Shown here piece by piece: positions 1-64,000 of a stretch of 64,000 nucleotides of DNA. Position 1 is the stretch's first letter. Each line of letters starts with the position of its first letter. Source of the stretch: Paenibacillus daejeonensis DSM 15491. Its GTDB lineage: Bacteria; Bacillota; Bacilli; Paenibacillales; Paenibacillaceae. Position numbers and translations under genes: made by a program. The stretch lies in assembly GCF_000378385.1 (NCBI RefSeq), contig NZ_KB899672.1, positions 1 through 64,000 of the forward strand, written 5' to 3'. The notes beneath the pieces are model-generated. The model saw only the letters and a program-made list of their open reading frames with translations. It was not told the origin of the DNA and searched no databases.

Positions 1-130
1 CGTTGCAGCGCCGAACGCGTGTCACTCGCTACCTCTAAGGCAAGAAACTTTCGTTGCAGCGCCGAACGCGCGTCACTCGCTGCCTCTAAGGCAAGTTTCT
101 TTCGCTACAGCCCCACGCTGGAGCGAGAGG
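1..130. repeat. 51-bp tandem repeat, about 2.5 units
   Basis: Two units of 51 bp (1-51 and 52-102) and a decayed third (from 103) follow each other without a gap. Each unit begins CGTTGCAGCG and ends with an AAGAAA- or GTTTCTTT-type tail; a small palindrome TGCCTCTAAGGCA lies inside. The array runs off the left edge. The period, the GTTGCAG start and the AAGAAA stretch at the same offset recur in the array at 22.46-23.0 kb, so the two may belong to one family. No gene is visible before position 195. Confidence 0.75.
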
Positions 131-194
131 GGCGCGTCCAGCCTTCCTTTTTCCATCGATAATCCGTATACTCATCAACGAGGGAGGGTGGATT

Positions 195-842
195 ATGCCG
201 AGAAACGTAGAGAAGGACAAGCAGCTGCGGGAGCGGAAAAAACAGCAGATTCTCGACAGCGCACTCAAAGTGATGGCTATACATGGCTTTCAACTGACGA
301 GCATCCAGCATATCGCGGCAGAGGCTGGTGTCAGCGTCGGTAACATTTATCATTATTTTTCTTCGAAGGAAGAAATCTTCAGCGAAGTGCTCCGGTCCGG
401 CCAGACCAAATACGGTCTCTATGTCAGGGAAGTGGAAATGATGAACATCGACGCGATGGCCAAGCTGCGCGCGATTGCCTCGTCCTGGCTGTCGATTCGC
501 GTCAATTGGGCCTTCACTATTCTGATGCACACGGCGAGGCTGTCCGAATCGACGCCACCGGAGATCAAGCGGGCCATCACGGATCGTTTTACGGCGAATC
601 TCGAACCTGTGGCAGGTATTATGCGTCAGGGCATCGAGGAGGGGTCGGTTGTCGATGAGGAACCGATGCAACTGGCCTTTTACTTTGTCAGTCTCATCCA
701 GGGTCTGACGATGCAGCGTCCGCCGTCGTATGAAGTGCCGATCGAGATGGATATCGAGGTACTGCTCCGGCTGTTCGAGGCGAAGGGGACGACCAAGCGT
801 GTGAACAAACGGTCATCTGCAAATACCAAAAAAAGAGATTGA
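195..842 (+). CDS. TetR/AcrR family transcriptional regulator
   Basis: 215 residues, usual TetR length. The N-terminal 50 residues form the TetR helix-turn-helix with the typical core ILDSALKVMAIHGF, then SIQHIAAEAGVSVGNIYHYF. The rest is the all-helical ligand domain, which does not reveal the ligand. The ATG follows a GGAGGG ribosome site at the right distance. It lies 190 bp upstream of a sulfonate-type ABC operon on the same strand, with a palindrome TGAAT-agac-ATTCA in between, so it probably represses itself or that operon. This regulatory target is inferred from position. Confidence 0.9.
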   Translation: MPRNVEKDKQLRERKKQQILDSALKVMAIHGFQLTSIQHIAAEAGVSVGNIYHYFSSKEEIFSEVLRSGQTKYGLYVREVEMMNIDAMAKLRAIASSWLSIRVNWAFTILMHTARLSESTPPEIKRAITDRFTANLEPVAGIMRQGIEEGSVVDEEPMQLAFYFVSLIQGLTMQRPPSYEVPIEMDIEVLLRLFEAKGTTKRVNKRSSANTKKRD

Positions 843-1033
843 CAACCTGTGATGAATGTTGCAAAATAAGCTTCATAACAAACTGAATAGACATTCAATT
901 TGTGAATCTAACGTCTCAAATCGACCAGACCGCTGGAGATTTAACGTGATAACCCACGTTAAGTCTTTTTATTTTACCCTATAAACCAAGTATTCAGGTT
1001 TGTATTATAAGTTTATGTGAAGGGGGCGTTTAT
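843..1033 (+). promoter_or_regulatory. regulatory gap: candidate TetR operator and stem before ABC operon
   Basis: Two palindromes are visible. TGAATAGACATTCA at 884-897 has the 5-bp arms and 4-bp spacer common in TetR-family operators. TTAACGTG (941-948) and CACGTTAA (955-962) form an 8-bp stem followed by GTCTTTTTATTTT, which could be the terminator of the TetR gene or a second operator. A TATTATAA-like box near 1003-1010 could serve as the -10 of the ABC operon. The AAGGGGG ribosome site of the ATPase gene is at about 1020. Assignments are by eye. Confidence 0.4.
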
Positions 1034-1810
1034 ATGAGCCAGGAATGGCTGCTTGTCCAAGGCGTCAACCGCGTATTCCCGGCGCCATCGGGTGACATTG
1101 TTGCGCTGCGCAATATCGATCTGCGAGTGAGCGAAGGCCAGCTAGTGACGATTATCGGACCGAGCGGCTGTGGCAAAAGCACGCTGCTGAAGATCATTGC
1201 CGGTCTGGATACCAGCTATGAAGGGCAGGTGCTCCTGAACGGGACGCCCATCACCGGACCGAGTATCGAGAAGGGTGTGATCTTCCAAGAGCCAAGATTG
1301 TTTCCCTGGCTGACGGTGGAGAAGAATATTGCGGCCAACTTGCCATTGCGCCGACCCGATGTACGCCAGCGGGTGGATGAATTGATTGAGCTGGTCCGTC
1401 TGAAGGGGTTCGAGAAGGCCTACCCCCGCGAGCTCTCCGGCGGAATGGCCCAGCGGGTGGCCATTGCGCGTGCGCTGCTCCGAAACCCTGCTGTGCTCCT
1501 ACTGGATGAGCCGTTCGGGGCATTGGACGCCTTCACGCGGGCCCATATGCAAGAGGTCTTGCTGGACATCTGGCAGCAGAACGGAACGACGATGCTGCTG
1601 GTCACGCATGATCTCGACGAAGCGGTGTTTCTCGGTGAACGGGTTGTGGTCATGAACCCGCGCCCCGGCCAGATTAGCAGCATTCAGACGATCGACCTGC
1701 CTTTCCCGCGCAAGCGGACATCATCGTCCTTTCAGGAGATGCGGCGCATCGTGCTGAGCGAATTCGAGAAAGTCGAAGGCCCCGTCGTTGATGCGGGAGC
1801 AGGCATTTAG
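1034..1810 (+). CDS. ABC transporter ATP-binding protein, sulfonate/nitrate/taurine type (SsuB-like)
   Basis: 258 residues, the usual length for SsuB/TauB/NrtD ATPases. Walker A GPSGCGKST is at 42-50, the Q-loop at about 85 (FQEPRLFPW), signature LSGGM at 134-138, Walker B LLLDEPFGALD at 155-165 and the H-loop histidine in VTHDLDEAV near 192. FQEPRLFPWLTV is characteristic of this subfamily. It energises uptake with the two permeases downstream. First gene of a five-gene unit; an 85-bp gap containing a decayed repeat separates it from the binding protein. Confidence 0.93.
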   Translation: MSQEWLLVQGVNRVFPAPSGDIVALRNIDLRVSEGQLVTIIGPSGCGKSTLLKIIAGLDTSYEGQVLLNGTPITGPSIEKGVIFQEPRLFPWLTVEKNIAANLPLRRPDVRQRVDELIELVRLKGFEKAYPRELSGGMAQRVAIARALLRNPAVLLLDEPFGALDAFTRAHMQEVLLDIWQQNGTTMLLVTHDLDEAVFLGERVVVMNPRPGQISSIQTIDLPFPRKRTSSSFQEMRRIVLSEFEKVEGPVVDAGAGI

Positions 1811-1827
1811 TAAAAAACATAAAGATT

Positions 1828-1867
1828 CAGGCTGTTAAAGAGTGGCCGTAAAGGCACGGACAGCCTG
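1828..1867 (+). repeat. remnant of structured repeat family 1 (40 bp)
   Basis: The stretch starts CAGGCTGTTAAAGA, contains GGCACGG and ends CAGCCTG. Its first half matches the first 30 bp of the full copy at 16760-16929 almost base for base, and its end matches that copy's terminal inverted repeat. It therefore looks like an internally deleted copy that kept both ends. It lies between the ATPase and binding-protein genes of the sulfonate-type operon and could form a hairpin in their transcript. Confidence 0.6.
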
Positions 1868-1895
1868 AAGCGCACATAACAAGGAGAGATCAGAG

Positions 1896-2903
1896 ATGAA
1901 GAGCTGGCGATGGATGACGTTGGTAGGATTAGTGGCATTAAGTGTAGCGATCAGCGGATGCGCCTCGGGCAATGCGAAGGAGACAGCAGGGGCTGACGGC
2001 GAAGTGGATTATGAAGGTGTGACAGTGCGGATCGGCTATCAGGGCAGTGGTGGACTGTACGGCAAAATTATTGAGGAAAAATGGTTTGAAGAAGAGTACG
2101 ACAAGCTCGGAGTTACGGTGGAGTACGCGGAGTTCCAGAGTGGACCGCCAATGACAGAGGCCATGGCTTCGAATCGTCTGGATTTTGCGGGGCTGGGCAA
2201 CATGCCGATCATTGCAGCCCAAGCGGCGGGGATTGAGTTCACGGTCATCTCGCAAGCGTTGGACGGCAAGAATAACGTAGCCATAATCGTACCTAAGGAC
2301 AGCGATATCCAGTCGGTAGAGGAACTGCGCGGCAAGAAGGTGGCCGTAGCCAAAGGCAGCAACGCCTATAACTTCCTGTATCTTGGACTCGACAAAGCAG
2401 GCGTGGACGCTTCCGAGCTGGAGATCATTCAGCTGCAGCCGGATGAAGCTCAGCCTGCCTTCGAGACGGGCCGGGTAGATGCTTGGGCCACCTGGGATCC
2501 CAATATTACCTTGAACGTACTGCAGGACAAAGGACGTGTGCTGGCCGACGGCGAGCAATTAGGCGTACTGTCCCCATCTTTTTACATTGCTCGCAAAGCC
2601 TTCGCCGATGACTATCCGGAGCTGGTGAAGATCTATCTGAAGGTGCTGGACAAAGCACTGGCCTGGGAAAACGATAACCATCAGGAAGCCATTGAGCGGT
2701 ATGCTGCGGAACGTAATGTCCCGCCTGCGGTTATCGAGGCCGTCTTCGCAAGATCCAAATCCATCAGTATTCCTGTATCGGATGAAATCATCGCGCAGCA
2801 TCAGCTGACGGCGGATTTCCAATATGAAATAGAGTCGATCCGCAAGCAGATTGATGTGTCCGAGGTGTTCGACAACCAGTATATTGAGGCAGTTCAAAAC
2901 TAA
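1896..2903 (+). CDS. aliphatic sulfonate-type ABC substrate-binding lipoprotein (SsuA-like)
   Basis: 335 residues. A lipoprotein signal peptide occupies about residues 1-21, with lipobox-like AISGC. The mature part has the SsuA/TauA/NMT1 fold with blocks VRIGYQGSGGLYGKI, KKVAVAKGSNAYNFL and GRVDAWATWDP, which resemble sulfonate-binding proteins more than nitrate ones. It would be tethered outside the membrane and hand substrate to the permeases encoded next. AGGAG is present before the ATG. The exact substrate (alkanesulfonate, sulfonate ester, other organosulfur) cannot be read from the sequence. Confidence 0.9.
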   Translation: MKSWRWMTLVGLVALSVAISGCASGNAKETAGADGEVDYEGVTVRIGYQGSGGLYGKIIEEKWFEEEYDKLGVTVEYAEFQSGPPMTEAMASNRLDFAGLGNMPIIAAQAAGIEFTVISQALDGKNNVAIIVPKDSDIQSVEELRGKKVAVAKGSNAYNFLYLGLDKAGVDASELEIIQLQPDEAQPAFETGRVDAWATWDPNITLNVLQDKGRVLADGEQLGVLSPSFYIARKAFADDYPELVKIYLKVLDKALAWENDNHQEAIERYAAERNVPPAVIEAVFARSKSISIPVSDEIIAQHQLTADFQYEIESIRKQIDVSEVFDNQYIEAVQN

Positions 2904-2925
2904 GCAGAGAAACGGGGCGTAGGCC

Positions 2926-3771
2926 ATGCAGCAAGTCGAAACCAGGAGCGCCATATCAGCCAAACCCAAAAAACAAATCGGCCGCAGCATCCGTCTCTCG
3001 CTGCGAACCGTCAATGTGCTGCTCAGCCTGTTGCTGCCGGTAACCGTGCTGATCGTGTGGCAGGGCGCGGGGATGCTTGGTCTGCTGAATCCTACGCTGC
3101 TGCCGACGCCGGCTGTCATCTTGCAAGAGTTCATCGATCTGACCCGTTCCGGCGAGCTGCTGGCCCATCTGCGGATCTCCAGCTGGCGGGCGCTGCTTGG
3201 GTTCCTGCTAGGCGGAGGGCTGGGCTTGGCGGCAGGCCTATGGGTCGGGTTCTCGTACAAAGCCGAGCGGCTGGTCGATCCGTCGCTGCAGATGCTGCGG
3301 ACGCTGCCCCATCTGGCGGTGGCGCCGCTCTTCATTCTGTGGTTCGGGTTCGACGAGACTTCCAAGGTGCTGCTCATAGCCAAAGGCGCATTCTTCCCCA
3401 TGTACGTCAATACGTTTCTGGGCATCCGCTCAGTCGATAACAAGCTGTTCGATGTGGCGGAGGCGCTGCAGTTCAGCCGCTGGCAGCTGATGACCAAGCT
3501 GATGCTGCCCGGAGCGCTGCCGAATCTATTCCTCGGCTTGCGATTGTCGATTGGCGTGGCCTGGCTGGGTTTGGTGGTTGCCGAGATGATGGGCTCCAGC
3601 TCAGGCATCGGTTACCTCATCAACGATGCAAGATATTTCTCCATCACCTCTGTGGTATTTGTCGGGATCCTTGTGTTCGCAGCCTTTGGCAAGCTGACAG
3701 ATTCACTGGTGAAGCTGCTGGAGCGCCGGATGCTGCGGTGGCAGGACAGTTATAAAGGAGGCGACTTGTGA
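2926..3771 (+). CDS. ABC transporter permease, sulfonate type (SsuC-like), first of two
   Basis: 281 residues with about six membrane helices and a cytoplasmic N-terminal stretch of about 25 residues. Typical SsuC/TauC blocks are RTLPHLAVAPLFILWFG and the coupling-helix region EALQFSRWQLMTKLMLPGALP. It ends in a TGATG overlap with a second permease of similar sequence, which suggests the channel is a heterodimer. Confidence 0.92.
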   Translation: MQQVETRSAISAKPKKQIGRSIRLSLRTVNVLLSLLLPVTVLIVWQGAGMLGLLNPTLLPTPAVILQEFIDLTRSGELLAHLRISSWRALLGFLLGGGLGLAAGLWVGFSYKAERLVDPSLQMLRTLPHLAVAPLFILWFGFDETSKVLLIAKGAFFPMYVNTFLGIRSVDNKLFDVAEALQFSRWQLMTKLMLPGALPNLFLGLRLSIGVAWLGLVVAEMMGSSSGIGYLINDARYFSITSVVFVGILVFAAFGKLTDSLVKLLERRMLRWQDSYKGGDL

Positions 3772-4574
3772 TGCGCAGACCGTTGACCCAAGCCGCCCGA
3801 AGAGATTGGCTGGACCGTATTCCGCATGGGCTCCACGGCTGGCTGGTACCAGTCTTCATCCTGCTGCTCTGGCAAGGCTTCAGCAGCGCGAATGTGCTGT
3901 CGGATACCCTGCTGCCGTCGCCACTGCAGATCCTGCAATCCTTTGCGTCTCTAATCGGCAGCGGGGAGCTGGTGCGCCATCTGGGGATCAGTATCTACCG
4001 GGCCATGCTCGGCTTCTTGCTGGGCGGTACGCTCGGGCTGTTGCTCGGCCTCTCCAGCGGTCTCGGCAAGCTGGTGGAGAAGACACTGGACCCGACGCTG
4101 CAGATGCTGCGCACGGTGCCGCTGCTAGCCGTTATTCCATTGTTCATTCTATGGTTTGGGATCGGCGAGTTTTCCAAGGTGCTGCTGATTTCGGTCGGTA
4201 CCTTTTTCCCGGTCTACCTCAATACGTTTCTGGGCATTCGGAGTGTCGACGTCAAGCTCTATCAGGTATCCCGAATTCTAGAGTACACGCGGCTGCAGCA
4301 GATCACGGGGCTGATCCTGCCTGCTGCCTTGCCCAATATTCTGCTGGGCGTACGGCTCTCGCTCGGGGTCTCTTGGCTGCTGCTTGTCGTGGCGGAGATG
4401 ATGGGCACAAGCGCGGGAGTAGGTTACATGATTCAAGACGCGCGAGCTTACTCCGAGACAGAGGTGGTCTTCGTTGGTATCATTCTGTTTGCTCTGGTGG
4501 GCAAACTGTCCGACTCTGCGGTACGCAGGCTGGAACGGCGCTGGCTGCGCTGGCGGGACACTTATAAGGGCTAA
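3768..4574 (+). CDS. ABC transporter permease, sulfonate type (SsuC-like), second of two
   Basis: 268 residues, six-helix permease of the SsuC family and a clear paralogue of the gene before it (RTVPLLAVIPLFILWFGIGEFSK matches its neighbour's equivalent block). Two starts are possible: GTG at 3768 or ATG at 3771, which overlaps the previous stop as TGATG. Both are served by AAAGGAGG at 3754-3761, and the overlap implies translational coupling. Two permease genes with one ATPase gene point to a heterodimeric pore. Confidence 0.92.
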   Translation: MMRRPLTQAARRDWLDRIPHGLHGWLVPVFILLLWQGFSSANVLSDTLLPSPLQILQSFASLIGSGELVRHLGISIYRAMLGFLLGGTLGLLLGLSSGLGKLVEKTLDPTLQMLRTVPLLAVIPLFILWFGIGEFSKVLLISVGTFFPVYLNTFLGIRSVDVKLYQVSRILEYTRLQQITGLILPAALPNILLGVRLSLGVSWLLLVVAEMMGTSAGVGYMIQDARAYSETEVVFVGIILFALVGKLSDSAVRRLERRWLRWRDTYKG

Positions 4575-4628
4575 GAGTACGCACCGGTGCCCAAGCAGGC
4601 TTCATCCAACTAATCAGGAGGTTTCAAA

Positions 4629-5960
4629 ATGACCAAACGGCACGAGCAGCTTCATTTGGGAGCCTTTATCTACTATGCCGGGCATCACCATGCCGGATGG
4701 CGACACCCCGCCTCGGCAGCAGAGTCGATGTTCGACATCGGGTTATACCGCAATCTGGCCAAGACAGCCGAGCGTGGCAAGCTGGACATGATCTTCTTTG
4801 CGGATCTCCTCTATGCAACCAACGTAGAACAGGCGGCGACAGGCATGCTGGAGCCGATTACGCTGTTATCTGCGTTGTCGGCAGCGACCGAGCGAATCGG
4901 CTTAACCGCTACCGTATCGACGACCTACAACGAACCGTTTAACGTGGCCCGCAAGTTCGCTACTCTCGATCATATCAGCGGTGGCCGGGCCGGCTGGAAT
5001 ATCGTCACCTCGCAGCTGGATATTGAGGCCCACAACTATGGCCGCGAAGTCCATCCTGAGCACGGGCTCCGTTATGAGATGGCCCGCGAATTCGTCGAGG
5101 CCGTCACCCGGCTGTGGGATAGCTGGGCGGATGATGCGCTTGTGCTTGATCGCGGGCAGGGACGGTTTGCTGATGCGGCTAAGGTCAAGCCAGCCGACTA
5201 TCAGGGGCAATGGTACAAGACGAAGGGGCCGCTCAATGTGCCCCGGCCGCCACAGGGCTATCCTGTCCTGATTCAAGCAGGCTCATCGGAGCCGGGAATG
5301 GACTTCGCCGCGCATGCAGGAGAAGTGGTGTTCACGGCGCAGCAATCGCTAGCCACCGCGCAGTCGTTCTACAGCCGGCTGCATGAGCGGTTAGCAGCCG
5401 GTGGGCGGCAGCCGGGGAGCCTCAAGATCATGCCGGGTCTCTCGCCGGTACTGGGCTCGACCGAAGCGGAGGCGCAGCAGGCTTATGCCGAGCTGCAGGA
5501 GCTGATTCCGCATGAGGATATCCGTGCGTTTCTATCGGCGTTTCTCCATGTGGATCTCAGCGATTACTCGCTCGACGAGGAGCTGCCTGACATCCCCGAT
5601 CCAGTCTCCGCCTCCAACGGTATGAAGAGCCGCGTGCAGCTGGTCATGGAGATGGCGCGCCGTGAGCGTCTATCCATGCTGGAGCTGGGACGGCGTGTGC
5701 TGGGCGCGCGCGGGCACCTGCAATTCGTAGGCACCCCGGAGCAACTGGCCGACCTGATGGAGCAGTGGTTCCAGGGCTACGGCTGCGACGGCTTCAACAT
5801 TATGCCGCCGGTGTTGCCCGGTGGTCTGGATGAGTTCGTCGACCATGTCGTGCCAATCCTGCAGCAGCGCGGCTTGTTCCGCCAGGAGTATAGCGGCACC
5901 ACCCTGCGAGAGCATCTGGGCTTGGCCCGGCCAGCGGCAGGGAGCTTTGTCTCCGCCTGA
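4629..5960 (+). CDS. LLM-class FMN-dependent monooxygenase (NtaA/SnaA/DszA family)
   Basis: 443 residues, the normal size for this family. Diagnostic blocks are HLGAFIYYAGHHHAGWRHP at the start, KLDMIFFADLLY, and ISGGRAGWNIVTSQ at about 117-130, which belongs to the FMN-binding barrel. Relatives use reduced flavin from a separate reductase to oxidise nitrilotriacetate, dibenzothiophene sulfone or S-modified compounds. Placed last in a sulfonate-type importer operon, it probably releases sulfur from the imported compound. No flavin reductase gene is nearby, so one must be supplied from elsewhere. AGGAGG precedes the ATG. Confidence 0.9.
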   Translation: MTKRHEQLHLGAFIYYAGHHHAGWRHPASAAESMFDIGLYRNLAKTAERGKLDMIFFADLLYATNVEQAATGMLEPITLLSALSAATERIGLTATVSTTYNEPFNVARKFATLDHISGGRAGWNIVTSQLDIEAHNYGREVHPEHGLRYEMAREFVEAVTRLWDSWADDALVLDRGQGRFADAAKVKPADYQGQWYKTKGPLNVPRPPQGYPVLIQAGSSEPGMDFAAHAGEVVFTAQQSLATAQSFYSRLHERLAAGGRQPGSLKIMPGLSPVLGSTEAEAQQAYAELQELIPHEDIRAFLSAFLHVDLSDYSLDEELPDIPDPVSASNGMKSRVQLVMEMARRERLSMLELGRRVLGARGHLQFVGTPEQLADLMEQWFQGYGCDGFNIMPPVLPGGLDEFVDHVVPILQQRGLFRQEYSGTTLREHLGLARPAAGSFVSA

Positions 5961-5978
5961 TCGTTTTATATTAGTAAG

Positions 5979-6013
5979 AACCGCGCTGGATGAAGGTCTA
6001 GCGTGGTTTTTTT
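5979..6013 (+). terminator. rho-independent terminator of the sulfonate-type operon
   Basis: AACCGCGCT pairs with AGCGTGGTT across a 12-base loop and is followed directly by a T-run. It lies 19 bp after the monooxygenase stop. Confidence 0.85.
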
Positions 6014-6124
6014 GCGTGGGAGCAGACGTTTGTAGTCATCGGTTTTTCCCCTCTAGTAGGGTTACATCATAAAAATACCGCACTAAAGATTTTTGGCAAA
6101 CATGATAAAATTAACGGGAGAAAT

Positions 6125-6371
6125 CAGGTTGTTGAAAAAAGAAAGCCTACAGTCACGGATCGATCTTCCGATCGCTGTTGTCCCCAGATTTCTTAATTTT
6201 TAACCGCTCTAGCGGTTGAAATTCGGGGACAGCGTATGCTTTCGAAGCCAGCTTTTCTGCGAAAAGCTTTCAGGCGAGCGCTTCGCAGCATATGCTCCCG
6301 AAGTCGCTTTCTTTCCGAAAGCGTTGACCAGATTCGATTCCGTGCCTCTCCGGCCGTTTTTCAACAGCCTG
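6125..6371 (-). mobile_element. structured repeat family 1, long copy with target duplication
   Basis: Ends CAGGTTGTTGAAAAA and TTTTTCAACAGCCTG are inverted repeats, and the element is flanked on both sides by AGAAAT (6119-6124 and 6372-6377), a perfect 6-bp target-site duplication. The conserved core is reversed relative to the copy at 16760: GATCGATCTTCCGATCGC, then TGTTGTCCCCAGATTTC, the hairpin AACCGCTCTAGCGGTT, and GAAATTCGGGGACA. About 85 extra bases built from small palindromes (GCATATGC, GAAAGC/GCTTTC) are inserted between core and end. No transposase is encoded, so it is MITE-like. Confidence 0.8.
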
Positions 6372-6412
6372 AGAAATGGGGTTAATGGGAGTTCCACTTT
6401 TGCATAGCAAAA

Positions 6413-6430
6413 TGATAACGCTTACGTTAT
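6413..6430. promoter_or_regulatory. cre/LacI-type operator upstream of the glycosidase-like operon
   Basis: ATAACG-CTTA-CGTTAT (6415-6430) is a perfect 16-bp palindrome. The overlapping TGATAACGCTTACG (6413-6426) matches the CcpA cre consensus at all but two positions. It is 78 bp before the start of the first glycosidase-like gene and close to a TTGCAT box, as expected for carbon-catabolite or LacI-family control. Confidence 0.55.
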
Positions 6431-6507
6431 GGACTGACACCGCAGCATTTACCGCAACCGCAGTCTCGGTCCAAATCTGACACGAGAAACAGGAAGGGGC
6501 GAGTAGC

Positions 6508-8670
6508 ATGACTTGGTGGAAGGACAATAATCTACGGTTGATTCAGAACAATCTTCGGGAGATCGACGCCGCTATGGACGTGGACCGGCTGATCGCACAG
6601 GTGAAGGCATTCGGCGCGAATACCTTGATGGTCAATGCTGGGGGGATCTTCGCCTTTTATCCGTCCAAGCTGCGTTATCATCACGTGACGCCATATCTGA
6701 AGGGCGATCTGCTGGGCGAGATGATTGAGAAGGCACGGGCTGCGGGCCTGCGGTTGATCGCCCGGTTCGACTTCAGCAAAGCCCATGAGTCCATCTACCG
6801 GCAGCGGCCGGAATGGTTCTACCGCTCGGAGGAGGGCAAAATCGTCAATTACGGCGGGATTGTTCATACCTGCCTCAACGGCGGCTACCAGCAGCAGTAC
6901 GCCATGGAGATTCTGGACGAAGCGCTGACCCTGTACGAGCCCGATGGGGTGTTCTTCAATATGTTCGGGTATCAGAATTGGGACTACAGCGGCAATTATT
7001 ACGGCCTCTGCCACTGCGCCAGCTGTCGCCGCCGCTTCATGGAGCTGCATGGGATGGAGCTGCCGCCAAGTGCAGAACGGGGGACGGAGCGGCAGCTTGC
7101 TTACCTCGCATTTCAGCGGGAGACGGCCGTTGATATGCTGGACCGCATTCATGCGCACATCAAGCGGCTGCGTCCAGAAGCAGCTATCAGCACGTATCAT
7201 ACACACAAGGTCGATATCGTCCGTCACGAATCGAACACGTCGCTGCGCGCACCTCACCCCAGATGGCAATACACGGCAGCTGTGAATATCATGCCGGTGG
7301 CGGGCGGCTACGAGGGCAAGCTGTCGAGCAATTGCTCCATTAATGCTATCGATTTGACGTACCGGTTCACTGGCGTTTCCCGCTATGAGACGGAGCAGCG
7401 GCTGTATGAAAGTCTGCTGAGCGGCTCGGGTCTAGACTTCTGCATCATCGGCGTATTTGAGGACTATCCGGACCGGGAGAATTACACCGCCGTATCCTCA
7501 GTTTTTGCTCTGCATCAGGCCAATGAGCAGTTGTACGGCAAGGGGCGCCCTGTCGTCGATGTCGTCCTGGTCAAGCCTGCGCCCGGTCCGCTGGCGCGGC
7601 ATCGGGAATATCTGGGGCTATTCAAAATGCTCAAGGAGAGCCATCTGCTCTTCGAAGTCATCGATCAGAGCCGCCTGGAGCGCCTGGAAGAGAGCGGCGC
7701 CGGGCTAGTGCTGCTGCCGGGAATTGCCGCGCTCACCAATACCGAGCTAGCGCAGCTGACAGCGGCGCAGCGGCGGGGAATGCAGCTGCTCGCCACCGGC
7801 GGGGCGTTGTTCGGACAGGCGGAGGCGCTGCAGCAGCTGTTCGGTGCGACGCCGGATGCGGTGCTGGAGGACACGCTGGCTTCCTATGTACGGGTGGATG
7901 ATAAGGAGTTGGCCCCGGAGCTGACCGAGCGGGATTGGGTCATTGTGGACGGTCCGTTCACGGCGGTCACGTTCGGGACGGAGACGGAGCGAAAGCTACC
8001 GTATATTGCGCCGTCCTCCTTTGGCCCGCCGGAGCGTGCCTACGGCCATGTCGAGTCGGAACGCTGTGGTCTGGGGCTGACGCCGCCGTCCGCTGAGGGC
8101 GCGGGCGGCAGTGGCTACATCGGCTGGAACGTTGGCGAGTTATATTATGCGCAAGGCTTCGCGGATCACCGTCACCTTGTGGCGGGCGCCATCCGAAAAC
8201 TGCTAGGCAATCAACTCTCCCTTCGCACAAACGCTCACCCAAGCGTGCAGATGTCCTTGTATCAACTCCCGGACGGCTCGCAGCTGCTGCAGCTGCTCAA
8301 TGGCTCGGGCTTTAACGGGACGACGTACGAGGAGCCCTTGGAGCAGCGCAACCTCACGGTCGATCTGCTTGGTTGGACCGGTGCAAGCGGAGGCCTCACG
8401 ACCGCGTCGACCGGATCGGCTGGTGAAGTCGGAGGCATCAGGGTCCGGCAGCTGCAGCGGGAAGCGAAGCAGGCTGGAGCTGGAACAGAAAGGGAGGTCT
8501 CCCTGGGGGTGCAGAGCTCGGGTCTGGAGACGGCCAAAGCCGCTCTGCACGGTGAAGGAGTGCCTGTCGAGGACGACTCGGCACCGGTCTTGCAGCCGGG
8601 AGCAGACGGCTTGCTAACGCTGGAGATTCCGTCGCTAGGCGTGTATGCCGCATATCATCTTACGACGTAG
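6508..8670 (+). CDS. glycosidase-like protein (GHL6 barrel plus beta-galactosidase-trimerisation-like domain), paralogue A
   Basis: 720 residues. The N-terminal ~330 residues look like a TIM barrel of the hypothetical glycosyl hydrolase 6 type: ANTLMVNAGGIFAFYPS near 35, GLRLIARFDFSKA near 85, YEPDGVFFNMFGYQNW near 148 and the CHCASCRRRF cysteine cluster near 170. Residues about 350-450 resemble the glutamine-amidotransferase-like trimerisation domain of GH42 enzymes. The C-terminal part is low complexity between 620 and 690. Good ribosome site (GAAGGGG). The gene after it is a diverged copy. Substrate is unknown; a cytosolic saccharide or glycoside is likely because there is no signal peptide. 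Confidence 0.75.
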   Translation: MTWWKDNNLRLIQNNLREIDAAMDVDRLIAQVKAFGANTLMVNAGGIFAFYPSKLRYHHVTPYLKGDLLGEMIEKARAAGLRLIARFDFSKAHESIYRQRPEWFYRSEEGKIVNYGGIVHTCLNGGYQQQYAMEILDEALTLYEPDGVFFNMFGYQNWDYSGNYYGLCHCASCRRRFMELHGMELPPSAERGTERQLAYLAFQRETAVDMLDRIHAHIKRLRPEAAISTYHTHKVDIVRHESNTSLRAPHPRWQYTAAVNIMPVAGGYEGKLSSNCSINAIDLTYRFTGVSRYETEQRLYESLLSGSGLDFCIIGVFEDYPDRENYTAVSSVFALHQANEQLYGKGRPVVDVVLVKPAPGPLARHREYLGLFKMLKESHLLFEVIDQSRLERLEESGAGLVLLPGIAALTNTELAQLTAAQRRGMQLLATGGALFGQAEALQQLFGATPDAVLEDTLASYVRVDDKELAPELTERDWVIVDGPFTAVTFGTETERKLPYIAPSSFGPPERAYGHVESERCGLGLTPPSAEGAGGSGYIGWNVGELYYAQGFADHRHLVAGAIRKLLGNQLSLRTNAHPSVQMSLYQLPDGSQLLQLLNGSGFNGTTYEEPLEQRNLTVDLLGWTGASGGLTTASTGSAGEVGGIRVRQLQREAKQAGAGTEREVSLGVQSSGLETAKAALHGEGVPVEDDSAPVLQPGADGLLTLEIPSLGVYAAYHLTT

Positions 8671-8735
8671 CAGGAGCAGGGCGGCTCAGCCGCCACGAAG
8701 ACACGACAGAAGATACGACAAAGGAGAGGAAGCCA

Positions 8736-10778
8736 ATGTCTAACTCGCTGTGGTGGCATGAGCCGCTGCGCATCATTCAGCCCAATATGCAGGTGAAGGA
8801 CACGCATCGTATCGACCCGCCCAAGCTGGCCCGCCAGCTCAAGGAGATGGGGGCGAATACGATCGTGTTTAATGTCGGGGGCATCTATGCCTGGTATCCG
8901 TCGAAGGTTCCGCACCACCACGTGAATGAATACTTGCCAGCACAGAATCAGGGTGATTTACTGCAGGAAATGATAACCGAGCTTCACAAGGAAGGGCTGC
9001 GATTCGTCGCACGGTATGATTTCAGCAAGGCTGACGATGCCGTCTATTACCAGCGGCCGGATTGGTTCGTGCGCGAGGCGGGCGGGGAGCCGCAGATCAT
9101 CGGGGCGAAGCGGCCGGGCAACTGGTCGCTGCTGATGGCGACCTGCATTAATACGGGCTACCGCAACGAGGAGCTGGCTGTGCCGGTGCTGGAGGAGTCA
9201 CTCTCCGCCTATTATATTGACGGCGTGTTCTTCAACAATCCAGGCACGATCTTCTGTCGCTGTGAGCGCTGTCGCGAAGGCTACCAGGCATTGTATGACA
9301 AGCCGCTGCCGGAGCAGCGGAGTGAGGTGGAGCGAGCCTGGTTCTCCGTCTGTCTGCGCCGCAACATGGAGCTGCTCCAAGGCACGGTGAAGCGGGTGCG
9401 ACCTGAGGCGCCGGTGCTTGGCTACTACAATCTGTTTAACGAGCGTCTGGAGGATCGTAAGGCTGGCAGCGATCTGCTCTGCACGGAGCCGCAGAATGTG
9501 CTGTCGCTGGGCCATCAGCGGATACCGGAGTTCTGGAAGCCGGCGCTCAGTGTGAAGCTCGGGCGCTCGCGCTCGGCGTCTGCCCCGCCGCTCGGCATTG
9601 TCCACTCCTGCCCTGGCATGGATTGGCGCCATACGGGATTGCCGCCAGCGGAATATGCCTTCTGGCTGGCCCAAGTGCCTGCCTACGGCGGCCAGATCTG
9701 GCACTCGCTGACCGGCGTGCCAGATACGATCCGCGACAAGCGGATTCTCCGCATCGTGACGGAGCATAACCGGCGCGAGGCCATCGTGGCTGAACCGATG
9801 CGCGGGGCGGAGCCGCTGGCGGATACGGCGCTGCTGTGGGGCTCCGGCCGAGCGGTTGAGGGCTGGGCCGACGGGCTGGTGAACCGGCAGATTCCCTTCG
9901 ATCTGCTAACGGACGATCAAGACAGCGCCGCGCTGGACCGTTACCGCGCGCTCATTGTGCCTGCCGGGCATTCCGCAGACAGTGCAGCCATTGCCCGTTG
10001 GCGCGGCTATGCGGAGCGGGGCGGCCTGCTGATCGTTGAGGGCCGACTGCAGGGAGAAGGTGCGGCCGAGTTGCTCGGTATCGAGCCATTGGTGACGATG
10101 AGCGAGCCGCTACATGCCAGCTACCTGCGCTTCGAGGGCACAGATAACCCGCTGCAGCGCGGTATGGAGGAGACGGAGCTGATTGCTTTTGGCGGAGTGG
10201 TTGCTTATTGCAAGCTCTTGCCTGGCGCGAAGGCACTCGCGACGCTGGTGCCGCCCTTCTCGCCGCCGGAGAGCGTGGGGGCGCCGCCCGAGCGGGCATC
10301 GCTGCCAGTGGAGCGGACTGACCTGCCGCTAGCGGTGCACCATCCGCTTGGCCAGGGCGGCGTGCTGTATCTCCCGTTCGCATTCAGCGAGCTTCTGGAC
10401 GAATACCGGCTCGGGGAGCATTACCGGCTGCTGGACAATCTGCTGGACCTGGGCGATCCGCAGCGCAAGCTGCTCTCGGTGACGCGAATCATCGGACTCC
10501 AAGCCAGCCTGTACCGGAACGGCTCGGGTGTTATGCTGCATGTCGTGAATGGCACAGGCCGCCGGCCGCTGTCAGAGGCGGTGCCGCTGCACGGGATTGA
10601 AGTCCGGCTGCCGCGGCGCCTGGTGCCAGCAGCCCCATCGGCGGTAGGGCTGCTGGAGAACGGGCCGCTGGAGCTGTGGACCGAAGGGGAGGATCTGGTC
10701 ATTACGCTGCCGCGACTTGAGGTATGGGAAGCGGTGCAGGTGGATTCGGAACAGAAGCTAACCGGAGGGAGCAGATGA
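8736..10778 (+). CDS. glycosidase-like protein (GHL6 family), paralogue B
   Basis: 680 residues with the same plan as the previous gene: GANTIVFNVGGIYAWYPSK, GLRFVARYDFSKADDA, YIDGVFFNNPG and the cysteine pair CRCERC, then an amidotransferase-like domain with LIVPAGHSAD near 405. The two proteins share the barrel motifs but diverge after residue 330. CxxC-type clusters at the same place in both could bind a metal. A hairpin GGGCGGCT-CAGCCGCC lies in the 65-bp gap between the genes. AAGGAGAGG precedes the ATG. No signal peptide is seen. Confidence 0.75.
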   Translation: MSNSLWWHEPLRIIQPNMQVKDTHRIDPPKLARQLKEMGANTIVFNVGGIYAWYPSKVPHHHVNEYLPAQNQGDLLQEMITELHKEGLRFVARYDFSKADDAVYYQRPDWFVREAGGEPQIIGAKRPGNWSLLMATCINTGYRNEELAVPVLEESLSAYYIDGVFFNNPGTIFCRCERCREGYQALYDKPLPEQRSEVERAWFSVCLRRNMELLQGTVKRVRPEAPVLGYYNLFNERLEDRKAGSDLLCTEPQNVLSLGHQRIPEFWKPALSVKLGRSRSASAPPLGIVHSCPGMDWRHTGLPPAEYAFWLAQVPAYGGQIWHSLTGVPDTIRDKRILRIVTEHNRREAIVAEPMRGAEPLADTALLWGSGRAVEGWADGLVNRQIPFDLLTDDQDSAALDRYRALIVPAGHSADSAAIARWRGYAERGGLLIVEGRLQGEGAAELLGIEPLVTMSEPLHASYLRFEGTDNPLQRGMEETELIAFGGVVAYCKLLPGAKALATLVPPFSPPESVGAPPERASLPVERTDLPLAVHHPLGQGGVLYLPFAFSELLDEYRLGEHYRLLDNLLDLGDPQRKLLSVTRIIGLQASLYRNGSGVMLHVVNGTGRRPLSEAVPLHGIEVRLPRRLVPAAPSAVGLLENGPLELWTEGEDLVITLPRLEVWEAVQVDSEQKLTGGSR

Positions 10779-10803
10779 GCATGAAGGTAAAGGAGGCGAA
10801 ATC

Positions 10804-11811
10804 ATGACACGGAGAACGATCCTTGCCGGCTGCGGGAGCATGGGCTCCCGTTGGCTGGACTATGCAAGGGGCCGGAATGACCTGGAGCTGGTCGGGCTGG
10901 TGGATGTGCGCCCAGAAAGCGCCCAGGCGCTGAATGAACGGCAGGGCTTATCGCTGCCGGTCTATACGTCGGTGGCAGAGGCAGTGCCTGCGGTGCAGGC
11001 GGAGCTGCTGCTGGACACGTCGATCCCCGAGGCCCATGCGCCCAATGCGATGACGGCCATGGCGAGTGGGTGCGATGTCATCATGGAGAAACCGCTGGCC
11101 GTCACGATGGCGCAGGCCAATGAGTTGGCCGCTGTGGCCGAGCGGACAGGGCGGTTCTGCGCCGTTATGCAGAACAGGCGCTATACCAAGGAGATCCGTT
11201 CGCTCAAGCAGGATCTGGATACGGGGATTATTGGCAAGCCTGTGCTGCTGACGGCGGATTTTTTCCTGGGTCCGCACTTTGGCGGGTTCCGGGAGGAGAT
11301 GGATGATCCACTGCTGCTCGATATGGCGATTCATACGTTTGATGCGGCCCGCTATCTGATCGGTACGAAGCCGTTATCCGTGTACTGCCACAGCTTCAAC
11401 CCGCATGGTTCATGGTACAAAGGTGACTCCACAGCCGTCTGTATCTTCGAATTCGAGGGTGGGGCGGTATTCCAATATAACGGGAGCTGGAGCGCGCTTG
11501 GACATACCACCTCCTGGGAAGGCAGTTGGCGCATTGGCGGGACGGCCGGCTCAGCCCTGTGGAACGGCGATTCGACGGCGCTGTACCGGACAGCGGACGG
11601 TGGCGAGGATCGGCAGGGTGAGCTTCATTGGCAGGGACCCGAGCGCCGGGACGCCTGCTTGAATGAAATGCTGGAGGCGCTGGCAAGCGGCCGCCGTTCG
11701 GAGACGGACATTCTGGATAACCGCCTCAGCGTGGCCATGATGCTCGGTGCAATGGAGAGCGTGCGGCAGGGCCGGAGAATCGAACTGGAGGCTTTTGCCC
11801 GAGAGAAATAG
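10804..11811 (+). CDS. Gfo/Idh/MocA family NAD(P)-dependent oxidoreductase
   Basis: 335 residues. The N-terminal Rossmann segment is RTILAGCGSMGSRWLDYA, followed by the family hallmark EKPLAVT near 94-100 and a C-terminal alpha/beta dimerisation domain with LLDMAIHTFDAARYL, which holds the catalytic-type histidine. It closes a three-gene unit with the two glycosidase-like genes (25-bp gap, AAGGAGG ribosome site), so it probably oxidises or reduces a sugar released by them. Related enzymes act on inositol, 3-keto-glycosides and sugar acids. Confidence 0.9.
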   Translation: MTRRTILAGCGSMGSRWLDYARGRNDLELVGLVDVRPESAQALNERQGLSLPVYTSVAEAVPAVQAELLLDTSIPEAHAPNAMTAMASGCDVIMEKPLAVTMAQANELAAVAERTGRFCAVMQNRRYTKEIRSLKQDLDTGIIGKPVLLTADFFLGPHFGGFREEMDDPLLLDMAIHTFDAARYLIGTKPLSVYCHSFNPHGSWYKGDSTAVCIFEFEGGAVFQYNGSWSALGHTTSWEGSWRIGGTAGSALWNGDSTALYRTADGGEDRQGELHWQGPERRDACLNEMLEALASGRRSETDILDNRLSVAMMLGAMESVRQGRRIELEAFAREK

Positions 11812-11825
11812 ACCTGAAGACGAAT

Positions 11826-11851
11826 CGCTCGCGTTGCGGGCGGTTTTTTTT
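11826..11851 (+). terminator. rho-independent terminator
   Basis: CGCTCGC pairs with GCGGGCG over a three-base loop and is followed by an eight-base T-run. It ends the glycosidase/oxidoreductase unit. Confidence 0.85.
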
Positions 11852-11894
11852 ACGTTTACAATATGGAGTACAACCAAAACCGGAGGTGAAGCGC

Positions 11895-12521
11895 ATGGAA
11901 GAGAAAATGGCCGGGCAGACCCCCTATGAAGGAAAGCGTCTTTGGCTCGCACAACTAATCTCACGGTTATCCAATCCTCTGTATGTTGCGCCTCCGTTAT
12001 TTCTAATCGTGGCGGTCCTCACCGCGCCGAGTTTGTGGGTAGGACTGGTTTGGTCAGCGGTGATCGGCATTGGTATCTCCGTTGTGCCGATTCTTTTCAT
12101 CCGCCGCGGGGTGCGGCAGGGCACTTATTCCAATGTTCATGTCAGCCGGAGGGAGCAGCGGTTTGTGCCGTTTGTGTTCACCGTCCTCTGCATGGTCATC
12201 GTGCTTGTACTGCTCTTCTTCCTGCAGGCGCCGATAGAGCTGTTGGCGACGGTTACTGCGATGATCGTCACGCTGCTTGCGGCGTTAGCGATTACCCAGT
12301 GGGCCCGCTGGAAAATAAGCCTGCACCTGATTGGTCTCTCAGGAGCGCTGACGACGATGGCCGTTGTAATTGAGCCCGTACTGTCCCTTTCCTTTGTCCT
12401 GCTGGCGGTCATCGGCTGGGCCCGGTGGAAGGTGCGCGCACACACCATTGGCCAGATCTGTGCAGGCAGTCTGCTCGGCTGCTTGGCTCCGCTGAGCGTG
12501 TATCAGCTGTTCGGGCTTTAA
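11895..12521 (+). CDS. polytopic membrane protein, PAP2-phosphatase-like
   Basis: About 208 residues with five or six hydrophobic helices. The blocks ARWKISLHLIGLSG and ARWKVRAHTIGQICAGSLLG resemble the second and third PAP2 motifs of atypical membrane phosphatases (histidines in matching places), but the classical PSGH triplet is absent, so activity is uncertain. I start at ATG 11895, which is 8 bp after CGGAGG; an in-frame GTG at 11886 overlaps that site. It is 55 bp before an AbrB-type membrane protein on the same strand. Confidence 0.6.
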   Translation: MEEKMAGQTPYEGKRLWLAQLISRLSNPLYVAPPLFLIVAVLTAPSLWVGLVWSAVIGIGISVVPILFIRRGVRQGTYSNVHVSRREQRFVPFVFTVLCMVIVLVLLFFLQAPIELLATVTAMIVTLLAALAITQWARWKISLHLIGLSGALTTMAVVIEPVLSLSFVLLAVIGWARWKVRAHTIGQICAGSLLGCLAPLSVYQLFGL

Positions 12522-12576
12522 CAGCTCTAACTTCTTAGCCCTGCTAAGCAAGCAAATGATAACCACAGGAGGCAAC

Positions 12577-13659
12577 ATGCAACAGTCCCTACTACGAACC
12601 TTGCTTACGGCAGCCATCGCCGTCTGTGGCGGTCTGCTGTTCCAATATCTTCACATCCCCGTGCCCTGGCTGCTTGGTCCGATGTCGTCGGTCTTCGTAG
12701 CGTCTCTATTGATTCGCAGCGAGCAGGCCCGGCCGCACTGGTTGCCAAGCCTGCGCAATACCGGCATGATAATTGTCGGGTATGCGATCGGACTCTCATT
12801 CACGAGGGAAGCGCTCATCCAGATTGTCCGGCAGCTGCCGACGATGATTGTATTGTCCATTCTGCTGATGGGACTCTGTATGCTGCTCGCCTTGCTGAGC
12901 ATGAGGTTGGCCCGCATCGATCTGCCAACAGCGATGCTCAGCAGCGTGCCTGGCGGGCTATCCCAGATGGTAACCTTGGCCGAGGAAATGCGCGGCGTCA
13001 ATCTGACGACAGTCACGGTCTTCCAGGTGGTGCGGGTTCTGCTCATTGTATTGCTGGTGCCGCTGCTGGTGGTTAGCCCCTTGTTCAGCACTGCGGCGGG
13101 AGGGGGCTCAGAGCTTCCGGGAGCGGTACCTGTTGGACTCAGTCCCGTGCTGGGCCTTTTCATTCTCTGTGGGGTGCTGATGATCGCACTCGGGCTGCGG
13201 ATCCGGATGCCCAACGCGTATATGGTGGGGCCGATCCTGAGCACGGCGCTGCTGGTTCAACTCGGGGTAGCGGGGCCCGAGCCCTCAACACCGGTGCTGC
13301 AGATTGCGCAGCTATTGATTGGTGTCTATGTCGGGCTGCTGCTCAAGCCGTCCCAGGCGCAGAAAAAACTGCGTTTGCTATTGACTGCAATACTGACGAG
13401 CCTGCTGTTGATTGGCGGCAGTCTGGGCCTCAGCGAGGTGGTCGGGATGATGCACGGCCTCGATCATATTACGGGCTTCCTGGCGATGGCGCCGGGCGGC
13501 ATGGATCAGATGAGTATTATTGCTCACGAAGTGGATGCCGACTTGTCCATTGTTTCCGCCTACCAGCTGTTCCGCTTGTTTTTCGTCTTCTTCGTGATTT
13601 CCCCTCTGCTCCAGCTTCTCTTCCGCCGGGTTTACGGCTCGCGGATGAAGAGCTCTTAA
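12577..13659 (+). CDS. AbrB-family (COG3180) membrane protein
   Basis: About 360 residues, ten or so hydrophobic segments, and an internal duplication: GGLLFQYLHIPVPWLLGPM in the first half is echoed by ALGLRIRMPNAYMVGPIL in the second, the hallmark of AbrB-duplication proteins (Pfam 05145). MLSSVPGGLSQMVTLAEE and MAPGGMDQMSIIAHEVDAD are the two repeated loops. These are often misnamed ammonia monooxygenase or transcriptional regulator; the topology fits a transporter. ATG 12577 follows AGGAGG; the longer reading from 12556 lacks its own site. Confidence 0.85.
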   Translation: MQQSLLRTLLTAAIAVCGGLLFQYLHIPVPWLLGPMSSVFVASLLIRSEQARPHWLPSLRNTGMIIVGYAIGLSFTREALIQIVRQLPTMIVLSILLMGLCMLLALLSMRLARIDLPTAMLSSVPGGLSQMVTLAEEMRGVNLTTVTVFQVVRVLLIVLLVPLLVVSPLFSTAAGGGSELPGAVPVGLSPVLGLFILCGVLMIALGLRIRMPNAYMVGPILSTALLVQLGVAGPEPSTPVLQIAQLLIGVYVGLLLKPSQAQKKLRLLLTAILTSLLLIGGSLGLSEVVGMMHGLDHITGFLAMAPGGMDQMSIIAHEVDADLSIVSAYQLFRLFFVFFVISPLLQLLFRRVYGSRMKSS

Positions 13660-13679
13660 TCGTATCAGACCCATTCTAT

Positions 13680-13699
13680 GGGGGACCTCCAGGTCCCCC
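13680..13699 (+). terminator. strong hairpin after the AbrB-type gene
   Basis: GGGGGACCT and AGGTCCCCC form a perfect 9-bp stem with a two-base loop 21 bp past the stop. The following sequence (GCTCTCACATTTT) is only weakly T-rich, so termination efficiency is uncertain. Confidence 0.55.
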
Positions 13700-13739
13700 G
13701 CTCTCACATTTTCGCCACACCTTATTATTCCCAGCACCC

Positions 13740-14000
13740 GACTTTGGTTTCGCGGTTTAATCGCCCCTTGTTCTCGTTTAAAGAGTAAGGAAGTGTAACT
13801 TTCACCCGTATGCGGCTCTTGCGGCGTCATGTTGGCGCTGGACAAGGGCCAGGGGTTGGGCGGCTAAATTCTGGCACTCCGTTCTCAGTTGGAGAACGGC
13901 ATCCAGGCATAACCATTTAGAACGGAGAGATAAGACGATCGCCGTGGTCGATCGAACCATGCAGAGCCGCCTGTCCCAATCCATTACAGAAAGGGGCGAC
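13740..14000 (+). promoter_or_regulatory. structured leader of the cation ATPase gene
   Basis: This 260-bp gap holds no supported gene but has strong stems. CCGTTCTC (13879-13886) pairs perfectly with GAGAACGG (13892-13899). The same segment, as CTCCGTTCT (13877-13885), also pairs perfectly with AGAACGGAG (13919-13927), so the two structures exclude each other. A CGATCG/CGATCG stem follows near 13936-13954. This resembles a cis-regulatory switch before an ion pump. The signature bases of the manganese (yybP-ykoY) and magnesium (M-box) riboswitches were not found. Confidence 0.4.
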
Positions 14001-14006
14001 TGACAT

Positions 14007-16730
14007 TTGGCGACTGAGCAGGAGCAGCAACAATGGCACGCACTGGACGAAGAGCGATTGCTTGAGGAACTGGGCTCGAACAGCTCCGAGGGACTAAGCA
14101 GCGAGGAAGCGGCCAGCCGTCTGGAGGAGTATGGCAGCAATGAGCTGCCCGAGGGCGAGCAGCAAAGCGTCATTTTGAAATTTTTTAAACATTTTCACGA
14201 TGTGTTGATCTACATTCTCTTGGCGGCGGCGGTCGTGACAGCGATTCTGGGTCACTGGCTGGACACGGCGGTTATCGTGGTGGTGGCTATCGTCAATGCG
14301 ACGATTGGCTTCGTCCAGGAGAACAAGGCGGAGAAGGCCTTGGAAGGGATAAAAAATATGCTGTCGCTGGAGGCTAACGTCCGCCGTGGCGGCGAAACGC
14401 TGGAGGTCGAGGCAGCAGATGTGGTGCCGGGCGATCTCGTCCTGCTGAAGGCAGGGGACAAAATTCCGGCTGATCTGCGGCTGCTGAAGGCCAGCAACCT
14501 CAATGTGGAGGAGTCAGCCCTGACGGGGGAGTCCACCTCTGTCGAGAAGCGGACAGATACGCTGGAAGCTGATGCCGTGCTGGCAGATCGGACCAATATG
14601 GTCTTCTCCGGCACGACAGTAGCTTCGGGTACCGGGCGCGGCATCGTCGTAGCAACGGGTCATCACACCGAGATCGGGAAGATCAACAAGTCCATTTCCG
14701 ATGTTGAGGAGATGCAGACGCCGCTGCTGAAGCAAACGGCCCGCTTTGGCAAAATGGTATCAATCGTGATTGTCGTACTGGCAGCACTCATGTTTGTCTT
14801 CGGTTACCTGGTGCGTGATTACGAGGCGGGCGAGCTGCTGTTGTCTGTTATCGGACTTGCGGTAGCGGCGATCCCTGAAGGCCTGCCTGCGATTCTCTCG
14901 ATTATTCTGGCCATCGGCGTTCAGAATATGGCGGGACGCAATGCAATTGTGCGCAATCTGCCGTCCGTCGAGACGCTGGGCGCGGTATCGGTGATTTGCT
15001 CTGACAAAACAGGCACACTGACCAAAAACGAAATGACGGTCACCTCGATTATGATGCATGATCAGGAATACAACGTGACGGGTACCGGGTATTCGCCGGA
15101 GGGCGAAATCCAGGTCGATGACGAAGAGGTGGACGTGGAGAAGGACGCGATTCTCGAAGAGTTCCTGCTCTGCGTCAAAACGTGTAATGACGCCTCCCTG
15201 CGCAAGGATGAGGACGGCCACTGGATCATCCAGGGCGACCCGACCGAGGGCTGCCTGATCACACTGGCGGCCAAGGCCAATACGGAGGTTCCGGAGCTGG
15301 AAGTGAAATCGAAGATTCCTTTTGACTCGGACTACAAGTATATGGCTGTGCTGGTGGAGCGCGATGGACGCAAGGTCATCTATGTCAAAGGTGCGCCGGA
15401 CCGCCTCTTCGATATGGCAGAGCATCAGGTCGGTGCCGATGGCACGGTGCCGTTCGAGCAGGAGCAGTGGGAGGAGCGCATGCGCGATCACGCCCGGCAG
15501 GGTGAACGCGTCATCGGCGTTGCGATGAAAGAGCTCGCTGACGGAGAAGACATCGGCGATCTGGATCACGACGACCTGAAGAGCGGCATGGCCTTCCTCG
15601 GTCTGGCAGGCATCGTCGATCCACCGCGCGAGGAAGCGGTCGAAGCGATCAAGGAATGTATTTCCGCCGGTATCCAGGTCAAGATGATCACGGGTGATCA
15701 CAAGGAGACGGCGATGGCAATCGGCAAGCAGCTCGGTATCGGCGACGGTGAAGCTGGCCTGGAGGGCAAGGACATCGATGCCATGTCCCAAGAGGAGCTG
15801 GTGGAGGCGGCGCAGAAGTACCATATCTTCGCCCGCACAAGTCCCCAGAACAAGCTGCAGCTCGTTGAAGCACTACAGAGCAAAGGCAAGATTTGCGCCA
15901 TGACCGGTGACGGGGTCAATGATGCGCCAGCGCTGAAGCGTGCTGACGTGGGCGTAGCGATGGGCATCAAGGGCACCGAGGTCTCGAAGGATGCTTCGGA
16001 GATGGTGCTGGCAGATGACAACTTCGCGACGATTGTTAAGGCGGTTAAGGAAGGTCGCCGGGTGTTTGACAACCTCAAGAAGACGATTCTGTTCATCCTT
16101 CCGACCAACGGCGCAGAGAGCTTCCTGATTATGGCCAGTATTCTGCTCGGTACGATGATGCCGCTGACGCCAGTGCAGATTCTCTGGGTTAATATGGTGA
16201 GCTCGGTTACCGTATCCCTGGCTCTGGCCTTTGAACGAATGGAGCCGCAGGCGATGGACCGCCCGCCGCGCAATCCAAAGACACCGCTGCTTAGCGGGTA
16301 TTATATCTTTAGGATCTTATTTGTCTCCATTATTCTGGGTGGTGGCACGCTGGCGATGAATCTCAGTCTGCTGGATCAGGGCTATGAACAGGCGGCCGTT
16401 AATACGATAACGCTCAACACCATCGTGGTCGCGCAGATGTTTCATTTGTTTAACTGCCGCAGCGAGCTGGGTAAGGCGTTCGGCACCGGGTTTTTCTCCA
16501 ACCGTGCAGTCTTCATCGTATCTGGTTTGCTGGTTCTGTTGCAGCTGTCGATTACCTACCTGCCGTTTATGAACACCATCTTCGGTACAGAGCCGATTGA
16601 ACTGTCCTACTGGACGTTCCCACTGCTAATGGGTCTGGCGATTTTCATCATCATCGAGATCGAGAAATGGATTACGCGGACTATTATCCAGCGGCGTTTC
16701 AACAGTAAGGATACGGCCATGGAGGCGTAA
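14007..16730 (+). CDS. P-type cation-transporting ATPase, calcium (PMCA/SERCA-like) type
   Basis: 907 residues, full length. Motifs in order: actuator ALTGESTSV, fourth-helix AVAAIPEGLPAILSI (a calcium-site PEGLP), phosphorylation site CSDKTGTLTKNE, nucleotide-binding YVKGAPDRL, MTGDHKETA, and hinge MTGDGVNDAPALKRADVGVAMG. The C-terminal six-helix cation ATPase domain carries NMVSSVTVSLALAFE. It should export calcium or manganese from the cytoplasm. The start is TTG at 14007, about 10 bp after AAAGGGG. A leader with alternative pairings precedes it and could sense the ion. Confidence 0.93.
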   Translation: MATEQEQQQWHALDEERLLEELGSNSSEGLSSEEAASRLEEYGSNELPEGEQQSVILKFFKHFHDVLIYILLAAAVVTAILGHWLDTAVIVVVAIVNATIGFVQENKAEKALEGIKNMLSLEANVRRGGETLEVEAADVVPGDLVLLKAGDKIPADLRLLKASNLNVEESALTGESTSVEKRTDTLEADAVLADRTNMVFSGTTVASGTGRGIVVATGHHTEIGKINKSISDVEEMQTPLLKQTARFGKMVSIVIVVLAALMFVFGYLVRDYEAGELLLSVIGLAVAAIPEGLPAILSIILAIGVQNMAGRNAIVRNLPSVETLGAVSVICSDKTGTLTKNEMTVTSIMMHDQEYNVTGTGYSPEGEIQVDDEEVDVEKDAILEEFLLCVKTCNDASLRKDEDGHWIIQGDPTEGCLITLAAKANTEVPELEVKSKIPFDSDYKYMAVLVERDGRKVIYVKGAPDRLFDMAEHQVGADGTVPFEQEQWEERMRDHARQGERVIGVAMKELADGEDIGDLDHDDLKSGMAFLGLAGIVDPPREEAVEAIKECISAGIQVKMITGDHKETAMAIGKQLGIGDGEAGLEGKDIDAMSQEELVEAAQKYHIFARTSPQNKLQLVEALQSKGKICAMTGDGVNDAPALKRADVGVAMGIKGTEVSKDASEMVLADDNFATIVKAVKEGRRVFDNLKKTILFILPTNGAESFLIMASILLGTMMPLTPVQILWVNMVSSVTVSLALAFERMEPQAMDRPPRNPKTPLLSGYYIFRILFVSIILGGGTLAMNLSLLDQGYEQAAVNTITLNTIVVAQMFHLFNCRSELGKAFGTGFFSNRAVFIVSGLLVLLQLSITYLPFMNTIFGTEPIELSYWTFPLLMGLAIFIIIEIEKWITRTIIQRRFNSKDTAMEA

Positions 16731-16759
16731 ATAACCGACTTATTTATAACTTTATTTAT

Positions 16760-16929
16760 CAGGCTGTTAAAGAAAGCCGGAGAGGCACGGAATCGAATCT
16801 GGAGAAGCGAAGCGTTCGCCTTTGTCCCCGGATTTCACCCTTATAAGGGGGAAGAATCAAAGAAATCTGGGGACAACAGCGATCGGAAGATCGATCCGTG
16901 ACTATAGGCTTTCTTTATTTAATAGCCTG
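16760..16929 (+). mobile_element. structured repeat family 1, forward reference copy
   Basis: The 170-bp copy has ends CAGGCTGTTAAAGAAAGCC and GGCTTTCTTTATTTAATAGCCTG. Inside, CACGGAATCGAATC pairs with GATCGATCCGTG, TTTGTCCCCGGATTTC pairs with GAAATCTGGGGACAA, the apex is CCCTTATAAGGG, and CGATC-GGAA-GATCG forms a stem with a GNRA-type loop. Flanks ATTTAT and ATTAAT differ at one position, so this may be a worn 6-bp target duplication. It sits just past the calcium-type ATPase. Confidence 0.8.
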
Positions 16930-16935
16930 ATTAAT

Positions 16936-16995
16936 AAAAGACGATTCCGCGACAACCCGCAGTGATGCGATGTCGATACGGAGTCGTCTTTTTTT
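16936..16995 (+). terminator. rho-independent terminator downstream of the P-type ATPase
   Basis: AAAAGACGA-TTCCG at the left pairs with CGGAGTCGTCTTTT at the right, with extra pairing between CGCGACA and TGTCG and an inner CGC/GCG stem. It ends in seven Ts. The repeat copy lies between it and the ATPase stop. Confidence 0.8.
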
Positions 16996-17170
16996 GGTGG
17001 GGAAAATGTCACGTGATTATAAAATTTGTCAGGACGGGCAGGGAGTAAGGCGGGCGCCACCGAATATATTTTAGGGTGTTAACATTATGCATCATTTTAA
17101 TTTCTTGGACGTATTAGATGATATACGCATGGAGTCCATATGATGGACAGGACGGAAATGGGGGAGAACG

Positions 17171-17923
17171 ATGCGTAGCAACAAGATGCTGAAGCTCGCA
17201 ATGCTGGTGTTGGGCGTGGCTGCCCTCTGCGTTGTCGTCCTCTCACCGGGATTGCTGGGCGTGGATATTACGGGTGGCAGCGCGCTGGAGCGGGCAGGGG
17301 GGATCACCGTACTGATCATGAGCGGCCTGGTCCTGCTCGGGGGCACCTATCAGCTGCTGCTGAAGGCAGAGCCGGCACCGGTGGTTCGGACGACAAAGGA
17401 AGTGTGGACGCATGAGGATTACGTAGCCGCCCTTAACGGGTACCGGTCGATTGACGGGTTGCAGCGGGAACTGGAGCATGCCCAGGATCAGCTGCAACGG
17501 ATGCCGCGGCGGGGACACTCGCTCCGGGATGTGCTGGCGGAGCGGTTTGAGCCGACCGAGCTGAGCTACGGCAAATTTATGGGCGTCATCAACGAGGTGG
17601 AACGACTCTTTTATCTCAATATTCGCGGTATGCTGAACAAGCTGAGAGTATTCGATGCTGCGGACTTCCGCAATTTTGCCAAGCGGCACAAGGATGCCTC
17701 CTTCTCCACCCGGCTGGTTCAGGAGAAGACGGGACTCTACCGTGAATACATGGCGGCTATCTCGGGGTATCTGGAGGCCAATGAGGAGATTCTGCTGAAG
17801 CTGGATCGGCTGCTGCTGGAAATCTCCCGGCTTTCGAGCAGTGACTATCGCAATGTGGAAGAGCTGCCTGGCATGCAGGAGATCGAAACCTTGATCCGGC
17901 AGACCAAGCTGTACAAGGTGTAG
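17171..17923 (+). CDS. membrane protein of a VWA/TelA cluster, function unknown
   Basis: 250 residues. Two hydrophobic helices (about 8-28 and 44-63) are followed by a soluble, strongly helical domain from 75 to the end with charged repeats such as GLQRELEHAQDQLQRM and LKLDRLLLEISRL. I do not recognise a named domain; its position suggests the role that XpaC-type proteins play beside TelA elsewhere. It is 41 bp before the VWA gene and probably co-transcribed. Start ATG 17171 follows GGGGGAGAACG. Confidence 0.7.
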   Translation: MRSNKMLKLAMLVLGVAALCVVVLSPGLLGVDITGGSALERAGGITVLIMSGLVLLGGTYQLLLKAEPAPVVRTTKEVWTHEDYVAALNGYRSIDGLQRELEHAQDQLQRMPRRGHSLRDVLAERFEPTELSYGKFMGVINEVERLFYLNIRGMLNKLRVFDAADFRNFAKRHKDASFSTRLVQEKTGLYREYMAAISGYLEANEEILLKLDRLLLEISRLSSSDYRNVEELPGMQEIETLIRQTKLYKV

Positions 17924-17964
17924 GCAATGGAGAGTGCAAGCACGATTTGAAAGGGGAGAACAAC

Positions 17965-19653
17965 ATGGCCAGTAAGGGCAAAGCGCTAATCTCATTGGTG
18001 GTCATCGGCGCCATCGTATTCGTCCTGGTCTATCTGGGGATTACGTACACGGCCAATCTTGGCAAGACGGAGACGGAGATTTCCGCGCAGGATGCAGAGA
18101 AGAAGCTGGATAAGATCTACAAGAAAATCAACGTCACGACCGCACAGCCCATCAAAGGGCAGATCGATCTCGATCCGGTTTCCATCGCCGACGCGCTGCC
18201 GGACATCGAGAAGTTCGCGGTTACGGTAGAGCCGACGACCTCGACTTACGTCGAGATTTTCTCATCCACCGAGAAGTCGGGCAGCGGTGTGGACGGTTGG
18301 CTGGCAGAGGTTGGCGAGGCGTTCAACCGCTCGGGCGCGACAGTGAACGGGCAGCAGGTATCGGTGAAGATCCGCAATATCGCCTCTGGTACCGCGGCGG
18401 ACTATATCCGTTCCGGCAAGTACGTGCCAGATGCCTTCACCCCGTCCAATGAGCTGTGGGGCGAGATGGTCAAAGCCTCGGGCGTATCGGCGGAATTGAT
18501 CGAGAAGCGGCTGGTTGGCAATGTCACTGGTATTGTGACAACGAAAGCCAAGTATGATGAGCTGATTGAGAAATACGGGGCACTGAACGTGAAGACGGTC
18601 ACCGATGCGATTGCGGCGGGCGAGCTGTCGATGGGCTACACGGATCCGTTTGCCAGCTCGACGGGTCTGAATTTCCTGGTGACGGCGCTCGGCGCCTTCG
18701 ATAGCTCGAATCTGCTGGGCGAGACCGCGGTACAGGGATTCGAGAGCTTCCAGGCCAATGTACCGTTTATTGCTTCGACGACGCTGCAGATGCGTGAGGC
18801 CGCCAAATCGGGTGCGCTCGACGCTTTTGTCCTGGAGTACCAGACCTATGTGAATGCGCCTGATCTTCAGGCCGGCACCGTGTTTACGCCGTTCGGCGTA
18901 CGCCATGACAGTCCGCTGTATGCGCTTGGCGATCTGCCGCAGGGCAAGAAGGATATTCTGCGTGCCTTCGCTGAATACACCGGGCAGGCAGCGAACCAGA
19001 GTCTGGCGGAGGAGAAGGGTTTTGGCGGTTTGCCTGACTATGCGTCCGAGATGGAGCCAGTTGAAGGTACGGTACTGATTGCCGCGCAGAAGCTGTGGAA
19101 AGAGAAAAAGGATGCCCACAAGCCGATTGCTGCGGTCTTCGTCGCTGATGTCTCCGGCAGTATGAACGGAGAGCCGCTGAACAAGCTGAAGGAATCGCTG
19201 TTGCAGGGCCAGAAGTACCTGGGCCAGGACAACAGTATAGGCTTCGTCTCCTATGCGAGCAAGGTCGAGATCAACTTGCCAATCGGCAAATATGATACGA
19301 ACCAGCAGTCGCTGTTCGTCGGCGCGGTGAACAGTCTGCAGGCTGGCGGTGGCACAGCTACCTTCGACGGCATCGCGGTAGCGATGAAAATGCTGCAGGA
19401 GGAGATGGCTGTCAATCCGAATCTACGGCCGTTGATCTTCGTCCTTAGTGACGGAGAGTTCAACGAGGGACACTCGCTGAAGGATGTCCGGGGGCTGATT
19501 CAGTCATATCAGATCCCGATTTATACGATTGGCTACAATGCCAACATCCAGGCGCTGGAGAGCATCTCTAGCATTAATGAAGCCGCGAGCATCAATGCGG
19601 ATACCGAGGATGTCGTCTACAAGATCGGTAACCTACTCAACGTACAGATGTAA
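17965..19653 (+). CDS. membrane-anchored VWA protein with substrate-binding-like N-terminal domain
   Basis: 562 residues. An N-terminal anchor helix (about 9-29) leads into a domain of about 320 residues that resembles extracellular solute-binding proteins (TTSTYVEIFSSTEKSGSGVDG, GYTDPFASSTGLNFL). A von Willebrand A domain follows, with a complete MIDAS motif DVSGSM at 395-400, a conserved T in GGGTATFDG, and SDGEFNEG. It should bind a metal-dependent ligand outside the membrane. Start ATG 17965 is 6 bp after AAGGGGAG, better placed than the in-frame ATG 17947. The next gene is telA-like. Confidence 0.85.
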   Translation: MASKGKALISLVVIGAIVFVLVYLGITYTANLGKTETEISAQDAEKKLDKIYKKINVTTAQPIKGQIDLDPVSIADALPDIEKFAVTVEPTTSTYVEIFSSTEKSGSGVDGWLAEVGEAFNRSGATVNGQQVSVKIRNIASGTAADYIRSGKYVPDAFTPSNELWGEMVKASGVSAELIEKRLVGNVTGIVTTKAKYDELIEKYGALNVKTVTDAIAAGELSMGYTDPFASSTGLNFLVTALGAFDSSNLLGETAVQGFESFQANVPFIASTTLQMREAAKSGALDAFVLEYQTYVNAPDLQAGTVFTPFGVRHDSPLYALGDLPQGKKDILRAFAEYTGQAANQSLAEEKGFGGLPDYASEMEPVEGTVLIAAQKLWKEKKDAHKPIAAVFVADVSGSMNGEPLNKLKESLLQGQKYLGQDNSIGFVSYASKVEINLPIGKYDTNQQSLFVGAVNSLQAGGGTATFDGIAVAMKMLQEEMAVNPNLRPLIFVLSDGEFNEGHSLKDVRGLIQSYQIPIYTIGYNANIQALESISSINEAASINADTEDVVYKIGNLLNVQM

Positions 19654-19764
19654 CGACGCAGTCGCAGTCGCGGTGCAGGGCTGTGAGCTGCTGCCAGCGG
19701 GGGAGTCGCACTGCTCCAGGCTTCACTAGTAAGCTAATCATGGATCACTATGGGAGGGGAACAC

Positions 19765-20904
19765 ATGTCATTTTCGATGGAAGTTATCGATGAGGAGAAG
19801 TTGAAGTCAGCGCTGGAGGAGCAAGTGGAGCCGGAGCCGGAGGAGGTCAGACAGCTAAGAGAGCTGGCGGAGGGCAATGTCGGCACGATTCTGGAGATGG
19901 ATATCGAATCGCTGGAGAAGCGGCGGGAGATCCTGCAGTCGATCGACAAGTTTGGCTTGCAGACGATGCGTTCCTCTTCCGAGAAAAACGCGCTGCTGCA
20001 AGTGTCCGTCGGCAATCTGGCGAAGGCCGGGGACGAGGGCGGCGAGGTTGCCAAAGGGCTGACGGAGCTGAACCTTCAGCTCAAGGATCTCGATCCGAGT
20101 GCGATTGATTTTGCCAAGAGCGGTCTGTTGGGACGGCTATTCAACCCGCTGCGTGCTTATTTTACCAAGTTCGAGAAGGCGGACACTGTGATCGCCGACA
20201 TCATTGTCTCGCTGGATCGTGGCAAGACGGTGCTGCGTAACGACAACACGACGCTGGAGATTGAACAGCAGGTGCTCCGCGACCTGACCAAGCGCCTGAA
20301 GAAGGAGATCCAGCTCGGCATGCTCATGGACGAGGAGATTGAGCGGCAGATTGAAGCGGCGAAGCTGCGTCAGGAGTCCGAGGATCGGATTCGCTTCATC
20401 ACTGAGGAAGTGCTGTTCCCGCTGCGGCAGCGGGTCATGGACCTGCAGCAGATGCTGGTCGTCAATCAGCAGGGGGTCATGGCTATGGAGGTCGTGATCC
20501 GCAACAACAAGGAGCTGATCCGCGGCGTTGACCGGGCGCGCAATGTGACGGTATCTGCCCTGCGCATCGCGGTGACGGTTGCCAGTGCGTTGTACAATCA
20601 GCAGGTCGTGCTGAAGAAGATCGAGATGTTGAACCGGACGACCGATCAGCTGATCAGCGGCACCTCCCGTATGCTGAAGGACCAAGGGGCGGCGATCCAC
20701 AAGCAGTCGCTGGAGACGAGTATCTCCGTTGACACGCTGAAGCAGTCGTTCACCGACGTATTGTCTGCGCTGGACGCCATCAGTGCCTACAAGCAGGAGG
20801 CGCTGCCGCGCATGCGCGAGACCATCACCCAGTTCCGCGAGCTGGCCGACAACGGTGAAGCCCAGATTGTCCGCCTGGAGAAGGGGCAGAAGCTGGGGTT
20901 GTAA
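19765..20904 (+). CDS. TelA/KlaA-family toxic anion resistance protein
   Basis: 379 residues, usual for TelA. Mostly helical, with family blocks SIDKFGLQTMRSSSEKNALLQ, MVVNQQGVMAMEVVIRNNKEL-like text near 235, and RNVTVSALRIAVTVASAL. Members are cytosolic proteins linked to tellurite, cell-envelope antibiotic and colicin tolerance, often next to TerD or VWA proteins. The start is ATG 19765, 6 bp after GGAGGGG. It is the last gene of a three-gene cluster; a decayed copy of its last 60 bp is repeated just downstream. Confidence 0.88.
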   Translation: MSFSMEVIDEEKLKSALEEQVEPEPEEVRQLRELAEGNVGTILEMDIESLEKRREILQSIDKFGLQTMRSSSEKNALLQVSVGNLAKAGDEGGEVAKGLTELNLQLKDLDPSAIDFAKSGLLGRLFNPLRAYFTKFEKADTVIADIIVSLDRGKTVLRNDNTTLEIEQQVLRDLTKRLKKEIQLGMLMDEEIERQIEAAKLRQESEDRIRFITEEVLFPLRQRVMDLQQMLVVNQQGVMAMEVVIRNNKELIRGVDRARNVTVSALRIAVTVASALYNQQVVLKKIEMLNRTTDQLISGTSRMLKDQGAAIHKQSLETSISVDTLKQSFTDVLSALDAISAYKQEALPRMRETITQFRELADNGEAQIVRLEKGQKLGL

Positions 20905-20925
20905 GGTAAGGCGACGGTAGCTGAC

Positions 20926-20988
20926 TGACAACGGCGAAGCCCAGATGTCTATCTCGACTAGGGGCGGAAGCAGAGATTGTACAGTTAC
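20926..20988 (+). repeat. degenerate duplicate of the telA 3' end
   Basis: GACAACGGCGAAGCCCAGAT followed by a stretch ending GGGGCGGAAGCAGAGATTGTA repeats, with substitutions and small indels, the last codons of telA and its stop region (from about 20851). The offset is about 76 bp. It encodes nothing in frame and looks like a tandem duplication scar. Confidence 0.65.
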
Positions 20989-20993
20989 AGTAA

Positions 20994-21038
20994 CAAATGG
21001 GGCCTCCATACCTTCGGGTAGTGTGAGGCCTTTTGTTG
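20994..21038 (+). terminator. rho-independent terminator of the telA cluster
   Basis: GGCCTC...ACC-TTCG-GGT...GAGGCC with a TTCG tetraloop, followed by TTTTGTTG. Confidence 0.85.
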
Positions 21039-21099
21039 TGGCTATAGCAGCAGGGGGGACTCTGAAGGAGGAAGGGATCCTATTAGTGCCAGGGGTGAG

Positions 21100-21345
21100 C
21101 TTGTGGCCTGCTTGAATTAGGGTGCAAATTTTCCGTTAACCTGCGGATTTGGACCTGGTTTGCGAGGAAGCGCCGCTTATTTTCCGCTATTCGTGACTTT
21201 TTCAATACTAACCAATGGTTAGCTTAGGAATAACGGAAAATAAACGCCCTATGAGCAGCGAACGAAGGTCCGGGGGCAGAATAGCGGAATAAATGCGCCA
21301 CTTCGTGTGAGGCCTTGGCCAGCGAACGGGATCTACCCGCTTAGG
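21100..21345. repeat. intergenic region with inverted AT-rich repeat
   Basis: No gene is seen between telA and the aldo/keto reductase. TATTTTCCGCTATTC (about 21178) and GAATAACGGAAAATA (about 21228) are inverted copies around TAACCAATGGTTA, and related strings (TTTTCCGTTAACC, AATAGCGGAATAAATGCGCC) flank them. The TAACGG/GCGC vocabulary resembles the repeat family at 40.9-41.1 and 57.9-58.1 kb, but the match is loose. Confidence 0.45.
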
Positions 21346-21434
21346 GATGAACATTTTAGGCGTGTTTGTTTGTGTGCATGTCTGCTGTATAATGAAAGCG
21401 TATAAACACATTCCAATTGAGGAGAGTGGGACGG

Positions 21435-22355
21435 TTGAAATACAGGAGACTAGGCAGTACAGAGCTCAACGTATCGGTGGTTGGCATCGGCACCTGGCAG
21501 TTTGGCGGCGAATGGGGCCGGGATTATACGCAGCAAGAAGCAGACGCCATTCTGGAAAAAGGCCGGGAGCTCGGCATCAACCTGATTGATACCGCGGAAT
21601 GCTACGGCGACCATCTGTCGGAGTCGCTCATTGGCGATTATCTGAGCCGTGGCCGGCGCGAGGATTGGATCGTCGCCACCAAGTTCGGCCATCAGTTCCA
21701 TGAGCGCTTCACGCGCACGGATGTGTTCGATGCGGACAAGATTGTGGCTCAATTGGACGCTTCGTTGGCTGCGCTCAAGACAGACTATATCGATCTGTAC
21801 CAATTCCATTCGGGACCGGATGCGGCCTTCGACAGTGATGAATTGTGGAACGTATTAGATAAGCAGGTGCAGGCAGGCAAAATCCGCTACTTGGGCACGT
21901 CCATCGGCAGCAACGACAACTTGCATCAGACGGAGCAGTCCACCAAGGTGAACAGCCGCGCGATTCAGGTCGTCTATAACCGCCTTGACCGTCAGCCGGA
22001 GGAGCGGGTCTTCCCGTCATGCGAGCAGCAGGATTTGGGCGTATTGGCGCGGGTTCCACTGGCAAGCGGCTACTTGAGCGGCAAGTACAAGCCTGGCGCC
22101 GTATTCGGCAGCGACGATGTCCGTCACCGACATGATGCCGAGGCAACCCGCCGCAAGCTCGAAGAAGTCGAGCGGATCGCGCGCGAGGAAGTGCCAGAAG
22201 GTGTGGACATGGCGAGCTGGGCCTTAGCCTGGTGTCTGCGGCACCCTGCCGTCACCGCCGTCATCCCAGGCTGCAAAGACCCGGAGCAGGTAGCAGCCAA
22301 TGCCCGAGCCGTCGAGCTAGTCACCGAAGCGCACAAGCAGGACGTGCAACTGTAA
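21435..22355 (+). CDS. aldo/keto reductase
   Basis: About 306 residues, (beta/alpha)8 NADPH-dependent reductase. It begins KYRRLGSTELNVSVVGIGTW. The catalytic tetrad is visible as D in LIDTAECYG (with Y), K in ATKFGH and the histidine in YQFHSG. The C-terminal NADPH site is AVIPGCKDPEQV. I use TTG 21435, which gives the family's usual start and lies 10 bp after AGGAG; an in-frame TTG at 21417 would add six residues. The carbonyl substrate is unknown. Monocistronic. Confidence 0.9.
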   Translation: MKYRRLGSTELNVSVVGIGTWQFGGEWGRDYTQQEADAILEKGRELGINLIDTAECYGDHLSESLIGDYLSRGRREDWIVATKFGHQFHERFTRTDVFDADKIVAQLDASLAALKTDYIDLYQFHSGPDAAFDSDELWNVLDKQVQAGKIRYLGTSIGSNDNLHQTEQSTKVNSRAIQVVYNRLDRQPEERVFPSCEQQDLGVLARVPLASGYLSGKYKPGAVFGSDDVRHRHDAEATRRKLEEVERIAREEVPEGVDMASWALAWCLRHPAVTAVIPGCKDPEQVAANARAVELVTEAHKQDVQL

Positions 22356-22461
22356 GGGACGGATGGTGCGAGGAGTTCAGGCTTTTAGGGAAGTATATAT
22401 AGTTTTCCAACAACAAGGGCGGCCCCCAGGGCCGTCTTTGTCGTGCATCAGCAGAAGAAAA

Positions 22462-23000
22462 GTCTGTTGCAGTGGTCGGAAGCTGGGGATGCGAGCAAAT
22501 AGAGGAAGAAAGGTGTGTTGCAGTAGGCGGAGGTTGGGGTTAAGAGTAAATAGAGGAAGAAAAGTGTGTTACAGCGGTCGGAAGGTGGGGATGCGAGCAA
22601 ATAGAGGAAGAAAGGTGTGTTGCAGTAGGCGGAAGCTGGGGATGCGAGCAAATAGAGGAAGAAAAGTATGTTGCAGTAGGCGGAAGTTGGGGATGCGAGC
22701 AAATAGAGGAAGAAAGGTGTGTTACAGCGGTCGGAAGGCGGGGTTGAGAGTAAATAGAGGAAGAAAGGTGTGCTACAGCGGTCGGAAGGCAGGGATGCGA
22801 GCAAATAGAGGAAGAAAGGTGTGCTACAGCGGTCGGAAGCTGGGGATGCGAGCAAATAGAGGAAGAAAGGTGTGTTACAGCGGTCGGAAGGCGGGGTTGA
22901 GAGTAAATAGAGGAAGAAAAGTGTGTTGCAGTAGGCGGAAGCTGGGGATGCGAGCAAATAGAGGAAGAAAGGTGTGTTGCAGCGGTCGATCTGGGGAAGC
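22462..23000. repeat. 51-bp tandem array, ten full units and one partial
   Basis: Ten units of exactly 51 bp run from 22462 to 22971 without indels, then a partial unit. Every unit contains (G/A)AGGAAGAAA, GT(G/A)TG(T/C)T(G/A)CAG and AAATAGAG. Variation comes in linked blocks: GCAGTAGGCGG versus ACAGCGGTCGG, and GATGCGAGC versus GTTGAGAGT. Because 51 is a multiple of three, open frames appear on both strands (Arg/Lys/Cys-rich on plus, Ser/Pro/Leu-rich on minus), but none has a ribosome site, so I do not call them genes. Confidence 0.85.
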
Positions 23001-23168
23001 GGCGGGCAATGGGGACGTTCACGTCCCATCAAGCGCCGATGTGAAGAACGAGCGTATCGAAGTTTGTCGAATTTAAAAACTTTTGCATGAGAACGCTATT
23101 ATTCCGGGCGGAAGAGGGGGAATCTCATTCCCTCCTTCATATCCTATAGGTATAATGAGATAAACAGG

Positions 23169-23197
23169 TTGACAGGAACGGTAAAAGTCGATATGAT
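23169..23197 (+). promoter_or_regulatory. sigma-A promoter of the peptide ABC binding-protein gene
   Basis: TTGACA (23169-23174), a 17-bp spacer, and TATGAT (23192-23197) match the consensus closely. It is about 120 bp before the lipoprotein start. Confidence 0.75.
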
Positions 23198-23315
23198 TCA
23201 TATTACATATTAATTCTACCTGTTTACTTGGTATTAGGTGGTAGTGAGTATTCGGCTGCTATTAGCAAACGGGTAGGAAAGACAAACTAAAATTATGCTG
23301 GGGGATTGCATAACC

Positions 23316-24920
23316 ATGAGAGCTAGAACACTCGGATTATTTGCTTCAACACTGCTGTTGCTGTTGGTGCTAGCGGCTTGCTCGAACAGTAATGAGCCTC
23401 AAAATACAGGTAGCAATACCGGTAATAACGCCAGTGGCAATGAGCCTGCGGCTGAGACAGAAAACTATAAGGACGAGTTGAATGTTGCGTTGACCGCACA
23501 GCCGCCGACACTGGATGCGCAGTTGACAGTTTCGGCTGTCGCACTGGATACAGCACAGAATATTTTTGAGACGCTCTACACGCTGAATAGCGATTATGAG
23601 CCAGTTCCGGCTCTGGCAGAATCTGTTGAAATCAGCGAAGATGGGCTGACCTATACTTTTCCGCTGCGCCAAGGTGTGAAGTTCCACAATGGCGAAGAAC
23701 TGACGGCAGATGATGTAGTAGCGTCCATGAATCGTTGGCTGGTTACGTCCTCTCGTGCGAAGTCGCTGCTCGTTGGGGCGGAGTTCACTGAGGTTGATCC
23801 GTACACTGTGGCATTGACTGTGCCGCAAGCAACTTCCGACGTGCTGATCCTGCTCTCTTCGCAGGCCCAGTTCCCGGCAATCATGCCAAAGGAAATCATT
23901 GATAATGCTCCAGCCGATGGCATCAACGAATATATCGGCACTGGACCATACAAGTTCCAGGAATGGAAACAGGATCAGTATATTCACCTGGTTCGTTATG
24001 ACGAATACCAATCGGTAGACAAGGATCCAAGCGGCTTTGACGGACGCAAGGAAGCACCGACGGCCAACCTGTACTTCCATTTTGTGACCGATCATTCCAC
24101 GCGCATCAACGGGATAAAGACTGGTCAATATGACGTAGCCGATTCGATTCCTACCGAGAACTATGATGAACTGGCTGCAGATGACAACATTGAGTTATAC
24201 TCGCTACCTGCTGGTGCGCTTACTGCTTTCTTCAATACAACGGAAGGACTGCTCTCGGACGTCAAAATCCGTCAAGCTATCCTGGCCGCGTTTAATAACG
24301 AGGATATTTTGCTGGCAAGCTTTGGCAACCCAGAGTTGTATTCACTGGCTCCAGGTTATCTGAATACCAGTCAGGTTCAATGGACGACGGATGCCGGCTC
24401 TGAGTACTACAACCAGGCCGATCCAGACAAGGCTGAGCAGCTGCTGGCCGAAGCAGGATACAATGGAGAAGAAATTACTCTACTCACTACCCGTGACTAT
24501 AACGAAATGTATACCGCCACCCTGGTCATTCAGGAACAATTGCGTCAGATTGGCATGAATGTCAAAGTCGAAAACTTCGATTTCCCTACGTTCCTGGAAA
24601 CAAAGGGTGACCGCAGCAAATGGGACATTTTCGTCGCCAGCACGGGGTACCAGCTGACGCCTCCACAATTGCTTGCTGTTACACCGGACTGGGCCGGACT
24701 GAATGATGATACGGTCAAACAAGCGCTGACTGCAATCCGTGGCGCAGCTACACCGGAAGCAGCCAAGGCCGAGTGGGAGACGCTGCAAGGCTACCTCTAT
24801 GAAATTGCTTCCTCTACAGTCATCGGCCACTACAATGGTATTGTAGCGACCAACAATAAGTTGGAAGGCTTCGAAATGTTCGAAGCGCCGGTGCTCTGGA
24901 ACGCCAAGCTGCCGGAGTAA
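23316..24920 (+). CDS. ABC transporter substrate-binding lipoprotein, peptide/nickel family (SBP_bac_5)
   Basis: 534 residues. Signal peptide with lipobox LVLAAC (Cys about 22), then an Asn/Gly/Ser linker and the family-5 fold: LTYTFPLRQGVKFHNGEELTADDVV is the signature, and GTGPYKFQEWK follows. The partner permeases and ATPases are encoded after a terminator-like hairpin, so the binding protein can be made in excess. ATG 23316 gives a clean lipoprotein signal; ATG 23295 would add seven residues. The ligand is probably an oligopeptide, but glutathione or nickel chelates cannot be excluded. Confidence 0.9.
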   Translation: MRARTLGLFASTLLLLLVLAACSNSNEPQNTGSNTGNNASGNEPAAETENYKDELNVALTAQPPTLDAQLTVSAVALDTAQNIFETLYTLNSDYEPVPALAESVEISEDGLTYTFPLRQGVKFHNGEELTADDVVASMNRWLVTSSRAKSLLVGAEFTEVDPYTVALTVPQATSDVLILLSSQAQFPAIMPKEIIDNAPADGINEYIGTGPYKFQEWKQDQYIHLVRYDEYQSVDKDPSGFDGRKEAPTANLYFHFVTDHSTRINGIKTGQYDVADSIPTENYDELAADDNIELYSLPAGALTAFFNTTEGLLSDVKIRQAILAAFNNEDILLASFGNPELYSLAPGYLNTSQVQWTTDAGSEYYNQADPDKAEQLLAEAGYNGEEITLLTTRDYNEMYTATLVIQEQLRQIGMNVKVENFDFPTFLETKGDRSKWDIFVASTGYQLTPPQLLAVTPDWAGLNDDTVKQALTAIRGAATPEAAKAEWETLQGYLYEIASSTVIGHYNGIVATNNKLEGFEMFEAPVLWNAKLPE

Positions 24921-24954
24921 TTGTCCGCCAATTTTTCTCACTCACAAAAACGTC

Positions 24955-24999
24955 AAGGATGTTTACAAGTTACCCGGTAACTTTGTGAGCATCCTTTTC
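24955..24999 (+). terminator. terminator or attenuator between binding protein and permease genes
   Basis: AAGGATG pairs with CATCCTT, and AGTTACC pairs with GGTAACT inside it; TTTTC follows. It would reduce read-through into the permease/ATPase genes. Confidence 0.7.
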
Positions 25000-25083
25000 A
25001 TTTACGGACAGGCCCAGTATAATTTTTCAGAGGGTTGCTTTTGAAGACCTGCTATTATGTCTTTGTAAGAATGAGGGGTTGCG

Positions 25084-26034
25084 GTGTTCGCCTATATCAT
25101 CAAACGACTGCTGTCGGCTATTCCCGTTTTAATTATTGTTTCCATTGCTATTTTTTCTATTATCCATTTGACGCCCGGCAAGCCGGCTGCGACCATTCTC
25201 GGAATGGAGGCCTCGCAGGAGGAGATCGACGCGCTCAACCAAGAAATGGGCTACAATCTTCCCATCTACGAGCAGTATTGGAACTGGGTCAGCCATGCCG
25301 TCCGCGGGGATCTGGGGGACTCGATCTTCATGCGCCAGACGGTGGGCGAGGCGATTGCCGGCCATATCGGCCCCACGCTTTCACTGGCCTTGGTGGCACA
25401 GATTATCGCCATTTTGATGGCCATACCTTTCGGTATTATTGCGGCTTACAAGCGGGGGAGCCTGGCCGATGTGACGCTCTCCGGCATCGCCTTGGCAGGA
25501 ATGGCGGTTCCAAGCTTTATGCTCGGTTTAATACTGATGCTGGTTGTTGGTGTTGAGCTGCGCTGGCTGCCGAATTCCGGCTATCAGCCGCTCAGCAGCG
25601 GATTGACAGAGCACCTGAAGTATCTCATATTGCCGGGAATCTCGCTCGGCATGATTCAAGCCGCACTGATTACTCGGATGACCCGTTCCTCGATGCTGGA
25701 GGTGCTAAGCCTCAACTTCATCAAGACGGCGCGTTCCAAGGGTCTCCGCGAAACCACGGTGCTGCTCAAGCATGCCTTTCGCAATGCCTTCCTGCCCATC
25801 CTCACGGTGATTGGGCAGACGTTCGGAACGCTCATTACCGGCGCAGTGGTGGTGGAGACGATCTTCACCATTCCGGGACTGGGTCAGCTCATCCTGAATT
25901 CCATTGATCGCCGGGATTTCCCGGTCATCCAGGGCATTGTCCTTGTCGTCACGCTCATCTATGTCGGGCTGAATCTGCTGGTCGATCTGCTGTATGGCAT
26001 CATCGATCCGCGGGTCCGTCTGGACCGCAAATAG
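25084..26034 (+). CDS. ABC transporter permease, DppB/OppB type
   Basis: 316 residues, six membrane helices. It starts FAYIIKRLLSAIPVLIIVS, as DppB proteins do, and carries the inner-membrane coupling motif near 215 (FIKTARSKGLRETTVLLKHAFRN). GTG start at 25084, 5 bp after GAGGGG. It pairs with the DppC-type permease 13 bp downstream. Confidence 0.93.
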   Translation: MFAYIIKRLLSAIPVLIIVSIAIFSIIHLTPGKPAATILGMEASQEEIDALNQEMGYNLPIYEQYWNWVSHAVRGDLGDSIFMRQTVGEAIAGHIGPTLSLALVAQIIAILMAIPFGIIAAYKRGSLADVTLSGIALAGMAVPSFMLGLILMLVVGVELRWLPNSGYQPLSSGLTEHLKYLILPGISLGMIQAALITRMTRSSMLEVLSLNFIKTARSKGLRETTVLLKHAFRNAFLPILTVIGQTFGTLITGAVVVETIFTIPGLGQLILNSIDRRDFPVIQGIVLVVTLIYVGLNLLVDLLYGIIDPRVRLDRK

Positions 26035-26047
26035 GAAGGAGACGCGT

Positions 26048-26962
26048 ATGGCTGCCATCAATAGTGAAGAAATCAACCAGCTCAGCAAACGGCTGCGGCA
26101 GGAGCAGCGTTCGCTCCTCCTGCGCCGCGTGCGCTCCAGCTATGGTCTGCTGATCGGCGGGGTGCTGCTGCTGTTCATTATAGCCCTGGCGCTGCTGGGT
26201 CCGCTCTTATCCCCTTATAATCTGACGGGAATGACGGTGATCAACCGCTTTCTCGCACCAAGCGGCACGCATTGGCTCGGAACCGACGAATTCGGACGGG
26301 ATCTGTTGACCCGGATTATCTATGGTGCCCAGGTATCGATGGGTGTCGGCCTGGCGGTCGCACTGATCTCCTCTGCGTTGGGGCTGGTCATCGGCATCTA
26401 CTCGGCCTACTACAAGGCATTGGACCACATCCTGATGCGGATCTGTGACGGTCTGATCGCCATCCCCGGGATCTTGCTTGCTATTGCCCTGATGGCCGCA
26501 CTGGGCGCTTCAGTATGGAATGTCATTATTGCGCTAACCATTGTGTTCACGCCCGGGATCGCCCGCGTCGTCCGCTCAACAGCGCTGGTCGTCCGCGAGC
26601 AGACCTATATTGAGGCAATGCATGCACAAGGCGCCAGCGACACCCGGATTATCTGGCGTCACATTGTGCCCAATACGTTGTCGCCCCTGCTCGTCCAAGC
26701 CACCTTCGTCTTCGCGGAAGCCATTATTTCCGAAGCGGCGCTCAGCTTTCTCGGAGCGGGCGTGCCTGTGGATGTGCCGAGCTGGGGCAGTATCCTCCAG
26801 GCTGGCAAGCTGGTTATTTACAAGGCCTGGTGGGTTGCGGTGTTTCCGGGAATTATGATCATCCTCTCGGTGTTAAGCCTCAATCTGCTGGGCGACGGAC
26901 TGCGCGATCTGCTGGATCCTCGTGTGAAGCAAAAGGTAAAGAGATTATGGTCACGCAAGTAA
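26048..26962 (+). CDS. ABC transporter permease, DppC/OppC type
   Basis: 304 residues. The N-terminal helix is followed by the OppC-type segment GTDEFGRDLLTRIIYG, and the coupling motif EAMHAQGASDTRIIWRHIVPN comes near 190. The start ATG 26048 follows GGAAGGAG; longer readings run into the preceding permease. Confidence 0.93.
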   Translation: MAAINSEEINQLSKRLRQEQRSLLLRRVRSSYGLLIGGVLLLFIIALALLGPLLSPYNLTGMTVINRFLAPSGTHWLGTDEFGRDLLTRIIYGAQVSMGVGLAVALISSALGLVIGIYSAYYKALDHILMRICDGLIAIPGILLAIALMAALGASVWNVIIALTIVFTPGIARVVRSTALVVREQTYIEAMHAQGASDTRIIWRHIVPNTLSPLLVQATFVFAEAIISEAALSFLGAGVPVDVPSWGSILQAGKLVIYKAWWVAVFPGIMIILSVLSLNLLGDGLRDLLDPRVKQKVKRLWSRK

Positions 26963-26978
26963 AGGAGGAGGTGGCGCA

Positions 26979-28010
26979 ATGACGGAGAAGCCGCTGCTGC
27001 AAGTAAACAATTTGAAGACCCATTTTCATACCGAGCGCGGCCGGATAACGGCGGTGAACGGCGTCACCTTCTCGATGCAGAAGGGAGAGATCATCGGCAT
27101 TGTCGGCGAGTCGGGCTGTGGCAAGAGTGTGATGTCCCAGTCGATTGTGAGGCTGCTCGATCACTCCGATGCTATCTCGTACGATGGTGAAGTATTGTTT
27201 GATAACAAGGATCTGCTGCAGCTGCCCTATGCGAAGCTAAGGCAGATCCGAGGCAATGACATCTCGATTATTTTCCAGGACCCGCTCACCTCGCTGAATC
27301 CCGTCTATACCGTCGGTGAACAGATTGCGGAGGCGCTGCGCCTGCATCAGAAGCTCTCCCGCAAGGCGGCGATGGTCAAGGCGGTCGACATGCTGCGTCT
27401 GACCGGCATCCCTTCGCCTGAGCGGCGGGTGCATGACTATCCGCATGAGCTCTCCGGCGGTATGCAGCAGCGGGCCATGATTGCCATTGCGCTGGCCTGC
27501 GAGCCGCGATTGCTGATCGCGGATGAGCCAACGACGGCCCTGGATGTCACCATTCAGGCGCAGATTCTCGATCTGATTGCCGAGCTCAACCGCAAGCTGG
27601 GGATGGGCGTCCTGTTTATTACGCATGACCTGGGAGTGGTGGCGGAGATCTGCTCGGGCGTCAAGGTGATGTACCTCGGCCAGATCGTTGAAGAAATGTC
27701 GACCGAGCGGTTGTTTACGGCGCCACGGCATCCGTATACACAAGGACTAATTCGATCGATTCCACGAATGGATGGCAACCGCGGGGAGAAGCTGCATGTG
27801 ATTGAAGGCACGGTACCGTCGCTGACGGATGTACCGCCAGGCTGCCGTTTTGCCACACGGTGTCCGTATGCGGATGAGCTGTGCCGCACTGAGGAGCCGC
27901 CAATGGAGCGAGTGCAAGACGATCATGGCGTGAAATGCTGGCATCATGAACGCATCTTTGAGGAAGGAGTGGACGCGCATGACGGTACCGGACAGAGAGC
28001 CGATTCTTGA
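26979..28010 (+). CDS. ABC transporter ATP-binding protein, DppD/OppD type
   Basis: 343 residues. Walker A is GESGCGKSV near 47, the Q-loop [17 protein letters not shown], signature [16 protein letters not shown], Walker [15 protein letters not shown] and the H-loop [10 protein letters not shown]. The C-terminal oligopeptide-transporter extension keeps the four-cysteine pattern ([15 protein letters not shown]...C), which in relatives can hold an iron-sulfur cluster. The gene overlaps the next by 32 bp. AAAGGAGGAGG precedes the ATG. Confidence 0.94.
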
Positions 28011-29001
28011 TGTGAAGGGTCTGCACAAGCAGTTTCCGGTCTATGGACCGTTCGGCAGGTTATCGGGTGTACGTGCCCGGGTGCAGGCGGTAACAGACGT
28101 CTCGTTCGAACTCCGGGAAGGCGAGACGTATGGGCTGGTGGGTGAATCCGGCTCCGGCAAAAGCACCACCGCCCGCACCCTGCTCGGCCTGACGCCGGCC
28201 ACGAAGGGCGAGGTCCGGTACGGCAAGCGCAACCTGACGAAGCTCTCCCGGGAGGAGTGGCGCGCCTTCCGCAAAGAGATCCAGATGGTCTTTCAGGACC
28301 CGTATTCATCCCTGAACCCCCGCAAGCGGATTGGCACCATTCTGGAGGAGCCGCTCGAGATCCACGGTCTGGGCGATGCCGCTGAACGCAAGCAGCAGGT
28401 GTTCCGCATTCTGGAGATCGTCGGCTTGCGGCCGGAGCATTATTTTCGGTATCCGCATGAATTCTCGGGGGGACAGCGGCAGCGGCTGGGCCTGGCGCGG
28501 GCGCTAATCATCAGTCCACGTATTATCGTCTGTGACGAGCCGGTCTCGGCGCTCGATGTCTCGATTCAATCGCAGATTCTTAACCTGCTTAAGGATCTAC
28601 AGCGCGACATGAAGCTGACGCTGCTCTTCATTACGCATGACCTCAGCGTGGTACGGCATATCTCGGATCGGATCGGCGTGATGTACCTTGGTCGTCTGGT
28701 CGAAGAAGCGCCAACGGACGGACTGTTCAGCGAGCCGCTGCATCCCTACACGCAGGCCTTGTTCTCTGCTGTGCCGGATTTCACCCGTGGCAAGCTGGAG
28801 CGCCGCAAGCCGCTGCAGGGCGAGATTCCCTCGCCGCTAAATCCGCCAGCCGGCTGTGTCTTCCATACGCGCTGCCCATGGGCAGTGGATCGCTGCAAAC
28901 GCGAAATCCCGCAGATGCGCGAGGTGCGGCCGCAACACCGGGTGGCCTGCCATCTGGTTGAAGAGCAAGCGGATAAGAATGAGCCATCCCTTGCGCCATA
29001 A
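27979..29001 (+). CDS. ABC transporter ATP-binding protein, DppF/OppF type
   Basis: 340 residues. It has Walker A GESGSGKST, FQDPYSSLNPRKRIG, the signature FSGGQRQRLGLARAL, Walker B IIVCDEPVSALDVS, the H-loop ITHDLSVVRH and the C-terminal CVFHTRCPWAVDRC extension. ATG 27979 lies 9 bp after AAGGAG; the upstream in-frame ATG at 27946 lies inside the previous gene. It completes the importer's ATPase pair. Confidence 0.93.
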   Translation: MTVPDREPILDVKGLHKQFPVYGPFGRLSGVRARVQAVTDVSFELREGETYGLVGESGSGKSTTARTLLGLTPATKGEVRYGKRNLTKLSREEWRAFRKEIQMVFQDPYSSLNPRKRIGTILEEPLEIHGLGDAAERKQQVFRILEIVGLRPEHYFRYPHEFSGGQRQRLGLARALIISPRIIVCDEPVSALDVSIQSQILNLLKDLQRDMKLTLLFITHDLSVVRHISDRIGVMYLGRLVEEAPTDGLFSEPLHPYTQALFSAVPDFTRGKLERRKPLQGEIPSPLNPPAGCVFHTRCPWAVDRCKREIPQMREVRPQHRVACHLVEEQADKNEPSLAP

Positions 29002-29040
29002 GCAGGACCCCATCATCCAGAGAGAAGGAGTCGATACAAG

Positions 29041-29430
29041 ATGACGATTATACGGACAGAGGAAGGGCAGGAAAATATCTATAATGGAGCTGGCCTGCAA
29101 GTGGCGGGAACACGAGGACCTGGTCTGCAGGGGCTGTCGCCCCGCGAGCTGCTCGAGGCTTCGCTTGGACTGTGCATTTCCATCTCGCTGCAGAAGGTTA
29201 TGGATGTGGATGGCGTCGACTATGACAAGTCGGAGCTGGTGGTCGAAGTGAGCTCGGCCAAGCCTGCGGATGGAGGCAATTATTTTGACCAGTTCCAGGT
29301 GGAGCTGACGCTGCCCAAGCAATTGGACCCCGGCTACAAGCAGCATCTGCTGTCCGTTGTGGAGAAGACCTGCACGATCAGCAATACGCTGGCGCATAAC
29401 GCGGTCGTGACGACGTCGGAGGCCAAGTAA
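29041..29430 (+). CDS. OsmC-family protein (thiol peroxidase-like) attached to the peptide ABC operon
   Basis: 129 residues, OsmC/YhfA fold. The two family cysteines are present: Cys45 in SLGLCISISL and Cys111 in VEKTCTISNTL, the pair that reduces organic hydroperoxides or disulfides. It is 39 bp after the DppF-type gene with its own AGAAGGAG site and appears to be the operon's last gene. A redox enzyme with a peptide importer suggests the imported compound is a thiol or disulfide peptide, or that the operon answers to oxidative stress; this link is inference. Confidence 0.85.
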   Translation: MTIIRTEEGQENIYNGAGLQVAGTRGPGLQGLSPRELLEASLGLCISISLQKVMDVDGVDYDKSELVVEVSSAKPADGGNYFDQFQVELTLPKQLDPGYKQHLLSVVEKTCTISNTLAHNAVVTTSEAK

Positions 29431-29512
29431 TCGGCCGTTCCAAGGCATCAACAGGAATCGAGCGGGCATGCTGTCTGCTGTGGGGGCTTCGAGAGGCTGG
29501 AGCAGACGCCGG

Positions 29513-30172
29513 TTAAGCATGTGCATGGGGGTCTGTGCTTCCCCCTGCGACCGGGTATAGCGTCCGAATGATGACCTCGGCCACGAGCAAGAGTAGCGGC
29601 ACCGTTGCATAAATGCCGATCGTGTAGCTGAGGACATACGGGAGGCTCAGCCCTTTGTAGGCGGCGGTCGTAATCAGATGAATGGACAGGTTGGTATAGC
29701 AGAAGGCATAGCTGCGGATATTCCAGCGGCGGTGGCTGGCGAGACGCTTCTTGCGGATCTGCAGTACCGCCCACACGGTCATGGCCGGCCAGAACAGATT
29801 CATCATGTTAAAGGCGACGCTATTCATTTTGCCGCCTGTGGCATAGGGAGCCATGTAGCCCGAGCTCAGCACGACCAGCATGACCGCACCCACATAGAGA
29901 TAACCGACGATCCGATGGATGTCGGGACGGCGACGACGCAGCCGCTCGGAGAAGCCGATGGCTCCGGCAATCATAGCGACGCAGGCGACGATAATGTGCC
30001 CCGCCATAATGTTCAGCCAGAGGGATTCCTGGAGCGGACGCTTCAGGTCCTCTTTGTGCCCAAGAAATGCGGCTGCCTGTGGATCATAAATGAAATACAT
30101 GTATAGCACATAGAAGATAAAGAGGGACATGAGAAGGATCAGTCCAAGGTAGCCTTGCTGTCTGCTGGTCAT
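29513..30172 (-). CDS. DUF2306-type membrane protein
   Basis: About 219 residues. Eight or so hydrophobic stretches and conserved histidines sit on helix ends: NIMAGHIIVACVAMIAGA, RRRRPDIHRIVGYLYVG, KRLASHRRWNIRSYAF. This His/Arg pattern is typical of DUF2306, whose function is unknown and which may bind haem. ATG at 30172 (reading leftward) follows GAGGAC; the longer reading to 30298 has no ribosome site. Converges with the OsmC gene. Confidence 0.7.
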   Translation of the reverse strand: MTSRQQGYLGLILLMSLFIFYVLYMYFIYDPQAAAFLGHKEDLKRPLQESLWLNIMAGHIIVACVAMIAGAIGFSERLRRRRPDIHRIVGYLYVGAVMLVVLSSGYMAPYATGGKMNSVAFNMMNLFWPAMTVWAVLQIRKKRLASHRRWNIRSYAFCYTNLSIHLITTAAYKGLSLPYVLSYTIGIYATVPLLLLVAEVIIRTLYPVAGGSTDPHAHA

Positions 30173-30290
30173 TGCTGTCCTCGTTTCTCTGGTTTTCCGG
30201 TTCGGGTCTCTTTTGTTGATTATAAGGCCAAGCTGGTTAAATGAGAAGAGATGAGCAAGCCTGCATATCAATACGATCTGAGGTGTAGCT

Positions 30291-30959
30291 ATGGACAAGA
30301 TGAGACAGGACGAGGCGGAGCCTTGGCAAAAGGGCGGTCAAGAGACAGCGACCTTCGGGCTCGGCTGCTTCTGGAGTCCGGAGGCGTATTTTGGCCATCT
30401 CCCAGGCGTCATTCGGACGAGGGTAGGCTATGCGGGCGGCACCGCGCCCAACCCGACCTATCGCGAGATGGGGGATCATACGGAGACGGTGCAGGTGGAT
30501 TACGAGCCGCAGAAAATCAGCTACGAGCAGCTGCTCGCCTTGTTCTGGGATCGGCATAATCCGAATAACCTGTTGGACTACAAGGGCAACCAGTACCGCT
30601 CGCTGATCCTGTTCCATGACGAGGGGCAACAGGACGCGATCCGGCAGTACATCCGACGATTGGCAGATCAGGGACGCTCTGTCGATGCGACGTCAGTTGC
30701 TCCTTGCCAGGCATGGTACAGGGCAGAGGAGCGACATCAGAAATATTACCTGCAGCGATACCCTGATGCACTGGCCAAGGCTCAGGAGCTGTATCGGGAT
30801 AGGGCTGAGCTGCTCAACAGCACGCTGGCTGCCCGCTTGAACGGGATTGCCAAGGGGTTCTCGTCTGGCGAGCGGGTGCGCACGGAAATAAAGGATTGGC
30901 CAGTCGAGGGAGAGCTGCGGGAGCGGCTCATTCACCTCCTAGCGAGCATCCGTTGGTAG
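30291..30959 (+). CDS. msrA: peptide methionine-S-sulfoxide reductase MsrA with C-terminal extension
   Basis: 222 residues. The catalytic GCFW motif is at 25-28 (Cys26), followed by the family blocks GVIRTRVGYAGGTAPNPTY, GDHTETVQVDYEP and DRHNPNN. FYRAEERHQKYY is present as YRAEERHQKYYLQRYP. Beyond the MsrA domain (ending about residue 165) there are nearly 60 extra residues, longer than most bacterial MsrA and of no recognised fold. A conserved second cysteine is at SVAPCQAWY. Start ATG 30291 after GAGGTG. A thioredoxin-like gene follows at 40 bp. Confidence 0.92.
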   Translation: MDKMRQDEAEPWQKGGQETATFGLGCFWSPEAYFGHLPGVIRTRVGYAGGTAPNPTYREMGDHTETVQVDYEPQKISYEQLLALFWDRHNPNNLLDYKGNQYRSLILFHDEGQQDAIRQYIRRLADQGRSVDATSVAPCQAWYRAEERHQKYYLQRYPDALAKAQELYRDRAELLNSTLAARLNGIAKGFSSGERVRTEIKDWPVEGELRERLIHLLASIRW

Positions 30960-30999
30960 CTGGCCAGCAACTGAGCTTCACGAAAGGAAAGGATCGCGC

Positions 31000-31323
31000 G
31001 TGGCAATCATTGAGATAAAGGAAGCAGAATGGCTGAAGTTGAAGCGGATCGGCGGCGGTCGGGATGCGATTATGTTCTACTCGCCGTTCTGTGGGACATG
31101 CAAGGTGGCGCTGCGGATGCTGGAGATCGTGGATGCGGCGGGTGTGCCTACACCACTGTACAAGATCAATATCAACTACGCAGGCAAGCTGAGGGAAGCC
31201 TGGCAAATCACAAGCGTCCCTTGTCTGGTACTGGTGGAAAATGGGGAGCCGGTGCACATGACGTACGCCATGCGCTCGGTGGATCACCTGTTTGCTCTGC
31301 TTAAAGGAGATCGCGAAGGGTAG
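31000..31323 (+). CDS. thioredoxin-like protein
   Basis: 107 residues with the redox pair CGTC at 31-34 in MFYSPFCGTCKVA and the cis-proline loop ITSVPCLVLVENGEPV. The extra cysteine right after that cis-proline (VPC) is unusual. GTG start after AAAGGAAAGGA. Its place 40 bp after msrA suggests it can recycle MsrA or another thiol enzyme; cytosolic, as no signal is seen. Confidence 0.88.
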   Translation: MAIIEIKEAEWLKLKRIGGGRDAIMFYSPFCGTCKVALRMLEIVDAAGVPTPLYKININYAGKLREAWQITSVPCLVLVENGEPVHMTYAMRSVDHLFALLKGDREG

Positions 31324-31351
31324 GAGCGCTGAGCTGGGTAACACTGACAAT

Positions 31352-31396
31352 CACAAAAAGCTTCCTGTGCGGTGAACGCATAGGAAGCTTTTTGTG
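31352..31396. terminator. bidirectional terminator
   Basis: CACAAAAAGCTTCCT (31352-31366) and AGGAAGCTTTTTGTG (31382-31396) form a perfect 15-bp stem with T-runs on both strands, between the convergent thioredoxin-like and MFS genes. Confidence 0.92.
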
Positions 31397-31411
31397 CGAG
31401 GTGGCGGTTGG

Positions 31412-32800
31412 TCAGGAGGGTTGACGCTCCAGCCCGGCTGCGGGTGCACGTCGCAGGTAGAGGGACGCACAGCCGATCGCCAGCAAAACCAGCACCGTGA
31501 GACCCCAGTAGATATTGCCGTAGGCGGTGGATGCTGGCAGATCGTGCTGCCACTCCATGGCTGCAGCCGCAGCGGCAACGGCAAACGCGCCGCTAAAGAA
31601 CTGAAGCAGCTGGAACAGACCCAGTCCCGAGCCGATCTGCGTAGCAGGCAGGATGCGTGAGAGCTCATTAGACACGCTGCTGGAGAGGGCGGTGAAGCCA
31701 ACGCTCAATAGCATATAGATAAACAGAATTGCCAGGAATGACTGCCCTGCCAGCAGCGCAAACAAGACAACGGACGCAAGCAGCAGGAGCGGCGCGTAAC
31801 GCAGGACCACGCCATTGCCGTACCCGTCGATGAGCGCGCCTACTCTGCGGGATAGCAGCATCGCCAGCAGGGAGCCCGGGAAGATGACCAGACCCGCCTG
31901 AATCGCGCTCAGATCGAAGGTGCCAATCAGAATCTGTGGCATAAGGAACAGGGTAGCGAAGCTGCATAGATAGGCGGAGATGCCCACAGCGCTTAACATG
32001 AGATACGTACGATTGCGGAACAGCGACGGCTGCACAAACGGGTCCTTCGCTTGTCGGATGCGGAGAGCGAATAGCAGCAGTCCACCTGCCCCAGCGGCCA
32101 AGGCAGGCCAGCTCGGGTAGGTCAAGAGCAGCAGCAGCCCCGTCGTGCCAACGCCAATCAGCAGGGCACCTGCTGCATCGAAGCTTCCGTCTCCTCGCTG
32201 CTCGCGCGGAATTAGACGGACGAAGAAGGGCAGCAGCAGCAGACTCAGAGCCGTCACGGCAAAAAGATAACGCCAGCCCAGCAACTGCACGATGAAGCCG
32301 CCAGCCACTGGTCCCAATCCCAAGCCAAGTGAGGCTGCTGCCATCACGGTGGACATCGCCTTGCCCCGACGTCCCAAGGGGATATAGCGGGTTACCAGAA
32401 CGATGGAGAGGGCAGGCATTGCCCCAGCACCGGCCGCCTGGATGATGCGCGCGGCCAGCAGCACAAGGAAGCTGTCACTGAACAGTCCAATGAAGGAGGC
32501 TGTGCCGAGCAAGGTGATGGCTGTCAGATACAACGTGCGGATCGGTACAAAATCAGACAGGCGGCTATACGTAATGGTCGCAATGGCGAATACGATGGAG
32601 TAGCCAGTGACAATCCAAGAGGTGCCTGCAGGAGACATATCAAATAAGGCAGAGACATCCGGGAGGGCCAAATTGAACATCATGGTATTCATAATGACCA
32701 GAACTATGGATACACCCAGCAGCAGCGTGACCGAACCTTCGTTTAATGTAATCGTCCGTTCGTCGCCTGGTGCGGAGGCGGGTGATGATAGTGTCGACAT
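31412..32800 (-). CDS. MFS multidrug/drug-proton antiporter, DHA2 (14-TM) type
   Basis: 462 residues. About 14 hydrophobic helices, with motif C-like GLGLGPVAGGFIVQLLGWRYLF and motif A-like SRLSDFVPIRTLY. The plan is that of TetA(L)/QacA/LfrA-type pumps, which export drugs or cations. Start ATG 32800 after GAGGAAAG. Convergent with the thioredoxin-like gene; no regulator adjoins it. Confidence 0.88.
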   Translation of the reverse strand: MSTLSSPASAPGDERTITLNEGSVTLLLGVSIVLVIMNTMMFNLALPDVSALFDMSPAGTSWIVTGYSIVFAIATITYSRLSDFVPIRTLYLTAITLLGTASFIGLFSDSFLVLLAARIIQAAGAGAMPALSIVLVTRYIPLGRRGKAMSTVMAAASLGLGLGPVAGGFIVQLLGWRYLFAVTALSLLLLPFFVRLIPREQRGDGSFDAAGALLIGVGTTGLLLLLTYPSWPALAAGAGGLLLFALRIRQAKDPFVQPSLFRNRTYLMLSAVGISAYLCSFATLFLMPQILIGTFDLSAIQAGLVIFPGSLLAMLLSRRVGALIDGYGNGVVLRYAPLLLLASVVLFALLAGQSFLAILFIYMLLSVGFTALSSSVSNELSRILPATQIGSGLGLFQLLQFFSGAFAVAAAAAAMEWQHDLPASTAYGNIYWGLTVLVLLAIGCASLYLRRAPAAGLERQPS

Positions 32801-32974
32801 GTAACTTTCCTCACTTTAGTTTCAGTTATTTTGTAAGTATCAAAGAACTATAGCAGAACCGCCTGGGAACATCAATCCCCGAATTCAGGAAAAGATTGTG
32901 ATTAAAATCACAGCTTCCTGAAGCGACATATCCTATACTTAAAGTACACCAGGTGATGAAAGGGGAAGAGCGCC

Positions 32975-33271
32975 ATGAAACAGGAACATATCGTACACTT
33001 TAAGGTGATTCGGGATGGAGAAGTTAAAAAACTGCGCGGCCTCATCCGGCTGGAGCCCGGGAAAGAGCCGACCATCGCCCAATTTGCACAGTGTCTGCGG
33101 GAATGCGGTCACGAGGTCATCCTTGTCGACGAGCGTCGCGTCATCTTCGAAGGCCGCCGGGGCGGCAATGACTATATGATTGATGTCTTGGAGGATTATT
33201 ATGTGAACACAAGGGACCGCGATGCCGAGCAACTCGCAGCCGCCTTTCAAAAGCCGGACCCTGTATTATAA
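32975..33271 (+). CDS. small protein of unknown function
   Basis: 98 residues, no signal or membrane segment. Begins KQEHIVHFKVIRDGEVKKLR and has a compact alpha/beta look (VILVDERRVIFEGRRGGNDYM), then an acidic end. AAAGGGGAAG precedes the ATG and a terminator follows 5 bp after the stop, so it is very likely a real single gene. I do not recognise the family. Confidence 0.75.
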   Translation: MKQEHIVHFKVIRDGEVKKLRGLIRLEPGKEPTIAQFAQCLRECGHEVILVDERRVIFEGRRGGNDYMIDVLEDYYVNTRDRDAEQLAAAFQKPDPVL

Positions 33272-33276
33272 AGAAG

Positions 33277-33312
33277 ACGCCGACCGGGTAGAACCGGAAA
33301 GGCGTTTTTTTA
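33277..33312 (+). terminator. rho-independent terminator
   Basis: ACGCC-ga-CCGG pairs with CCGG-aaa-GGCGT, then seven Ts. Confidence 0.85.
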
Positions 33313-33496
33313 TTGTAGAAGAGATTTTTCTGAGAAAAAATCCCTGTTTTTCTGGGAATTCTGTGAAAACGCTAATCCTATAGGGGCAAAAGGCTATGGT
33401 ATACTACACAGCGGAAGTCATCCTTTTAGAGGATATCCATTGCAAGTGTGAACACGGATTAAGCAGATGGAATTTTACATAATTTTGGAGGTTGTT

Positions 33497-34483
33497 ATGG
33501 TTAGCAATGTTAATCGTATGTGGGTATTGCTTGCGGCAGCTGTGCTGCTCAGCATTGTAGCTCTGGCGGCGACGCCAGCGGCTGCGTCGGCCCAAGTCGT
33601 CCATGGCGTGACGATTATGGTGGATGGTAAGGAGAAGACATTAGCTGAACCTGCCCGGATGCGGGAAGGTCGGTTATTCGTACCGGTGAGCCGGGTGGCA
33701 GAGCTGTTCGACGTGAGTCAAATTAAGTGGAAGGCTTCGCACCAAGAGGCGACGATTGTTACGTCAACGCAAGACACGATCGTCTTGGGTAATGGAGTGC
33801 CGGTTGTATACTTTAATGATGAGCGGTACCGGATGGACGCTGCTCCGTTCGTTACAAGCGGTCGGATGTATGTGCCGCTGCGTCATGTAGCCGAGCTGTT
33901 GCATGCCAATGTGCATTGGGATGCCGATCAGCTCCAAGCAATTTTCACGGTACAGGAGCCTGTGGTGGTTGAGACAGGATACGGACTGCCAGAGATTAGT
34001 GCCCAATTCGGCAGCAGCAGCGCGCAGCTCTTGATGCGCAACGGGTTGCAAGCTGAGCAGGTTAAGGAAGGCACGGAGTTGCTCGTCGTTGTCCCTTCAA
34101 TTTTTAACAATAAGGCGGAGCCCTATACGGAGCAGGATTTCCAACTGCTGGCGAAGATCACGCAAGTGGAATCAGGTTACGAATCGTATGAAGGCCAGTT
34201 GGCAGTCGCCAATGTTATCTTGAACCGGGTGAAGCATGCCCAGTTTCCGAATTCCATTCGTGACGTCATTTACTCGGGCAGACAGTTCCCGCCTGCGCAC
34301 AACGGCAAGTTGGACCGAAGTGTCCCTAACGCGAGCGTCCAGCGTGCGGTCAAGGATGCCCTGAACGGCAAGAACAATGTCGGCGGCGCGATTTACTTCC
34401 ACAATCCGAGAGTGACCCGTGGGGCATTCTGGAGCGGGCTGCAGACCGTCGCGAACATTGGCAATCATCGGTTTTCAAAATAG
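33497..34483 (+). CDS. SleB/CwlJ-type cell-wall hydrolase with copper-amine-oxidase-N domain
   Basis: About 328 residues. A secretion signal (helix about 8-28, ending AAASA) is followed by a copper_amine_oxidN-type domain (about 35-150) with paired REGRLFVPVSRVAELF and SGRMYVPLRHVAELL motifs. The C-terminal Hydrolase_2 domain has ITQVESGYESYEGQLAVANV (catalytic Glu) and the YSGRQFPPA loop. Such proteins are lytic transglycosylases acting on spore cortex or cell-wall glycan. ATG 33497 follows TTTTGGAGG; a TATACT box lies near 33399. A bidirectional terminator follows. Confidence 0.88.
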   Translation: MVSNVNRMWVLLAAAVLLSIVALAATPAAASAQVVHGVTIMVDGKEKTLAEPARMREGRLFVPVSRVAELFDVSQIKWKASHQEATIVTSTQDTIVLGNGVPVVYFNDERYRMDAAPFVTSGRMYVPLRHVAELLHANVHWDADQLQAIFTVQEPVVVETGYGLPEISAQFGSSSAQLLMRNGLQAEQVKEGTELLVVVPSIFNNKAEPYTEQDFQLLAKITQVESGYESYEGQLAVANVILNRVKHAQFPNSIRDVIYSGRQFPPAHNGKLDRSVPNASVQRAVKDALNGKNNVGGAIYFHNPRVTRGAFWSGLQTVANIGNHRFSK

Positions 34484-34485
34484 AT

Positions 34486-34527
34486 AAAAAGAGGCGTTAC
34501 GGGCTCATACCCGAAACGCCTTTTTTG
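34486..34527. terminator. bidirectional terminator
   Basis: AGGCGTT-a-CGGG pairs with CCCG-a-AACGCCT, with an A-run on the left and a T-run on the right, between the convergent hydrolase and TauE/SafE genes. Confidence 0.88.
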
Positions 34528-34535
34528 ATCCTTGC

Positions 34536-35279
34536 TTAAAAAATAATGAGATACAGTCCGCCTAGCGCGGCAAATCCAAGAATGAGCGCTTGGAACAGCT
34601 TCTGTGGAATCTTCGGCAGCACCTTGAAGCCTATAAAGGCTCCAGCGCATACAGCCGGAATCATCCAGGCGTTCCACACCAGTGAATCTGCATTGATCAG
34701 ACCGAGGTGGATGGTGAACGGCACCTTGATTACATTGATGATGAAGAAGAAAAACGCGTTAGTGCCGACAAAGGTTGTCTTGTTCATCCCCTTGGACAGG
34801 AGATAGATCGACATAATGCTGCCAGCCGCATTGCCGATCATCGTTGTAAATCCGGCCAGAACCCCCAGCAGGGCGTGAAAGGGCGGCGATTGACTGAAGG
34901 CAAACTGCAGCGAACGCTCCAGCCGGTCCTTGGCAAGGTGCAAGGCGATCAACAGCAGCACCAGGCTACCAATGACCAGCGATAGCCACGCATTGCTAAT
35001 CTCGCCAAGTACCCAAAACCCAATCAACAATCCTCCAAGAACCCAGGGGAGCAAGGTCCAGAGATGCTTCCATACAACGGCATGTCGGTAATACAAAATG
35101 GCAATGATGTCGCCAGTAATTAGAATCGGCGTCAACAGTCCGACCGATTCCCGAGCCGGGAACACAGAGGCCATGATTGCGGCGACAAAGATACCAAGCG
35201 TGGGTACGCCGGTCTTCGTAAATCCAACCATCACGGCACATAGAATCAGGATCCCAAGCTGCAGAGGGGTGATATCCAT
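34536..35279 (-). CDS. TauE/SafE family sulfite/sulfonate exporter
   Basis: 247 residues with about eight helices. The repeated family motif is seen in the first half (MVGFTKTGVPTLGIFVAAIMAS) and in the second half (GFTTMIGNAAGSIMSIYLLSKGM). TauE/SafE proteins export sulfite, sulfoacetate or related anions. Sulfite would be the expected by-product of the sulfonate unit at 1-6 kb, but the two loci are 28 kb apart. AAGGAG precedes the ATG. Confidence 0.88.
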   Translation of the reverse strand: MDITPLQLGILILCAVMVGFTKTGVPTLGIFVAAIMASVFPARESVGLLTPILITGDIIAILYYRHAVVWKHLWTLLPWVLGGLLIGFWVLGEISNAWLSLVIGSLVLLLIALHLAKDRLERSLQFAFSQSPPFHALLGVLAGFTTMIGNAAGSIMSIYLLSKGMNKTTFVGTNAFFFFIINVIKVPFTIHLGLINADSLVWNAWMIPAVCAGAFIGFKVLPKIPQKLFQALILGFAALGGLYLIIF

Positions 35280-35352
35280 GGCTGCTCCTTCACGTAGTCA
35301 TTTGACCACAGTATAGCATGAAGAAGCTTGGGCTGACGACGATGAATCGCGC

Positions 35353-36768
35353 TTAGACCTCCAGAATCTTGATCAGATTGGTGGTGCCGGCCTTGCCGAT
35401 GGGTACGCCTGCCGAGATGACGATGGTGTCGCCCTCGCTAACCAGACCTGTGCCTACTGCGCCGCGAACCGCCGAATCAAACATATCGTCTGTGGTCGTG
35501 ATGACATCGCCGAGCACGGGGATTACACCCGAGAGCAGGCAGATCTTCGGCAGTGTATGCTCATTATGCGAGATGGCAATGATTGGCGCACTTGGACGGT
35601 ACTTGGAGATCATCCGGGCCGTATAGCCGCTCTCCGTAGAGGTAACGATAGCTGTTGCACCCAGCTCCAGCGATGCGCTAACGGCGCTCTGGCTGATGAC
35701 TTCGGTAATATTGGTGCCTTGCTGTTCCCGCTTGCGCTTGAACTGTTCACGGTAATCGGTCATGGCCTCAGCCTTGCGTGAAATAGATGCCATCGTCTGC
35801 ACCGATTGAACCGGGTAGCTGCCAGCAGCCGACTCGCCGGATAGCATAACTACGTCTGCGCCTTGCAGGACGGCATTGGCCACGTCACTTACCTCGGCAC
35901 GTGTTGGACGAGGGTTGTACTGCATGGATTCCAGCATGTGCGTTGCGACAATAACCGGTTTGCCGGCCAGGTTGCATTGCTCGATCATGCGTTGCTGCAT
36001 GAGAGGGACATCCTCAATTGGAATTTCAACACCCAGATCGCCACGGGCCACCATGATGCCATCGGATGCCTCGATGATCGCTTCTAGGTTCAGAACGCCT
36101 TCTTCATTTTCAATCTTGGAGATGATCTGGACATGCTCCGATTGCTTCTCTTCGAGCAGGCGGCGAATCTCATAGATGTCCTCAGCTTTGCGTACGAAGG
36201 AAGCTGCGATCATCTCCACACCTTGCTCGACGCCGAAGGCGATATGAGCGATATCCCGTTCGGTGACACCTGGCAGGGTCGTCTGGATGCCAGGCAGATT
36301 CACGCCTTTGCGAGGCTTAAGCTTGCCGCCGCTGACGATGTGACAGCTGATTTCCGTGCCCTTAACCTCCAGAACGGTCAGATCGACCAGACCGTCATCG
36401 ATCAGGATGCGGTCGCCCGCCTTTACGTCTCCAGGCAGTGCAGGATAGTTCACCGAGATACGTCCGGCATCGCCGAGCACCTCCTCCGTGGTGAGCACAA
36501 GCGTTTCTCCTGCAATTAGCTCACAATAGGCTTCACGCAAGCGGCCGATACGCACCTCCGGTCCTTTGATATCCATCATAATCGGAATACGTGCACCGAG
36601 CTCGCTAGCCGCTTGACGAACATTGCGAATCCGCTGAATATGATCCTCCAGCTCGCCATGTGCCATATTCAGACGAGCAACGGTCATACCAGCTGTAATC
36701 ATATCCTTCAGCGTCTCGATGGAGTCGCAGGCAGGTCCCATGGTACAAATAATCTTGGTTTTCAACAT
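35353..36768 (-). CDS. pyk: pyruvate kinase
   Basis: 471 residues, the short pyruvate kinase without the C-terminal PEP-utiliser extension seen in Bacillus Pyk. Motifs: KIICTMGPACDS at the start, MARLNMAHGE-type block, IMDIKGPEVRIG, the active-site ISKIENEEGVLNLEAII with Lys, MVARGDLGVEIP and MLESMQYNPRPTRAEVSDVA. It converts phosphoenolpyruvate and ADP to pyruvate and ATP. GAGGAGG lies 8 bp before the ATG. It stands alone rather than beside pfkA, which suggests a second copy elsewhere. Confidence 0.96.
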   Translation of the reverse strand: MLKTKIICTMGPACDSIETLKDMITAGMTVARLNMAHGELEDHIQRIRNVRQAASELGARIPIMMDIKGPEVRIGRLREAYCELIAGETLVLTTEEVLGDAGRISVNYPALPGDVKAGDRILIDDGLVDLTVLEVKGTEISCHIVSGGKLKPRKGVNLPGIQTTLPGVTERDIAHIAFGVEQGVEMIAASFVRKAEDIYEIRRLLEEKQSEHVQIISKIENEEGVLNLEAIIEASDGIMVARGDLGVEIPIEDVPLMQQRMIEQCNLAGKPVIVATHMLESMQYNPRPTRAEVSDVANAVLQGADVVMLSGESAAGSYPVQSVQTMASISRKAEAMTDYREQFKRKREQQGTNITEVISQSAVSASLELGATAIVTSTESGYTARMISKYRPSAPIIAISHNEHTLPKICLLSGVIPVLGDVITTTDDMFDSAVRGAVGTGLVSEGDTIVISAGVPIGKAGTTNLIKILEV

Positions 36769-36892
36769 GTTGAATCCTCCTCGAATGGAAAGCTATCGTA
36801 ATTGTTCTCTGTCCATATTGTAACGCGAGATGTCGAAAGATGACATGAACTATAGTATACTGAATTTACTATAGTACGAACGGAGTGGTGTC

Positions 36893-37681
36893 ATGCTGAC
36901 GATTGAGGAGGTGCGTCACGACCGGGGAGTTGACTGGTTCGAAGAGCATATAGAGCCCAAGGAACGGGAGGCGTATCAGCTCATCCTGGTCACTTACGGC
37001 CGATGTGTGTATTGGCTGGACGGAGATAAGCAGATCATGGAGAAGGGGGAACTGCTGTTGATTCCGCCCGGAACCCGTTATTATGGCAAAAGTGTGCCAA
37101 CGGTGCTTCATACCAAGTATGTTGTCCGCTTTGCATGGCATGCTGCCTCTGAGGTTCTGCCGCTCCTGGCGCCGTCTGTGCCATGGCGTCAGACACCAGG
37201 CTGTTACGAACTGGTCGTAGAGCGGTTGAAGCAGATGGCAGAGCAATGGCAAGAGCGCTCAGACTATTATCGACTGATGGCCGGGGCTCAGTTAACGGAG
37301 ATCCTCGTCTACTTGAGCCGCGAAGCAGACCGCGGACGTCTGCCCGACCGCAAGCGGCGGATGGCAGAGAGCATGAAGCAGTACATCCAGAGTCATTACC
37401 GGGAAGCCGTCAACAAATCCTGCCTGGCTGAGGCAGTAGGCATTACGCCGAACTATGCCGCCAGCCTCTTCCGAACGGTCACTGGCCAGACGATTAGCGA
37501 TTACGTGCATCGTCAGCGCATGAAGACGGCTATCTATATGCTGACCGATTCCCTGCTGACCATTCATGAAATTGCAGAATATGTGGGCTATAATGATCCA
37601 TCGTATTTTCACCGCGTGTTCAAGCGGATTACCGGGGCTACCCCGTCCGCGTATCTCCAGGAGCGGCCGCCGGCACCGTAA
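36893..37681 (+). CDS. AraC family transcriptional regulator
   Basis: 262 residues. An N-terminal cupin-like sensor (GELLLIPPGTRYYG) and two C-terminal helix-turn-helix units: KSCLAEAVGITPNYAASLF and LLTIHEIAEYVGYNDPSYF, with the end motif FHRVFKRITGATPSAYL. Divergent from pyk with 125 bp between them, where ACTATAGTA is repeated (about 36849 and 36868), a possible operator for autoregulation. Inducer unknown. Confidence 0.92.
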   Translation: MLTIEEVRHDRGVDWFEEHIEPKEREAYQLILVTYGRCVYWLDGDKQIMEKGELLLIPPGTRYYGKSVPTVLHTKYVVRFAWHAASEVLPLLAPSVPWRQTPGCYELVVERLKQMAEQWQERSDYYRLMAGAQLTEILVYLSREADRGRLPDRKRRMAESMKQYIQSHYREAVNKSCLAEAVGITPNYAASLFRTVTGQTISDYVHRQRMKTAIYMLTDSLLTIHEIAEYVGYNDPSYFHRVFKRITGATPSAYLQERPPAP

Positions 37682-37699
37682 TGGTATAAACGCGAATCG

Positions 37700-37743
37700 A
37701 AAAAAGCTCCTCCAAGTGCCGAAACGGCATGGAGGAGCTTTTT
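37700..37743. terminator. bidirectional terminator
   Basis: AAAAAGCTCCTCC pairs with GGAGGAGCTTTTT, with inner GTGCC/GGCAT, between convergent genes. Confidence 0.9.
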
Positions 37744-37783
37744 CTATTCTTGAGCACTGGCACGTGCGCATCCTTAATACGAA

Positions 37784-38452
37784 CTACGAACTCGGAATTT
37801 CATCTTCGATGATTTCCGGCTCGGGGTAAGTTGCACCGAACAACTCAACCGTAACCTTCTCCATAACAGGCGGCTCTTGCGGCCGATCCTGCATGCCAAC
37901 GGGCAGCTGGACGATCTCGTCAATGACGTCCATACCTTCGATGACTTCGCCAAACGCAGCATACTTGCCATCCAGGCTTGGATAATCAGCATGCATGATG
38001 AAGAACTGCGAGCCAGCAGTATCCTCTCCTTCAGAACGGGCCATGGAAATCACGCCGCGTGTATGGTTCAGCGAGTTAGAGAATCCATTACTGTCGAATT
38101 CTCCCTTGATGCTGTAGCCGGGGCCTCCCAGGCCGTTGCCCTCGGGATCCCCGCCCTGAATCATGAAGCCTTCAATGACGCGATGAAAGATGGTTCCGTC
38201 ATAGGCGCCCTGTTGAACAAGCGAAATGAAATTGTTGACGGTATTAGGTGCGATGTCCGGATATAGTTCTACGCGGATGAGCTTCTCGTCCTCCATCTCG
38301 ATGGTCACGACGGGATTCTCCGCAGTCTCATTCGGGTTTCCAGTTGTTGTTTCTTCAGCATTGTTGGCGCGGTTGCCGCAACCGGCGAGCAAGACGACGC
38401 TAAGTGCCAATATTAGAAGAAACGAGACATGAGTTCGGGTGTTTCTAATCAT
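37784..38452 (-). CDS. cyclophilin-type peptidyl-prolyl isomerase, lipoprotein
   Basis: 222 residues. Lipoprotein signal with lipobox VLLAGC (Cys about 25), a short acidic/Asn linker, then the cyclophilin domain: GTIFHRVIEGFMIQGGDPEGNG carries the active-site arginine and Gln/Gly, and TAGSQFFIMHADYPSLDGKYAAFGEV completes the site. It would speed proline isomerisation during folding outside the membrane. TAGGGGG precedes the ATG. Confidence 0.94.
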   Translation of the reverse strand: MIRNTRTHVSFLLILALSVVLLAGCGNRANNAEETTTGNPNETAENPVVTIEMEDEKLIRVELYPDIAPNTVNNFISLVQQGAYDGTIFHRVIEGFMIQGGDPEGNGLGGPGYSIKGEFDSNGFSNSLNHTRGVISMARSEGEDTAGSQFFIMHADYPSLDGKYAAFGEVIEGMDVIDEIVQLPVGMQDRPQEPPVMEKVTVELFGATYPEPEIIEDEIPSS

Positions 38453-38606
38453 GCTTAATATCCCCCTAGTCTGATGTACATTCGTATAATAGCACAGGCC
38501 CCTTCAATAAATCTACATCAAATGTAGACCAGGCGCGCAAAAACAGGGCTGCTCGGGCCTGTTTCAGACCCAGAAGCATCCCTGTCGGCGGATCAAATCG
38601 AACAAA

Positions 38607-39029
38607 TTAAACGACAGCTTGCGGCTCAGAGCTGCGTGATTCCTCCAGCCGGCGATAGGCGCTCTGCCTTAGAATGTCGCGGATTTCCGCGCATTGCATC
38701 CGATAGGCGCTTGAGGATAACGAGCCATTGCGTACACGTTGCTTCATCAGTTCCGTCATCTCCTGGACCTGTAGATCGATGAGCTCCTCGATATCGGCGT
38801 GCTGCTGTACGGCAATATCTGCCAGTGAATCTCCTGCGTACAATCGGTCTTTTATTTTCTCAGACGATACGCCCAGCAAATGGGTCATATCAGCCGATCT
38901 TTTGCAGTTCAAGCCTTTGAGAGGGGCGCAATCCGGATAGCGTTCTCCGTGCTGCTCTCGTCCCATTACGCTTCGTATAGTAACCGCAAAGGCCATCGTG
39001 CCTGCGATCATAAATTGTTTCGGGTTCAT
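38607..39029 (-). CDS. exported/anchored helical protein of unknown function
   Basis: 140 residues from ATG 39029, which follows AAAAGAGGA at good distance; a longer reading to 39113 has no ribosome site. The first 20 residues (MNPKQFMIAGTMAFAVTIRS) form a hydrophobic anchor or signal. The rest is helical, with KIKDRLYAGDSLADIAVQQHADI, a motif shared by Paenibacillus secreted proteins in which a short helical repeat KLxxGxSLADIA recurs. Function unknown. Confidence 0.7.
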   Translation of the reverse strand: MNPKQFMIAGTMAFAVTIRSVMGREQHGERYPDCAPLKGLNCKRSADMTHLLGVSSEKIKDRLYAGDSLADIAVQQHADIEELIDLQVQEMTELMKQRVRNGSLSSSAYRMQCAEIRDILRQSAYRRLEESRSSEPQAVV

Positions 39030-39136
39030 GCCTGGTGTCCTCTTTTCTTGGGTTCCATCCATTGTATATCGGGTCAGTCTGTACACTGCCCTTCTATGAT
39101 TAACCAGAGGCACGCGGACATAAACGTTAATTTTGA

Positions 39137-39967
39137 TTAATTGCGCGGCATTTCCCGCGTAACCTTGGCAACGATTTCACTAATCTTCACTTCCAGCCCA
39201 TGCTGCTTTTGCTTTTCGGTGACCAGCTGCCTAGAGACGGTGACGAGCGTACCTAATGCTTTCAGTGAATCGTTGGCATCCTTTTTGCGGACGGCTTGAT
39301 TGGCATGCTTCCATGCGGTAGCCGCGTGTTTCTTAGTCGCGCTAATGGTACTTTTGGCTGAACGGACCTGGACTTTCACCGGATCGATAGCAGCAAGCAT
39401 ATCGCGCAACTTTTTTGTCGTTTTCGCTTTGTTCGACTTAGCGGTCTTCAACGCCTGCTCCTTGCTCCGAATGTCGTCCCTGGCTACTTGTACAGCCCAC
39501 TTCAGCTGATCCGACTGCGCTTTGAGCCGGGCATTCAGATCTTTGTTTTTGAGCGGTTTCGCAGCAGCGATCTGCTTGTTGAGCGCAGCGTTCATGTCTA
39601 GAACGGGCTTGTATCTGTTCTTCGTCTGCTGAAGCTGCTGCTCGAGCTGTGCAATCTTGCGGTCGTCGATCTGACGGATCGCTGTCCGCAACTTCGCAAT
39701 CTGCTCCTCGTTGGCGAAGTGGAGCGTCCGGATGCGCTCATCCCATTGCGCTTCCTGGGCCTGGTTAGCCTGCACCTGCTTGTATTGCTGATCCAGCTTG
39801 CTGGCCGTCGATCGGTCGGCAGCCGTAATCATCTGGGCGAGGGCGGTCTTGCTTGTACTAGTCAGCTCATACGTGCTGGCAGAAGCGGGCAAGGGGACAA
39901 GGGTCAACAGCAGGGCCAGTGCCAGGCAGGAGATTGCGAGTCTGCGCAGACCTAACTTCACTTTCAT
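39137..39967 (-). CDS. secreted coiled-coil protein of unknown function
   Basis: 276 residues. A clear Sec signal peptide ends at about ASAST (residue 31). Nearly everything after it is heptad-rich coiled coil (IRQIDDRKIAQLEQQLQQTKN; LRDMLAAIDPVKVQ), rich in Lys, Gln and Ala, with no cysteine. AAAAGGAGG precedes the ATG. A good sigma-A promoter and a complete terminator hairpin lie in its leader, so expression may be attenuated. A role at the cell wall is possible but not shown. Confidence 0.78.
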   Translation of the reverse strand: MKVKLGLRRLAISCLALALLLTLVPLPASASTYELTSTSKTALAQMITAADRSTASKLDQQYKQVQANQAQEAQWDERIRTLHFANEEQIAKLRTAIRQIDDRKIAQLEQQLQQTKNRYKPVLDMNAALNKQIAAAKPLKNKDLNARLKAQSDQLKWAVQVARDDIRSKEQALKTAKSNKAKTTKKLRDMLAAIDPVKVQVRSAKSTISATKKHAATAWKHANQAVRKKDANDSLKALGTLVTVSRQLVTEKQKQHGLEVKISEIVAKVTREMPRN

Positions 39968-40017
39968 CCATGAAAACCTCCTTTTATCCTATGAGTTAAC
40001 CACGGCCCGCAAGCACA

Positions 40018-40100
40018 CAAAAAAAAGCACCCGTAAGAGGGCGCCTGCGCGCCACTCCTTACGGGTGCTTCCAACGTAAGTGAATATTCGGGATTCGGTT
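40018..40100 (-). ncRNA. candidate small RNA or transcription attenuator
   Basis: Reading leftward, a promoter TTGACA (40136-40131), 18-bp spacer and TATAGT (40112-40107) is followed by about 30 bases, then a 13-bp perfect stem (AAGCACCCGTAAG at 40025-40037 with CTTACGGGTGCTT at 40058-40070 on the plus strand) and a run of Ts. That is a complete unit of about 80 nt with no room for a protein. It ends 50 bp before the secreted coiled-coil gene on the same strand, so it may be that gene's attenuator. No other minus-strand gene upstream needs a terminator here. Confidence 0.5.
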
Positions 40101-40106
40101 TCGTCC

Positions 40107-40136
40107 ACTATAACCCCTAGAGACCAAAACTGTCAA
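40107..40136 (-). promoter_or_regulatory. sigma-A promoter
   Basis: TTGACA, 18 bp, TATAGT on the minus strand. It drives the candidate small RNA and probably the coiled-coil gene. Confidence 0.65.
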
Positions 40137-40208
40137 GAGTTGGATGAAGGGTTTGATTGGGCAAGGTGATGGGTATGTTAATGAATAACTTGATGAGGGG
40201 GCAGCCTA

Positions 40209-40769
40209 TTGGACTTTTACAACAAGCTTAACAACTACTTCCCTGACCATGAGCTCAAGGCACAGGAGCATCTTGAAGGACTCGTCGAGGACAAAGATAT
40301 TTACCATAAGGATGAAAGCGAAAATTATCTTGTGCTGTACGCTGAATTTCCTTCTTTCCTCTTCATTGATTATCTTCTCGTTACAGGAAAGGTTAGAGGA
40401 AAGGGTATTGGAACGGAGCTATTGAATCGTTACAAGGCCAAGGGAAAGATGATGATTCTGGAGGCAGAGCCGCCGGATGAAGAGGATGCCGATACATGCC
40501 GAAGAATGCAATTCTACGAACGCAACGGCTTTCGTCATGCGGACCAGATTATCTACGAGCGCCAGGATGAGCAAGGGAATCCGTTTGAGATGCACATTCT
40601 CTACTGGTACCCGGAGGAGGAGCGTTTTACCCAAAAGCAGGTGATGGAGCATATGGCCTTGGCTTGCAAGGAAATCCATAATTTCCGCGCCAAGCGGTAC
40701 TACGGCAAACCAGTCGTTGTACCCGAGGATGTGCTGAGCTGGCAGGAGAGCACAGGTGCTAAAAGTTAG
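40209..40769 (+). CDS. GNAT-family N-acetyltransferase
   Basis: 186 residues. The acetyl-CoA loop is the GNAT motif A, YLLVTGKVRGKGIGTELLNRY, followed by MILEAEPP and the motif B-like RRMQFYERNGFRHAD. The TTG start at 40209 lies 8 bp after GAGGGG. Substrate unknown. Transcribed away from the coiled-coil gene. A hairpin starting at 40785 probably ends it. Confidence 0.85.
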   Translation: MDFYNKLNNYFPDHELKAQEHLEGLVEDKDIYHKDESENYLVLYAEFPSFLFIDYLLVTGKVRGKGIGTELLNRYKAKGKMMILEAEPPDEEDADTCRRMQFYERNGFRHADQIIYERQDEQGNPFEMHILYWYPEEERFTQKQVMEHMALACKEIHNFRAKRYYGKPVVVPEDVLSWQESTGAKS

Positions 40770-40910
40770 TTAGCTTTAGTAGAAGGGGGCTGTCCAATAA
40801 GTCAGTGAAAGCTGACCGATGGAAGGCCCCTTACTTTTTATAGAACTTATAGACAGCAGCCGACCTACTTCTAGGTATTGCCTACCCTACGCGTCTTACT
40901 GCCCTCCCGG

Positions 40911-41096
40911 CTAACGGCCATATATACGCTTATTTGCCCTGAAAAGGTAGCTCATCATTTCTAACGGCCATATATGCGCCTATTCTGGCCAAACAGACCG
41001 CTGGAGCCTCAAAAAACCTCCAATAACTGCGCTGGTGGCCGTTAGAATTCAAAGTGACTCGATTTGGGCGAAATAGCGGCTGTGGTGGCCGTTAGC
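40911..41096. repeat. TAACGGCCA repeat family 2, locus 1 (two direct, two inverted)
   Basis: CTAACGGCCATATATACGC (40911) and CTAACGGCCATATATGCGC (40961) read forward, each followed by TATT. CTGCGCTGGTGGCCGTTAG (near 41027) and GCGGCTGTGGTGGCCGTTAG (near 41076) read in reverse. The spacing of about 50 bp within each pair is constant. The same four-part arrangement recurs at 57.9-58.1 kb. Confidence 0.75.
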
Positions 41097-41184
41097 ATTT
41101 TCCCACTTGGGGTCAGCAATTAATCGACACGCTCATGGCGTCCACTAGAATTCCAGCGCAGTTCGTTCCGTTGATTTTCAAAAC

Positions 41185-41231
41185 AAAAAAGGTTGGGCGG
41201 GATACCTAACGGTTTCTCGTCCAACCTTTTT
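41185..41231. terminator. bidirectional terminator-like stem inside the element
   Basis: AAAAAAGGTTGG (41185-41196) pairs with CCAACCTTTTT (41221-41231) with a further CG pair run. No gene ends directly at it on either side. Confidence 0.7.
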
Positions 41232-41257
41232 GTGTGGGGACTTATTGGACATCCCCT

Positions 41258-41578
41258 TTTTTATTCTTTCAGAAATCTGGGGCAAGGTTATAACGGATGT
41301 TGCGTCCAGCCAATAGCTCCAAGGGAACATTCTTCCCTTAGCGTGAGGGAATGGGCCGTTTGGTGTGCTCCAAGGTCGCCTTTTCGTCTTTTGGGGGTAA
41401 GGTGCGTAACGGTCGGAATCCCTATCATTCGAATCATCCGCAGGATGAATTTGTTCGTAAGAATTAAGCTTCGAAGAAAAGGCTCCACTTTATGGGGATA
41501 TTTTGTGGTTAGAAGTTTAAGTTGGGTCTGATTTGATAAGAATGAGAGGACACAACTTGAAAGGAAGGGTGAGCGAAA
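41258..41578 (+). other. gene-free leader region before the prenyltransferase gene
   Basis: No supported coding frame. Local stems exist (GGGAACATTC/TTCCCTTAGCG...GAGGGAAT; CATCCGCAGGATG). AAATCTGGGG near 41274 matches a core string of repeat family 1 but the surrounding sequence does not. The region may be an untranslated leader; I see no known riboswitch. Confidence 0.35.
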
Positions 41579-42499
41579 TTGGCGGTAGGCATTCCTAACG
41601 AGAGCCGGCGATTGATGAGCGAGGCGGTACGGACGGCGCTGCCGATGCTGCTGCTGCGTCAGCTCCGGCCCAAGCAATGGACCAAAAACCTGCTGCTATT
41701 CGCGGCCCTTCTTTTCTCGTTCGAACGGATTGCATGGGAGACGGCGGTTGCTTCGGTGGCTGGCTTCTTTCTATTCAGCTTCGTAGCAGGGTGTGTCTAT
41801 ATCCTTAATGACGTCGCCGATCGGGAGGCAGACCGGCATCACCCTGCCAAACGGATGCGCCCCATCGCCTCGGGGGCGCTCCGACCCGCGACAGCTCTTG
41901 GCTTTGGCGCAGTGCTCCTGACTACCTCGCTTGCGGCGGCTTACTGGATCAACCCACTGTTTATGGTGCTGCTGCTGGTTTATTTTGCACTCAACGTATC
42001 GTACTCGTTCAAACTAAAGCATATGGTCATCCTCGACATCATGACGATCGCGGCTGGTTTTGTGCTGCGCGCCATTGCTGGCGGCCTCGTCATTCGTGTA
42101 CCGTTTACGCCTTGGTTTCTGCTGTGTACGCTGCTGCTGTCGTTATTCCTGGCGATCGGCAAGCGGCGTCACGAGTTGGTGCTGTTGGGAGATGGAGTGG
42201 GCTCTCATCGGGAGGTCCTCGCCCATTACTCGCTGCCGCTGTTGGACCAACTGACGAGTATTGTCACGACGGCGACCATTATGACCTATTCACTGTTTAC
42301 GTTTACCTCCGAGCGTACGATTCACCTGATGTGGACGATTCCCCTGGTGCTGTATGGCATCTTTCGGTATTTGTACCTGATCCATATGGCGGGCAAAGGG
42401 GGCGCACCGGACCGGGTGCTGCTGGAGGACAAACCGCTGCTCATCACGGTTATTCTCTATGTTATTAGCGTGTTCTGCATTCTGACCTGGCTGGAATAG
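41579..42499 (+). CDS. UbiA-family decaprenyl-phosphate phosphoribosyltransferase homologue (DPPR synthase-like)
   Basis: 306 residues, eight or nine helices. The Mg-diphosphate motif NDxxDxxxD is NDVADREAD at 77-85 inside VYILNDVADREADRHHPAKR. LRPKQWTKN at the start, RPIASG, LKHMVILDI, VLRAIAGG and the FTPWFLL/GKRRHEL region all parallel mycobacterial Rv3806c, which moves phosphoribose from PRPP to polyprenyl phosphate. TTG start after AAGGAAGG. It heads a four-gene membrane cluster. Other UbiA activities are possible, but these motifs favour phosphoribosyl transfer. Confidence 0.88.
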   Translation: MAVGIPNESRRLMSEAVRTALPMLLLRQLRPKQWTKNLLLFAALLFSFERIAWETAVASVAGFFLFSFVAGCVYILNDVADREADRHHPAKRMRPIASGALRPATALGFGAVLLTTSLAAAYWINPLFMVLLLVYFALNVSYSFKLKHMVILDIMTIAAGFVLRAIAGGLVIRVPFTPWFLLCTLLLSLFLAIGKRRHELVLLGDGVGSHREVLAHYSLPLLDQLTSIVTTATIMTYSLFTFTSERTIHLMWTIPLVLYGIFRYLYLIHMAGKGGAPDRVLLEDKPLLITVILYVISVFCILTWLE

Positions 42500-42550
42500 C
42501 TCACAGCGGTGGCTCTTAGGCAGAGTGGAGGGATGGGAGGGGGTTAAGTG

Positions 42551-42883
42551 ATGAAGATGAGCGGCGGTCGCCGGCAGGGCGGCAAGCTCTTCATGGTGAC
42601 TGCTGCTTTCCTCACAGCGACGGGGCAGCTGTTCTGGAAGTGGGGACATCACAATCTGTTCTACATGGGCGCTGGCTTCCTCTGTTACGGGGCGGGGGCA
42701 TTCTTCATGCTCCAATCGTATGCGCGTGAGCAGCTCTCCGTCGCGTATCCGTTGCTGTGCCTGAGCTACGTGTTCGCACTCATCTACGGCGAGCTTCTGC
42801 TTGGCGAGGGTCTGACCTGGGGCAAGGCGTCAGCTGTATTGCTAATCGGCACAGGCGTTACGTTGACATCCTATGAGCGCTAG
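42551..42883 (+). CDS. small four-helix membrane protein, ArnE-like (EmrE/SMR superfamily)
   Basis: About 110 residues with four helices. ATGQLFWKWG in helix 1 and QLSVAYPLLCLSYVFALIYGELLLGEGL in helix 3 follow the pattern of ArnE, one half of the flippase for undecaprenyl-phosphate aminoarabinose. ATG 42551 is 7 bp after GGGAGGGGG. The gene overlaps the next by 11 bp, as expected for two subunits made together. A lipid-linked sugar flippase subunit is the best guess; drug export is the alternative. Confidence 0.8.
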   Translation: MKMSGGRRQGGKLFMVTAAFLTATGQLFWKWGHHNLFYMGAGFLCYGAGAFFMLQSYAREQLSVAYPLLCLSYVFALIYGELLLGEGLTWGKASAVLLIGTGVTLTSYER

Positions 42884-43190
42884 TTGGCTGTTGCTGCTGC
42901 TCCTCGTCATGACCTGGTGTGGTGCGCTTGGCAGCGTACTGTTCAAATCCTTCACCAGCTCCCGCCGCAAGCTCATCCTGCTGGCGGGTCTAGTAGCTTA
43001 TGGCGCGGGCGCAGGGCTAAATATTCTGTTGCTCGCCTACCTTCCCTATACCCTCGTCATGCCAGCCAATGCCCTCACGTTCATTTGGGCCTTGCTGCTG
43101 GCGAGATGGGTCTTTAAGGAGAGCGTAGGCATGTTCAAGCTGGCTGGTATGGCTTGCATTGTCTCGGGTGTCATTCTGCTGCTCGCCTGA
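42873..43190 (+). CDS. small four-helix membrane protein, ArnF-like partner subunit
   Basis: 105 residues, four helices, SMR/EamA-like: GSVLFKSFTSS after helix 1 and LPYTLVMPANALTFIWALLLARWVFKE in helix 3-4. It starts inside the end of the previous gene (ATGAGCGCTAG). The pair resembles ArnE/ArnF in size, order and overlap. A likely partner in moving a prenyl-linked sugar across the membrane. Confidence 0.78.
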   Translation: MSASWLLLLLLVMTWCGALGSVLFKSFTSSRRKLILLAGLVAYGAGAGLNILLLAYLPYTLVMPANALTFIWALLLARWVFKESVGMFKLAGMACIVSGVILLLA

Positions 43191-43218
43191 GGAAGGGATG
43201 ATGGGAGGGGGAAGGAAG

Positions 43219-44508
43219 ATGGGGTTTTGGAGGTATCTCCTGCGCAGCCGAATCGACAACGGTGCGGCGTTGATGCTGACTCTCCTGCTCGGAAGCTTCT
43301 ATTTTGTAATGAATCTGCCTTTTGTACAGTTTATGGAGGAGCAGGCCGAGCTGCTGCAAGCACGAAGTCCGTTCTACGGAGCGCCGTTCACACTAAATCT
43401 ATTCAACTTCGACCCGTCTATGTACTATGCGGAGGGAGCGCCGACCATCATCCACCCGCTCAAAGATCTGCTGGCGGTTCCGCTAGCCCTGGGTGCAGCG
43501 CATATGGGTGGGAACCTGTTCTTCCTGATTGTGCAGTCCCTTATAAATGCGCTTAGCGCTGCTCTGCTGTTCTATTATCTTCGTCGCAGCGGCGGCGGGA
43601 TGCTGCTGTCGGCCGTCTGGGCGCTGTTCTTCGGGGTCAGTTCCTACAGTCTGTTCACCGCACTGATTCCGGATTCATACCCGTATGTCCAAGTTATGAT
43701 TCTGTTCTCCGTTGTCTATCTCTTGTACGTCCGCACGGCTGCCGCAGGAGAGGGCAAGGTGTGGCCGCAGTCGGTGCTCGGGGCAGCCAATTTTGCGCTG
43801 ACATCTACGAATGTGGCGACGTTCATGGCGAGTGTTGGCGTGAACTTGATTGATGGCAAACGCAGCAGGCGGGCGGTTCTCACCAGGGTTCTTCTAATTG
43901 GCGCGGTGGCCCTGCTGATTGTGCTGTTGCTGACCCTGCTGCAGTGGCTGCTTTTTGGTGGTGAGACCTGGCTGACGAGCTGGCGCCAAGGCCTTAGCGA
44001 AGGCGGCTTCAGCTATGTAGCGCCGTTCTCCTGGGTACATCACTGGCAGGCCTTCTATATGCTTTTTGTCAGCCCGGTGCTGACGCCTGCGTTAGCCTTC
44101 ATCGATCCGAATCTGGCGGCTTTTGTCACCGATCTCTCCCACCCGTATCCCCTGCATGTCCACCTGGTGGGCGGGGGGCTGATCGTGCTGGCTTTGCTCG
44201 GTCTTGTTCAAGGCAGAAGGAGCAGAGAGGCCTGGATTCCGGCGATATACATAGGCTTTGCCGTATTGCTGCATCTGGTGATAGGCTTTGGTCTGGGGAC
44301 ATTCCAGTATGATATGTATCTGTATGCCGGTCATTCGCTGTTTGCTCTGTTCTTGCTCGGAGCAGGCTTTCTTATCCGTCTGCACCGTTCGCGCTTGCGC
44401 CAGGTGCTGCTCGGACTCGTTATGGTCTGCGCAGGTGTAACGCTGGTCCATAACATCGTTTTTCATGCGGCGGCGCTGGATACTGTGCGTGCGGCCTACC
44501 TGCAATAA
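43219..44508 (+). CDS. polytopic membrane protein, GT-C glycosyltransferase-like
   Basis: About 429 residues and ten or more helices. An acidic first outer loop (QFMEEQAELLQARS, then FDPSMYYAEGAPTIIHP) and a PDSYPY motif near 155 resemble the plan of GT-C enzymes that use prenyl-phosphate sugars, and related DUF6080-type proteins. I use ATG 43219, which follows GGGGGAAGG; earlier in-frame starts lie on the ribosome site or in the previous gene. It ends the cluster with the prenyltransferase and flippase-like genes, and is the candidate sugar transferase. This role is inferred. Confidence 0.65.
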   Translation: MGFWRYLLRSRIDNGAALMLTLLLGSFYFVMNLPFVQFMEEQAELLQARSPFYGAPFTLNLFNFDPSMYYAEGAPTIIHPLKDLLAVPLALGAAHMGGNLFFLIVQSLINALSAALLFYYLRRSGGGMLLSAVWALFFGVSSYSLFTALIPDSYPYVQVMILFSVVYLLYVRTAAAGEGKVWPQSVLGAANFALTSTNVATFMASVGVNLIDGKRSRRAVLTRVLLIGAVALLIVLLLTLLQWLLFGGETWLTSWRQGLSEGGFSYVAPFSWVHHWQAFYMLFVSPVLTPALAFIDPNLAAFVTDLSHPYPLHVHLVGGGLIVLALLGLVQGRRSREAWIPAIYIGFAVLLHLVIGFGLGTFQYDMYLYAGHSLFALFLLGAGFLIRLHRSRLRQVLLGLVMVCAGVTLVHNIVFHAAALDTVRAAYLQ

Positions 44509-44581
44509 CCATCCCCTTCTTGTCCCGCGTGTGCTACAATAGCCCAATGTACGCATAGAACAGACAGAAGGTGGATGGAAA

Positions 44582-45472
44582 GTGGGTTATATCTATCTGC
44601 TCCTGGCCACGCTGGCCTGGAGCTTTGTCGGGTTGCTGGTCAAGACCGCATCGACGATGGTGGACGCTTCAGCGATTACGTTTGCAAGATTCAGCCTCGG
44701 CATTGTTTTTCTTGGACTCTTCCTGCTGATTAAGAATGGGCGAATCCAGCTGCGGAGCAATCTCAAGTGGATTTGGCTGGGCGCGGCGGGCAAGTCGATT
44801 AACTATATTTTTGAAAATATTGCGATTTCCATGGGCTACGCCTACGGCAATATTCTGGTTCCACCGATTCAGACGGTCGTCCTGCTGCTGGTGTCGGCGT
44901 TTCTGTTCAAGGAGCATGTCTCGGGCAAAGGCTGGATTGCCGCCGCGTGCTGTATGGCCGGGGTGCTGGCGATTAGCTGGAACGGGCAGCCCATGGACGA
45001 TCTGCTTGGCGGCAGCGGGTGGATTACCGTGCTATTTGCCATCTCTGCAGTAGGTTCTGCACTGCATGTACTCAGCCAGAAGCAGCTTATCCAATCGATG
45101 GATAACGGCAATATGAACTTTTCCGTGTTCTTCTGGTGCAGTGTCCTGACGGCGCTGCCGCTGCCGGTACAATCCGAGGGCTTCATTGGACCGATGAGCG
45201 GATGGGCATGGCTGGCGCTCGCGGCACTGGGCCTGATTACGGGCCTTAGCTTCGTATGGTTCTCCGAGGCGGTACGCCGGGTCCCGTTCCCGATGATCAT
45301 CATCGTCAGCAACAGTATGGTACTGTTCACCATTCTCTGGTCATTCCTGTTCCTCGGTGAGCCAATCACAGCCTATATTATCGGGGGAACGATCCTATTC
45401 TTCCTGGGACTGATGTTGCTTAACCTGCCGCTGATGCGAGCCAAGACCAAGGCGGTTCAAGAGCAAGCGTAA
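44582..45472 (+). CDS. EamA/DMT-family transporter
   Basis: 296 residues, ten helices in two EamA repeats (GYIYLLLATLAWSFVGLLVK...FARFSLGIVFLGLFLL; LGLITGLSFVWFSEAVRRVP...FLFLGEPIT). Typical of metabolite exporters. GTG start at 44582 after a GGTGGATGG site. The convergent neighbour is an SgrR-type regulator. Confidence 0.88.
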   Translation: MGYIYLLLATLAWSFVGLLVKTASTMVDASAITFARFSLGIVFLGLFLLIKNGRIQLRSNLKWIWLGAAGKSINYIFENIAISMGYAYGNILVPPIQTVVLLLVSAFLFKEHVSGKGWIAAACCMAGVLAISWNGQPMDDLLGGSGWITVLFAISAVGSALHVLSQKQLIQSMDNGNMNFSVFFWCSVLTALPLPVQSEGFIGPMSGWAWLALAALGLITGLSFVWFSEAVRRVPFPMIIIVSNSMVLFTILWSFLFLGEPITAYIIGGTILFFLGLMLLNLPLMRAKTKAVQEQA

Positions 45473-45503
45473 GTATGGCGATTCTAATACCGACAGTACG
45501 TTG

Positions 45504-45548
45504 AATAAGCCTCGGGTCTGCCGCAACCAGCGGTGCCCGGGGCTTATT
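45504..45548. terminator. hairpin between convergent genes
   Basis: AATAAGCC-t-CGGG pairs with CCCG-g-GGCTTATT, with an inner CCGC/GCGG stem. T-runs are short, so termination is likely but not certain. Confidence 0.6.
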
Positions 45549-45578
45549 GACGTACGCGTATCCTATACCAGCGGCTTA

Positions 45579-47267
45579 TCAGACGTCGGGCAGCTCCTCC
45601 TGAACAGGAGGGAACCAGAGCTTGCGGAGGTCCATCCACCCTTGGGCGTTGAAGCTCACGCCGCGCACGGAAGGCAGATACGCTGCCTGAACCGGCTTCT
45701 CATACAGAATATGAAGCTGATGTCCATCGATCAGCTCCGCCTCCAGCACGCGTAGCCAAGCCATCCGTCGCTGGGCGTCGGCTTCCGTGGACACGGCAGT
45801 CAGCGTATGGTCAACCCGAGCCGCTGTCGGCTCGTCCAGGTGAGACTGCATGGTGGCGTAGAGATCGTACAACCGAAGCTGGACATCCTGGTCCCGGAGC
45901 AGGGAGAACAGGATCAGATCAGCGCGGAGACGCCGCTCGTCCTTGAAGGAATCGGGGCTGCTGGTCGTCACCTCGCACCGGTAACCGGCAGCCCTCAACC
46001 GGTCTGCCACCTGTTCTGCGTCTTGTCGATAATGCTCAATCGTCGTTATGCGCAGCGGAGAGACAACCTGGCCGTGCTGTTGCGCCTGGGACTCATATGG
46101 CTCGGTCTGACCAGCCAGAGCGCCCATGATATCCGCTCGTATCCCTGGATTGGCTAGTGGTCCCTCCCTGCGAGTGTTACAGGTAATGAACTTGCGGACC
46201 ACCGTTTCCGAAGAGATCCGGCTCCAGCCCGTATCGGGTTCGCCCGCATGGTGCATGATGTGAAAAGGGGCATGGGGGTCCGCTGGCTCGTGCTCGTTAC
46301 GCCAGGGCACATGCACGATCTCGACCCGATCCAGCTGAGCCCGGCCGAGGTGGTAGTGGGGATAGGCTTCCAGCACACACAGCTGCGGGCCCAACTGGAG
46401 CAGCTTGAACGGACCAGTCCCCACCGGTAGATCGCTACCCGATTGGGAGGCTTCATACGTACCGGCGGGTACGATGGCCGCACGGCTGGTACAGAGCAGA
46501 GGCAGCATCAGTTCATTGGGGTGGTTCAGCTCCACCACGACGGTGGCGGAGGTCCAGGCGCGAACGGATTGGATCTGACGAAACAGGCTGCCGTACAGGG
46601 TGCGCTTGGAGTGAATCAACCGTTCCAGCGAGTACACGACATCGTCGGCCGTCAGTAGCCGTCCATCATGGAAGGCGACGCCCTTGCGCAGGTGAAAGGT
46701 CCAACGTGTGCGGCTGTCATCCGATTCCCAGGCATGGGCCAGGTTGGGGAGAATCGCTCCATCTGGGAACGAGCGGCGGACTAGGCCATCGAAGACATGG
46801 CTGGATACAAACGACTCTGCCAGCAAATTCATGGCCAGTGGATCAATCGAATGAAGCTGCTCCCGGATCGGCAGTCTCAGAATATCGATTTGACGGTTCT
46901 GGCGAATCTCGGCATGGTGACCAAAATAGGAGGCGAGCCATTCCTCCAGAGGAGCCTCTGCCTCGGGGGCGGCATGATGGGTGAGCTGCTCCAGCGAGCG
47001 GCGCAGTTGACCGGTGTTCATGGCCTGGCGCACGGAAGCGCGGGCAATCGCACGTGGCTCTGCCAGAAAGCGCAGCGTCGACCGCCGCCCGCGCCCGCGG
47101 CGAGCCGTCCATTCGATCCAGCCGAGCCCGGTCAGCTTGCCTATCAATGTAACCGCGCTGCGATGCGTGCAATCCAGCTCTTCAGCGATTTCGGCAAGTG
47201 TCACCTCTGCACTGTCTCCCTCGGCGTAACGTCGGTGCAGCTGCAAGTATTGCAGATTGAGCTTCAT
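45579..47267 (-). CDS. SgrR-type transcriptional regulator (HTH plus solute-binding domain)
   Basis: 562 residues. The N-terminal ~110 residues are an SgrR-type winged helix (EVTLAEIAEELDCTHRSAVTLIGKL). The rest is a family-5 solute-binding domain without a signal peptide, including GVAFHDGRLLTADDVVYSLERL, so it acts as a cytosolic sensor. Relatives regulate sugar-stress or transporter genes. The EamA gene converges with it and the DUF4173 gene diverges from it; either may be its target. The ATG is preceded by AAAGGAGA at a longish distance. Confidence 0.9.
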   Translation of the reverse strand: MKLNLQYLQLHRRYAEGDSAEVTLAEIAEELDCTHRSAVTLIGKLTGLGWIEWTARRGRGRRSTLRFLAEPRAIARASVRQAMNTGQLRRSLEQLTHHAAPEAEAPLEEWLASYFGHHAEIRQNRQIDILRLPIREQLHSIDPLAMNLLAESFVSSHVFDGLVRRSFPDGAILPNLAHAWESDDSRTRWTFHLRKGVAFHDGRLLTADDVVYSLERLIHSKRTLYGSLFRQIQSVRAWTSATVVVELNHPNELMLPLLCTSRAAIVPAGTYEASQSGSDLPVGTGPFKLLQLGPQLCVLEAYPHYHLGRAQLDRVEIVHVPWRNEHEPADPHAPFHIMHHAGEPDTGWSRISSETVVRKFITCNTRREGPLANPGIRADIMGALAGQTEPYESQAQQHGQVVSPLRITTIEHYRQDAEQVADRLRAAGYRCEVTTSSPDSFKDERRLRADLILFSLLRDQDVQLRLYDLYATMQSHLDEPTAARVDHTLTAVSTEADAQRRMAWLRVLEAELIDGHQLHILYEKPVQAAYLPSVRGVSFNAQGWMDLRKLWFPPVQEELPDV

Positions 47268-47401
47268 AGCGGTTGTTGTCTCCTTTCTGGTGTCTCATTC
47301 TCTAAAATATGAAAATATCCCGAATTCATTTCTCTTTATTTTCTTATTTTACAGCCTAGAATAAAGAAGTAGAAGAGGCAAATCCTAAAGGGGGATTCAT
47401 C

Positions 47402-48934
47402 ATGGAGGAGCAAACATCGTCTACAGCTGCCTTGACCAGGGGCGCGGGAGCGGCTCTGGCGGCGGCGCTTGGGCTGGCGGTTGTGCATCAGTATTTATTT
47501 TTTGGTCATTCGTTTGGCATTTCGCATCCGTTATTTCTCGTTTTATTTTACGGGTACATGCTTGCCTTTGGACGCCCCGTGCTGCGGCCGATGCGGGCGC
47601 TTGATTGGCTGCTGGCGGGGGCAATCGCGCTGCTGTCCTTGACGTTTGTGCTATTCAATAATCCGGTGCTGCGAGCACTCAATACGCTGGGCATACCGCT
47701 GCTGGTCTTCCTGCAGTTCACGCTGCTGCTCAGTCGCCGGCGCTTCAGTTACTGGGACCGTCGCGTGCTGGCGGATACATTAGATCATCTCGTACCGCAG
47801 AGTGTGCGCCACTGGCCGACGACCGTGCAGACGATCAGCCGATTAGCAGCCCGCGGAGAGAACACGGAGCCGAGTCATCAACGGACCCAAGCGACAAGAA
47901 TCATCATTGGTCTGGCGGTTGCAGCGCCGCTGCTCATCGTGATCCTCAGCTTGCTGTCTGCTGCGGACGGTGTTTTTCATTACGTGCTTGCCGCTGTGCC
48001 GGATTGGCTAGGCAGTATTTCCATGAACACGTGGTTTTGGCGCATCGTATGGGCTGCATTTATGATGCTGCTATTTTTCACCTATGTCTGGGGGTTCAGA
48101 GACAGCGCGGTCTACGATTGGGAACGGACGCTCGCCGCAGAGGGCGAGCTGGCGCCTGTGAAGAAGGCCCAGACGAGAATTGATCCGCTTATTGCCGTTA
48201 CGGTACTGATTTCGATCAGCGTCGTATATGTCGTGTACGTTGGCGTGCAGCTGTCGTATCTGTTTGGCGCCTGGGAAGGCATCCTCCCGGCAGGCTTCAC
48301 GTATGCGGACTACGCAAGACAAGGCTTCGCGGAGTTAATGACCGTGAGTGGCATTAACCTGGTTCTGCTGCTGGGCACCTTGTATCTGGTTAGGGAAGAG
48401 GGCAGTGGTCTGGGTCAGCTCATTCGGAGCCTGCTGCTCGTTATTGTCGGCTGTACGGGCGTCATGCTGAGCTCTGCCTTCTCCCGGTTGCAATTGTATG
48501 AGGCAGCCTACGGTTACACCTATGCCCGTTTCTTCGCGCAGGCTTTCATGCTGTATGTAGGGGCGTTGTTGCTGCTTGCGGGCTTGCGGGCTATCCTGAG
48601 GCGCCTGCCCCTGGGACGATGCTTCATCATCGTCAGTCTGGTGGCATACATTGCACTGAACTACGCACAGATGGACGAGCGGATCGCGGCGGGGAATATC
48701 GAGCGCTATACGAAGAGTGGCAAGCTGGATGAGAATTATCTATTAAACTTGTCCACGGATGCCACGCCGCTGCTGGTGCATTTCCGGAATATGGACTATC
48801 CTCAGCTCCGGCTGGAGGAGCACCGGAATTGGCAGGCTCTCGATCATCAAGATCGCAGCTGGCAGTCATTTAATTGGTCGTGGCATCGGGCGGCCAAGGC
48901 GCTGAATAAGTCGTATGCTGAGCCGAAGAAGTGA
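47402..48934 (+). CDS. DUF4173/DUF4153-type polytopic membrane protein
   Basis: 510 residues, about 11 helices. The DUF4173 hallmarks are NPVLRALNTLGIPLLVFLQF, LSAADGVFHYVLA and YADYARQGFAELMTVSGIN in the middle, and GYTYARFFAQAFM. The C-terminal soluble tail mentions LSTDATPLLVHF. The family's role is unknown. Divergent from the SgrR-type gene with an AT-rich 134-bp gap. Ribosome site AAAGGGGGA. Confidence 0.85.
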   Translation: MEEQTSSTAALTRGAGAALAAALGLAVVHQYLFFGHSFGISHPLFLVLFYGYMLAFGRPVLRPMRALDWLLAGAIALLSLTFVLFNNPVLRALNTLGIPLLVFLQFTLLLSRRRFSYWDRRVLADTLDHLVPQSVRHWPTTVQTISRLAARGENTEPSHQRTQATRIIIGLAVAAPLLIVILSLLSAADGVFHYVLAAVPDWLGSISMNTWFWRIVWAAFMMLLFFTYVWGFRDSAVYDWERTLAAEGELAPVKKAQTRIDPLIAVTVLISISVVYVVYVGVQLSYLFGAWEGILPAGFTYADYARQGFAELMTVSGINLVLLLGTLYLVREEGSGLGQLIRSLLLVIVGCTGVMLSSAFSRLQLYEAAYGYTYARFFAQAFMLYVGALLLLAGLRAILRRLPLGRCFIIVSLVAYIALNYAQMDERIAAGNIERYTKSGKLDENYLLNLSTDATPLLVHFRNMDYPQLRLEEHRNWQALDHQDRSWQSFNWSWHRAAKALNKSYAEPKK

Positions 48935-49008
48935 GGCTGATGATTGAGTTTCGCTACTACCTTCAGTATAATCATCTACAGACATGACAGGATTCTGGAG
49001 GCTAGTAG

Positions 49009-49482
49009 ATGATCTATCGATTCTTGGCTGTTGTGGGCGCAATAGTGATCTTGGCGGGAGTGATTAGCTTCTTTGCGATGCGCCAGGGTACGACATCAGA
49101 GAACCCCTCCCTGGCAGGCTGCGTCCAGGCGGACCATGAGCTCGTCTCCATAGAGCTCGAGCAGGAGAACAGGGCCAAGGTATTTGAACTGGTGAAGACC
49201 CATACGCCCATCGAGCAGCCTCAATCGGATGTGAAGCTCTATGATGGAGAGCTGTTCTCGTCGATGATTCCCTTTGATGCAGAGATGCTGGAGGTCTCGG
49301 TAAGTGAACTGGGGCTGCTTCGCGTGTCGCTGGACTATTACAATTCCAAAGGCCGTACGATCGTTACGTATTTCGAGGACGGCCCGATCCGCAAAACCTT
49401 CCGAGGGCATCAATGCGACTGGATCCTCACCAATGACAACGGAGAAATCACCCAGCAGGATATTCAATCCAAAGAAAGCTGA
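49009..49482 (+). CDS. small membrane-anchored protein of unknown function
   Basis: 157 residues. One N-terminal hydrophobic segment (about 5-23) that could be an anchor or signal, then a soluble, acidic alpha/beta domain with two cysteines (Cys38 and Cys135) that could bond outside the cell. CTGGAGG precedes the ATG and a terminator follows, so it is a real single gene. No family recognised. Confidence 0.7.
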   Translation: MIYRFLAVVGAIVILAGVISFFAMRQGTTSENPSLAGCVQADHELVSIELEQENRAKVFELVKTHTPIEQPQSDVKLYDGELFSSMIPFDAEMLEVSVSELGLLRVSLDYYNSKGRTIVTYFEDGPIRKTFRGHQCDWILTNDNGEITQQDIQSKES

Positions 49483-49491
49483 ATGATCGGA

Positions 49492-49553
49492 AAAGGCTTC
49501 GCCAGTTTTGCACCGGAGAGTGCAAGTTGGCGAAGCCTCTTTGACTTGAACTA
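49492..49553 (+). terminator. rho-independent terminator
   Basis: AGGCTTCGCCA pairs with TGGCGAAGCCT, with inner TTGCAC/GTGCAA, then CTTT. Confidence 0.85.
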
Positions 49554-49574
49554 CAGCTCCGGCTGTAACGGACA

Positions 49575-49645
49575 CTAGGAGAGTGTCGATTAATTAGGCG
49601 ACCCCAAGGGGGAACCTGCTAACCGGACACCAGTGGCCGTTAGCG
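49575..49645. repeat. repeat family 2 fragment
   Basis: CTAACCGGACACC-AG-TGGCCGTTAG (about 49618-49643) is a short hairpin of the TAACGGCCA family. GTGTCGATTAATT...GACCCCAAG at 49582-49607 also occurs in reverse at about 41108-41136, next to the family 2 copies there. This marks it as a piece of the same larger element. Confidence 0.6.
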
Positions 49646-49697
49646 CAAGGAAGTGAACAAGCTTGCCGTTCTAGAGGGAAGGCGCAGCCGCTTGAGT

Positions 49698-50630
49698 TCA
49701 GAATAGCCGCAGCATGACAATGCCGATAAAGGCGGTCGCCATCCCTGTAAGCTCGAGTGGGGTGAATTTCTCGCGCAGGTAGATCCGGGTATACAGCAGA
49801 ATAATTAGGACATTGAGGGCAATAACAGCCGAGACCAGGGACGTAATGCCGGTCTCAAAGGCCGATAGAATGAATACCATTCCGGTGATGTTGGTCAGAC
49901 CGACTACGAGGCCGGCGAGAAAGGTATTACGCGGCGTCCACCGGATGCGTCCCCGCTGCTCTGCAGCAGCCGCTTCGGCGGAGGCGGCTTGGCTCTGTAG
50001 TCCACCAGCTGTGGCGGCAGCACGGAGCATGACGGAGGCTTGACGCCGTTCAACCAGCCAGGTCAGTCCGAAGGCAGTTGTTCCCGTAATGAACATGAAG
50101 AACAAGGTCGGAAACGTATCGGCCCCCAGCAGAGTGGAGAGCTTGGCCGTCACATCATTGAAGCCAAAGAAAAGCGTCGCCAGCAATCCCCATCCCGCGC
50201 CTTGCAGATTGCCGAGCGTCAGATCATTCGAATAGCGGACGAGCAGGATGCCGCCTACAATGACGATAAAGGAAAGCAGCTGCCCTGCGCTCAGCGTCTC
50301 TCCCCACAGCAGGTAAGCAAGCACGACGACCACCACCGGAGGCAGCGCGGTTAGAATAGCTATAAGGGACGGCTTGCCTACGGCAAAGCCCTTGAACATG
50401 CAGGCATTGGCCCCGTAAGAGAACAGCCCCATCATCATACCTGTCAGCGCGGCGGTGCTCCAGACCTGGTTGTAGGCCAGGATGCCGGCCAGACTAAGGA
50501 CAGCGCCGGTGCAGAAAACGCCGCAGAGCATCAGGCTGCGGTTCAGTCGCCGCTGCGAGGCGGCGTGGTACAGGATGCCGCGCAGCCCGAAGCTGACAGC
50601 GGCCAATAGAGAAAGGACGAGCCACATCAT
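49698..50630 (-). CDS. EamA/DMT-family transporter
   Basis: About 310 residues from ATG 50630 (AAGGAAG before it); the longer reading to 50750 enters a repeat element. Ten helices in two EamA repeats, separated by an unusual Ala/Glu-rich cytosolic loop (about residues 185-215) and followed by TRIYLREKFTPLELTGMATAFIGIVML. A small-molecule exporter; substrate unknown. Confidence 0.86.
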   Translation of the reverse strand: MMWLVLSLLAAVSFGLRGILYHAASQRRLNRSLMLCGVFCTGAVLSLAGILAYNQVWSTAALTGMMMGLFSYGANACMFKGFAVGKPSLIAILTALPPVVVVVLAYLLWGETLSAGQLLSFIVIVGGILLVRYSNDLTLGNLQGAGWGLLATLFFGFNDVTAKLSTLLGADTFPTLFFMFITGTTAFGLTWLVERRQASVMLRAAATAGGLQSQAASAEAAAAEQRGRIRWTPRNTFLAGLVVGLTNITGMVFILSAFETGITSLVSAVIALNVLIILLYTRIYLREKFTPLELTGMATAFIGIVMLRLF

Positions 50631-50648
50631 TTGCACTTCCTTTATAGG

Positions 50649-50821
50649 TTGTTCAAAAAGGTTGGCGTTGATCACGAAGTAATTCAGAGAAGCGGATTCG
50701 ACATCGAATCTTGAATGCAGTCGGAAATTCCGGTGCTCACGTAGGTTCACCTACGCTCCGCTCCTCATTTCCTCCTGCCTCCAACCTTCTCGGTGCTGAA
50801 CACCAACTTTTTGAACTTGTA
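50649..50821. repeat. repeat family 3 (about 170 bp, inverted ends)
   Basis: GTTGTTCAAAAAGGTTGG at the left and CCAACTTTTTGAAC at the right are inverted ends with one indel. Inside, GATTCGACATCGAATC is a palindrome, CACGTAGGTTCACCTACG a hairpin, and CCAACCTTCTCGGTGCTGAA a further arm. The composition (GATCACGAAGTAATTC, TTGAATGCAGTCGG) is like repeats I associate with Paenibacillus intergenic regions. It abuts a family 1 copy. Confidence 0.55.
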
Positions 50822-50829
50822 TTATATTT

Positions 50830-50999
50830 AAAACCGTTGAAAGACGGCCGGAGAGGCACGGAATCGATCTGGAGAAGCGAAGCGCTCGCCTTTGTCCCCG
50901 GATTTCTCCCCTTATGGGGGTGAAAAAATCAAAGAAATCTGGGGACAACAGCGATCGGAAGATCGATCCGTGACTGTAGGCTTCCATTTCAACAGCATG
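50830..50999 (+). mobile_element. structured repeat family 1, copy with worn ends
   Basis: The core is intact: GGAGAGGCACGGAATCG, TTTGTCCCCGGATTTC, apex CCCCTTATGGGG, AATCTGGGGACAACAGCGAT and CGGAAGATCGATCCGTGAC. The ends have decayed to CCGTTGAAAGACGG and CATTTCAACAGCATG. It lies directly beside repeat family 3. Confidence 0.78.
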
Positions 51000-51134
51000 A
51001 TATTCATGCATAGCATCCCTAATCCTACGGGTCATTGGACCCCTCGTCAAGCGCCGGATCTGGCCCGGCTTTGAAATCTGCCTCCCCATACGTCTATAAT
51101 AAGAGAGATCGAATACCAGAAGGGAGATGAAGTC

Positions 51135-52088
51135 ATGCAATATCGCAAGCTAGGCAAAAACGGCCCGGAAATCTCGGCCATCGGTTTTGGCGCGTGGGCT
51201 ATCGGAGGTGCGGGTTGGGCCAGCAGTTGGGGCGATCAGGACGACCAGTTGTCCCACGACAGCGTGAGGGCGGCATTGGATGCGGGCATTACCTTCTTCG
51301 ACACGGCAGCTATCTATGGATTGGGCTATTCAGAAGAAATCATCGGCAAAGCGCTCGGCAGCGACCGCGAGCGCGTCGTGCTGGCAACCAAGTGCGGCCT
51401 CGTCTGGGACGAGCAGGGCAAGGTGTCCAAGAACGGTACCTACAACTCGGTACTGCAAGAAGCGGAAGCCTCCCTGCGCAGACTGGGAACCGATTACATT
51501 GATCTGTACCAGATGCATTGGCCGGATACCGACCAGAACGCCCCGGCAGAAGAAACGATGCGGGCACTGGACCGACTGGTCCAAGATGGCAAGGTGCGCT
51601 ATGTCGGCGTGAGCAACTACACGCTCCCTCTTCTGGAGGAATCGCTGAAGGTGAGGCACGTAGATGCTCTGCAGCCTCCGTATTCCATCCTTCGTCCCAA
51701 TGCCGAACAGGAGCTGCTCCCGTTCTGCCTGGAACAGGGAATCGGCGTCGTGGCCTATAGCCCACTGACATCGGGACTGCTCTCGGGCAAGTATACGTAC
51801 GAAACGAAGTTTGAGGACGGCGACTGGCGCTCTCGCTCGGCAGCACATACCGGCGAAGGCTTGAAGCGTAATGTGGACCGGGTAGAGCAGCTCAAGGGAA
51901 TCGCAGCCCGCTACGACATTACAGTCCCTCAGCTGGCGGTCGCCTATGACCTGGCACACCCGGCAGTAACCAGTGCGATTGTAGGCGTGCGCAAGCCGGA
52001 TCACATCCTGGGCGTACTTCCGGCCGTTGATGTGGTGCTGGATGAAGAGACGCTGCAGGAAATCCGCGCAATTGGCAAGCCAGACTGA
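51135..52088 (+). CDS. aldo/keto reductase
   Basis: 317 residues. QYRKLGKNGPEISAIGFGAWAIGG opens the barrel. Tetrad residues are D and Y in FFDTAAIYGLGYSEE, K in LATKCGLVW and H in YQMHWPDTD. The NADP-binding end is SAIVGVRKPDH. Only distantly similar to the reductase at 21.4 kb. AGAAGGGAG precedes the ATG. Substrate unknown. Confidence 0.92.
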   Translation: MQYRKLGKNGPEISAIGFGAWAIGGAGWASSWGDQDDQLSHDSVRAALDAGITFFDTAAIYGLGYSEEIIGKALGSDRERVVLATKCGLVWDEQGKVSKNGTYNSVLQEAEASLRRLGTDYIDLYQMHWPDTDQNAPAEETMRALDRLVQDGKVRYVGVSNYTLPLLEESLKVRHVDALQPPYSILRPNAEQELLPFCLEQGIGVVAYSPLTSGLLSGKYTYETKFEDGDWRSRSAAHTGEGLKRNVDRVEQLKGIAARYDITVPQLAVAYDLAHPAVTSAIVGVRKPDHILGVLPAVDVVLDEETLQEIRAIGKPD

Positions 52089-52311
52089 TTTTTAACGCTA
52101 TAATCCTACATCTTATGTCACAATCCGGAGGATGCGGGAGGATCTTTCCGTTTGCTTCCGCTCAGACAGCGAGAATCCACGAGAGCAGGAACAGGACCTT
52201 CTGAGCCAGCGTGAAGGGATTTTCCTTTTGACCCCAAGTCTTTTATACTTATAGATGTGCCACAACATGGCAGATATATAAAAGACCAAAACAACCGGGA
52301 GTTGAGAGATT

Positions 52312-52482
52312 GTGACTTACAATGAGTTACTGACAAGAAGAAGCGAAATTCTGAAACGGAACATTGGACGCATGATCGTACGCGACAATCGGAACAATCT
52401 GGGGGACCAAGAAGGCTACCTGATGCAACGCATGATCAAAGAACTCCATCAGAATGAACATGAATTAAATTCAGCCAAATAA
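52312..52482 (+). CDS. small protein of unknown function (56 residues)
   Basis: GTG start at 52312, stop TAA at 52480. The product begins MTYNELLTRRSEILKRNIGR and ends with KELHQNEHELNSAK: a charged, helical, soluble peptide. CGGGAG lies about 10 bp upstream, and a strong terminator begins 18 bp after the stop. Upstream are 220 bp with no other gene. Short length and good signals make it a probable gene; function unknown. Confidence 0.65.
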   Translation: MTYNELLTRRSEILKRNIGRMIVRDNRNNLGDQEGYLMQRMIKELHQNEHELNSAK

Positions 52483-52500
52483 TACGATTTCCATGACAAT

Positions 52501-52538
52501 AGAGGCGGTGCAGGGTAGATTCCTGCACCGCCTCTTTC
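52501..52538 (+). terminator. rho-independent terminator
   Basis: AGAGGCGGTGCAGG and CCTGCACCGCCTCT form a perfect 14-bp stem with a seven-base loop, followed by TTC. Confidence 0.88.
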
Positions 52539-52551
52539 TGCGTGGGGAGGA

Positions 52552-53232
52552 TTAGACGACGGACCTGCGAATCAGAACATAGCACATGAGCGCCATAACC
52601 AAGGAAAGCGGAAGCGTCCACAGCGACAATTCGAAAGCCGTATACCGAGCGAACCAGCCGAAGATATCCATCCACCAACCGTACTGTGTAATGAAGAACG
52701 AGAGCAGCGTCCCGATGAGCAGTGCGCCAAGCAGGGTAATCAAGAGGCTGGCACGACCGAAGCCACGATAGATGGCGGCAATTGTCAGGCCGCAGAAGAA
52801 GAAGAACATGAACAGCAAGATGGACAGAATCAGTTGTTCCAACAGCGAGCCATCGTGAACATAAGGCAGATGGAAAAAGTGCAGCCCTGTTCCCCAGGAG
52901 CCGCTGACTTGCTCCAACCATCCAAGCAGCGTAATGACAACCGCCGAGAATACACCCATCATGAGCCCGGTAAGGACAGTGCCTGTGTAATACTCGCGCC
53001 TTGTAGCACCCAAGCCAAGGGCTAGTGGGAAGGTCTGCGGTACTAGTGTAATGCCGGTGACAAAGATAATGATGAATATGGAGGCAAGACCTCCGGTATA
53101 TAAAGGTTCATCCAGAAACCCACTGATGACTAAGTTAATGAGAAAACTCGAAAATACAATGACCCACGGCAGCGCCAACAAGAGAAACGGATTTCGTAAA
53201 TGCAGGGAAATGATTTTAGCTGAACGGTTCAT
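52552..53232 (-). CDS. ABC transporter permease of a YtrA-type operon
   Basis: 226 residues, six helices (SLHLRNPFLLLALPWVIVFSS; FSAVVITLLGWLEQ). Sequence is poorly conserved, as usual for ABC-2-type exporters of this operon class. It follows the ATPase gene with an ATGA overlap. Probably exports a drug or responds to cell-envelope stress. Confidence 0.8.
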   Translation of the reverse strand: MNRSAKIISLHLRNPFLLLALPWVIVFSSFLINLVISGFLDEPLYTGGLASIFIIIFVTGITLVPQTFPLALGLGATRREYYTGTVLTGLMMGVFSAVVITLLGWLEQVSGSWGTGLHFFHLPYVHDGSLLEQLILSILLFMFFFFCGLTIAAIYRGFGRASLLITLLGALLIGTLLSFFITQYGWWMDIFGWFARYTAFELSLWTLPLSLVMALMCYVLIRRSVV

Positions 53233-54125
53233 CGGATGCCAGCCTCCTTGGAAGAGCCTTGGTTATGGGTCAATTGAACAATCAGCTGCTGCAGGGAAAC
53301 AGGCAGCAACTCCAGTCCCTCTGCCTGCGCTTTCTCCCGGTCGGCACGGGACAGTTCACCGATTACACTCGCCGTCATGAAGCTGCCCAGCGGTTCGCGG
53401 CGTGTCACTTGTCTGCCTTCCAGGAAAGGCTCGACCTTGGCTGCCGGTCCGGCCAAGGTATAGGCGTAGCTGCGCAGCGTATCCGTATCCTCATTAATAA
53501 TCAGCTGGCCTTTATCGATGACCAGGACGTGCTCCAGCATCCGACTCACTTCATCGATCAGATGGGTAGAGAGTACGATCGTTCGCGGATGTGCGGCGTA
53601 ATCCTCCAGCAGCAGCTCGTAGAACATCTCCCGGGCTACCGCATCGAGACCGAGATAGGGCTCGTCGAAGATGGTCAACGGCGCCCGGCTGGCCAAGCCG
53701 ATGATAATGCCGACTGCAGAGAGCATCCCGCGGGAGAGCTTCTTGATGTTGCGCTTGGGCGGCAACGCAAAGCGGTCTAACAGATCATTAGCGAATGCCG
53801 CATCCCACTGCGGGTACATGGAAGCAGCGACCGCCAGGGCGTCACATACCCGGAAGACATCCGGATAGCGCTGGCTTTCTTTCACGAAGCAGATCTGGCT
53901 CAGGACCCGGCTGTTCTCGAATGGATGCTCTCCGAAGACACGAATGTCCCCGCTCGTTGCGAAGGCCTGGGCTGTGAGCATGTGCATCACTGTGGTTTTA
54001 CCGGCACCGTTGCGGCCCAGCAGACCATAAATTTTGTGCTCCTCCAGCGTGAAGCTAACGTTATTGACGGCTGTGACATCCTTGTATTGTTTGGTCAGTC
54101 CCTTGACTTCTACAATGGTGGTCAT
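53229..54125 (-). CDS. ABC transporter ATP-binding protein, YtrB-like
   Basis: 298 residues. Walker A GRNGAGKTT near 37-45, Walker B LTIFDEPYLGLDAV and H-loop STHLIDEV are normal, but the signature is LSRGM in KKLSRGMLSAVG rather than LSGGQ, a change seen in this exporter group. It overlaps both neighbours by ATGA, so regulator, ATPase and permease are translationally coupled. Confidence 0.9.
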   Translation of the reverse strand: MTTIVEVKGLTKQYKDVTAVNNVSFTLEEHKIYGLLGRNGAGKTTVMHMLTAQAFATSGDIRVFGEHPFENSRVLSQICFVKESQRYPDVFRVCDALAVAASMYPQWDAAFANDLLDRFALPPKRNIKKLSRGMLSAVGIIIGLASRAPLTIFDEPYLGLDAVAREMFYELLLEDYAAHPRTIVLSTHLIDEVSRMLEHVLVIDKGQLIINEDTDTLRSYAYTLAGPAAKVEPFLEGRQVTRREPLGSFMTASVIGELSRADREKAQAEGLELLPVSLQQLIVQLTHNQGSSKEAGIR

Positions 54126-54493
54126 TTCAGCATCGCTCCCCGTTTGATCATTTGCGTCAGCTGCGCTTCGGTGATCCCCAGCTTCTGGGCCTCCGACAGC
54201 ATGCTGATGATATATTGCTCATAGAACTGTTCCTTGCGCGCTTCCAGCAATCTGGAGCGTGCGCCTTCGGCTACGAACATGCCAATCCCCCGTTTCTTAT
54301 ACAAAATGCCTTGATCGACTAGCAAATTGACACCCTTGGCGGCTGTCGCCGGATTAATCTTGTAGTATGCCGCAAACTGATTGGTCGAAGGCACCTGCGA
54401 TTCTTCAGGCAGCACATCGTCAATGATGTCGTTTTCGATCCGCTCCGCAATCTGGGCGAAGATCGGACGGTCATCATTTATTAAAGAACTCAT
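54122..54493 (-). CDS. GntR-family regulator, YtrA subfamily
   Basis: About 123 residues. The start, RPIFAQIAERIENDIIDDVLPE, and the winged helix QVPSTNQFAAYYKINPATAAKGVNLLVDQGILYKKRGIGMFV are typical. The C-terminal stub is short, as in YtrA. It should repress its own operon. ATG 54493 is better than the longer reading to 54544. Confidence 0.92.
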   Translation of the reverse strand: MSSLINDDRPIFAQIAERIENDIIDDVLPEESQVPSTNQFAAYYKINPATAAKGVNLLVDQGILYKKRGIGMFVAEGARSRLLEARKEQFYEQYIISMLSEAQKLGITEAQLTQMIKRGAMLK

Positions 54494-54608
54494 CGCTTCA
54501 CCACCGTATTGGTTAATTACTCTTGTAACTAACCATACAACCAACGAACTCTGTTGTCAATCTCTTTTCTGATAAAAGGCAAGAGGCCATGCCCAGTTTG
54601 TCGTATAA

Positions 54609-54763
54609 TTGAAAAAAGGCCGAAGAGGCACGGAATCGAATCTGGAGAAGCGAAGCGCTCGCCTTTGTCCCCGGATTTCATCCGCTAAAGCGGTTAGAAA
54701 ATCAAGAAATCTGGGGACAACAGCGATCGGAAGATCGATCCGTGGCCGTAGGCTGCTTTTCAA
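54609..54763 (+). mobile_element. structured repeat family 1, copy between regulators
   Basis: Inverted ends are TTGAAAAAAGGCC and GGCTGCTTTTCAA. Core: CACGGAATCGAATCTGGAG, TTTGTCCCCGGATTTC, apex ATCCGCTAAAGCGGTT, AAATCTGGGGACAACAGC, CGATCGGAAGATCGATCCG. It ends about 27 bp before the start of the following AraC gene, inside its leader. Confidence 0.78.
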
Positions 54764-54790
54764 GGATTCGGGCATGGGGGGCAGGAAGAT

Positions 54791-55648
54791 ATGCTGATGC
54801 AGGAGTACGACACCTTCAACTATCGGCTCGATTCGAATATGAAGCCGTATATTCATTCCCATACGGCTAATGAAATTTATTATTTTCACAGTGGCAAATG
54901 CCAGTACCTGCTCGGTGGTGAGTTGGTTGATCTGATACCTGGGGATCTTGTGGTCATGAATGGCATCCGGGAGCATGGGCCGATTATGGATAACAGCATG
55001 CGCTATATCCGTTCGACGATGATGTTTGAGCGGGAGGCGTTGCGCAACTTTGCTCTGGTGCCGGGGATGGTCGATCTGAGCAAGCCCTTCCAGGTGGAGA
55101 CCAGTTACCGTTGGAACCTGCAAGGGGCGCTAAAGGACGAGTTTGAGCTGCTCCTGCAGCAGCTCAATGGACTGCAAGAGGGGAACTCGGCCGTTGCGCT
55201 TAACCGGAGGAGTCTGAAGTTCTACGAGATCTTGCTGTTCATCTATGCCCGTTTCGAGGAGCATGCGGATGGACTTACATCAGCGCCCAGCGAGCAGGAA
55301 CAACTAATACACCGGGTGCTATCGTACATTGACCGTCATTTTGCCGAGGAGCTGAGCGGAGAGGGTATCGCGGAGCAGATGCACGTCAGCAAGTTTTATC
55401 TGATGAAGCTGTTCAAGCGGTACACCAAAGAAACAGTATTCGATTATGTCACCAAACGAAGAATAGCCGAGGCCAAGGTGCATTTCCACAGCAATCCGGG
55501 CCATTCCGTGACCGATGTATGCCATCGTACGGGCTTCAAGGATGCTTCCCATTTCTCCCGGACCTTCAAAAAGCATACCGGATTATCGCCGGAGCAGTAC
55601 CGGCGGCTGTTGCTGCGAGCGGGCAACGACAGTCATGCGGAACGGTAA
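54791..55648 (+). CDS. AraC family transcriptional regulator
   Basis: 285 residues. N-terminal cupin sensor (IHSHTANEIYYFHSG; LIPGDLVVMNG) and C-terminal double helix-turn-helix: LSGEGIAEQMHVSKFYLMKLF and HSVTDVCHRTGFKDASHFSRTFKKHTGLSPEQYRR is the second unit in short form. It lies 99 bp upstream of nagB-nagA on the same strand, so control of amino-sugar use is plausible. An alternative in-frame start is ATG 54797. Confidence 0.9.
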   Translation: MLMQEYDTFNYRLDSNMKPYIHSHTANEIYYFHSGKCQYLLGGELVDLIPGDLVVMNGIREHGPIMDNSMRYIRSTMMFEREALRNFALVPGMVDLSKPFQVETSYRWNLQGALKDEFELLLQQLNGLQEGNSAVALNRRSLKFYEILLFIYARFEEHADGLTSAPSEQEQLIHRVLSYIDRHFAEELSGEGIAEQMHVSKFYLMKLFKRYTKETVFDYVTKRRIAEAKVHFHSNPGHSVTDVCHRTGFKDASHFSRTFKKHTGLSPEQYRRLLLRAGNDSHAER

Positions 55649-55703
55649 AACGGACATTCCCAGGCATGAACGCCTGTAGCGGCCGCGTTATGCTAAGGAG
55701 GTA

Positions 55704-55751
55704 ATGATTATCCGCGCTCCTGGGGAGCGGGGCAGGAGGTTAGTCCAATGA
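55704..55751 (+). CDS. possible leader peptide overlapping the nagB start
   Basis: A 15-residue frame, MIIRAPGERGRRLVQ, runs from ATG 55704 to TGA 55749-55751, overlapping the nagB ATG as ATGA. AAGGAGG lies only two bases before its ATG, which is closer than usual and lowers confidence. CGCTCC/GGAGCG inside it can form a hairpin. It could couple nagB translation to that of the peptide. Confidence 0.3.
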   Translation: MIIRAPGERGRRLVQ

Positions 55752-56539
55752 AGCAAGGGATACAACGCCGATTTCGTGTGGATTCGCTGGAGGTGGCAGT
55801 TGCCGGGGATCGAGTCGAGCTGGGACGCACAGCTGCAGAGGAAGCCACGGAACATTTGATCCGGTTACTAGAGACGCAGGAGGAGGTGCGGATGGTATTC
55901 GCCGCAGCTCCGTCGCAGACCGAAATGCTGCAGGGTCTTGTGGCGCACCCGGGTATCGACTGGTCGCGCGTGACGGCTTTTCATATGGATGAGTATATCG
56001 GACTGCCAAGAGAAGCAGAGCAGCGCTTCGGCCAGTTTCTAAAGCGTCATCTGTTCGAGCAGGTTGGATTTCGTCAGGTGCACTATCTGGATGGCGGGGA
56101 GGATCCGGCGGAGGCGTGCGTCCGTTACGGGGAATTGCTGAAGGAGGCACCGATCGATATGGTGTGTCTGGGTATCGGTGAAAATGGTCATATTGCCTTT
56201 AACGATCCACCCGTTGCCGACTTCAATGATCCTCTGCCCGTGAAGATCGTGGAACTGGATCGGGAATGCCGAGAGCAGCAGGTGAATGATGGGTGCTTTG
56301 ATCGCCTGGAAAATGTGCCGACGCATGCCATGACACTGACGATTCCGGCACTCTTCTCGGGAGGTGCTCTGTTCTGCAGCGTGCCGGGTCCGACCAAGCG
56401 GCGCGCAGTCATGCGAACCCTTCAGGGACCCATTGAGGAGTCTTGCCCTTCCACCATTCTTAGACGCCACCCGCAGTGCACGTTGTACGTTGATGGGGAT
56501 TCCTTTGACCACGAGTTGTGGGAGTCGGACCATGGCTGA
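55748..56539 (+). CDS. nagB: glucosamine-6-phosphate deaminase
   Basis: 263 residues, slightly longer than B. subtilis NagB. Key blocks: FAAAPSQTEMLQGL (phosphate site), VTAFHMDEYIGL with the catalytic Asp, PIDMVCLGIGENGHIAFNDPP with the active-site Glu and His, and ALFSGGALFCSVPGPTKR. It converts glucosamine-6-phosphate to fructose-6-phosphate and ammonia. GCAGGAGG precedes the ATG. Overlaps nagA by 8 bp, so both are made together. Confidence 0.94.
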   Translation: MKQGIQRRFRVDSLEVAVAGDRVELGRTAAEEATEHLIRLLETQEEVRMVFAAAPSQTEMLQGLVAHPGIDWSRVTAFHMDEYIGLPREAEQRFGQFLKRHLFEQVGFRQVHYLDGGEDPAEACVRYGELLKEAPIDMVCLGIGENGHIAFNDPPVADFNDPLPVKIVELDRECREQQVNDGCFDRLENVPTHAMTLTIPALFSGGALFCSVPGPTKRRAVMRTLQGPIEESCPSTILRRHPQCTLYVDGDSFDHELWESDHG

Positions 56540-57716
56540 TCACGCAGAACAGATCGTAATCGGTAGACATTACCGTTCAGGTGAGGCGATACAGGTGGTC
56601 TGCCGGGATGGCGTGATTGCGGAAGTAAAAGCGGCGGGGCCTGTCGGGGAGCTGGCTGAGCTGCCTATAATTGGCCCGGGCTTCGTCGATCTCCAGGTGA
56701 ACGGAATGGCCGGGTACGACTTTAACGGGGCGGAGGCCCAGGCATCATCAGCGGAACAGATTACGAGAGCCCTATGGGAAGAAGGGGTCACGGCCTATTG
56801 CCCGACCGTTATTACCAACGCGCCAGAGCTGATCGAGCACTCCCTGCGTCTGATTGGTTCAGCTGCTGGCCAAGCCGGTCCCTTGGGGGCCTCGATGGTG
56901 GGAATCCATTTGGAAGGGCCCTTCATCTCCGGGGAGCCGGGGGCCAAGGGGGCACATCCTGCCGAGTATGTGCAGGCTCCGGATTGGGAGCGGTTCGCAC
57001 AGTGGAATGACATGAGCGGCGGACGCATCCGAATCGTGACGCTGGCTCCGGAATGGGAGGGCAGTGTGGATTTTATCCATGCCTGTAGAGATGCAGGTAT
57101 TGCCGTATCGCTCGGACACACGGCAGCGGGGGCCGAGAGCCTTGAAGCTGCCGCAGCGGCTGGTGCCTCGATGGTTACGCATTTCGGCAACGGCATTGCG
57201 CCGCTGCTGCCGCGTCACCCCAACGCCTTGTGGACACAGCTGGCTGATGACCGGCTGGCTTGCTGCGTCATCGCCGATGGGCATCACATCCCGGATGCGT
57301 TGTTGCAGGTAGTCTACCGCGTGAAGGGCGACAAGATGATTCTGGTGAGTGACGCCGTACAGCTATGTGGCATGGCTCCCGGTGCCTACCGGATGCCAGT
57401 AGGAGGCGATGTCGTCCTGACGGAGGCGGGGCGTCTGCATCTGCGGGACGATGAGCGGCTGCTGGCTGGAGCGGCAGCGCCGCTCCTCCACGGTCTGAAT
57501 CATATTGTTCAGCGTGGTATCGCCGAGCTGGGCGAGGCCTGGGATATGGCTTCGATCCATCCGGCCAGAGAGCTGAACCTCCCGCAAGCCCAAGCACTCT
57601 CACCCGGGGCCCCGGCCGATCTGGTCCTGCTCGCATCCCTGGGTGGTCGCTACCGGGTGCAAGAGACAATCAAGAGCGGCATCAGTGTGTACCGACAGGC
57701 GGAGTGGGGGAGCTGA
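56532..57716 (+). CDS. nagA: N-acetylglucosamine-6-phosphate deacetylase
   Basis: 394 residues from ATG 56532. FVDLQVNGMAGYDFN is the first block, GIHLEGPFISGEPGAKGAHP carries the metal-binding Glu, VSLGHTAAGAE and THFGNGIAPLLPR the histidines, and LVSDAVQLCGM the catalytic Asp. It removes acetate from GlcNAc-6-phosphate before NagB acts. The HxH-type first metal site reads DLQVNG rather than DxHxHG, as in many single-metal NagA enzymes. Confidence 0.94.
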   Translation: MADHAEQIVIGRHYRSGEAIQVVCRDGVIAEVKAAGPVGELAELPIIGPGFVDLQVNGMAGYDFNGAEAQASSAEQITRALWEEGVTAYCPTVITNAPELIEHSLRLIGSAAGQAGPLGASMVGIHLEGPFISGEPGAKGAHPAEYVQAPDWERFAQWNDMSGGRIRIVTLAPEWEGSVDFIHACRDAGIAVSLGHTAAGAESLEAAAAAGASMVTHFGNGIAPLLPRHPNALWTQLADDRLACCVIADGHHIPDALLQVVYRVKGDKMILVSDAVQLCGMAPGAYRMPVGGDVVLTEAGRLHLRDDERLLAGAAAPLLHGLNHIVQRGIAELGEAWDMASIHPARELNLPQAQALSPGAPADLVLLASLGGRYRVQETIKSGISVYRQAEWGS

Positions 57717-58206
57717 TTTCTTTCCGCGCGCAGCTCTCAGCGTGTGAGTGTCGGTGGCATGACGGATATCGGACGACCCCATTCTCGGGCTGAGCGTCCG
57801 GGCTGTGCTGTGCTTAAGGTGAGCTCGTGCATCTAGTGTTCAGAACAGTTTGGAGCCGCTTCGAGTCGCTTGGAGTCGCTTGGAACCTATGGAGCTTGCA
57901 CTCTAACGGACACCATGACCGCTATTTCACTCTGAATCAATCGTTTGACATTGTAACGGCCATATAAGCACCTATTTGCCTTGTCGATGCCTGTTTTTGC
58001 TTAATTTCGCTGAAATAACTGCACGGGTGGCCGTTAGGTTTACGAACCAAGTGAAAAGGCTGCAATAAGTGCGCTGGTGGCCGTTATAGAGGGAGGGCGC
58101 TCAAAGCTCACAGCCAGGTAACCCGACGATCGGCCACTTGTAACCCACCAGGGCGGTCGTCTGAGCAAGGGGAGGCGTGCCTCAAAAAATAGACATCTCT
58201 AGACAC
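57717..58206. repeat. gene-free region with repeat family 2, locus 2
   Basis: No gene found. CTAACGGACACCATGACCGC (57903) and GTAACGGCCATATAAGCACC (57952) read forward; AACTGCACGGGTGGCCGTTAG (to about 58036) and GTGCGCTGGTGGCCGTTAT (to about 58087) read in reverse. Each pair has about 50-bp spacing, the same arrangement as at 40.9-41.1 kb. Near 57855-57895 GAGTCGCTTGGA is repeated in tandem. Confidence 0.75.
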
Positions 58207-58207
58207 C

Positions 58208-58245
58208 AAAAAAGCCTGTCCAATTCAACATCGGACAGGCTTTTT
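58208..58245. terminator. bidirectional terminator
   Basis: AAAAAAGCCTGTCC pairs with GGACAGGCTTTTT. It ends ohr on the minus strand. Confidence 0.9.
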
Positions 58246-58256
58246 CCAGCTTTTCT

Positions 58257-58667
58257 TCAGGCCGTCTTGGCCTTGAGGTCGACGGCAATGTTGCCGCGCG
58301 TGGCTTTGGAGTATGGACACATCTGGTGCGCAGCTTCTGCCAGCTCCATGATCTGGGGCTCGTCCAGTCCCGGGATGGCGACCTCCAGCAGGACGGATAG
58401 CATGTAGCCGTCATCTCCCTTGTGAAGCGACACATGTGCCGTCACTTCGGAGTCTGACGTATCCATATTCTTGCCCTGGGCAATGGCTTTGAGGGCGCTA
58501 TGATAACAGGCTGCGAAGCCTGCACCGAACAGCTGCTCGGGATTGGTGACCTGGCCGCCGCCACCCGGCATGCCCACCTGCAGATCCAGAATACCGTCTG
58601 AGGAACGAACCGAACCGTCACGGCCGCCCTGGGACGTTACCTCCGTCTTGTACATGGTTTTCATCAT
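58257..58667 (-). CDS. ohr: organic hydroperoxide resistance protein Ohr
   Basis: 136 residues. Both catalytic cysteines are present: Cys54 in GFAACYHSAL and Cys117 in HQMCPYSKATRGN, plus the Ohr arginine in GSVRSSDG. It reduces lipid and alkyl hydroperoxides. GGAG is 8 bp before the ATG (58667; 58664 is an alternative). The usual OhrR regulator gene is not adjacent. Confidence 0.94.
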   Translation of the reverse strand: MMKTMYKTEVTSQGGRDGSVRSSDGILDLQVGMPGGGGQVTNPEQLFGAGFAACYHSALKAIAQGKNMDTSDSEVTAHVSLHKGDDGYMLSVLLEVAIPGLDEPQIMELAEAAHQMCPYSKATRGNIAVDLKAKTA

Positions 58668-58746
58668 TCATCGACTCCTCTCGTATGCATTCCTTCTCCC
58701 ATTACCCTTGGGGGCTGCATACGAATCGGATCGATTAAGTGCCATT

Positions 58747-59736
58747 CTACTGCTGAGCCGGGGCTTCTGTCTCAGCCTCCGGATCCGTTGACTCCTCCGC
58801 CGAGGCAGGAGGAATATCCGGCACTTCACCGCTCAGGAAACGCTCCAGGAAGAGCATGGCATGCTCGGGATTCTCCGGCTCCAGTTGTCTGTTGCGGACC
58901 CCCACAACCATATCGTTGTAGTAGAGCGGCAGGTCTTGCATCAGCTCCGTCTCGCCGAGCGCGATGCCATACACTTGCGGCTCCGGATTATCTTCTGTAA
59001 CTCCTGTGCGGAGCATGTCTTCCGTCACATAAGGGGCGAGCCGTCCCTCGACTTCGGCATCCAGTGGCTCCAGCAGGCCTTGGGCAGCCAGCATCGGGAA
59101 GCTGTTCTCGTCAATAATATACACATCGCTTTTCTCCGTCATTAGCATGATATAGGCTTTCTGGACCAGAGCCGCATCCTGAGCAGAGCCTTGCTCGCCA
59201 GGAAGGTAAGTCAGTACGCCCCTGACGCGTTTCCACTCCGGAAAGTTAGCGAGCATAGCTTCCTCCAGAGGAACGATGTCCTGCCCGCCGTCCTCCAGGA
59301 AATAGTTGCCGTAGAGCATGAACGTCAGATCGATCGGCGGCCTTAGCGCCTCCAGGCGTTTTTCCTCCTGCCGATCCAGATAGCTGTTAATGCCATAAAT
59401 AATACCAATGATGACAACAAGGCCAACAATCAGATGCCATTTGTAATAATGGAAGAAATGATCGGCCTTTTCCGCAGACCCGGCCATCCCTTTGTACTTG
59501 CCGTATTTATCGGCGTTGAAGGCCTCGACGTCCTTCTGGTTTTCATGGGCAAGCACGAGCTTGTACGCTTGATTCACGACCTGGATATCGAGCTTATCGA
59601 CCACCGTTTCGCCGGCTTCCTCGCGTCGTTGCTGCGTACGGGACTGCCGCATCAGTATGGTGTAGCGGTCCTCGACGGCTTTTTTGTCGGCACCCTCGGG
59701 CAGGCCGAGGATGGTATAGGCTTGTTTCAAGTCCAT
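58747..59736 (-). CDS. membrane protein with J-like N-terminal region, unknown function
   Basis: 329 residues from ATG 59736, preceded by GAGGTGA. Residues 1-75 look like a degenerate J-domain (LKQAYTILGLPEGADKKAVEDRY...VNQAYKLVL) without the HPD triad, so it may not stimulate DnaK. One membrane helix follows (WHLIVGLVVIIGIIYGIN, about 100-118). The outer domain includes YIMLMTEKSDVYIIDENSF, resembling a solute-binding half, then an acidic tail. A membrane-anchored sensor or assembly factor is possible. Confidence 0.65.
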   Translation of the reverse strand: MDLKQAYTILGLPEGADKKAVEDRYTILMRQSRTQQRREEAGETVVDKLDIQVVNQAYKLVLAHENQKDVEAFNADKYGKYKGMAGSAEKADHFFHYYKWHLIVGLVVIIGIIYGINSYLDRQEEKRLEALRPPIDLTFMLYGNYFLEDGGQDIVPLEEAMLANFPEWKRVRGVLTYLPGEQGSAQDAALVQKAYIMLMTEKSDVYIIDENSFPMLAAQGLLEPLDAEVEGRLAPYVTEDMLRTGVTEDNPEPQVYGIALGETELMQDLPLYYNDMVVGVRNRQLEPENPEHAMLFLERFLSGEVPDIPPASAEESTDPEAETEAPAQQ

Positions 59737-59983
59737 TCTTGGGGTCACCTCAATCTGCATGTATTCGTTTTCTCAAATGGCCGCGAGTTGGAAACTCTTA
59801 ACAAACCATCTTATTTACCCGATTAACTATAAGTATAATGGTAGTTTCAGCGATAGTAAACCTGGGTAAAAGGCAGGTTGAAGGGAATTCAATTCTCGTG
59901 TAGAATAAATTCTTTTATAAGAGGTTTTTGAACATGCACTAGAATATGCGTTCCAGGTAGTCTGGAGAGGGGGCAGCAGGAAA

Positions 59984-60898
59984 GTGAAAGCCATTACGGT
60001 GCAAGAGCTCGCCCAGCGGTTCTCCCTGGAGATCCTTGCTGGAGCGGAGCAGGTTCATCGCCGGATTACAAAAGCCAGACCGCACCGGCCAGGGCTGGAG
60101 TTTGTCGGGTACTTTGATTTTTTTCCGCAGGAGCATGTCCAGATTCTGGGCAAAAAAGAGATCAACTATCTCCATACGCTAAGCGAAGAGGAACGCAATC
60201 ATCATATCGGTAACATCGTTAAATACCATCCGCCTTGCTTCGTAGTCACGGGTAATCAGGATGGGCTCAAGTACTTGACGAAGTATTGTGAGTTAGAGGG
60301 CATTCCACTGCTGCGGACGGGTGCAGCGACGAGCGAATTTATCGCCCGGCTGGATGCCTTTCTGGTGAAGCATCTGGCGGAGGAAATCTCCATTCATGGC
60401 GTCTGTGTCAATGTCTCGGGGATTGGCATTCTGCTGCGGGGCAAATCAGGCGTAGGCAAAAGCGAGACCGCCCATACGCTGATCCGGCGTGGACACCGTC
60501 TGGTGGCAGATGATATCGTGGTGCTGAAAAAGCTCAGTCCTCAGACGATTCTGGGGACGCATAACGAGTCTACCAAGGAGTTTCTGGCGCTGCGCAGCAT
60601 CGGATTGGTGAATGTCTCGCGTCTATACGGACGCAAAGCGTTTCAGGAGGAAACCCGCATCACACTCGACATCGAACTGACGAAGTGGAAAGACGATGCG
60701 CTGAATAATGACCTGGAGCTCGTGGAGAAATTTACGGATTATATGGGGGTCAAGGTGCCCCATATCGAGGTGCAGCTGCAGCCGGGCAGGGATGTCGCGG
60801 GTCTGATCGAAGCGGCCGCCAACAACTGGTATCTGCGGCAGCAAGGCTATAGCGCGGCAGAGGATTTCATGAAACGGCTGGAGTCAGACTTCAATTAA
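59984..60898 (+). CDS. HprK-like protein (HPr kinase/phosphorylase homologue), divergent
   Basis: 304 residues, colinear with HprK. The N-terminal domain has RPGLEFVGYFDFFP-like text, the conserved IHG is at 137-139, Walker A GKSGVGKSETA at 153-163 and HRLVADDIVV after it, and the end is LQPGRDVAGLIEAAANNW. The HprK signature (EIRGLGIINV in Bacillus) reads ALRSIGLVNV, losing its Glu and Gly. The usual lgt neighbour is missing. Probably a paralogue with altered phosphatase behaviour, not the housekeeping HprK. GTG start after a GCAGGAAA site. Confidence 0.8.
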   Translation: MKAITVQELAQRFSLEILAGAEQVHRRITKARPHRPGLEFVGYFDFFPQEHVQILGKKEINYLHTLSEEERNHHIGNIVKYHPPCFVVTGNQDGLKYLTKYCELEGIPLLRTGAATSEFIARLDAFLVKHLAEEISIHGVCVNVSGIGILLRGKSGVGKSETAHTLIRRGHRLVADDIVVLKKLSPQTILGTHNESTKEFLALRSIGLVNVSRLYGRKAFQEETRITLDIELTKWKDDALNNDLELVEKFTDYMGVKVPHIEVQLQPGRDVAGLIEAAANNWYLRQQGYSAAEDFMKRLESDFN

Positions 60899-60906
60899 CG
60901 CAGCAT

Positions 60907-60945
60907 AGGCGGTACAGTGGACATCAGCCCTGTACCGCCTTTGTT
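60907..60945 (+). terminator. rho-independent terminator
   Basis: AGGCGGTACAG pairs with CTGTACCGCCT and is followed by TTGTTG. Confidence 0.8.
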
Positions 60946-60964
60946 GTAAACAGAGACTACCAAG

Positions 60965-61150
60965 TTATTTCTTCAGCACAGGCAGCATCCGGGAATCCGC
61001 GAGCATCTCCGAGCCGCAGATGGGACAGTTCGGGTTCGAATCAAATGAAAAATTGTCCCGCATCCAGCACTCGCAGCCGTCGCTTAGACAAGACCAGATC
61101 GATGTTTGTTCTTCCGGCGTGGGTTCGGCACTCTTCTTGGAATAGTAGAT
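60965..61150 (-). CDS. YdjO-like zinc-ribbon protein (cold-inducible family) with apparent ATC start
   Basis: 61 residues, reading leftward. IYYSKKSAEPTPEEQTSIW is followed by cysteines at 21, 26, 28, 42 and 45 (SCLSDGCECWMRDNF; CPICGSEM), the layout of YdjO-type small proteins. Relatives start M-YY; here that position is ATC, exactly 7 bp after a strong AGGAGG (minus strand). No ATG, GTG or TTG lies in frame between this site and the conserved region. AUC would be a rare, IF3-sensitive start. A sequencing error or frameshift is the alternative. Confidence 0.7.
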   Translation of the reverse strand: MYYSKKSAEPTPEEQTSIWSCLSDGCECWMRDNFSFDSNPNCPICGSEMLADSRMLPVLKK

Positions 61151-61217
61151 AACAACCCCTCCTGATCATGATAAGGTACGGCCCGCTGCACAATAACAGC
61201 TCGTCATGGCCACAGTT

Positions 61218-61389
61218 CAGGCTGCCCTCAAATAGGAGCCTACGGTCACGGATCGATCTTCCGATCGCTGTTGTCCCCAGATTTCTCGATTGTTAACCGC
61301 TCTAGCGGTTGAAATCCGGGGACAAAGGCGAACGCTTTGCTTCTCCAGATTCGATTCCGTGCCTCTCCGGCACTTTTGAGCGCAGCCTG
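61218..61389 (-). mobile_element. structured repeat family 1, reverse copy
   Basis: Ends CAGGCTGCCCTCAAA and TTTGAGCGCAGCCTG are inverted. Flanks ACAGTT and ATAGTT differ at one of six positions. In reverse complement the core is CACGGAATCGAATCTGGAG, TTTGTCCCCGGATTTC, apex AACCGCTAGAGCGGTT, AAATCTGGGGACAACAGC, CGATCGGAAGATCG. It lies between the YdjO-like and IF-3-like genes. Confidence 0.8.
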
Positions 61390-61471
61390 ATAGTTGGACT
61401 CTATCTGTTAGTTTATCCAAGATCGACCAGGCTTATTACTTAATATTTGTCCGTGAGAGGAGTCGTTAATA

Positions 61472-61960
61472 ATGTTAATGAATGAAAAGATCCGAGCCTC
61501 CGAGGTGGAATTAACTGGACTGGGCGGTGAGCCGCTGGGCGTCGTGTCCCGGGAAGAAGCGCTGGCACTCGCCAAAAAGGAAAAGGCTGATCTGGTCTGC
61601 GACTCGCTGATGAGCAGTCCGCCACTATGCAGGCTGGCGGCAAGAGGACAGGCGAAACGCCAAGCGCCGCTGGCCAAAAAAGCGGAGGGCGGTGCGCTGA
61701 AAACCAAAGAGATTCGATTAACGGCGCAAATCGAAGAACACGACTATGAGACCAAACAGCGCCAGATCGAGAAGCTGCTGCAGTCGGGTCAGTCGGCGCA
61801 GCTCGTGGTCCGACTCAAGGGCCGGCGGGGCGAGGGCGACCAGGCCAAGGCGCTGCTCCAGCGTTTGATCACTGACCTCCGAGAGGCAGGCAAGGCACAG
61901 ACAGGCATTCAGGTCAGCGGCAAGCAAGCCGCCGTTGTTGTAGAGCCGTTGAATCTTTAA
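61472..61960 (+). CDS. translation initiation factor IF-3-like protein, divergent paralogue
   Basis: 162 residues, colinear with IF-3. The N-terminal domain has MNEKIRASEVELTGLGGEPLG and SSPPLCRL; the C-terminal domain has KEIRLTAQIEEHDYETKQRQ and LVVRLKGRRGEGDQA. Two conserved segments are altered: MDYGKYxYEQ after PPxCR is replaced by AARGQAKRQ, and the ribosome-contacting RFRGREMAH is RLKGRRGEG. It is not followed by rpmI-rplT, as the housekeeping infC would be. It may change start-codon selection or bind ribosomes under stress. AGGAG is 9 bp before the ATG. Confidence 0.8.
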   Translation: MLMNEKIRASEVELTGLGGEPLGVVSREEALALAKKEKADLVCDSLMSSPPLCRLAARGQAKRQAPLAKKAEGGALKTKEIRLTAQIEEHDYETKQRQIEKLLQSGQSAQLVVRLKGRRGEGDQAKALLQRLITDLREAGKAQTGIQVSGKQAAVVVEPLNL

Positions 61961-62174
61961 AAGATTGGTGAAAAACTGACGAAGAGGTGTGAATCGGTTC
62001 TGGAGAAAAGCGTATGCTTTCGAAGTCGCTTTCTTGCAGAAAGCGTGTAGCGCTCGCCTTTGTACCCGGAATTCAACCTCTATAGAGTTTATCAAATCAA
62101 GAATTCTGGGAACAACAGCGATCGTAAGAACGATTCACACACCCGCAGGCTCTCTTTTTCACCACGCTTTTAAA
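61956..62174 (+). mobile_element. structured repeat family 1, long copy overlapping the IF-3-like stop
   Basis: Outer ends TTTAAAAGATTGGTGAAAAA and TTTTTCACCACGCTTTTAAA are inverted repeats. Core: GAAGAGGTGTGAATCG pairs with CGATTCACACACC, TTTGTACCCGGAATTC with GAATTCTGGGAACAAC, apex CCTCTATAGAG. A palindromic insert (GCGTATGCTTTCGAAGTCGC, then GAAAGCG) matches the one in the copy at 6125-6371. The left end includes the TAA stop of the IF-3-like gene. Confidence 0.72.
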
Positions 62175-62246
62175 TCCATGTTCATAAGGGATTAAGGAAT
62201 TCATAAGAAATAAATTAAGATTCCTTATCGGGGTCTTAAACAGACA

Positions 62247-62312
62247 GCGCCATACTGAGTACAGACAGGCAGCCCATCAGCGGCTGCCCTTACTGAACAG
62301 TATGGGAGGCGC
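62247..62312 (+). promoter_or_regulatory. hairpin enclosing the ddl ribosome-binding site
   Basis: GCGCCATACTG (62247-62257) pairs with CAGTATGG-gag-GCGC (62298-62312), and inside it GGCAGCC pairs with GGCTGCC (62268-62274 with 62282-62288). The right arm contains the GGGAGG ribosome site of ddl (62304-62309), so the stem could block its translation. No ligand or regulator is evident. Confidence 0.5.
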
Positions 62313-62318
62313 AGCACA

Positions 62319-63386
62319 ATGGCGACGAAATTATATCTTCTCTATGGCGGTCAATCCGCCGAGCATGAGGTTTCCCTGAAGACGGCCTTGACCGTGCTAA
62401 ATGCAGTCGACAAGAATAAATATGTGGTACAACCGATCTATATTACGCGGGAGGGCATCTGGTGTCAGCCATGGATCGCGCAGGACGAGCTGCGTGAACC
62501 CGAGCAGCTGCGCAGACAGCCGTCCCATGATTCGAAGGCAGCATCCATCGGAGCGTTCCTGACAGCAATGGCTGAGGGCGATAGTCTGGTGTTCCCGGTG
62601 CTCCACGGTCCGGGTGGCGAAGATGGTACGGTCCAGGGCCTGTTGGAGCTGGCTGGCGTACCTTATGTGGGCAACGGCGTGCTTGCCTCGGCGGTGGGCA
62701 TGGACAAACTGATGACGAAGCGAATTCTGGAGGCGCATGGTATCCGGCAAGCGCGCTATATCGAGCTGCAGCAGCGCGACTGGCAGACCGCACCGGAGCA
62801 GGCGATAACCCTACTGGAGCAGGAGATTGGCTATCCATGCTATGTGAAACCGGCCAATATGGGTTCAAGCATCGGAATTAGCCGATGTGCCAATGTCGAA
62901 GAGACGCGGGCTGGCATTGAACTCGCCCTGCGTTATGACGTCAAACTGGTGATTGAGGCCGAGGTAGTAGGCCGCGAAGTTCAATATGCGGTAATGGGCA
63001 ATGAACAGCCGCGCTGCTCGATTGGCGGTGAGTTTGTACGGGAACCGGATTTCTTTGATTATGACAAAAAGTACAAGCAGGGCGGGTTGGTCCAGCAGAT
63101 CCCTGCCGTCTTAACCCCTCAGCTTGATGAAGCGATGCGGGAAACGGCCCTCCGCGCCTTCCGAGCGCTGGATGGTGCTGGTCTGATGCGCGTGGATTTC
63201 TTTGTCACGGACGGTGGGATCGCGTATCTGAACGAAGTCAATACGCTTCCAGGCTTCACAGCCATCAGCATGTACCCCGCCCTATGGCGGGAGACGGACG
63301 GTACAGCCTACCGTGAGTTGATCGACAGCTTGATTGAACTGGCACGAGAGCGTCAGGGAGCTCGCCGCCAGGAGGTGCTGTCATGA
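62319..63386 (+). CDS. ddl: D-alanine--D-alanine ligase
   Basis: 355 residues, ATP-grasp enzyme. LYGGQSAEHEVSLKTALTVL starts it. VFPVLHGPGGEDGTVQGLLE, YPCYVKPANMGSSIGISR (ATP lysine and glycine-rich loop), FDYDKKYKQGG and the metal-binding YLNEVNTLPGFTAISMYP are all intact. It makes the D-Ala-D-Ala dipeptide for peptidoglycan. GGGAGG ribosome site within a hairpin. It overlaps murF by ATGA. Confidence 0.97.
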   Translation: MATKLYLLYGGQSAEHEVSLKTALTVLNAVDKNKYVVQPIYITREGIWCQPWIAQDELREPEQLRRQPSHDSKAASIGAFLTAMAEGDSLVFPVLHGPGGEDGTVQGLLELAGVPYVGNGVLASAVGMDKLMTKRILEAHGIRQARYIELQQRDWQTAPEQAITLLEQEIGYPCYVKPANMGSSIGISRCANVEETRAGIELALRYDVKLVIEAEVVGREVQYAVMGNEQPRCSIGGEFVREPDFFDYDKKYKQGGLVQQIPAVLTPQLDEAMRETALRAFRALDGAGLMRVDFFVTDGGIAYLNEVNTLPGFTAISMYPALWRETDGTAYRELIDSLIELARERQGARRQEVLS

Positions 63387-64000
63387 TTCGCAGAACACTG
63401 GGAGAGGTCGCAGAGATGCTGGGGCTGGGCAGTGGACAGCTGCAAGACGTGGAGCCGAATGTGCAAATTCGTGGCGTCTCTACCGATACGCGGACAATTG
63501 TCCCAGGCAGCCTGTATATCCCGATCCGGGGACCCCGCTTCAATGGACATGACTACGTGCGGGAAGCTATAGCTGCGGGAGCCGTCGCAGCGCTCTGGGG
63601 CGCGGATGAAGCGAATGCGCCGACTGGCGTCCCACTCCTGCTCGTTCGGGATACTGTGGCTGCCCTGCAGCAACTGGCCGCTGTTTATCGGAGTCAGCTG
63701 AAGACGCGTGTAGTCGGGATTACCGGCAGCAACGGCAAGACGTCAACCAAGGATATTCTCGCTGGTCTGCTCGGCACCGCCTACCGGACACAGAAGACAG
63801 CGGGTAACCTGAACAATGAGCTTGGAGTGCCACTGACGCTGCTGGCGCTGGAGGAAGATACGGAAATGGCCGTGGTCGAAATGGGGATGTCCGGTCTTCG
63901 CGAGATTGCGCTGCTGTCCTCGCTGGCGCGCCCCGATATTGCCATGATCACCAGTGTCAGTGAAGTGCATCTGGCGGATTTGCACACCCGGGAGCGAATT
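63383..64000 (+). CDS. murF: UDP-N-acetylmuramoyl-tripeptide--D-alanyl-D-alanine ligase, 5' part
   Basis: The first 206 codons are present; the gene runs off the right edge. MIRRTLGEVAEMLGLGSGQL, RGVSTDTRTIVPGSLYIPIRG, and the Mur-ligase ATP loop VGITGSNGKTSTKDIL at about 113-128 are normal; NLNNELGVPLTLL and VVEMGMSGLREI follow. MurF adds the dipeptide made by Ddl to the UDP-muramoyl tripeptide. The ATG overlaps the ddl stop, and AGGAGG is 8 bp before it. Confidence 0.96.
   Translation, partial: MIRRTLGEVAEMLGLGSGQLQDVEPNVQIRGVSTDTRTIVPGSLYIPIRGPRFNGHDYVREAIAAGAVAALWGADEANAPTGVPLLLVRDTVAALQQLAAVYRSQLKTRVVGITGSNGKTSTKDILAGLLGTAYRTQKTAGNLNNELGVPLTLLALEEDTEMAVVEMGMSGLREIALLSSLARPDIAMITSVSEVHLADLHTRERI

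Follow-up and report, generated by a model that had tools for sequence, protein, structure and literature searches.

The window analysed here is a stretch of 64,000 nucleotides from Paenibacillus daejeonensis DSM 15491, and the four open reading frames that a sequence-only reading had grouped as a cluster are present on its plus strand (Table 1). They encode a UbiA-superfamily synthase, two SMR/EamA-type small membrane proteins (SMR1 and SMR2) and a large polytopic protein with a predicted GT-C fold. All four genes are co-directional, with 48 bases between the synthase and SMR1 genes, an 11-base overlap of the SMR1 and SMR2 genes and 28 bases between the SMR2 and GT-C genes, and because the genes either overlap or are separated by gaps of 28 to 48 bases they are likely to form one transcription unit. 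The TTG start codon of the synthase gene has AAGGAAGGGTGAG just 5' of it, and the N-terminal sequence MAVGI is common to the window and its relative L016. For the GT-C gene the ORF caller placed the start at a TTG codon at 43159, and the 429-residue length given in the earlier reading corresponds to the ATG start listed in Table 1.

Two neighbors of the operon were also recorded. An EamA transporter gene lies directly 3' of it and is found downstream in L016 as well, with matches in two loci only. A MITE-like element just upstream has terminal inverted repeats around TGTCCAATAAGTC, a stem-loop, and inner CTAACGGCCA motifs spaced 50 bases apart in both direct and inverted orientation; a similar copy is present on genome contig C1 (L097, approximately 2327-2649).

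Table 1. Features of the locus, in window coordinates
Feature	Position	Strand	Remark
Polyprenyl-phosphate phosphoribosyltransferase, predicted (PPPRS/DPPRS; UbiA superfamily)	41579..42499	+	306 aa, TTG start
Synthase residue 212 (equivalent of Rv3806c K208)	42212..42214	+	E in the window
SMR/EamA-type small membrane protein, putative flippase subunit 1 (ArnE/ArnF-like)	42548..42883	+	111 aa
SMR/EamA-type small membrane protein, putative flippase subunit 2	42873..43190	+	105 aa
GT-C fold membrane glycosyltransferase, predicted (DUF6080)	43219..44508	+	429 aa from ATG
EamA transporter gene	44582..45472		directly 3' of the operon
MITE-like element	40785..41257		just upstream of the operon
Terminal inverted repeats of the element	40791..40803 and 41239..41251		
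Stem-loop of the element	41186..41231		

Family assignment of the encoded proteins

The synthase matches the UbiA domain (PF01040) and the decaprenyl-phosphate phosphoribosyltransferase model NF008977, an NCBIfam equivalog, at 257.6 bits against a cut-off of 234; it also scores 231.2 bits with NF008978 (cut-off 207), and NF008977 is matched by all 23 aligned synthase relatives. Among solved structures its best match is Mycobacterium tuberculosis Rv3806c (PDB 8j8j, E 2.5e-45), the enzyme to which the first gene had originally been likened. When the PRPP-Mg contact residues of Rv3806c listed by Gao et al. (PMC10994848) were transferred through the 8j8j alignment, 9 of the 11 proved identical in the window synthase: R30, K36, Y74, N77, D81, K91, R94, Y142 and K147, which correspond to R22, K28, Y70, N73, D77, K87, R90, Y138 and K143 of Rv3806c. 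These nine are invariant in 23 aligned Firmicute synthases. The remaining two contacts carry the substitutions Q135N and Y157F, the second of which occurs in mycobacteria as well. The phosphoribose-binding residues of Rv3806c are not kept in ordinary UbiA enzymes (PMC10994848). An N-D-x-x-D-x-x-x-D motif that matters in Citrobacter ORF15 (PMC11127046) is likewise invariant in the aligned Firmicute synthases. The strictest sequence test that could be applied classes the 306-aa protein as a phosphoribosyltransferase; it sides with the phosphoribosyl enzymes and not with other UbiA enzymes, so that the parallel with Rv3806c stands. A generic UbiA prenyltransferase of quinone, heme, menaquinone or chlorophyll metabolism was ruled out, the scores with those models being far under their cut-offs. 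The equivalent of Rv3806c K208, a residue in a positively charged cleft (PMC10994848), is glutamate in 3 of the 23 aligned sequences, including the window. The other two are L016 and L017, from the same lineage without the HAD phosphatase described below.

SMR1 matches the EamA family (PF00892) at 35.6 bits, and SMR2 at 24.9 bits, slightly under the cut-off of 28.2. With the ArnF and ArnE models SMR1 scores 26.6 and 25.5 bits (cut-offs 99 and 92), and SMR2 scores 28.7 bits with the ArnE model (cut-off 92). Because these scores fall below the ArnE/ArnF cut-offs, the two proteins are not ArnE/ArnF members; the resemblance to the aminoarabinose flippase that was first noticed consists of EamA matches and weak ArnE/ArnF matches. 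Each protein was aligned across 17 sequences, in which SMR1 retains invariant ATGQ and YP motifs, and a PDB sequence search with the SMR profiles gave no useful match. The overlap of the two genes in frame order resembles a two-subunit unit, and from position and family the pair may work like a flippase pair.

The 429-aa protein matches DUF6080 (PF19558) at 34.4 bits, above the Pfam cut-off of 27, and 27 of 28 homologs match this family at E ≤0.01. A search of PDB sequences with its profile found no useful match, DUF6080 occurs elsewhere in the phylum in 8 of 398 genomes, too sparsely for genomic context, and a literature search on DUF6080 found nothing relevant. For an AlphaFold model of the protein (pLDDT 84, pTM 0.89), the VIA Z score was 20.8 with ALG12 (rmsd 3.9 over 319 residues), 19.2 with Pmt4, 18.2 with PglB, 17.8 with AftB and AftD, 17.0 with ArnT and 14.4 with EmbB. 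All 50 structural matches listed were either GT-C enzymes or PIG-U, a subunit of GPI transamidase, and these again formed the top rows of a Foldseek search, in which E-values were weak (best 1.5e-3). The GT-C look ascribed to the protein on first reading is confirmed at fold level by the predicted model, as a GT-C transmembrane fold. D65, H79, D152, D365 and H372 are invariant among the homologs, with D65 and H79 in the loop after TM1, where several GT-C enzymes have a catalytic Asp (PMC11127046). The model is weak, with pLDDT under 50, in segments 65-71 and 365-368, which include conserved candidate catalytic residues.

Conservation of the gene cluster

A GTDB genome scan identified at least 562 relatives, and we compared the best 80 loci. 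Within these 80, the synthase is paired with this GT-C in 46, and both SMR genes are also present in 43. The 46 type A loci have the order synthase, usually a HAD phosphatase gene, SMR1, SMR2 and GT-C, and their hosts are Paenibacillaceae and one unplaced Bacilli metagenome-assembled genome (MAG). Type B loci (Brevibacillus, Pelosinus and some Paenibacillus) combine the synthase with DUF212, a divergent PAP2 protein, and usually one ArnF-like SMR gene, as in L086, L056, L050 and others. This arrangement suggests that DUF212 is a phosphoribosyl-lipid phosphatase. Type C loci (Metabacillus, Peribacillus, Lentibacillus, Tumebacillus and one Bacillaceae MAG) contain the synthase, DprE1, DprE2 and an LPG_synthase_TM protein, in part with DUF212. 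DprE1 and DprE2 genes adjoin the synthase in the Firmicute loci L044, L073, L078, L094 and L095, an apparent D-arabinofuranose pathway outside Actinobacteria, in which the LPG_synthase_TM protein is a possible flippase and L094 also has a PMT_2 GT-C. Related clusters in other Firmicutes thus have other components in place of the SMR pair and this GT-C. In the synthase tree the cluster types are strongly grouped, with 10 changes compared with 36 in shuffles, and do not each form a single clade.

Among 120 family genomes, 32 have the synthase, and the 24 with a full-length GT-C are all among these 32. Every one of the 24 full-length GT-C genes adjoins the synthase gene and shares its contig and strand (Fisher p = 1e-18, a value that overstates independence since the 120 genomes are related). 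The spread is patchy, with the synthase in three of the eight genomes of the window's genus. Because the same gene order is kept in many Paenibacillus genomes, the gene set is not a chance arrangement, and the conservation of order that the sequence-only reading had proposed as a check is borne out. The type A clusters examined lie outside polysaccharide loci, unlike several type B and C loci, a location that would be consistent with a role in modifying a general envelope polymer.

A predicted lipid-linked pentofuranose pathway

We consider it probable that the four genes form a three-component lipid-linked pentofuranose system. On the strength of its homology, the UbiA-type enzyme would move 5-phosphoribose from PRPP to undecaprenyl phosphate at the cytoplasmic face of the membrane. 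The 5'-phosphate would then be taken off, in most relatives by the HAD enzyme and in the window's lineage by a phosphatase that is either unlinked or not specific. The SMR/EamA pair, judged by context and family, would form a heterodimeric flippase in the manner of ArnE/ArnF, bringing C55-P-ribofuranose to the outer face. Finally, the GT-C protein, whose fold is modelled, would pass ribofuranose to an extracytoplasmic glycan or protein and free C55-P.

DprE1 was not found genome-wide; the query returned a lactone-oxidase-type protein, a berberine-bridge-like protein (a label read from its sequence) and GlcD, and with the DprE1 model the lactone-oxidase type scored 60 bits and GlcD 43 bits against a cut-off of 500, compared with 450.7 for a Firmicute DprE1. 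Neither DprE1 nor DprE2 was found in the 46 type A clusters, with flanks of up to 8 kb. The original remark that the window contains no epimerase therefore extends to the whole genome for DprE1, and to the window cluster and related type A clusters for DprE2. Given these negative results for DprE1 and DprE2, ribose is the simplest product, and the transferred sugar probably stays ribose; an arabinose pathway in the window's genome was ruled out by the lack of DprE1. An unlinked epimerase acting on C55-P-ribose could give arabinofuranose or xylofuranose instead, as adding an epimerase changes which sugar is transferred in systems that are otherwise alike (Kelly et al. 2024, PMC11127046) and the five Firmicute loci named above have DprE1/DprE2 beside the synthase, but against the lack of DprE1 in the genome and of DprE1/DprE2 in the type A clusters we regard an epimer as unlikely.

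The assignment of the flippase step to the SMR pair has a rival of its own, in which the SMR pair exports something else and the lipid is flipped by another transporter, such as the EamA protein encoded 3' of the operon or a MATE-like protein encoded at another locus. Three loci (L076, L080 and L087) have the synthase and GT-C with no SMR pair beside them, which shows that the pair does not always accompany these two genes; small-molecule export is also known for SMR/EamA proteins, and in this pathway class no flippase is directly proven (PMC11127046). Yet both SMR genes accompany the synthase and GT-C in all but three of the type A clusters, other Firmicute synthases also adjoin one ArnE/ArnF-like SMR gene, and the downstream EamA gene is kept only in the closest relatives, which makes a different flippase doubtful.

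In 39 of the 46 type A clusters, the synthase gene is followed by a separate HAD-IB phosphatase gene (TIGR01490, PF12710) ahead of the SMR pair. The DxD nucleophile motif of the HAD protein is invariant, and the protein is the expected remover of the 5'-phosphate. This HAD protein is encoded in 17 of the 120 family genomes, always in a genome that has the GT-C and always at the cluster. The loci without it belong to several branches of the tree and are the window cluster, L016, L017, L025, L040, L076, L080 and L087; the sequence-only reading missed the gene because the window's lineage lacks it. No orthologue was found at another place in the window's genome, and a HAD profile search found none in G000, G005 or G006 and 17 in other genomes. 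Candidate replacements in the window's genome were considered and set aside: eight PF12710 loci fail to match the HAD profile and so do not provide an unlinked copy; DUF212 is absent, the Bacillus subtilis control being detected; and neither of the two PAP2 copies is singled out, since genus-mates without the cluster also have at least two. In Citrobacter, some ribosylated product was formed even when the phosphatase had been inactivated by mutation (PMC11127046), and therefore other phosphatases can substitute. By analogy, another phosphatase most likely stands in for the HAD protein in the window's lineage. It is very unlikely that this lineage, lacking the phosphatase, keeps the 5'-phosphate, in which case ribose-5-phosphate would be flipped and transferred, the DUF6080 GT-C would be a phosphopentosyltransferase and the envelope would have anionic phosphoribosyl groups. 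Very unlikely, too, is a role for the synthase in an intracellular lipid pathway apart from surface glycosylation, with the GT-C taking another donor: the cluster has no acceptor-polymer genes and UbiA enzymes accept many substrates, but the PRPP pocket is conserved and the full-length GT-C never occurs without the synthase in the 120 genomes.

Relation to known systems and significance

The closest precedent for the lipid-linked ribofuranose pathway proposed here is Citrobacter youngae O1/O2, where a pathway of ORF15 (PPPRS), ORF14 (MATE) and ORF12 (GT136) was demonstrated by Kelly et al. (2024), who also reported Gram-positive candidates of the three-component pathway (PMC11127046). As in Citrobacter, a PRPP-dependent UbiA-superfamily polyprenyl-P-ribose synthase, a membrane transporter and a GT-C transferase are predicted in one cluster, with no epimerase gene, so that the sugar here too would probably stay ribose. 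The phosphatase is fused in Citrobacter and separate or absent in type A clusters, the MATE flippase is replaced by the candidate SMR/EamA pair, the GT-C has the family label GT136 in Citrobacter and DUF6080 here, and the acceptor is the O antigen in Citrobacter and a putative Gram-positive envelope component here. The mycobacterial DPA pathway (Rv3806c, Rv3807c, DprE1/DprE2, Rv3789 and Emb/Aft) shares the first-step enzyme, the PRPP pocket and a GT-C last step; in contrast, the window's genome is without DprE1, its cluster is without DprE1/DprE2 and an Rv3807c-type partner, and the flippase candidate and GT-C are different. ArnE/ArnF with ArnT likewise combine two small SMR-type proteins with a GT-C that here would act on C55-P-pentose, but the window proteins fall under the ArnE/ArnF cut-offs, the donor would come from PRPP and not from UDP-Ara4N, and the organism is Gram-positive without lipid A. 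Finally, the clusters L073, L078, L094 and L095, with DprE1/DprE2, LPG_synthase_TM and in part DUF212, have a homologous synthase (61-63% identical) and differ in their full arabinose-type set, their transporter candidate and, in L094, the PMT_2-type GT-C.

The description of the cluster as undescribed holds for this particular gene set and not for the three-component lipid-pentofuranose pathway, which was described in 2024 (PMC11127046). What sets the cluster apart is its type of flippase, the arrangement of the phosphatase and the family of its GT-C, and the supplement of that article may already list a Paenibacillus cluster. Literature searches found nothing relevant on EamA three-component systems and no report of ribofuranose on the Paenibacillus surface.

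DUF6080, a membrane family of unassigned role, gains a testable function as a GT-C pentosyltransferase, and the SMR pair is proposed to flip a lipid-linked pentose that is not aminoarabinose. The recurrent absence of the phosphatase gene raises the question of which enzyme takes off the 5'-phosphate. For the organisms themselves, the prediction is that many Paenibacillus species display ribofuranose on their surface.

Follow-up and report, generated by a model that had tools for sequence, protein, structure and literature searches.

The window, that is, the whole stretch of 64,000 nucleotides analysed here (Paenibacillus daejeonensis DSM 15491, contig NZ_KB899672.1, positions 1 to 64,000), carries near its right end a small gene of the YdjO family, flanked by hprK, a dispersed repeat and a second gene resembling infC, with the following features:

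59984..60898, plus strand: hprK (PF07475/PF02603), convergent neighbour of ydjO, syntenic in G001-G006
60965..61150, minus strand: ydjO coding sequence, an open frame (PF14169, E 2.3e-28; dN/dS 0.06 relative to the G004 orthologue, which has ATG)
61148..61150, minus strand: ATC at the aligned start-codon position of ydjO, a column with only ATG, TTG, GTG, ATT or ATC in 87 subfamily genes
61158..61163, minus strand: Shine-Dalgarno (SD) sequence AGGAGG, 7 nt before the ATC; a GGAGG-like motif is kept in orthologues
61166..61168, minus strand: in-frame TGA upstream of the SD, with TAA/TGA closures also in G002, G006 and G319
61228..61400, no strand assigned: dispersed repeat of about 150 bp between ydjO and the IF3 paralogue, with at least 40 matches in the genome
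61472..61960, plus strand: degenerate IF3 paralogue (second infC-like gene; PF05198 and PF00707, TIGR00168) with an ATG start, divergent from ydjO

The ydjO gene has 61 codons counted from the ATC, plus the stop at 60965-60967; the preliminary description had placed it correctly at 60965-61150 and left the strand, which is minus, unstated. The stop-to-stop frame (60965..61165, minus strand) translates as SGGVV-I-YYSKKSAEPTPEEQTSIWSCLSDGCECWMRDNFSFDSNPNCPICGSEMLADSRMLPVLKK, and its 5' end reads TGA TCA GGA GGG GTT GTT ATC TAC TAT TCC (minus strand, 5'-3'). Two further points described from the letters alone were borne out by the coordinates: AGGAGG (61163-61158) is separated from the ATC (61150-61148) by 7 bases, and no ATG, GTG or TTG is in frame upstream of the ATC, the frame being closed by the TGA six codons upstream. 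Because this TGA lies upstream of the SD, an N-terminal extension is ruled out, and the first in-frame ATG downstream is found past the second cysteine, within the metal-binding core, so that it cannot start a working YdjO. A closed frame of this kind must be either untranslated or started at a non-NTG codon, and a near-cognate codon, ATC, stands at SD spacing. The block SD-7nt-ATC-TAY-TAT-TCN-AAR occurred once each in the genomes G000 (the genome of the window), G002 and G006. A second, more distant ydjO of the same genome (contig C17) has an ordinary ATG start. Folding of the leader RNA around the ydjO start was not significant in any of the four species analysed (z +0.44 to -1.6), the Rfam search of the region returned nothing meaningful, and a scan of the region for sigma-70-like promoters and terminators found none.

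The assignment to the YdjO family and the cysteine layout, both proposed in the preliminary description, hold: PF14169 matched with 98.2 bits (cut-off 27) over profile positions 2-59 of 59, and the four YdjO cysteines (C-x4-C ... C-x2-C; C21, C26, C42 and C45) are invariant in 19 sequences. The PF10782 zinc-finger family, presumably a relative of S. aureus CvfC1, gave a single weak match in the genus, within a 457-codon frame elsewhere, which has no bearing on ydjO. AlphaFold, run with 19 relatives, predicted a small beta fold (pLDDT 82), for which the best fold match was 9a6i_A (Foldseek E 9e-5, 42% identity; Z 7.0 vs 3.2 for the next); 9a6i, described by its PDB title as an integrative model of YdjO and SigA from B. 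subtilis, was missed by the sequence search of PDB and found by the fold search only. The likeness to B. subtilis YdjO thus covers both protein family and fold, and the modelled complex suggests that YdjO is a SigA partner. It is plausible that YdjO, with its four cysteines, acts as a zinc-ribbon partner of the housekeeping SigA and is required at a low level. The genetic setting is different, since B. subtilis ydjO belongs to a yeaA-ydjP-ydjO operon with sigma-W/sigma-E promoters (PMC3498285), whereas here it is a single gene near hprK.

When the aligned codon was compared across the seven members of the genus, ATC was found in G000, G002 and G006, ATT in G001, and ATG in G003, G004 and G005. 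The SD spacing of G000 is repeated in G002 and G006 (ATC) and in G001 (ATT), and in G002 and G006 an in-frame TAA directly precedes the SD. Outside the genus, G319 (genus g15) reads TGA GGA GGG TTT GTT ATT CAT, with ATT only, no NTG and a TGA that closes the frame; in P. nasutitermitis (L052) the codons are ATT ATT, and a single TTG is found nine codons upstream, ahead of the SD. In fourteen other g15 genes the ATT or ATC at the column is preceded, two codons upstream and 2 nt from the SD, by a TTG or ATG, which leaves the actual start of these genes ambiguous on sequence. The window gene belongs to the [YH][YF]SKK subfamily, and in a set of 87 distinct subfamily genes, picked by the motif after the start and so independently of the start codon itself, the column holds TTG (42), ATG (21), ATT (16), ATC (4) or GTG (4) and nothing else, so that 66 of the 87 are without ATG. 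The ATG share of 24% compares with 79% among the P. riograndensis genes whose transcription starts have been mapped (PMC5670726), which indicates that weak starts are favoured in this ydjO gene; in other ydjO subfamilies, such as MNYRKK and MYSRKK, almost every member starts with ATG. The preliminary description had taken the codon to stand where relatives have their start Met, which is right for G003, G004, G005 and P. alvei / P. apiarius (ATG), but many other relatives have TTG and G001 has ATT. It had also proposed orthologues with ATG at this place, along with a resequenced ATG here, as a challenge to the AUC start; ATG does occur in three of the seven genus members, showing that the weak start is not essential, but the other four have ATC or ATT, and initiation at AUC is therefore not refuted and is in fact well supported by the comparison (closed frame; ATC/ATT in relatives).

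The same comparison bears on two other accounts of the ATC. If ydjO had lost its start and were decaying, or if an ATG had been misread as ATC in G000, we could explain why G004, the closest relative, carries ATG there behind a near-identical leader, and G000 is indeed a draft of 36 contigs. However, the independent genomes G001, G002, G006 and G319 carry ATT or ATC; a decaying start should also give ACG, AAG, CTG and so on, which appeared in none of the 87 genes; and the frame is intact with every cysteine kept. Strong purifying selection acts on the frame, dN/dS being 0.060 for the pair G000 (ATC) and G004 (ATG) and 0.050 for G002 and G006, which both have ATC. We consider decay or error very improbable. 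Initiation by another route, namely at the upstream GTT, at an out-of-frame start followed by a frameshift, or by read-through of the TGA, could draw on the out-of-frame TTG that overlaps the spacer in G000, but the SD-ATC spacers of G002 and G006 (GGGATCGATATC and GGGATCGCAATC) contain no NTG in any frame and these genes also have the in-frame TAA, while ATH at the aligned start is the only codon class common to all; such a route is just as hard to credit. Judged on sequence comparison, it is very likely that ydjO initiates at AUC.

The history of the codon was followed on two trees. On the species tree of the genus, built from infC loci with every node at 100, parsimony counted by hand required at least three AUG/AUH changes, and the ydjO gene tree showed five, three of them forced by starred branches. 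Such repeated switches indicate that the weak start was kept or regained, AUC/AUU being a maintained, recurrent state, and the conservation of AUC/AUU in relatives suggests that the cell may hold YdjO production low via start-codon checking.

The surroundings of the gene are less constant. In every genome of the genus ydjO is found close to hprK (synteny in G001-G006), in tandem in G002 and G006 (L125, L127) and inverted, hence convergent, in G000 (the window), G004 and G005 (L123, L124); small inversions or single-gene moves may account for the two arrangements. Between the convergent hprK and ydjO, an inverted repeat at 60908-60941 (GGCGGTACAG...CTGTACCGCC), identified by eye and followed by TTTGTTG, falls outside the loop limit of the terminator scan and is likely a shared hprK/ydjO terminator. 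The intergenic repeat of about 150 bp on the other side of ydjO recurs in the window at 54614-54760 and 16757-16910, the genome-wide count of at least 40 referring to the matches listed (181 first-look candidates), and in G001 another repeated stretch (GTTGCTTACGAAGTCGGATTTCCTTCAGAAATCCTG-like) is located just upstream of ydjO.

An ATT-type start is known for infC generally. Indeed, the canonical infC of all seven genus members (L018-L024) starts with ATT, 9 nt after GGAGG, and in all seven the leader reads GGAGGTGGAA(G/A/C)GTT-ATT, the stretch from the SD to the conserved N-terminus being free of NTG. The infC of E. coli and of this genome therefore resembles ydjO in having an AUU/AUC-class start behind a strong SD, and differs in that ydjO does not encode IF3, so that regulation of ydjO would act in trans. 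A further parallel is S. aureus cvfC1, which encodes a 61-residue putative zinc finger and has an AUU start that is fixed across staphylococci behind a strong SD (Ribo-Ret and reporter; PMC13009471); cvfC1 AUU and ccpN AUA are both used, at about 10% of AUG in poor medium by reporter (PMC13009471). CvfC1 is not known to be a YdjO homologue, and the cvfC1 start is fixed whereas AUG, UUG, GUG, AUU and AUC interchange between species in ydjO. The Streptomyces sigR gene has a GTC start that is repressed by IF3 and sets a low dose (PMC5472188); it resembles ydjO in that a gene bearing on sigma-factor function has a weak start, with the differences that the codon is GTC rather than AUC and that sigR is itself a sigma factor, while YdjO is at most a SigA partner.

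By analogy with these genes it is plausible, and from established IF3 biology likely, that IF3 represses the AUC start of ydjO. The strong SD 7 nt upstream would direct ribosomes to the AUC, where fMet-tRNA would mispair at the third base and IF3 would keep initiation low; the output might be about a tenth of that of AUG if the gene behaves like S. aureus cvfC1. The weak start would thereby set a low ceiling on YdjO and tie its level to free IF3, as for infC in the same genome. We regard with considerable confidence the reading of ydjO as a functional single gene that is very likely translated from AUC, probably set low and discriminated by IF3, and plausibly linked to SigA.

Which physiological signal, if any, would act through such a start is a separate matter. 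The preliminary description proposed a cold-linked fidelity switch, in which cold relieves AUC initiation and YdjO is induced. B. subtilis YdjO has been called cold shock-induced (Kaan et al. 2002, as cited in PMC6449464), and it is from this protein only that cold-inducibility was carried over to the Paenibacillus gene. In E. coli the ratio of initiation factors to ribosomes goes up about 3-fold in the cold (PMC6511846), and a rise of this kind would be expected to tighten discrimination and to repress AUC rather than relieve it; B. subtilis ydjO also belongs to a secondary sigma-W group (PMC3498285), so that cold need not be the main signal. The proposed switch is thus unsupported and, because of this E. 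coli behaviour (PMC6511846), we judge it unlikely in the form stated.

The neighbour at 61472-61960 has both the IF3_N and IF3_C domains and passes the NCBIfam TIGR00168 infC cut-off, with 62 bits vs 122 bits for the canonical IF3 on contig C4 of the same genome. The canonical residues (E. coli R25, Q33, Y70, K72, Y75, R99 and R131) are invariant in the seven canonical copies and mostly replaced in 42 paralogues, so a role as the housekeeping IF3 is unsupported; our literature search for papers on the effects of single IF3 residues found none, and a limited search for publications that describe IF3 paralogues or AUH starts in Paenibacillus also found none. Since NCBIfam still names it infC, the paralogue is probably annotated as an ordinary IF-3 and overlooked. 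It is present in most of the 394 family genomes (Paenibacillaceae), in most f6 genomes searched and in some other Bacilli. It adjoins ydjO in five of the seven genus members (G000, G001, G003, G004 and G005); in G309 (L129 8364-9130) and G322 (L130 8699-9483) a different ydjO subfamily lies about 80 nt upstream of it on the same strand, in what looks like an operon, and a third subfamily lies 1-4 kb from it in G167, G175 and G197. Altogether, 10 of the 42 genomes compared, from three genera, have it no further than about 5 kb from a gene of the ydjO family, a proportion that is not an unbiased rate as the 42 are the best matches listed. The neighbours of these sites differ (hprK in genus g1, not in the others examined), which means that the closeness is not one inherited block.

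From this recurrence one could suppose that the paralogue is a dedicated regulator, which competes with or replaces canonical IF3 on the 30S subunit and relaxes discrimination under stress, raising the AUC/AUU-started ydjO and infC. The association with ydjO-family genes across three genera, with different subfamilies and neighbours, and the loss in most copies of the residues that canonical IF3 has at E. coli positions 25, 33, 70, 72, 75, 99 and 131 would fit such a role. Adjacency, however, is no guide to the codon: the two genes adjoin in G003-G005, which have ATG, while G002 and G006 have ATC and are non-adjacent, so that the link between adjacency and an AUH codon fails, and most family genomes have the paralogue whatever their ydjO start. 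The four ATG species among the g10 carriers of ydjO-A are without the paralogue, which is no test, as ATG genes with the paralogue are common. Control of the ydjO AUC start by the IF3 paralogue is speculative, and we think that a regulator of this kind is improbable; the fuller proposal, which joins the two genes in one module where a second IF3 would adjust near-cognate initiation of a SigA partner, with the AUC/AUU starts of ydjO and infC as its targets, seems slightly less probable still.

Non-AUG starts are a known class, and ydjO, with its very likely AUC start, is a new, well-conserved member of it. To our knowledge, few AUC or AUU starts outside infC have been verified, and annotation pipelines that assume NTG starts overlook genes started in this way. 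The ydjO gene offers a natural series of AUG, UUG, GUG, AUU and AUC with a constant SD and protein, in which the value of a weak start is testable by comparison and reporters, and the IF3 paralogue next to it, widespread but seemingly not remarked on so far, opens the role of a second IF3 to direct testing. Should YdjO prove to be a partner of SigA, the gene would parallel sigR, the dose of a sigma-acting protein being limited via the choice of start codon.
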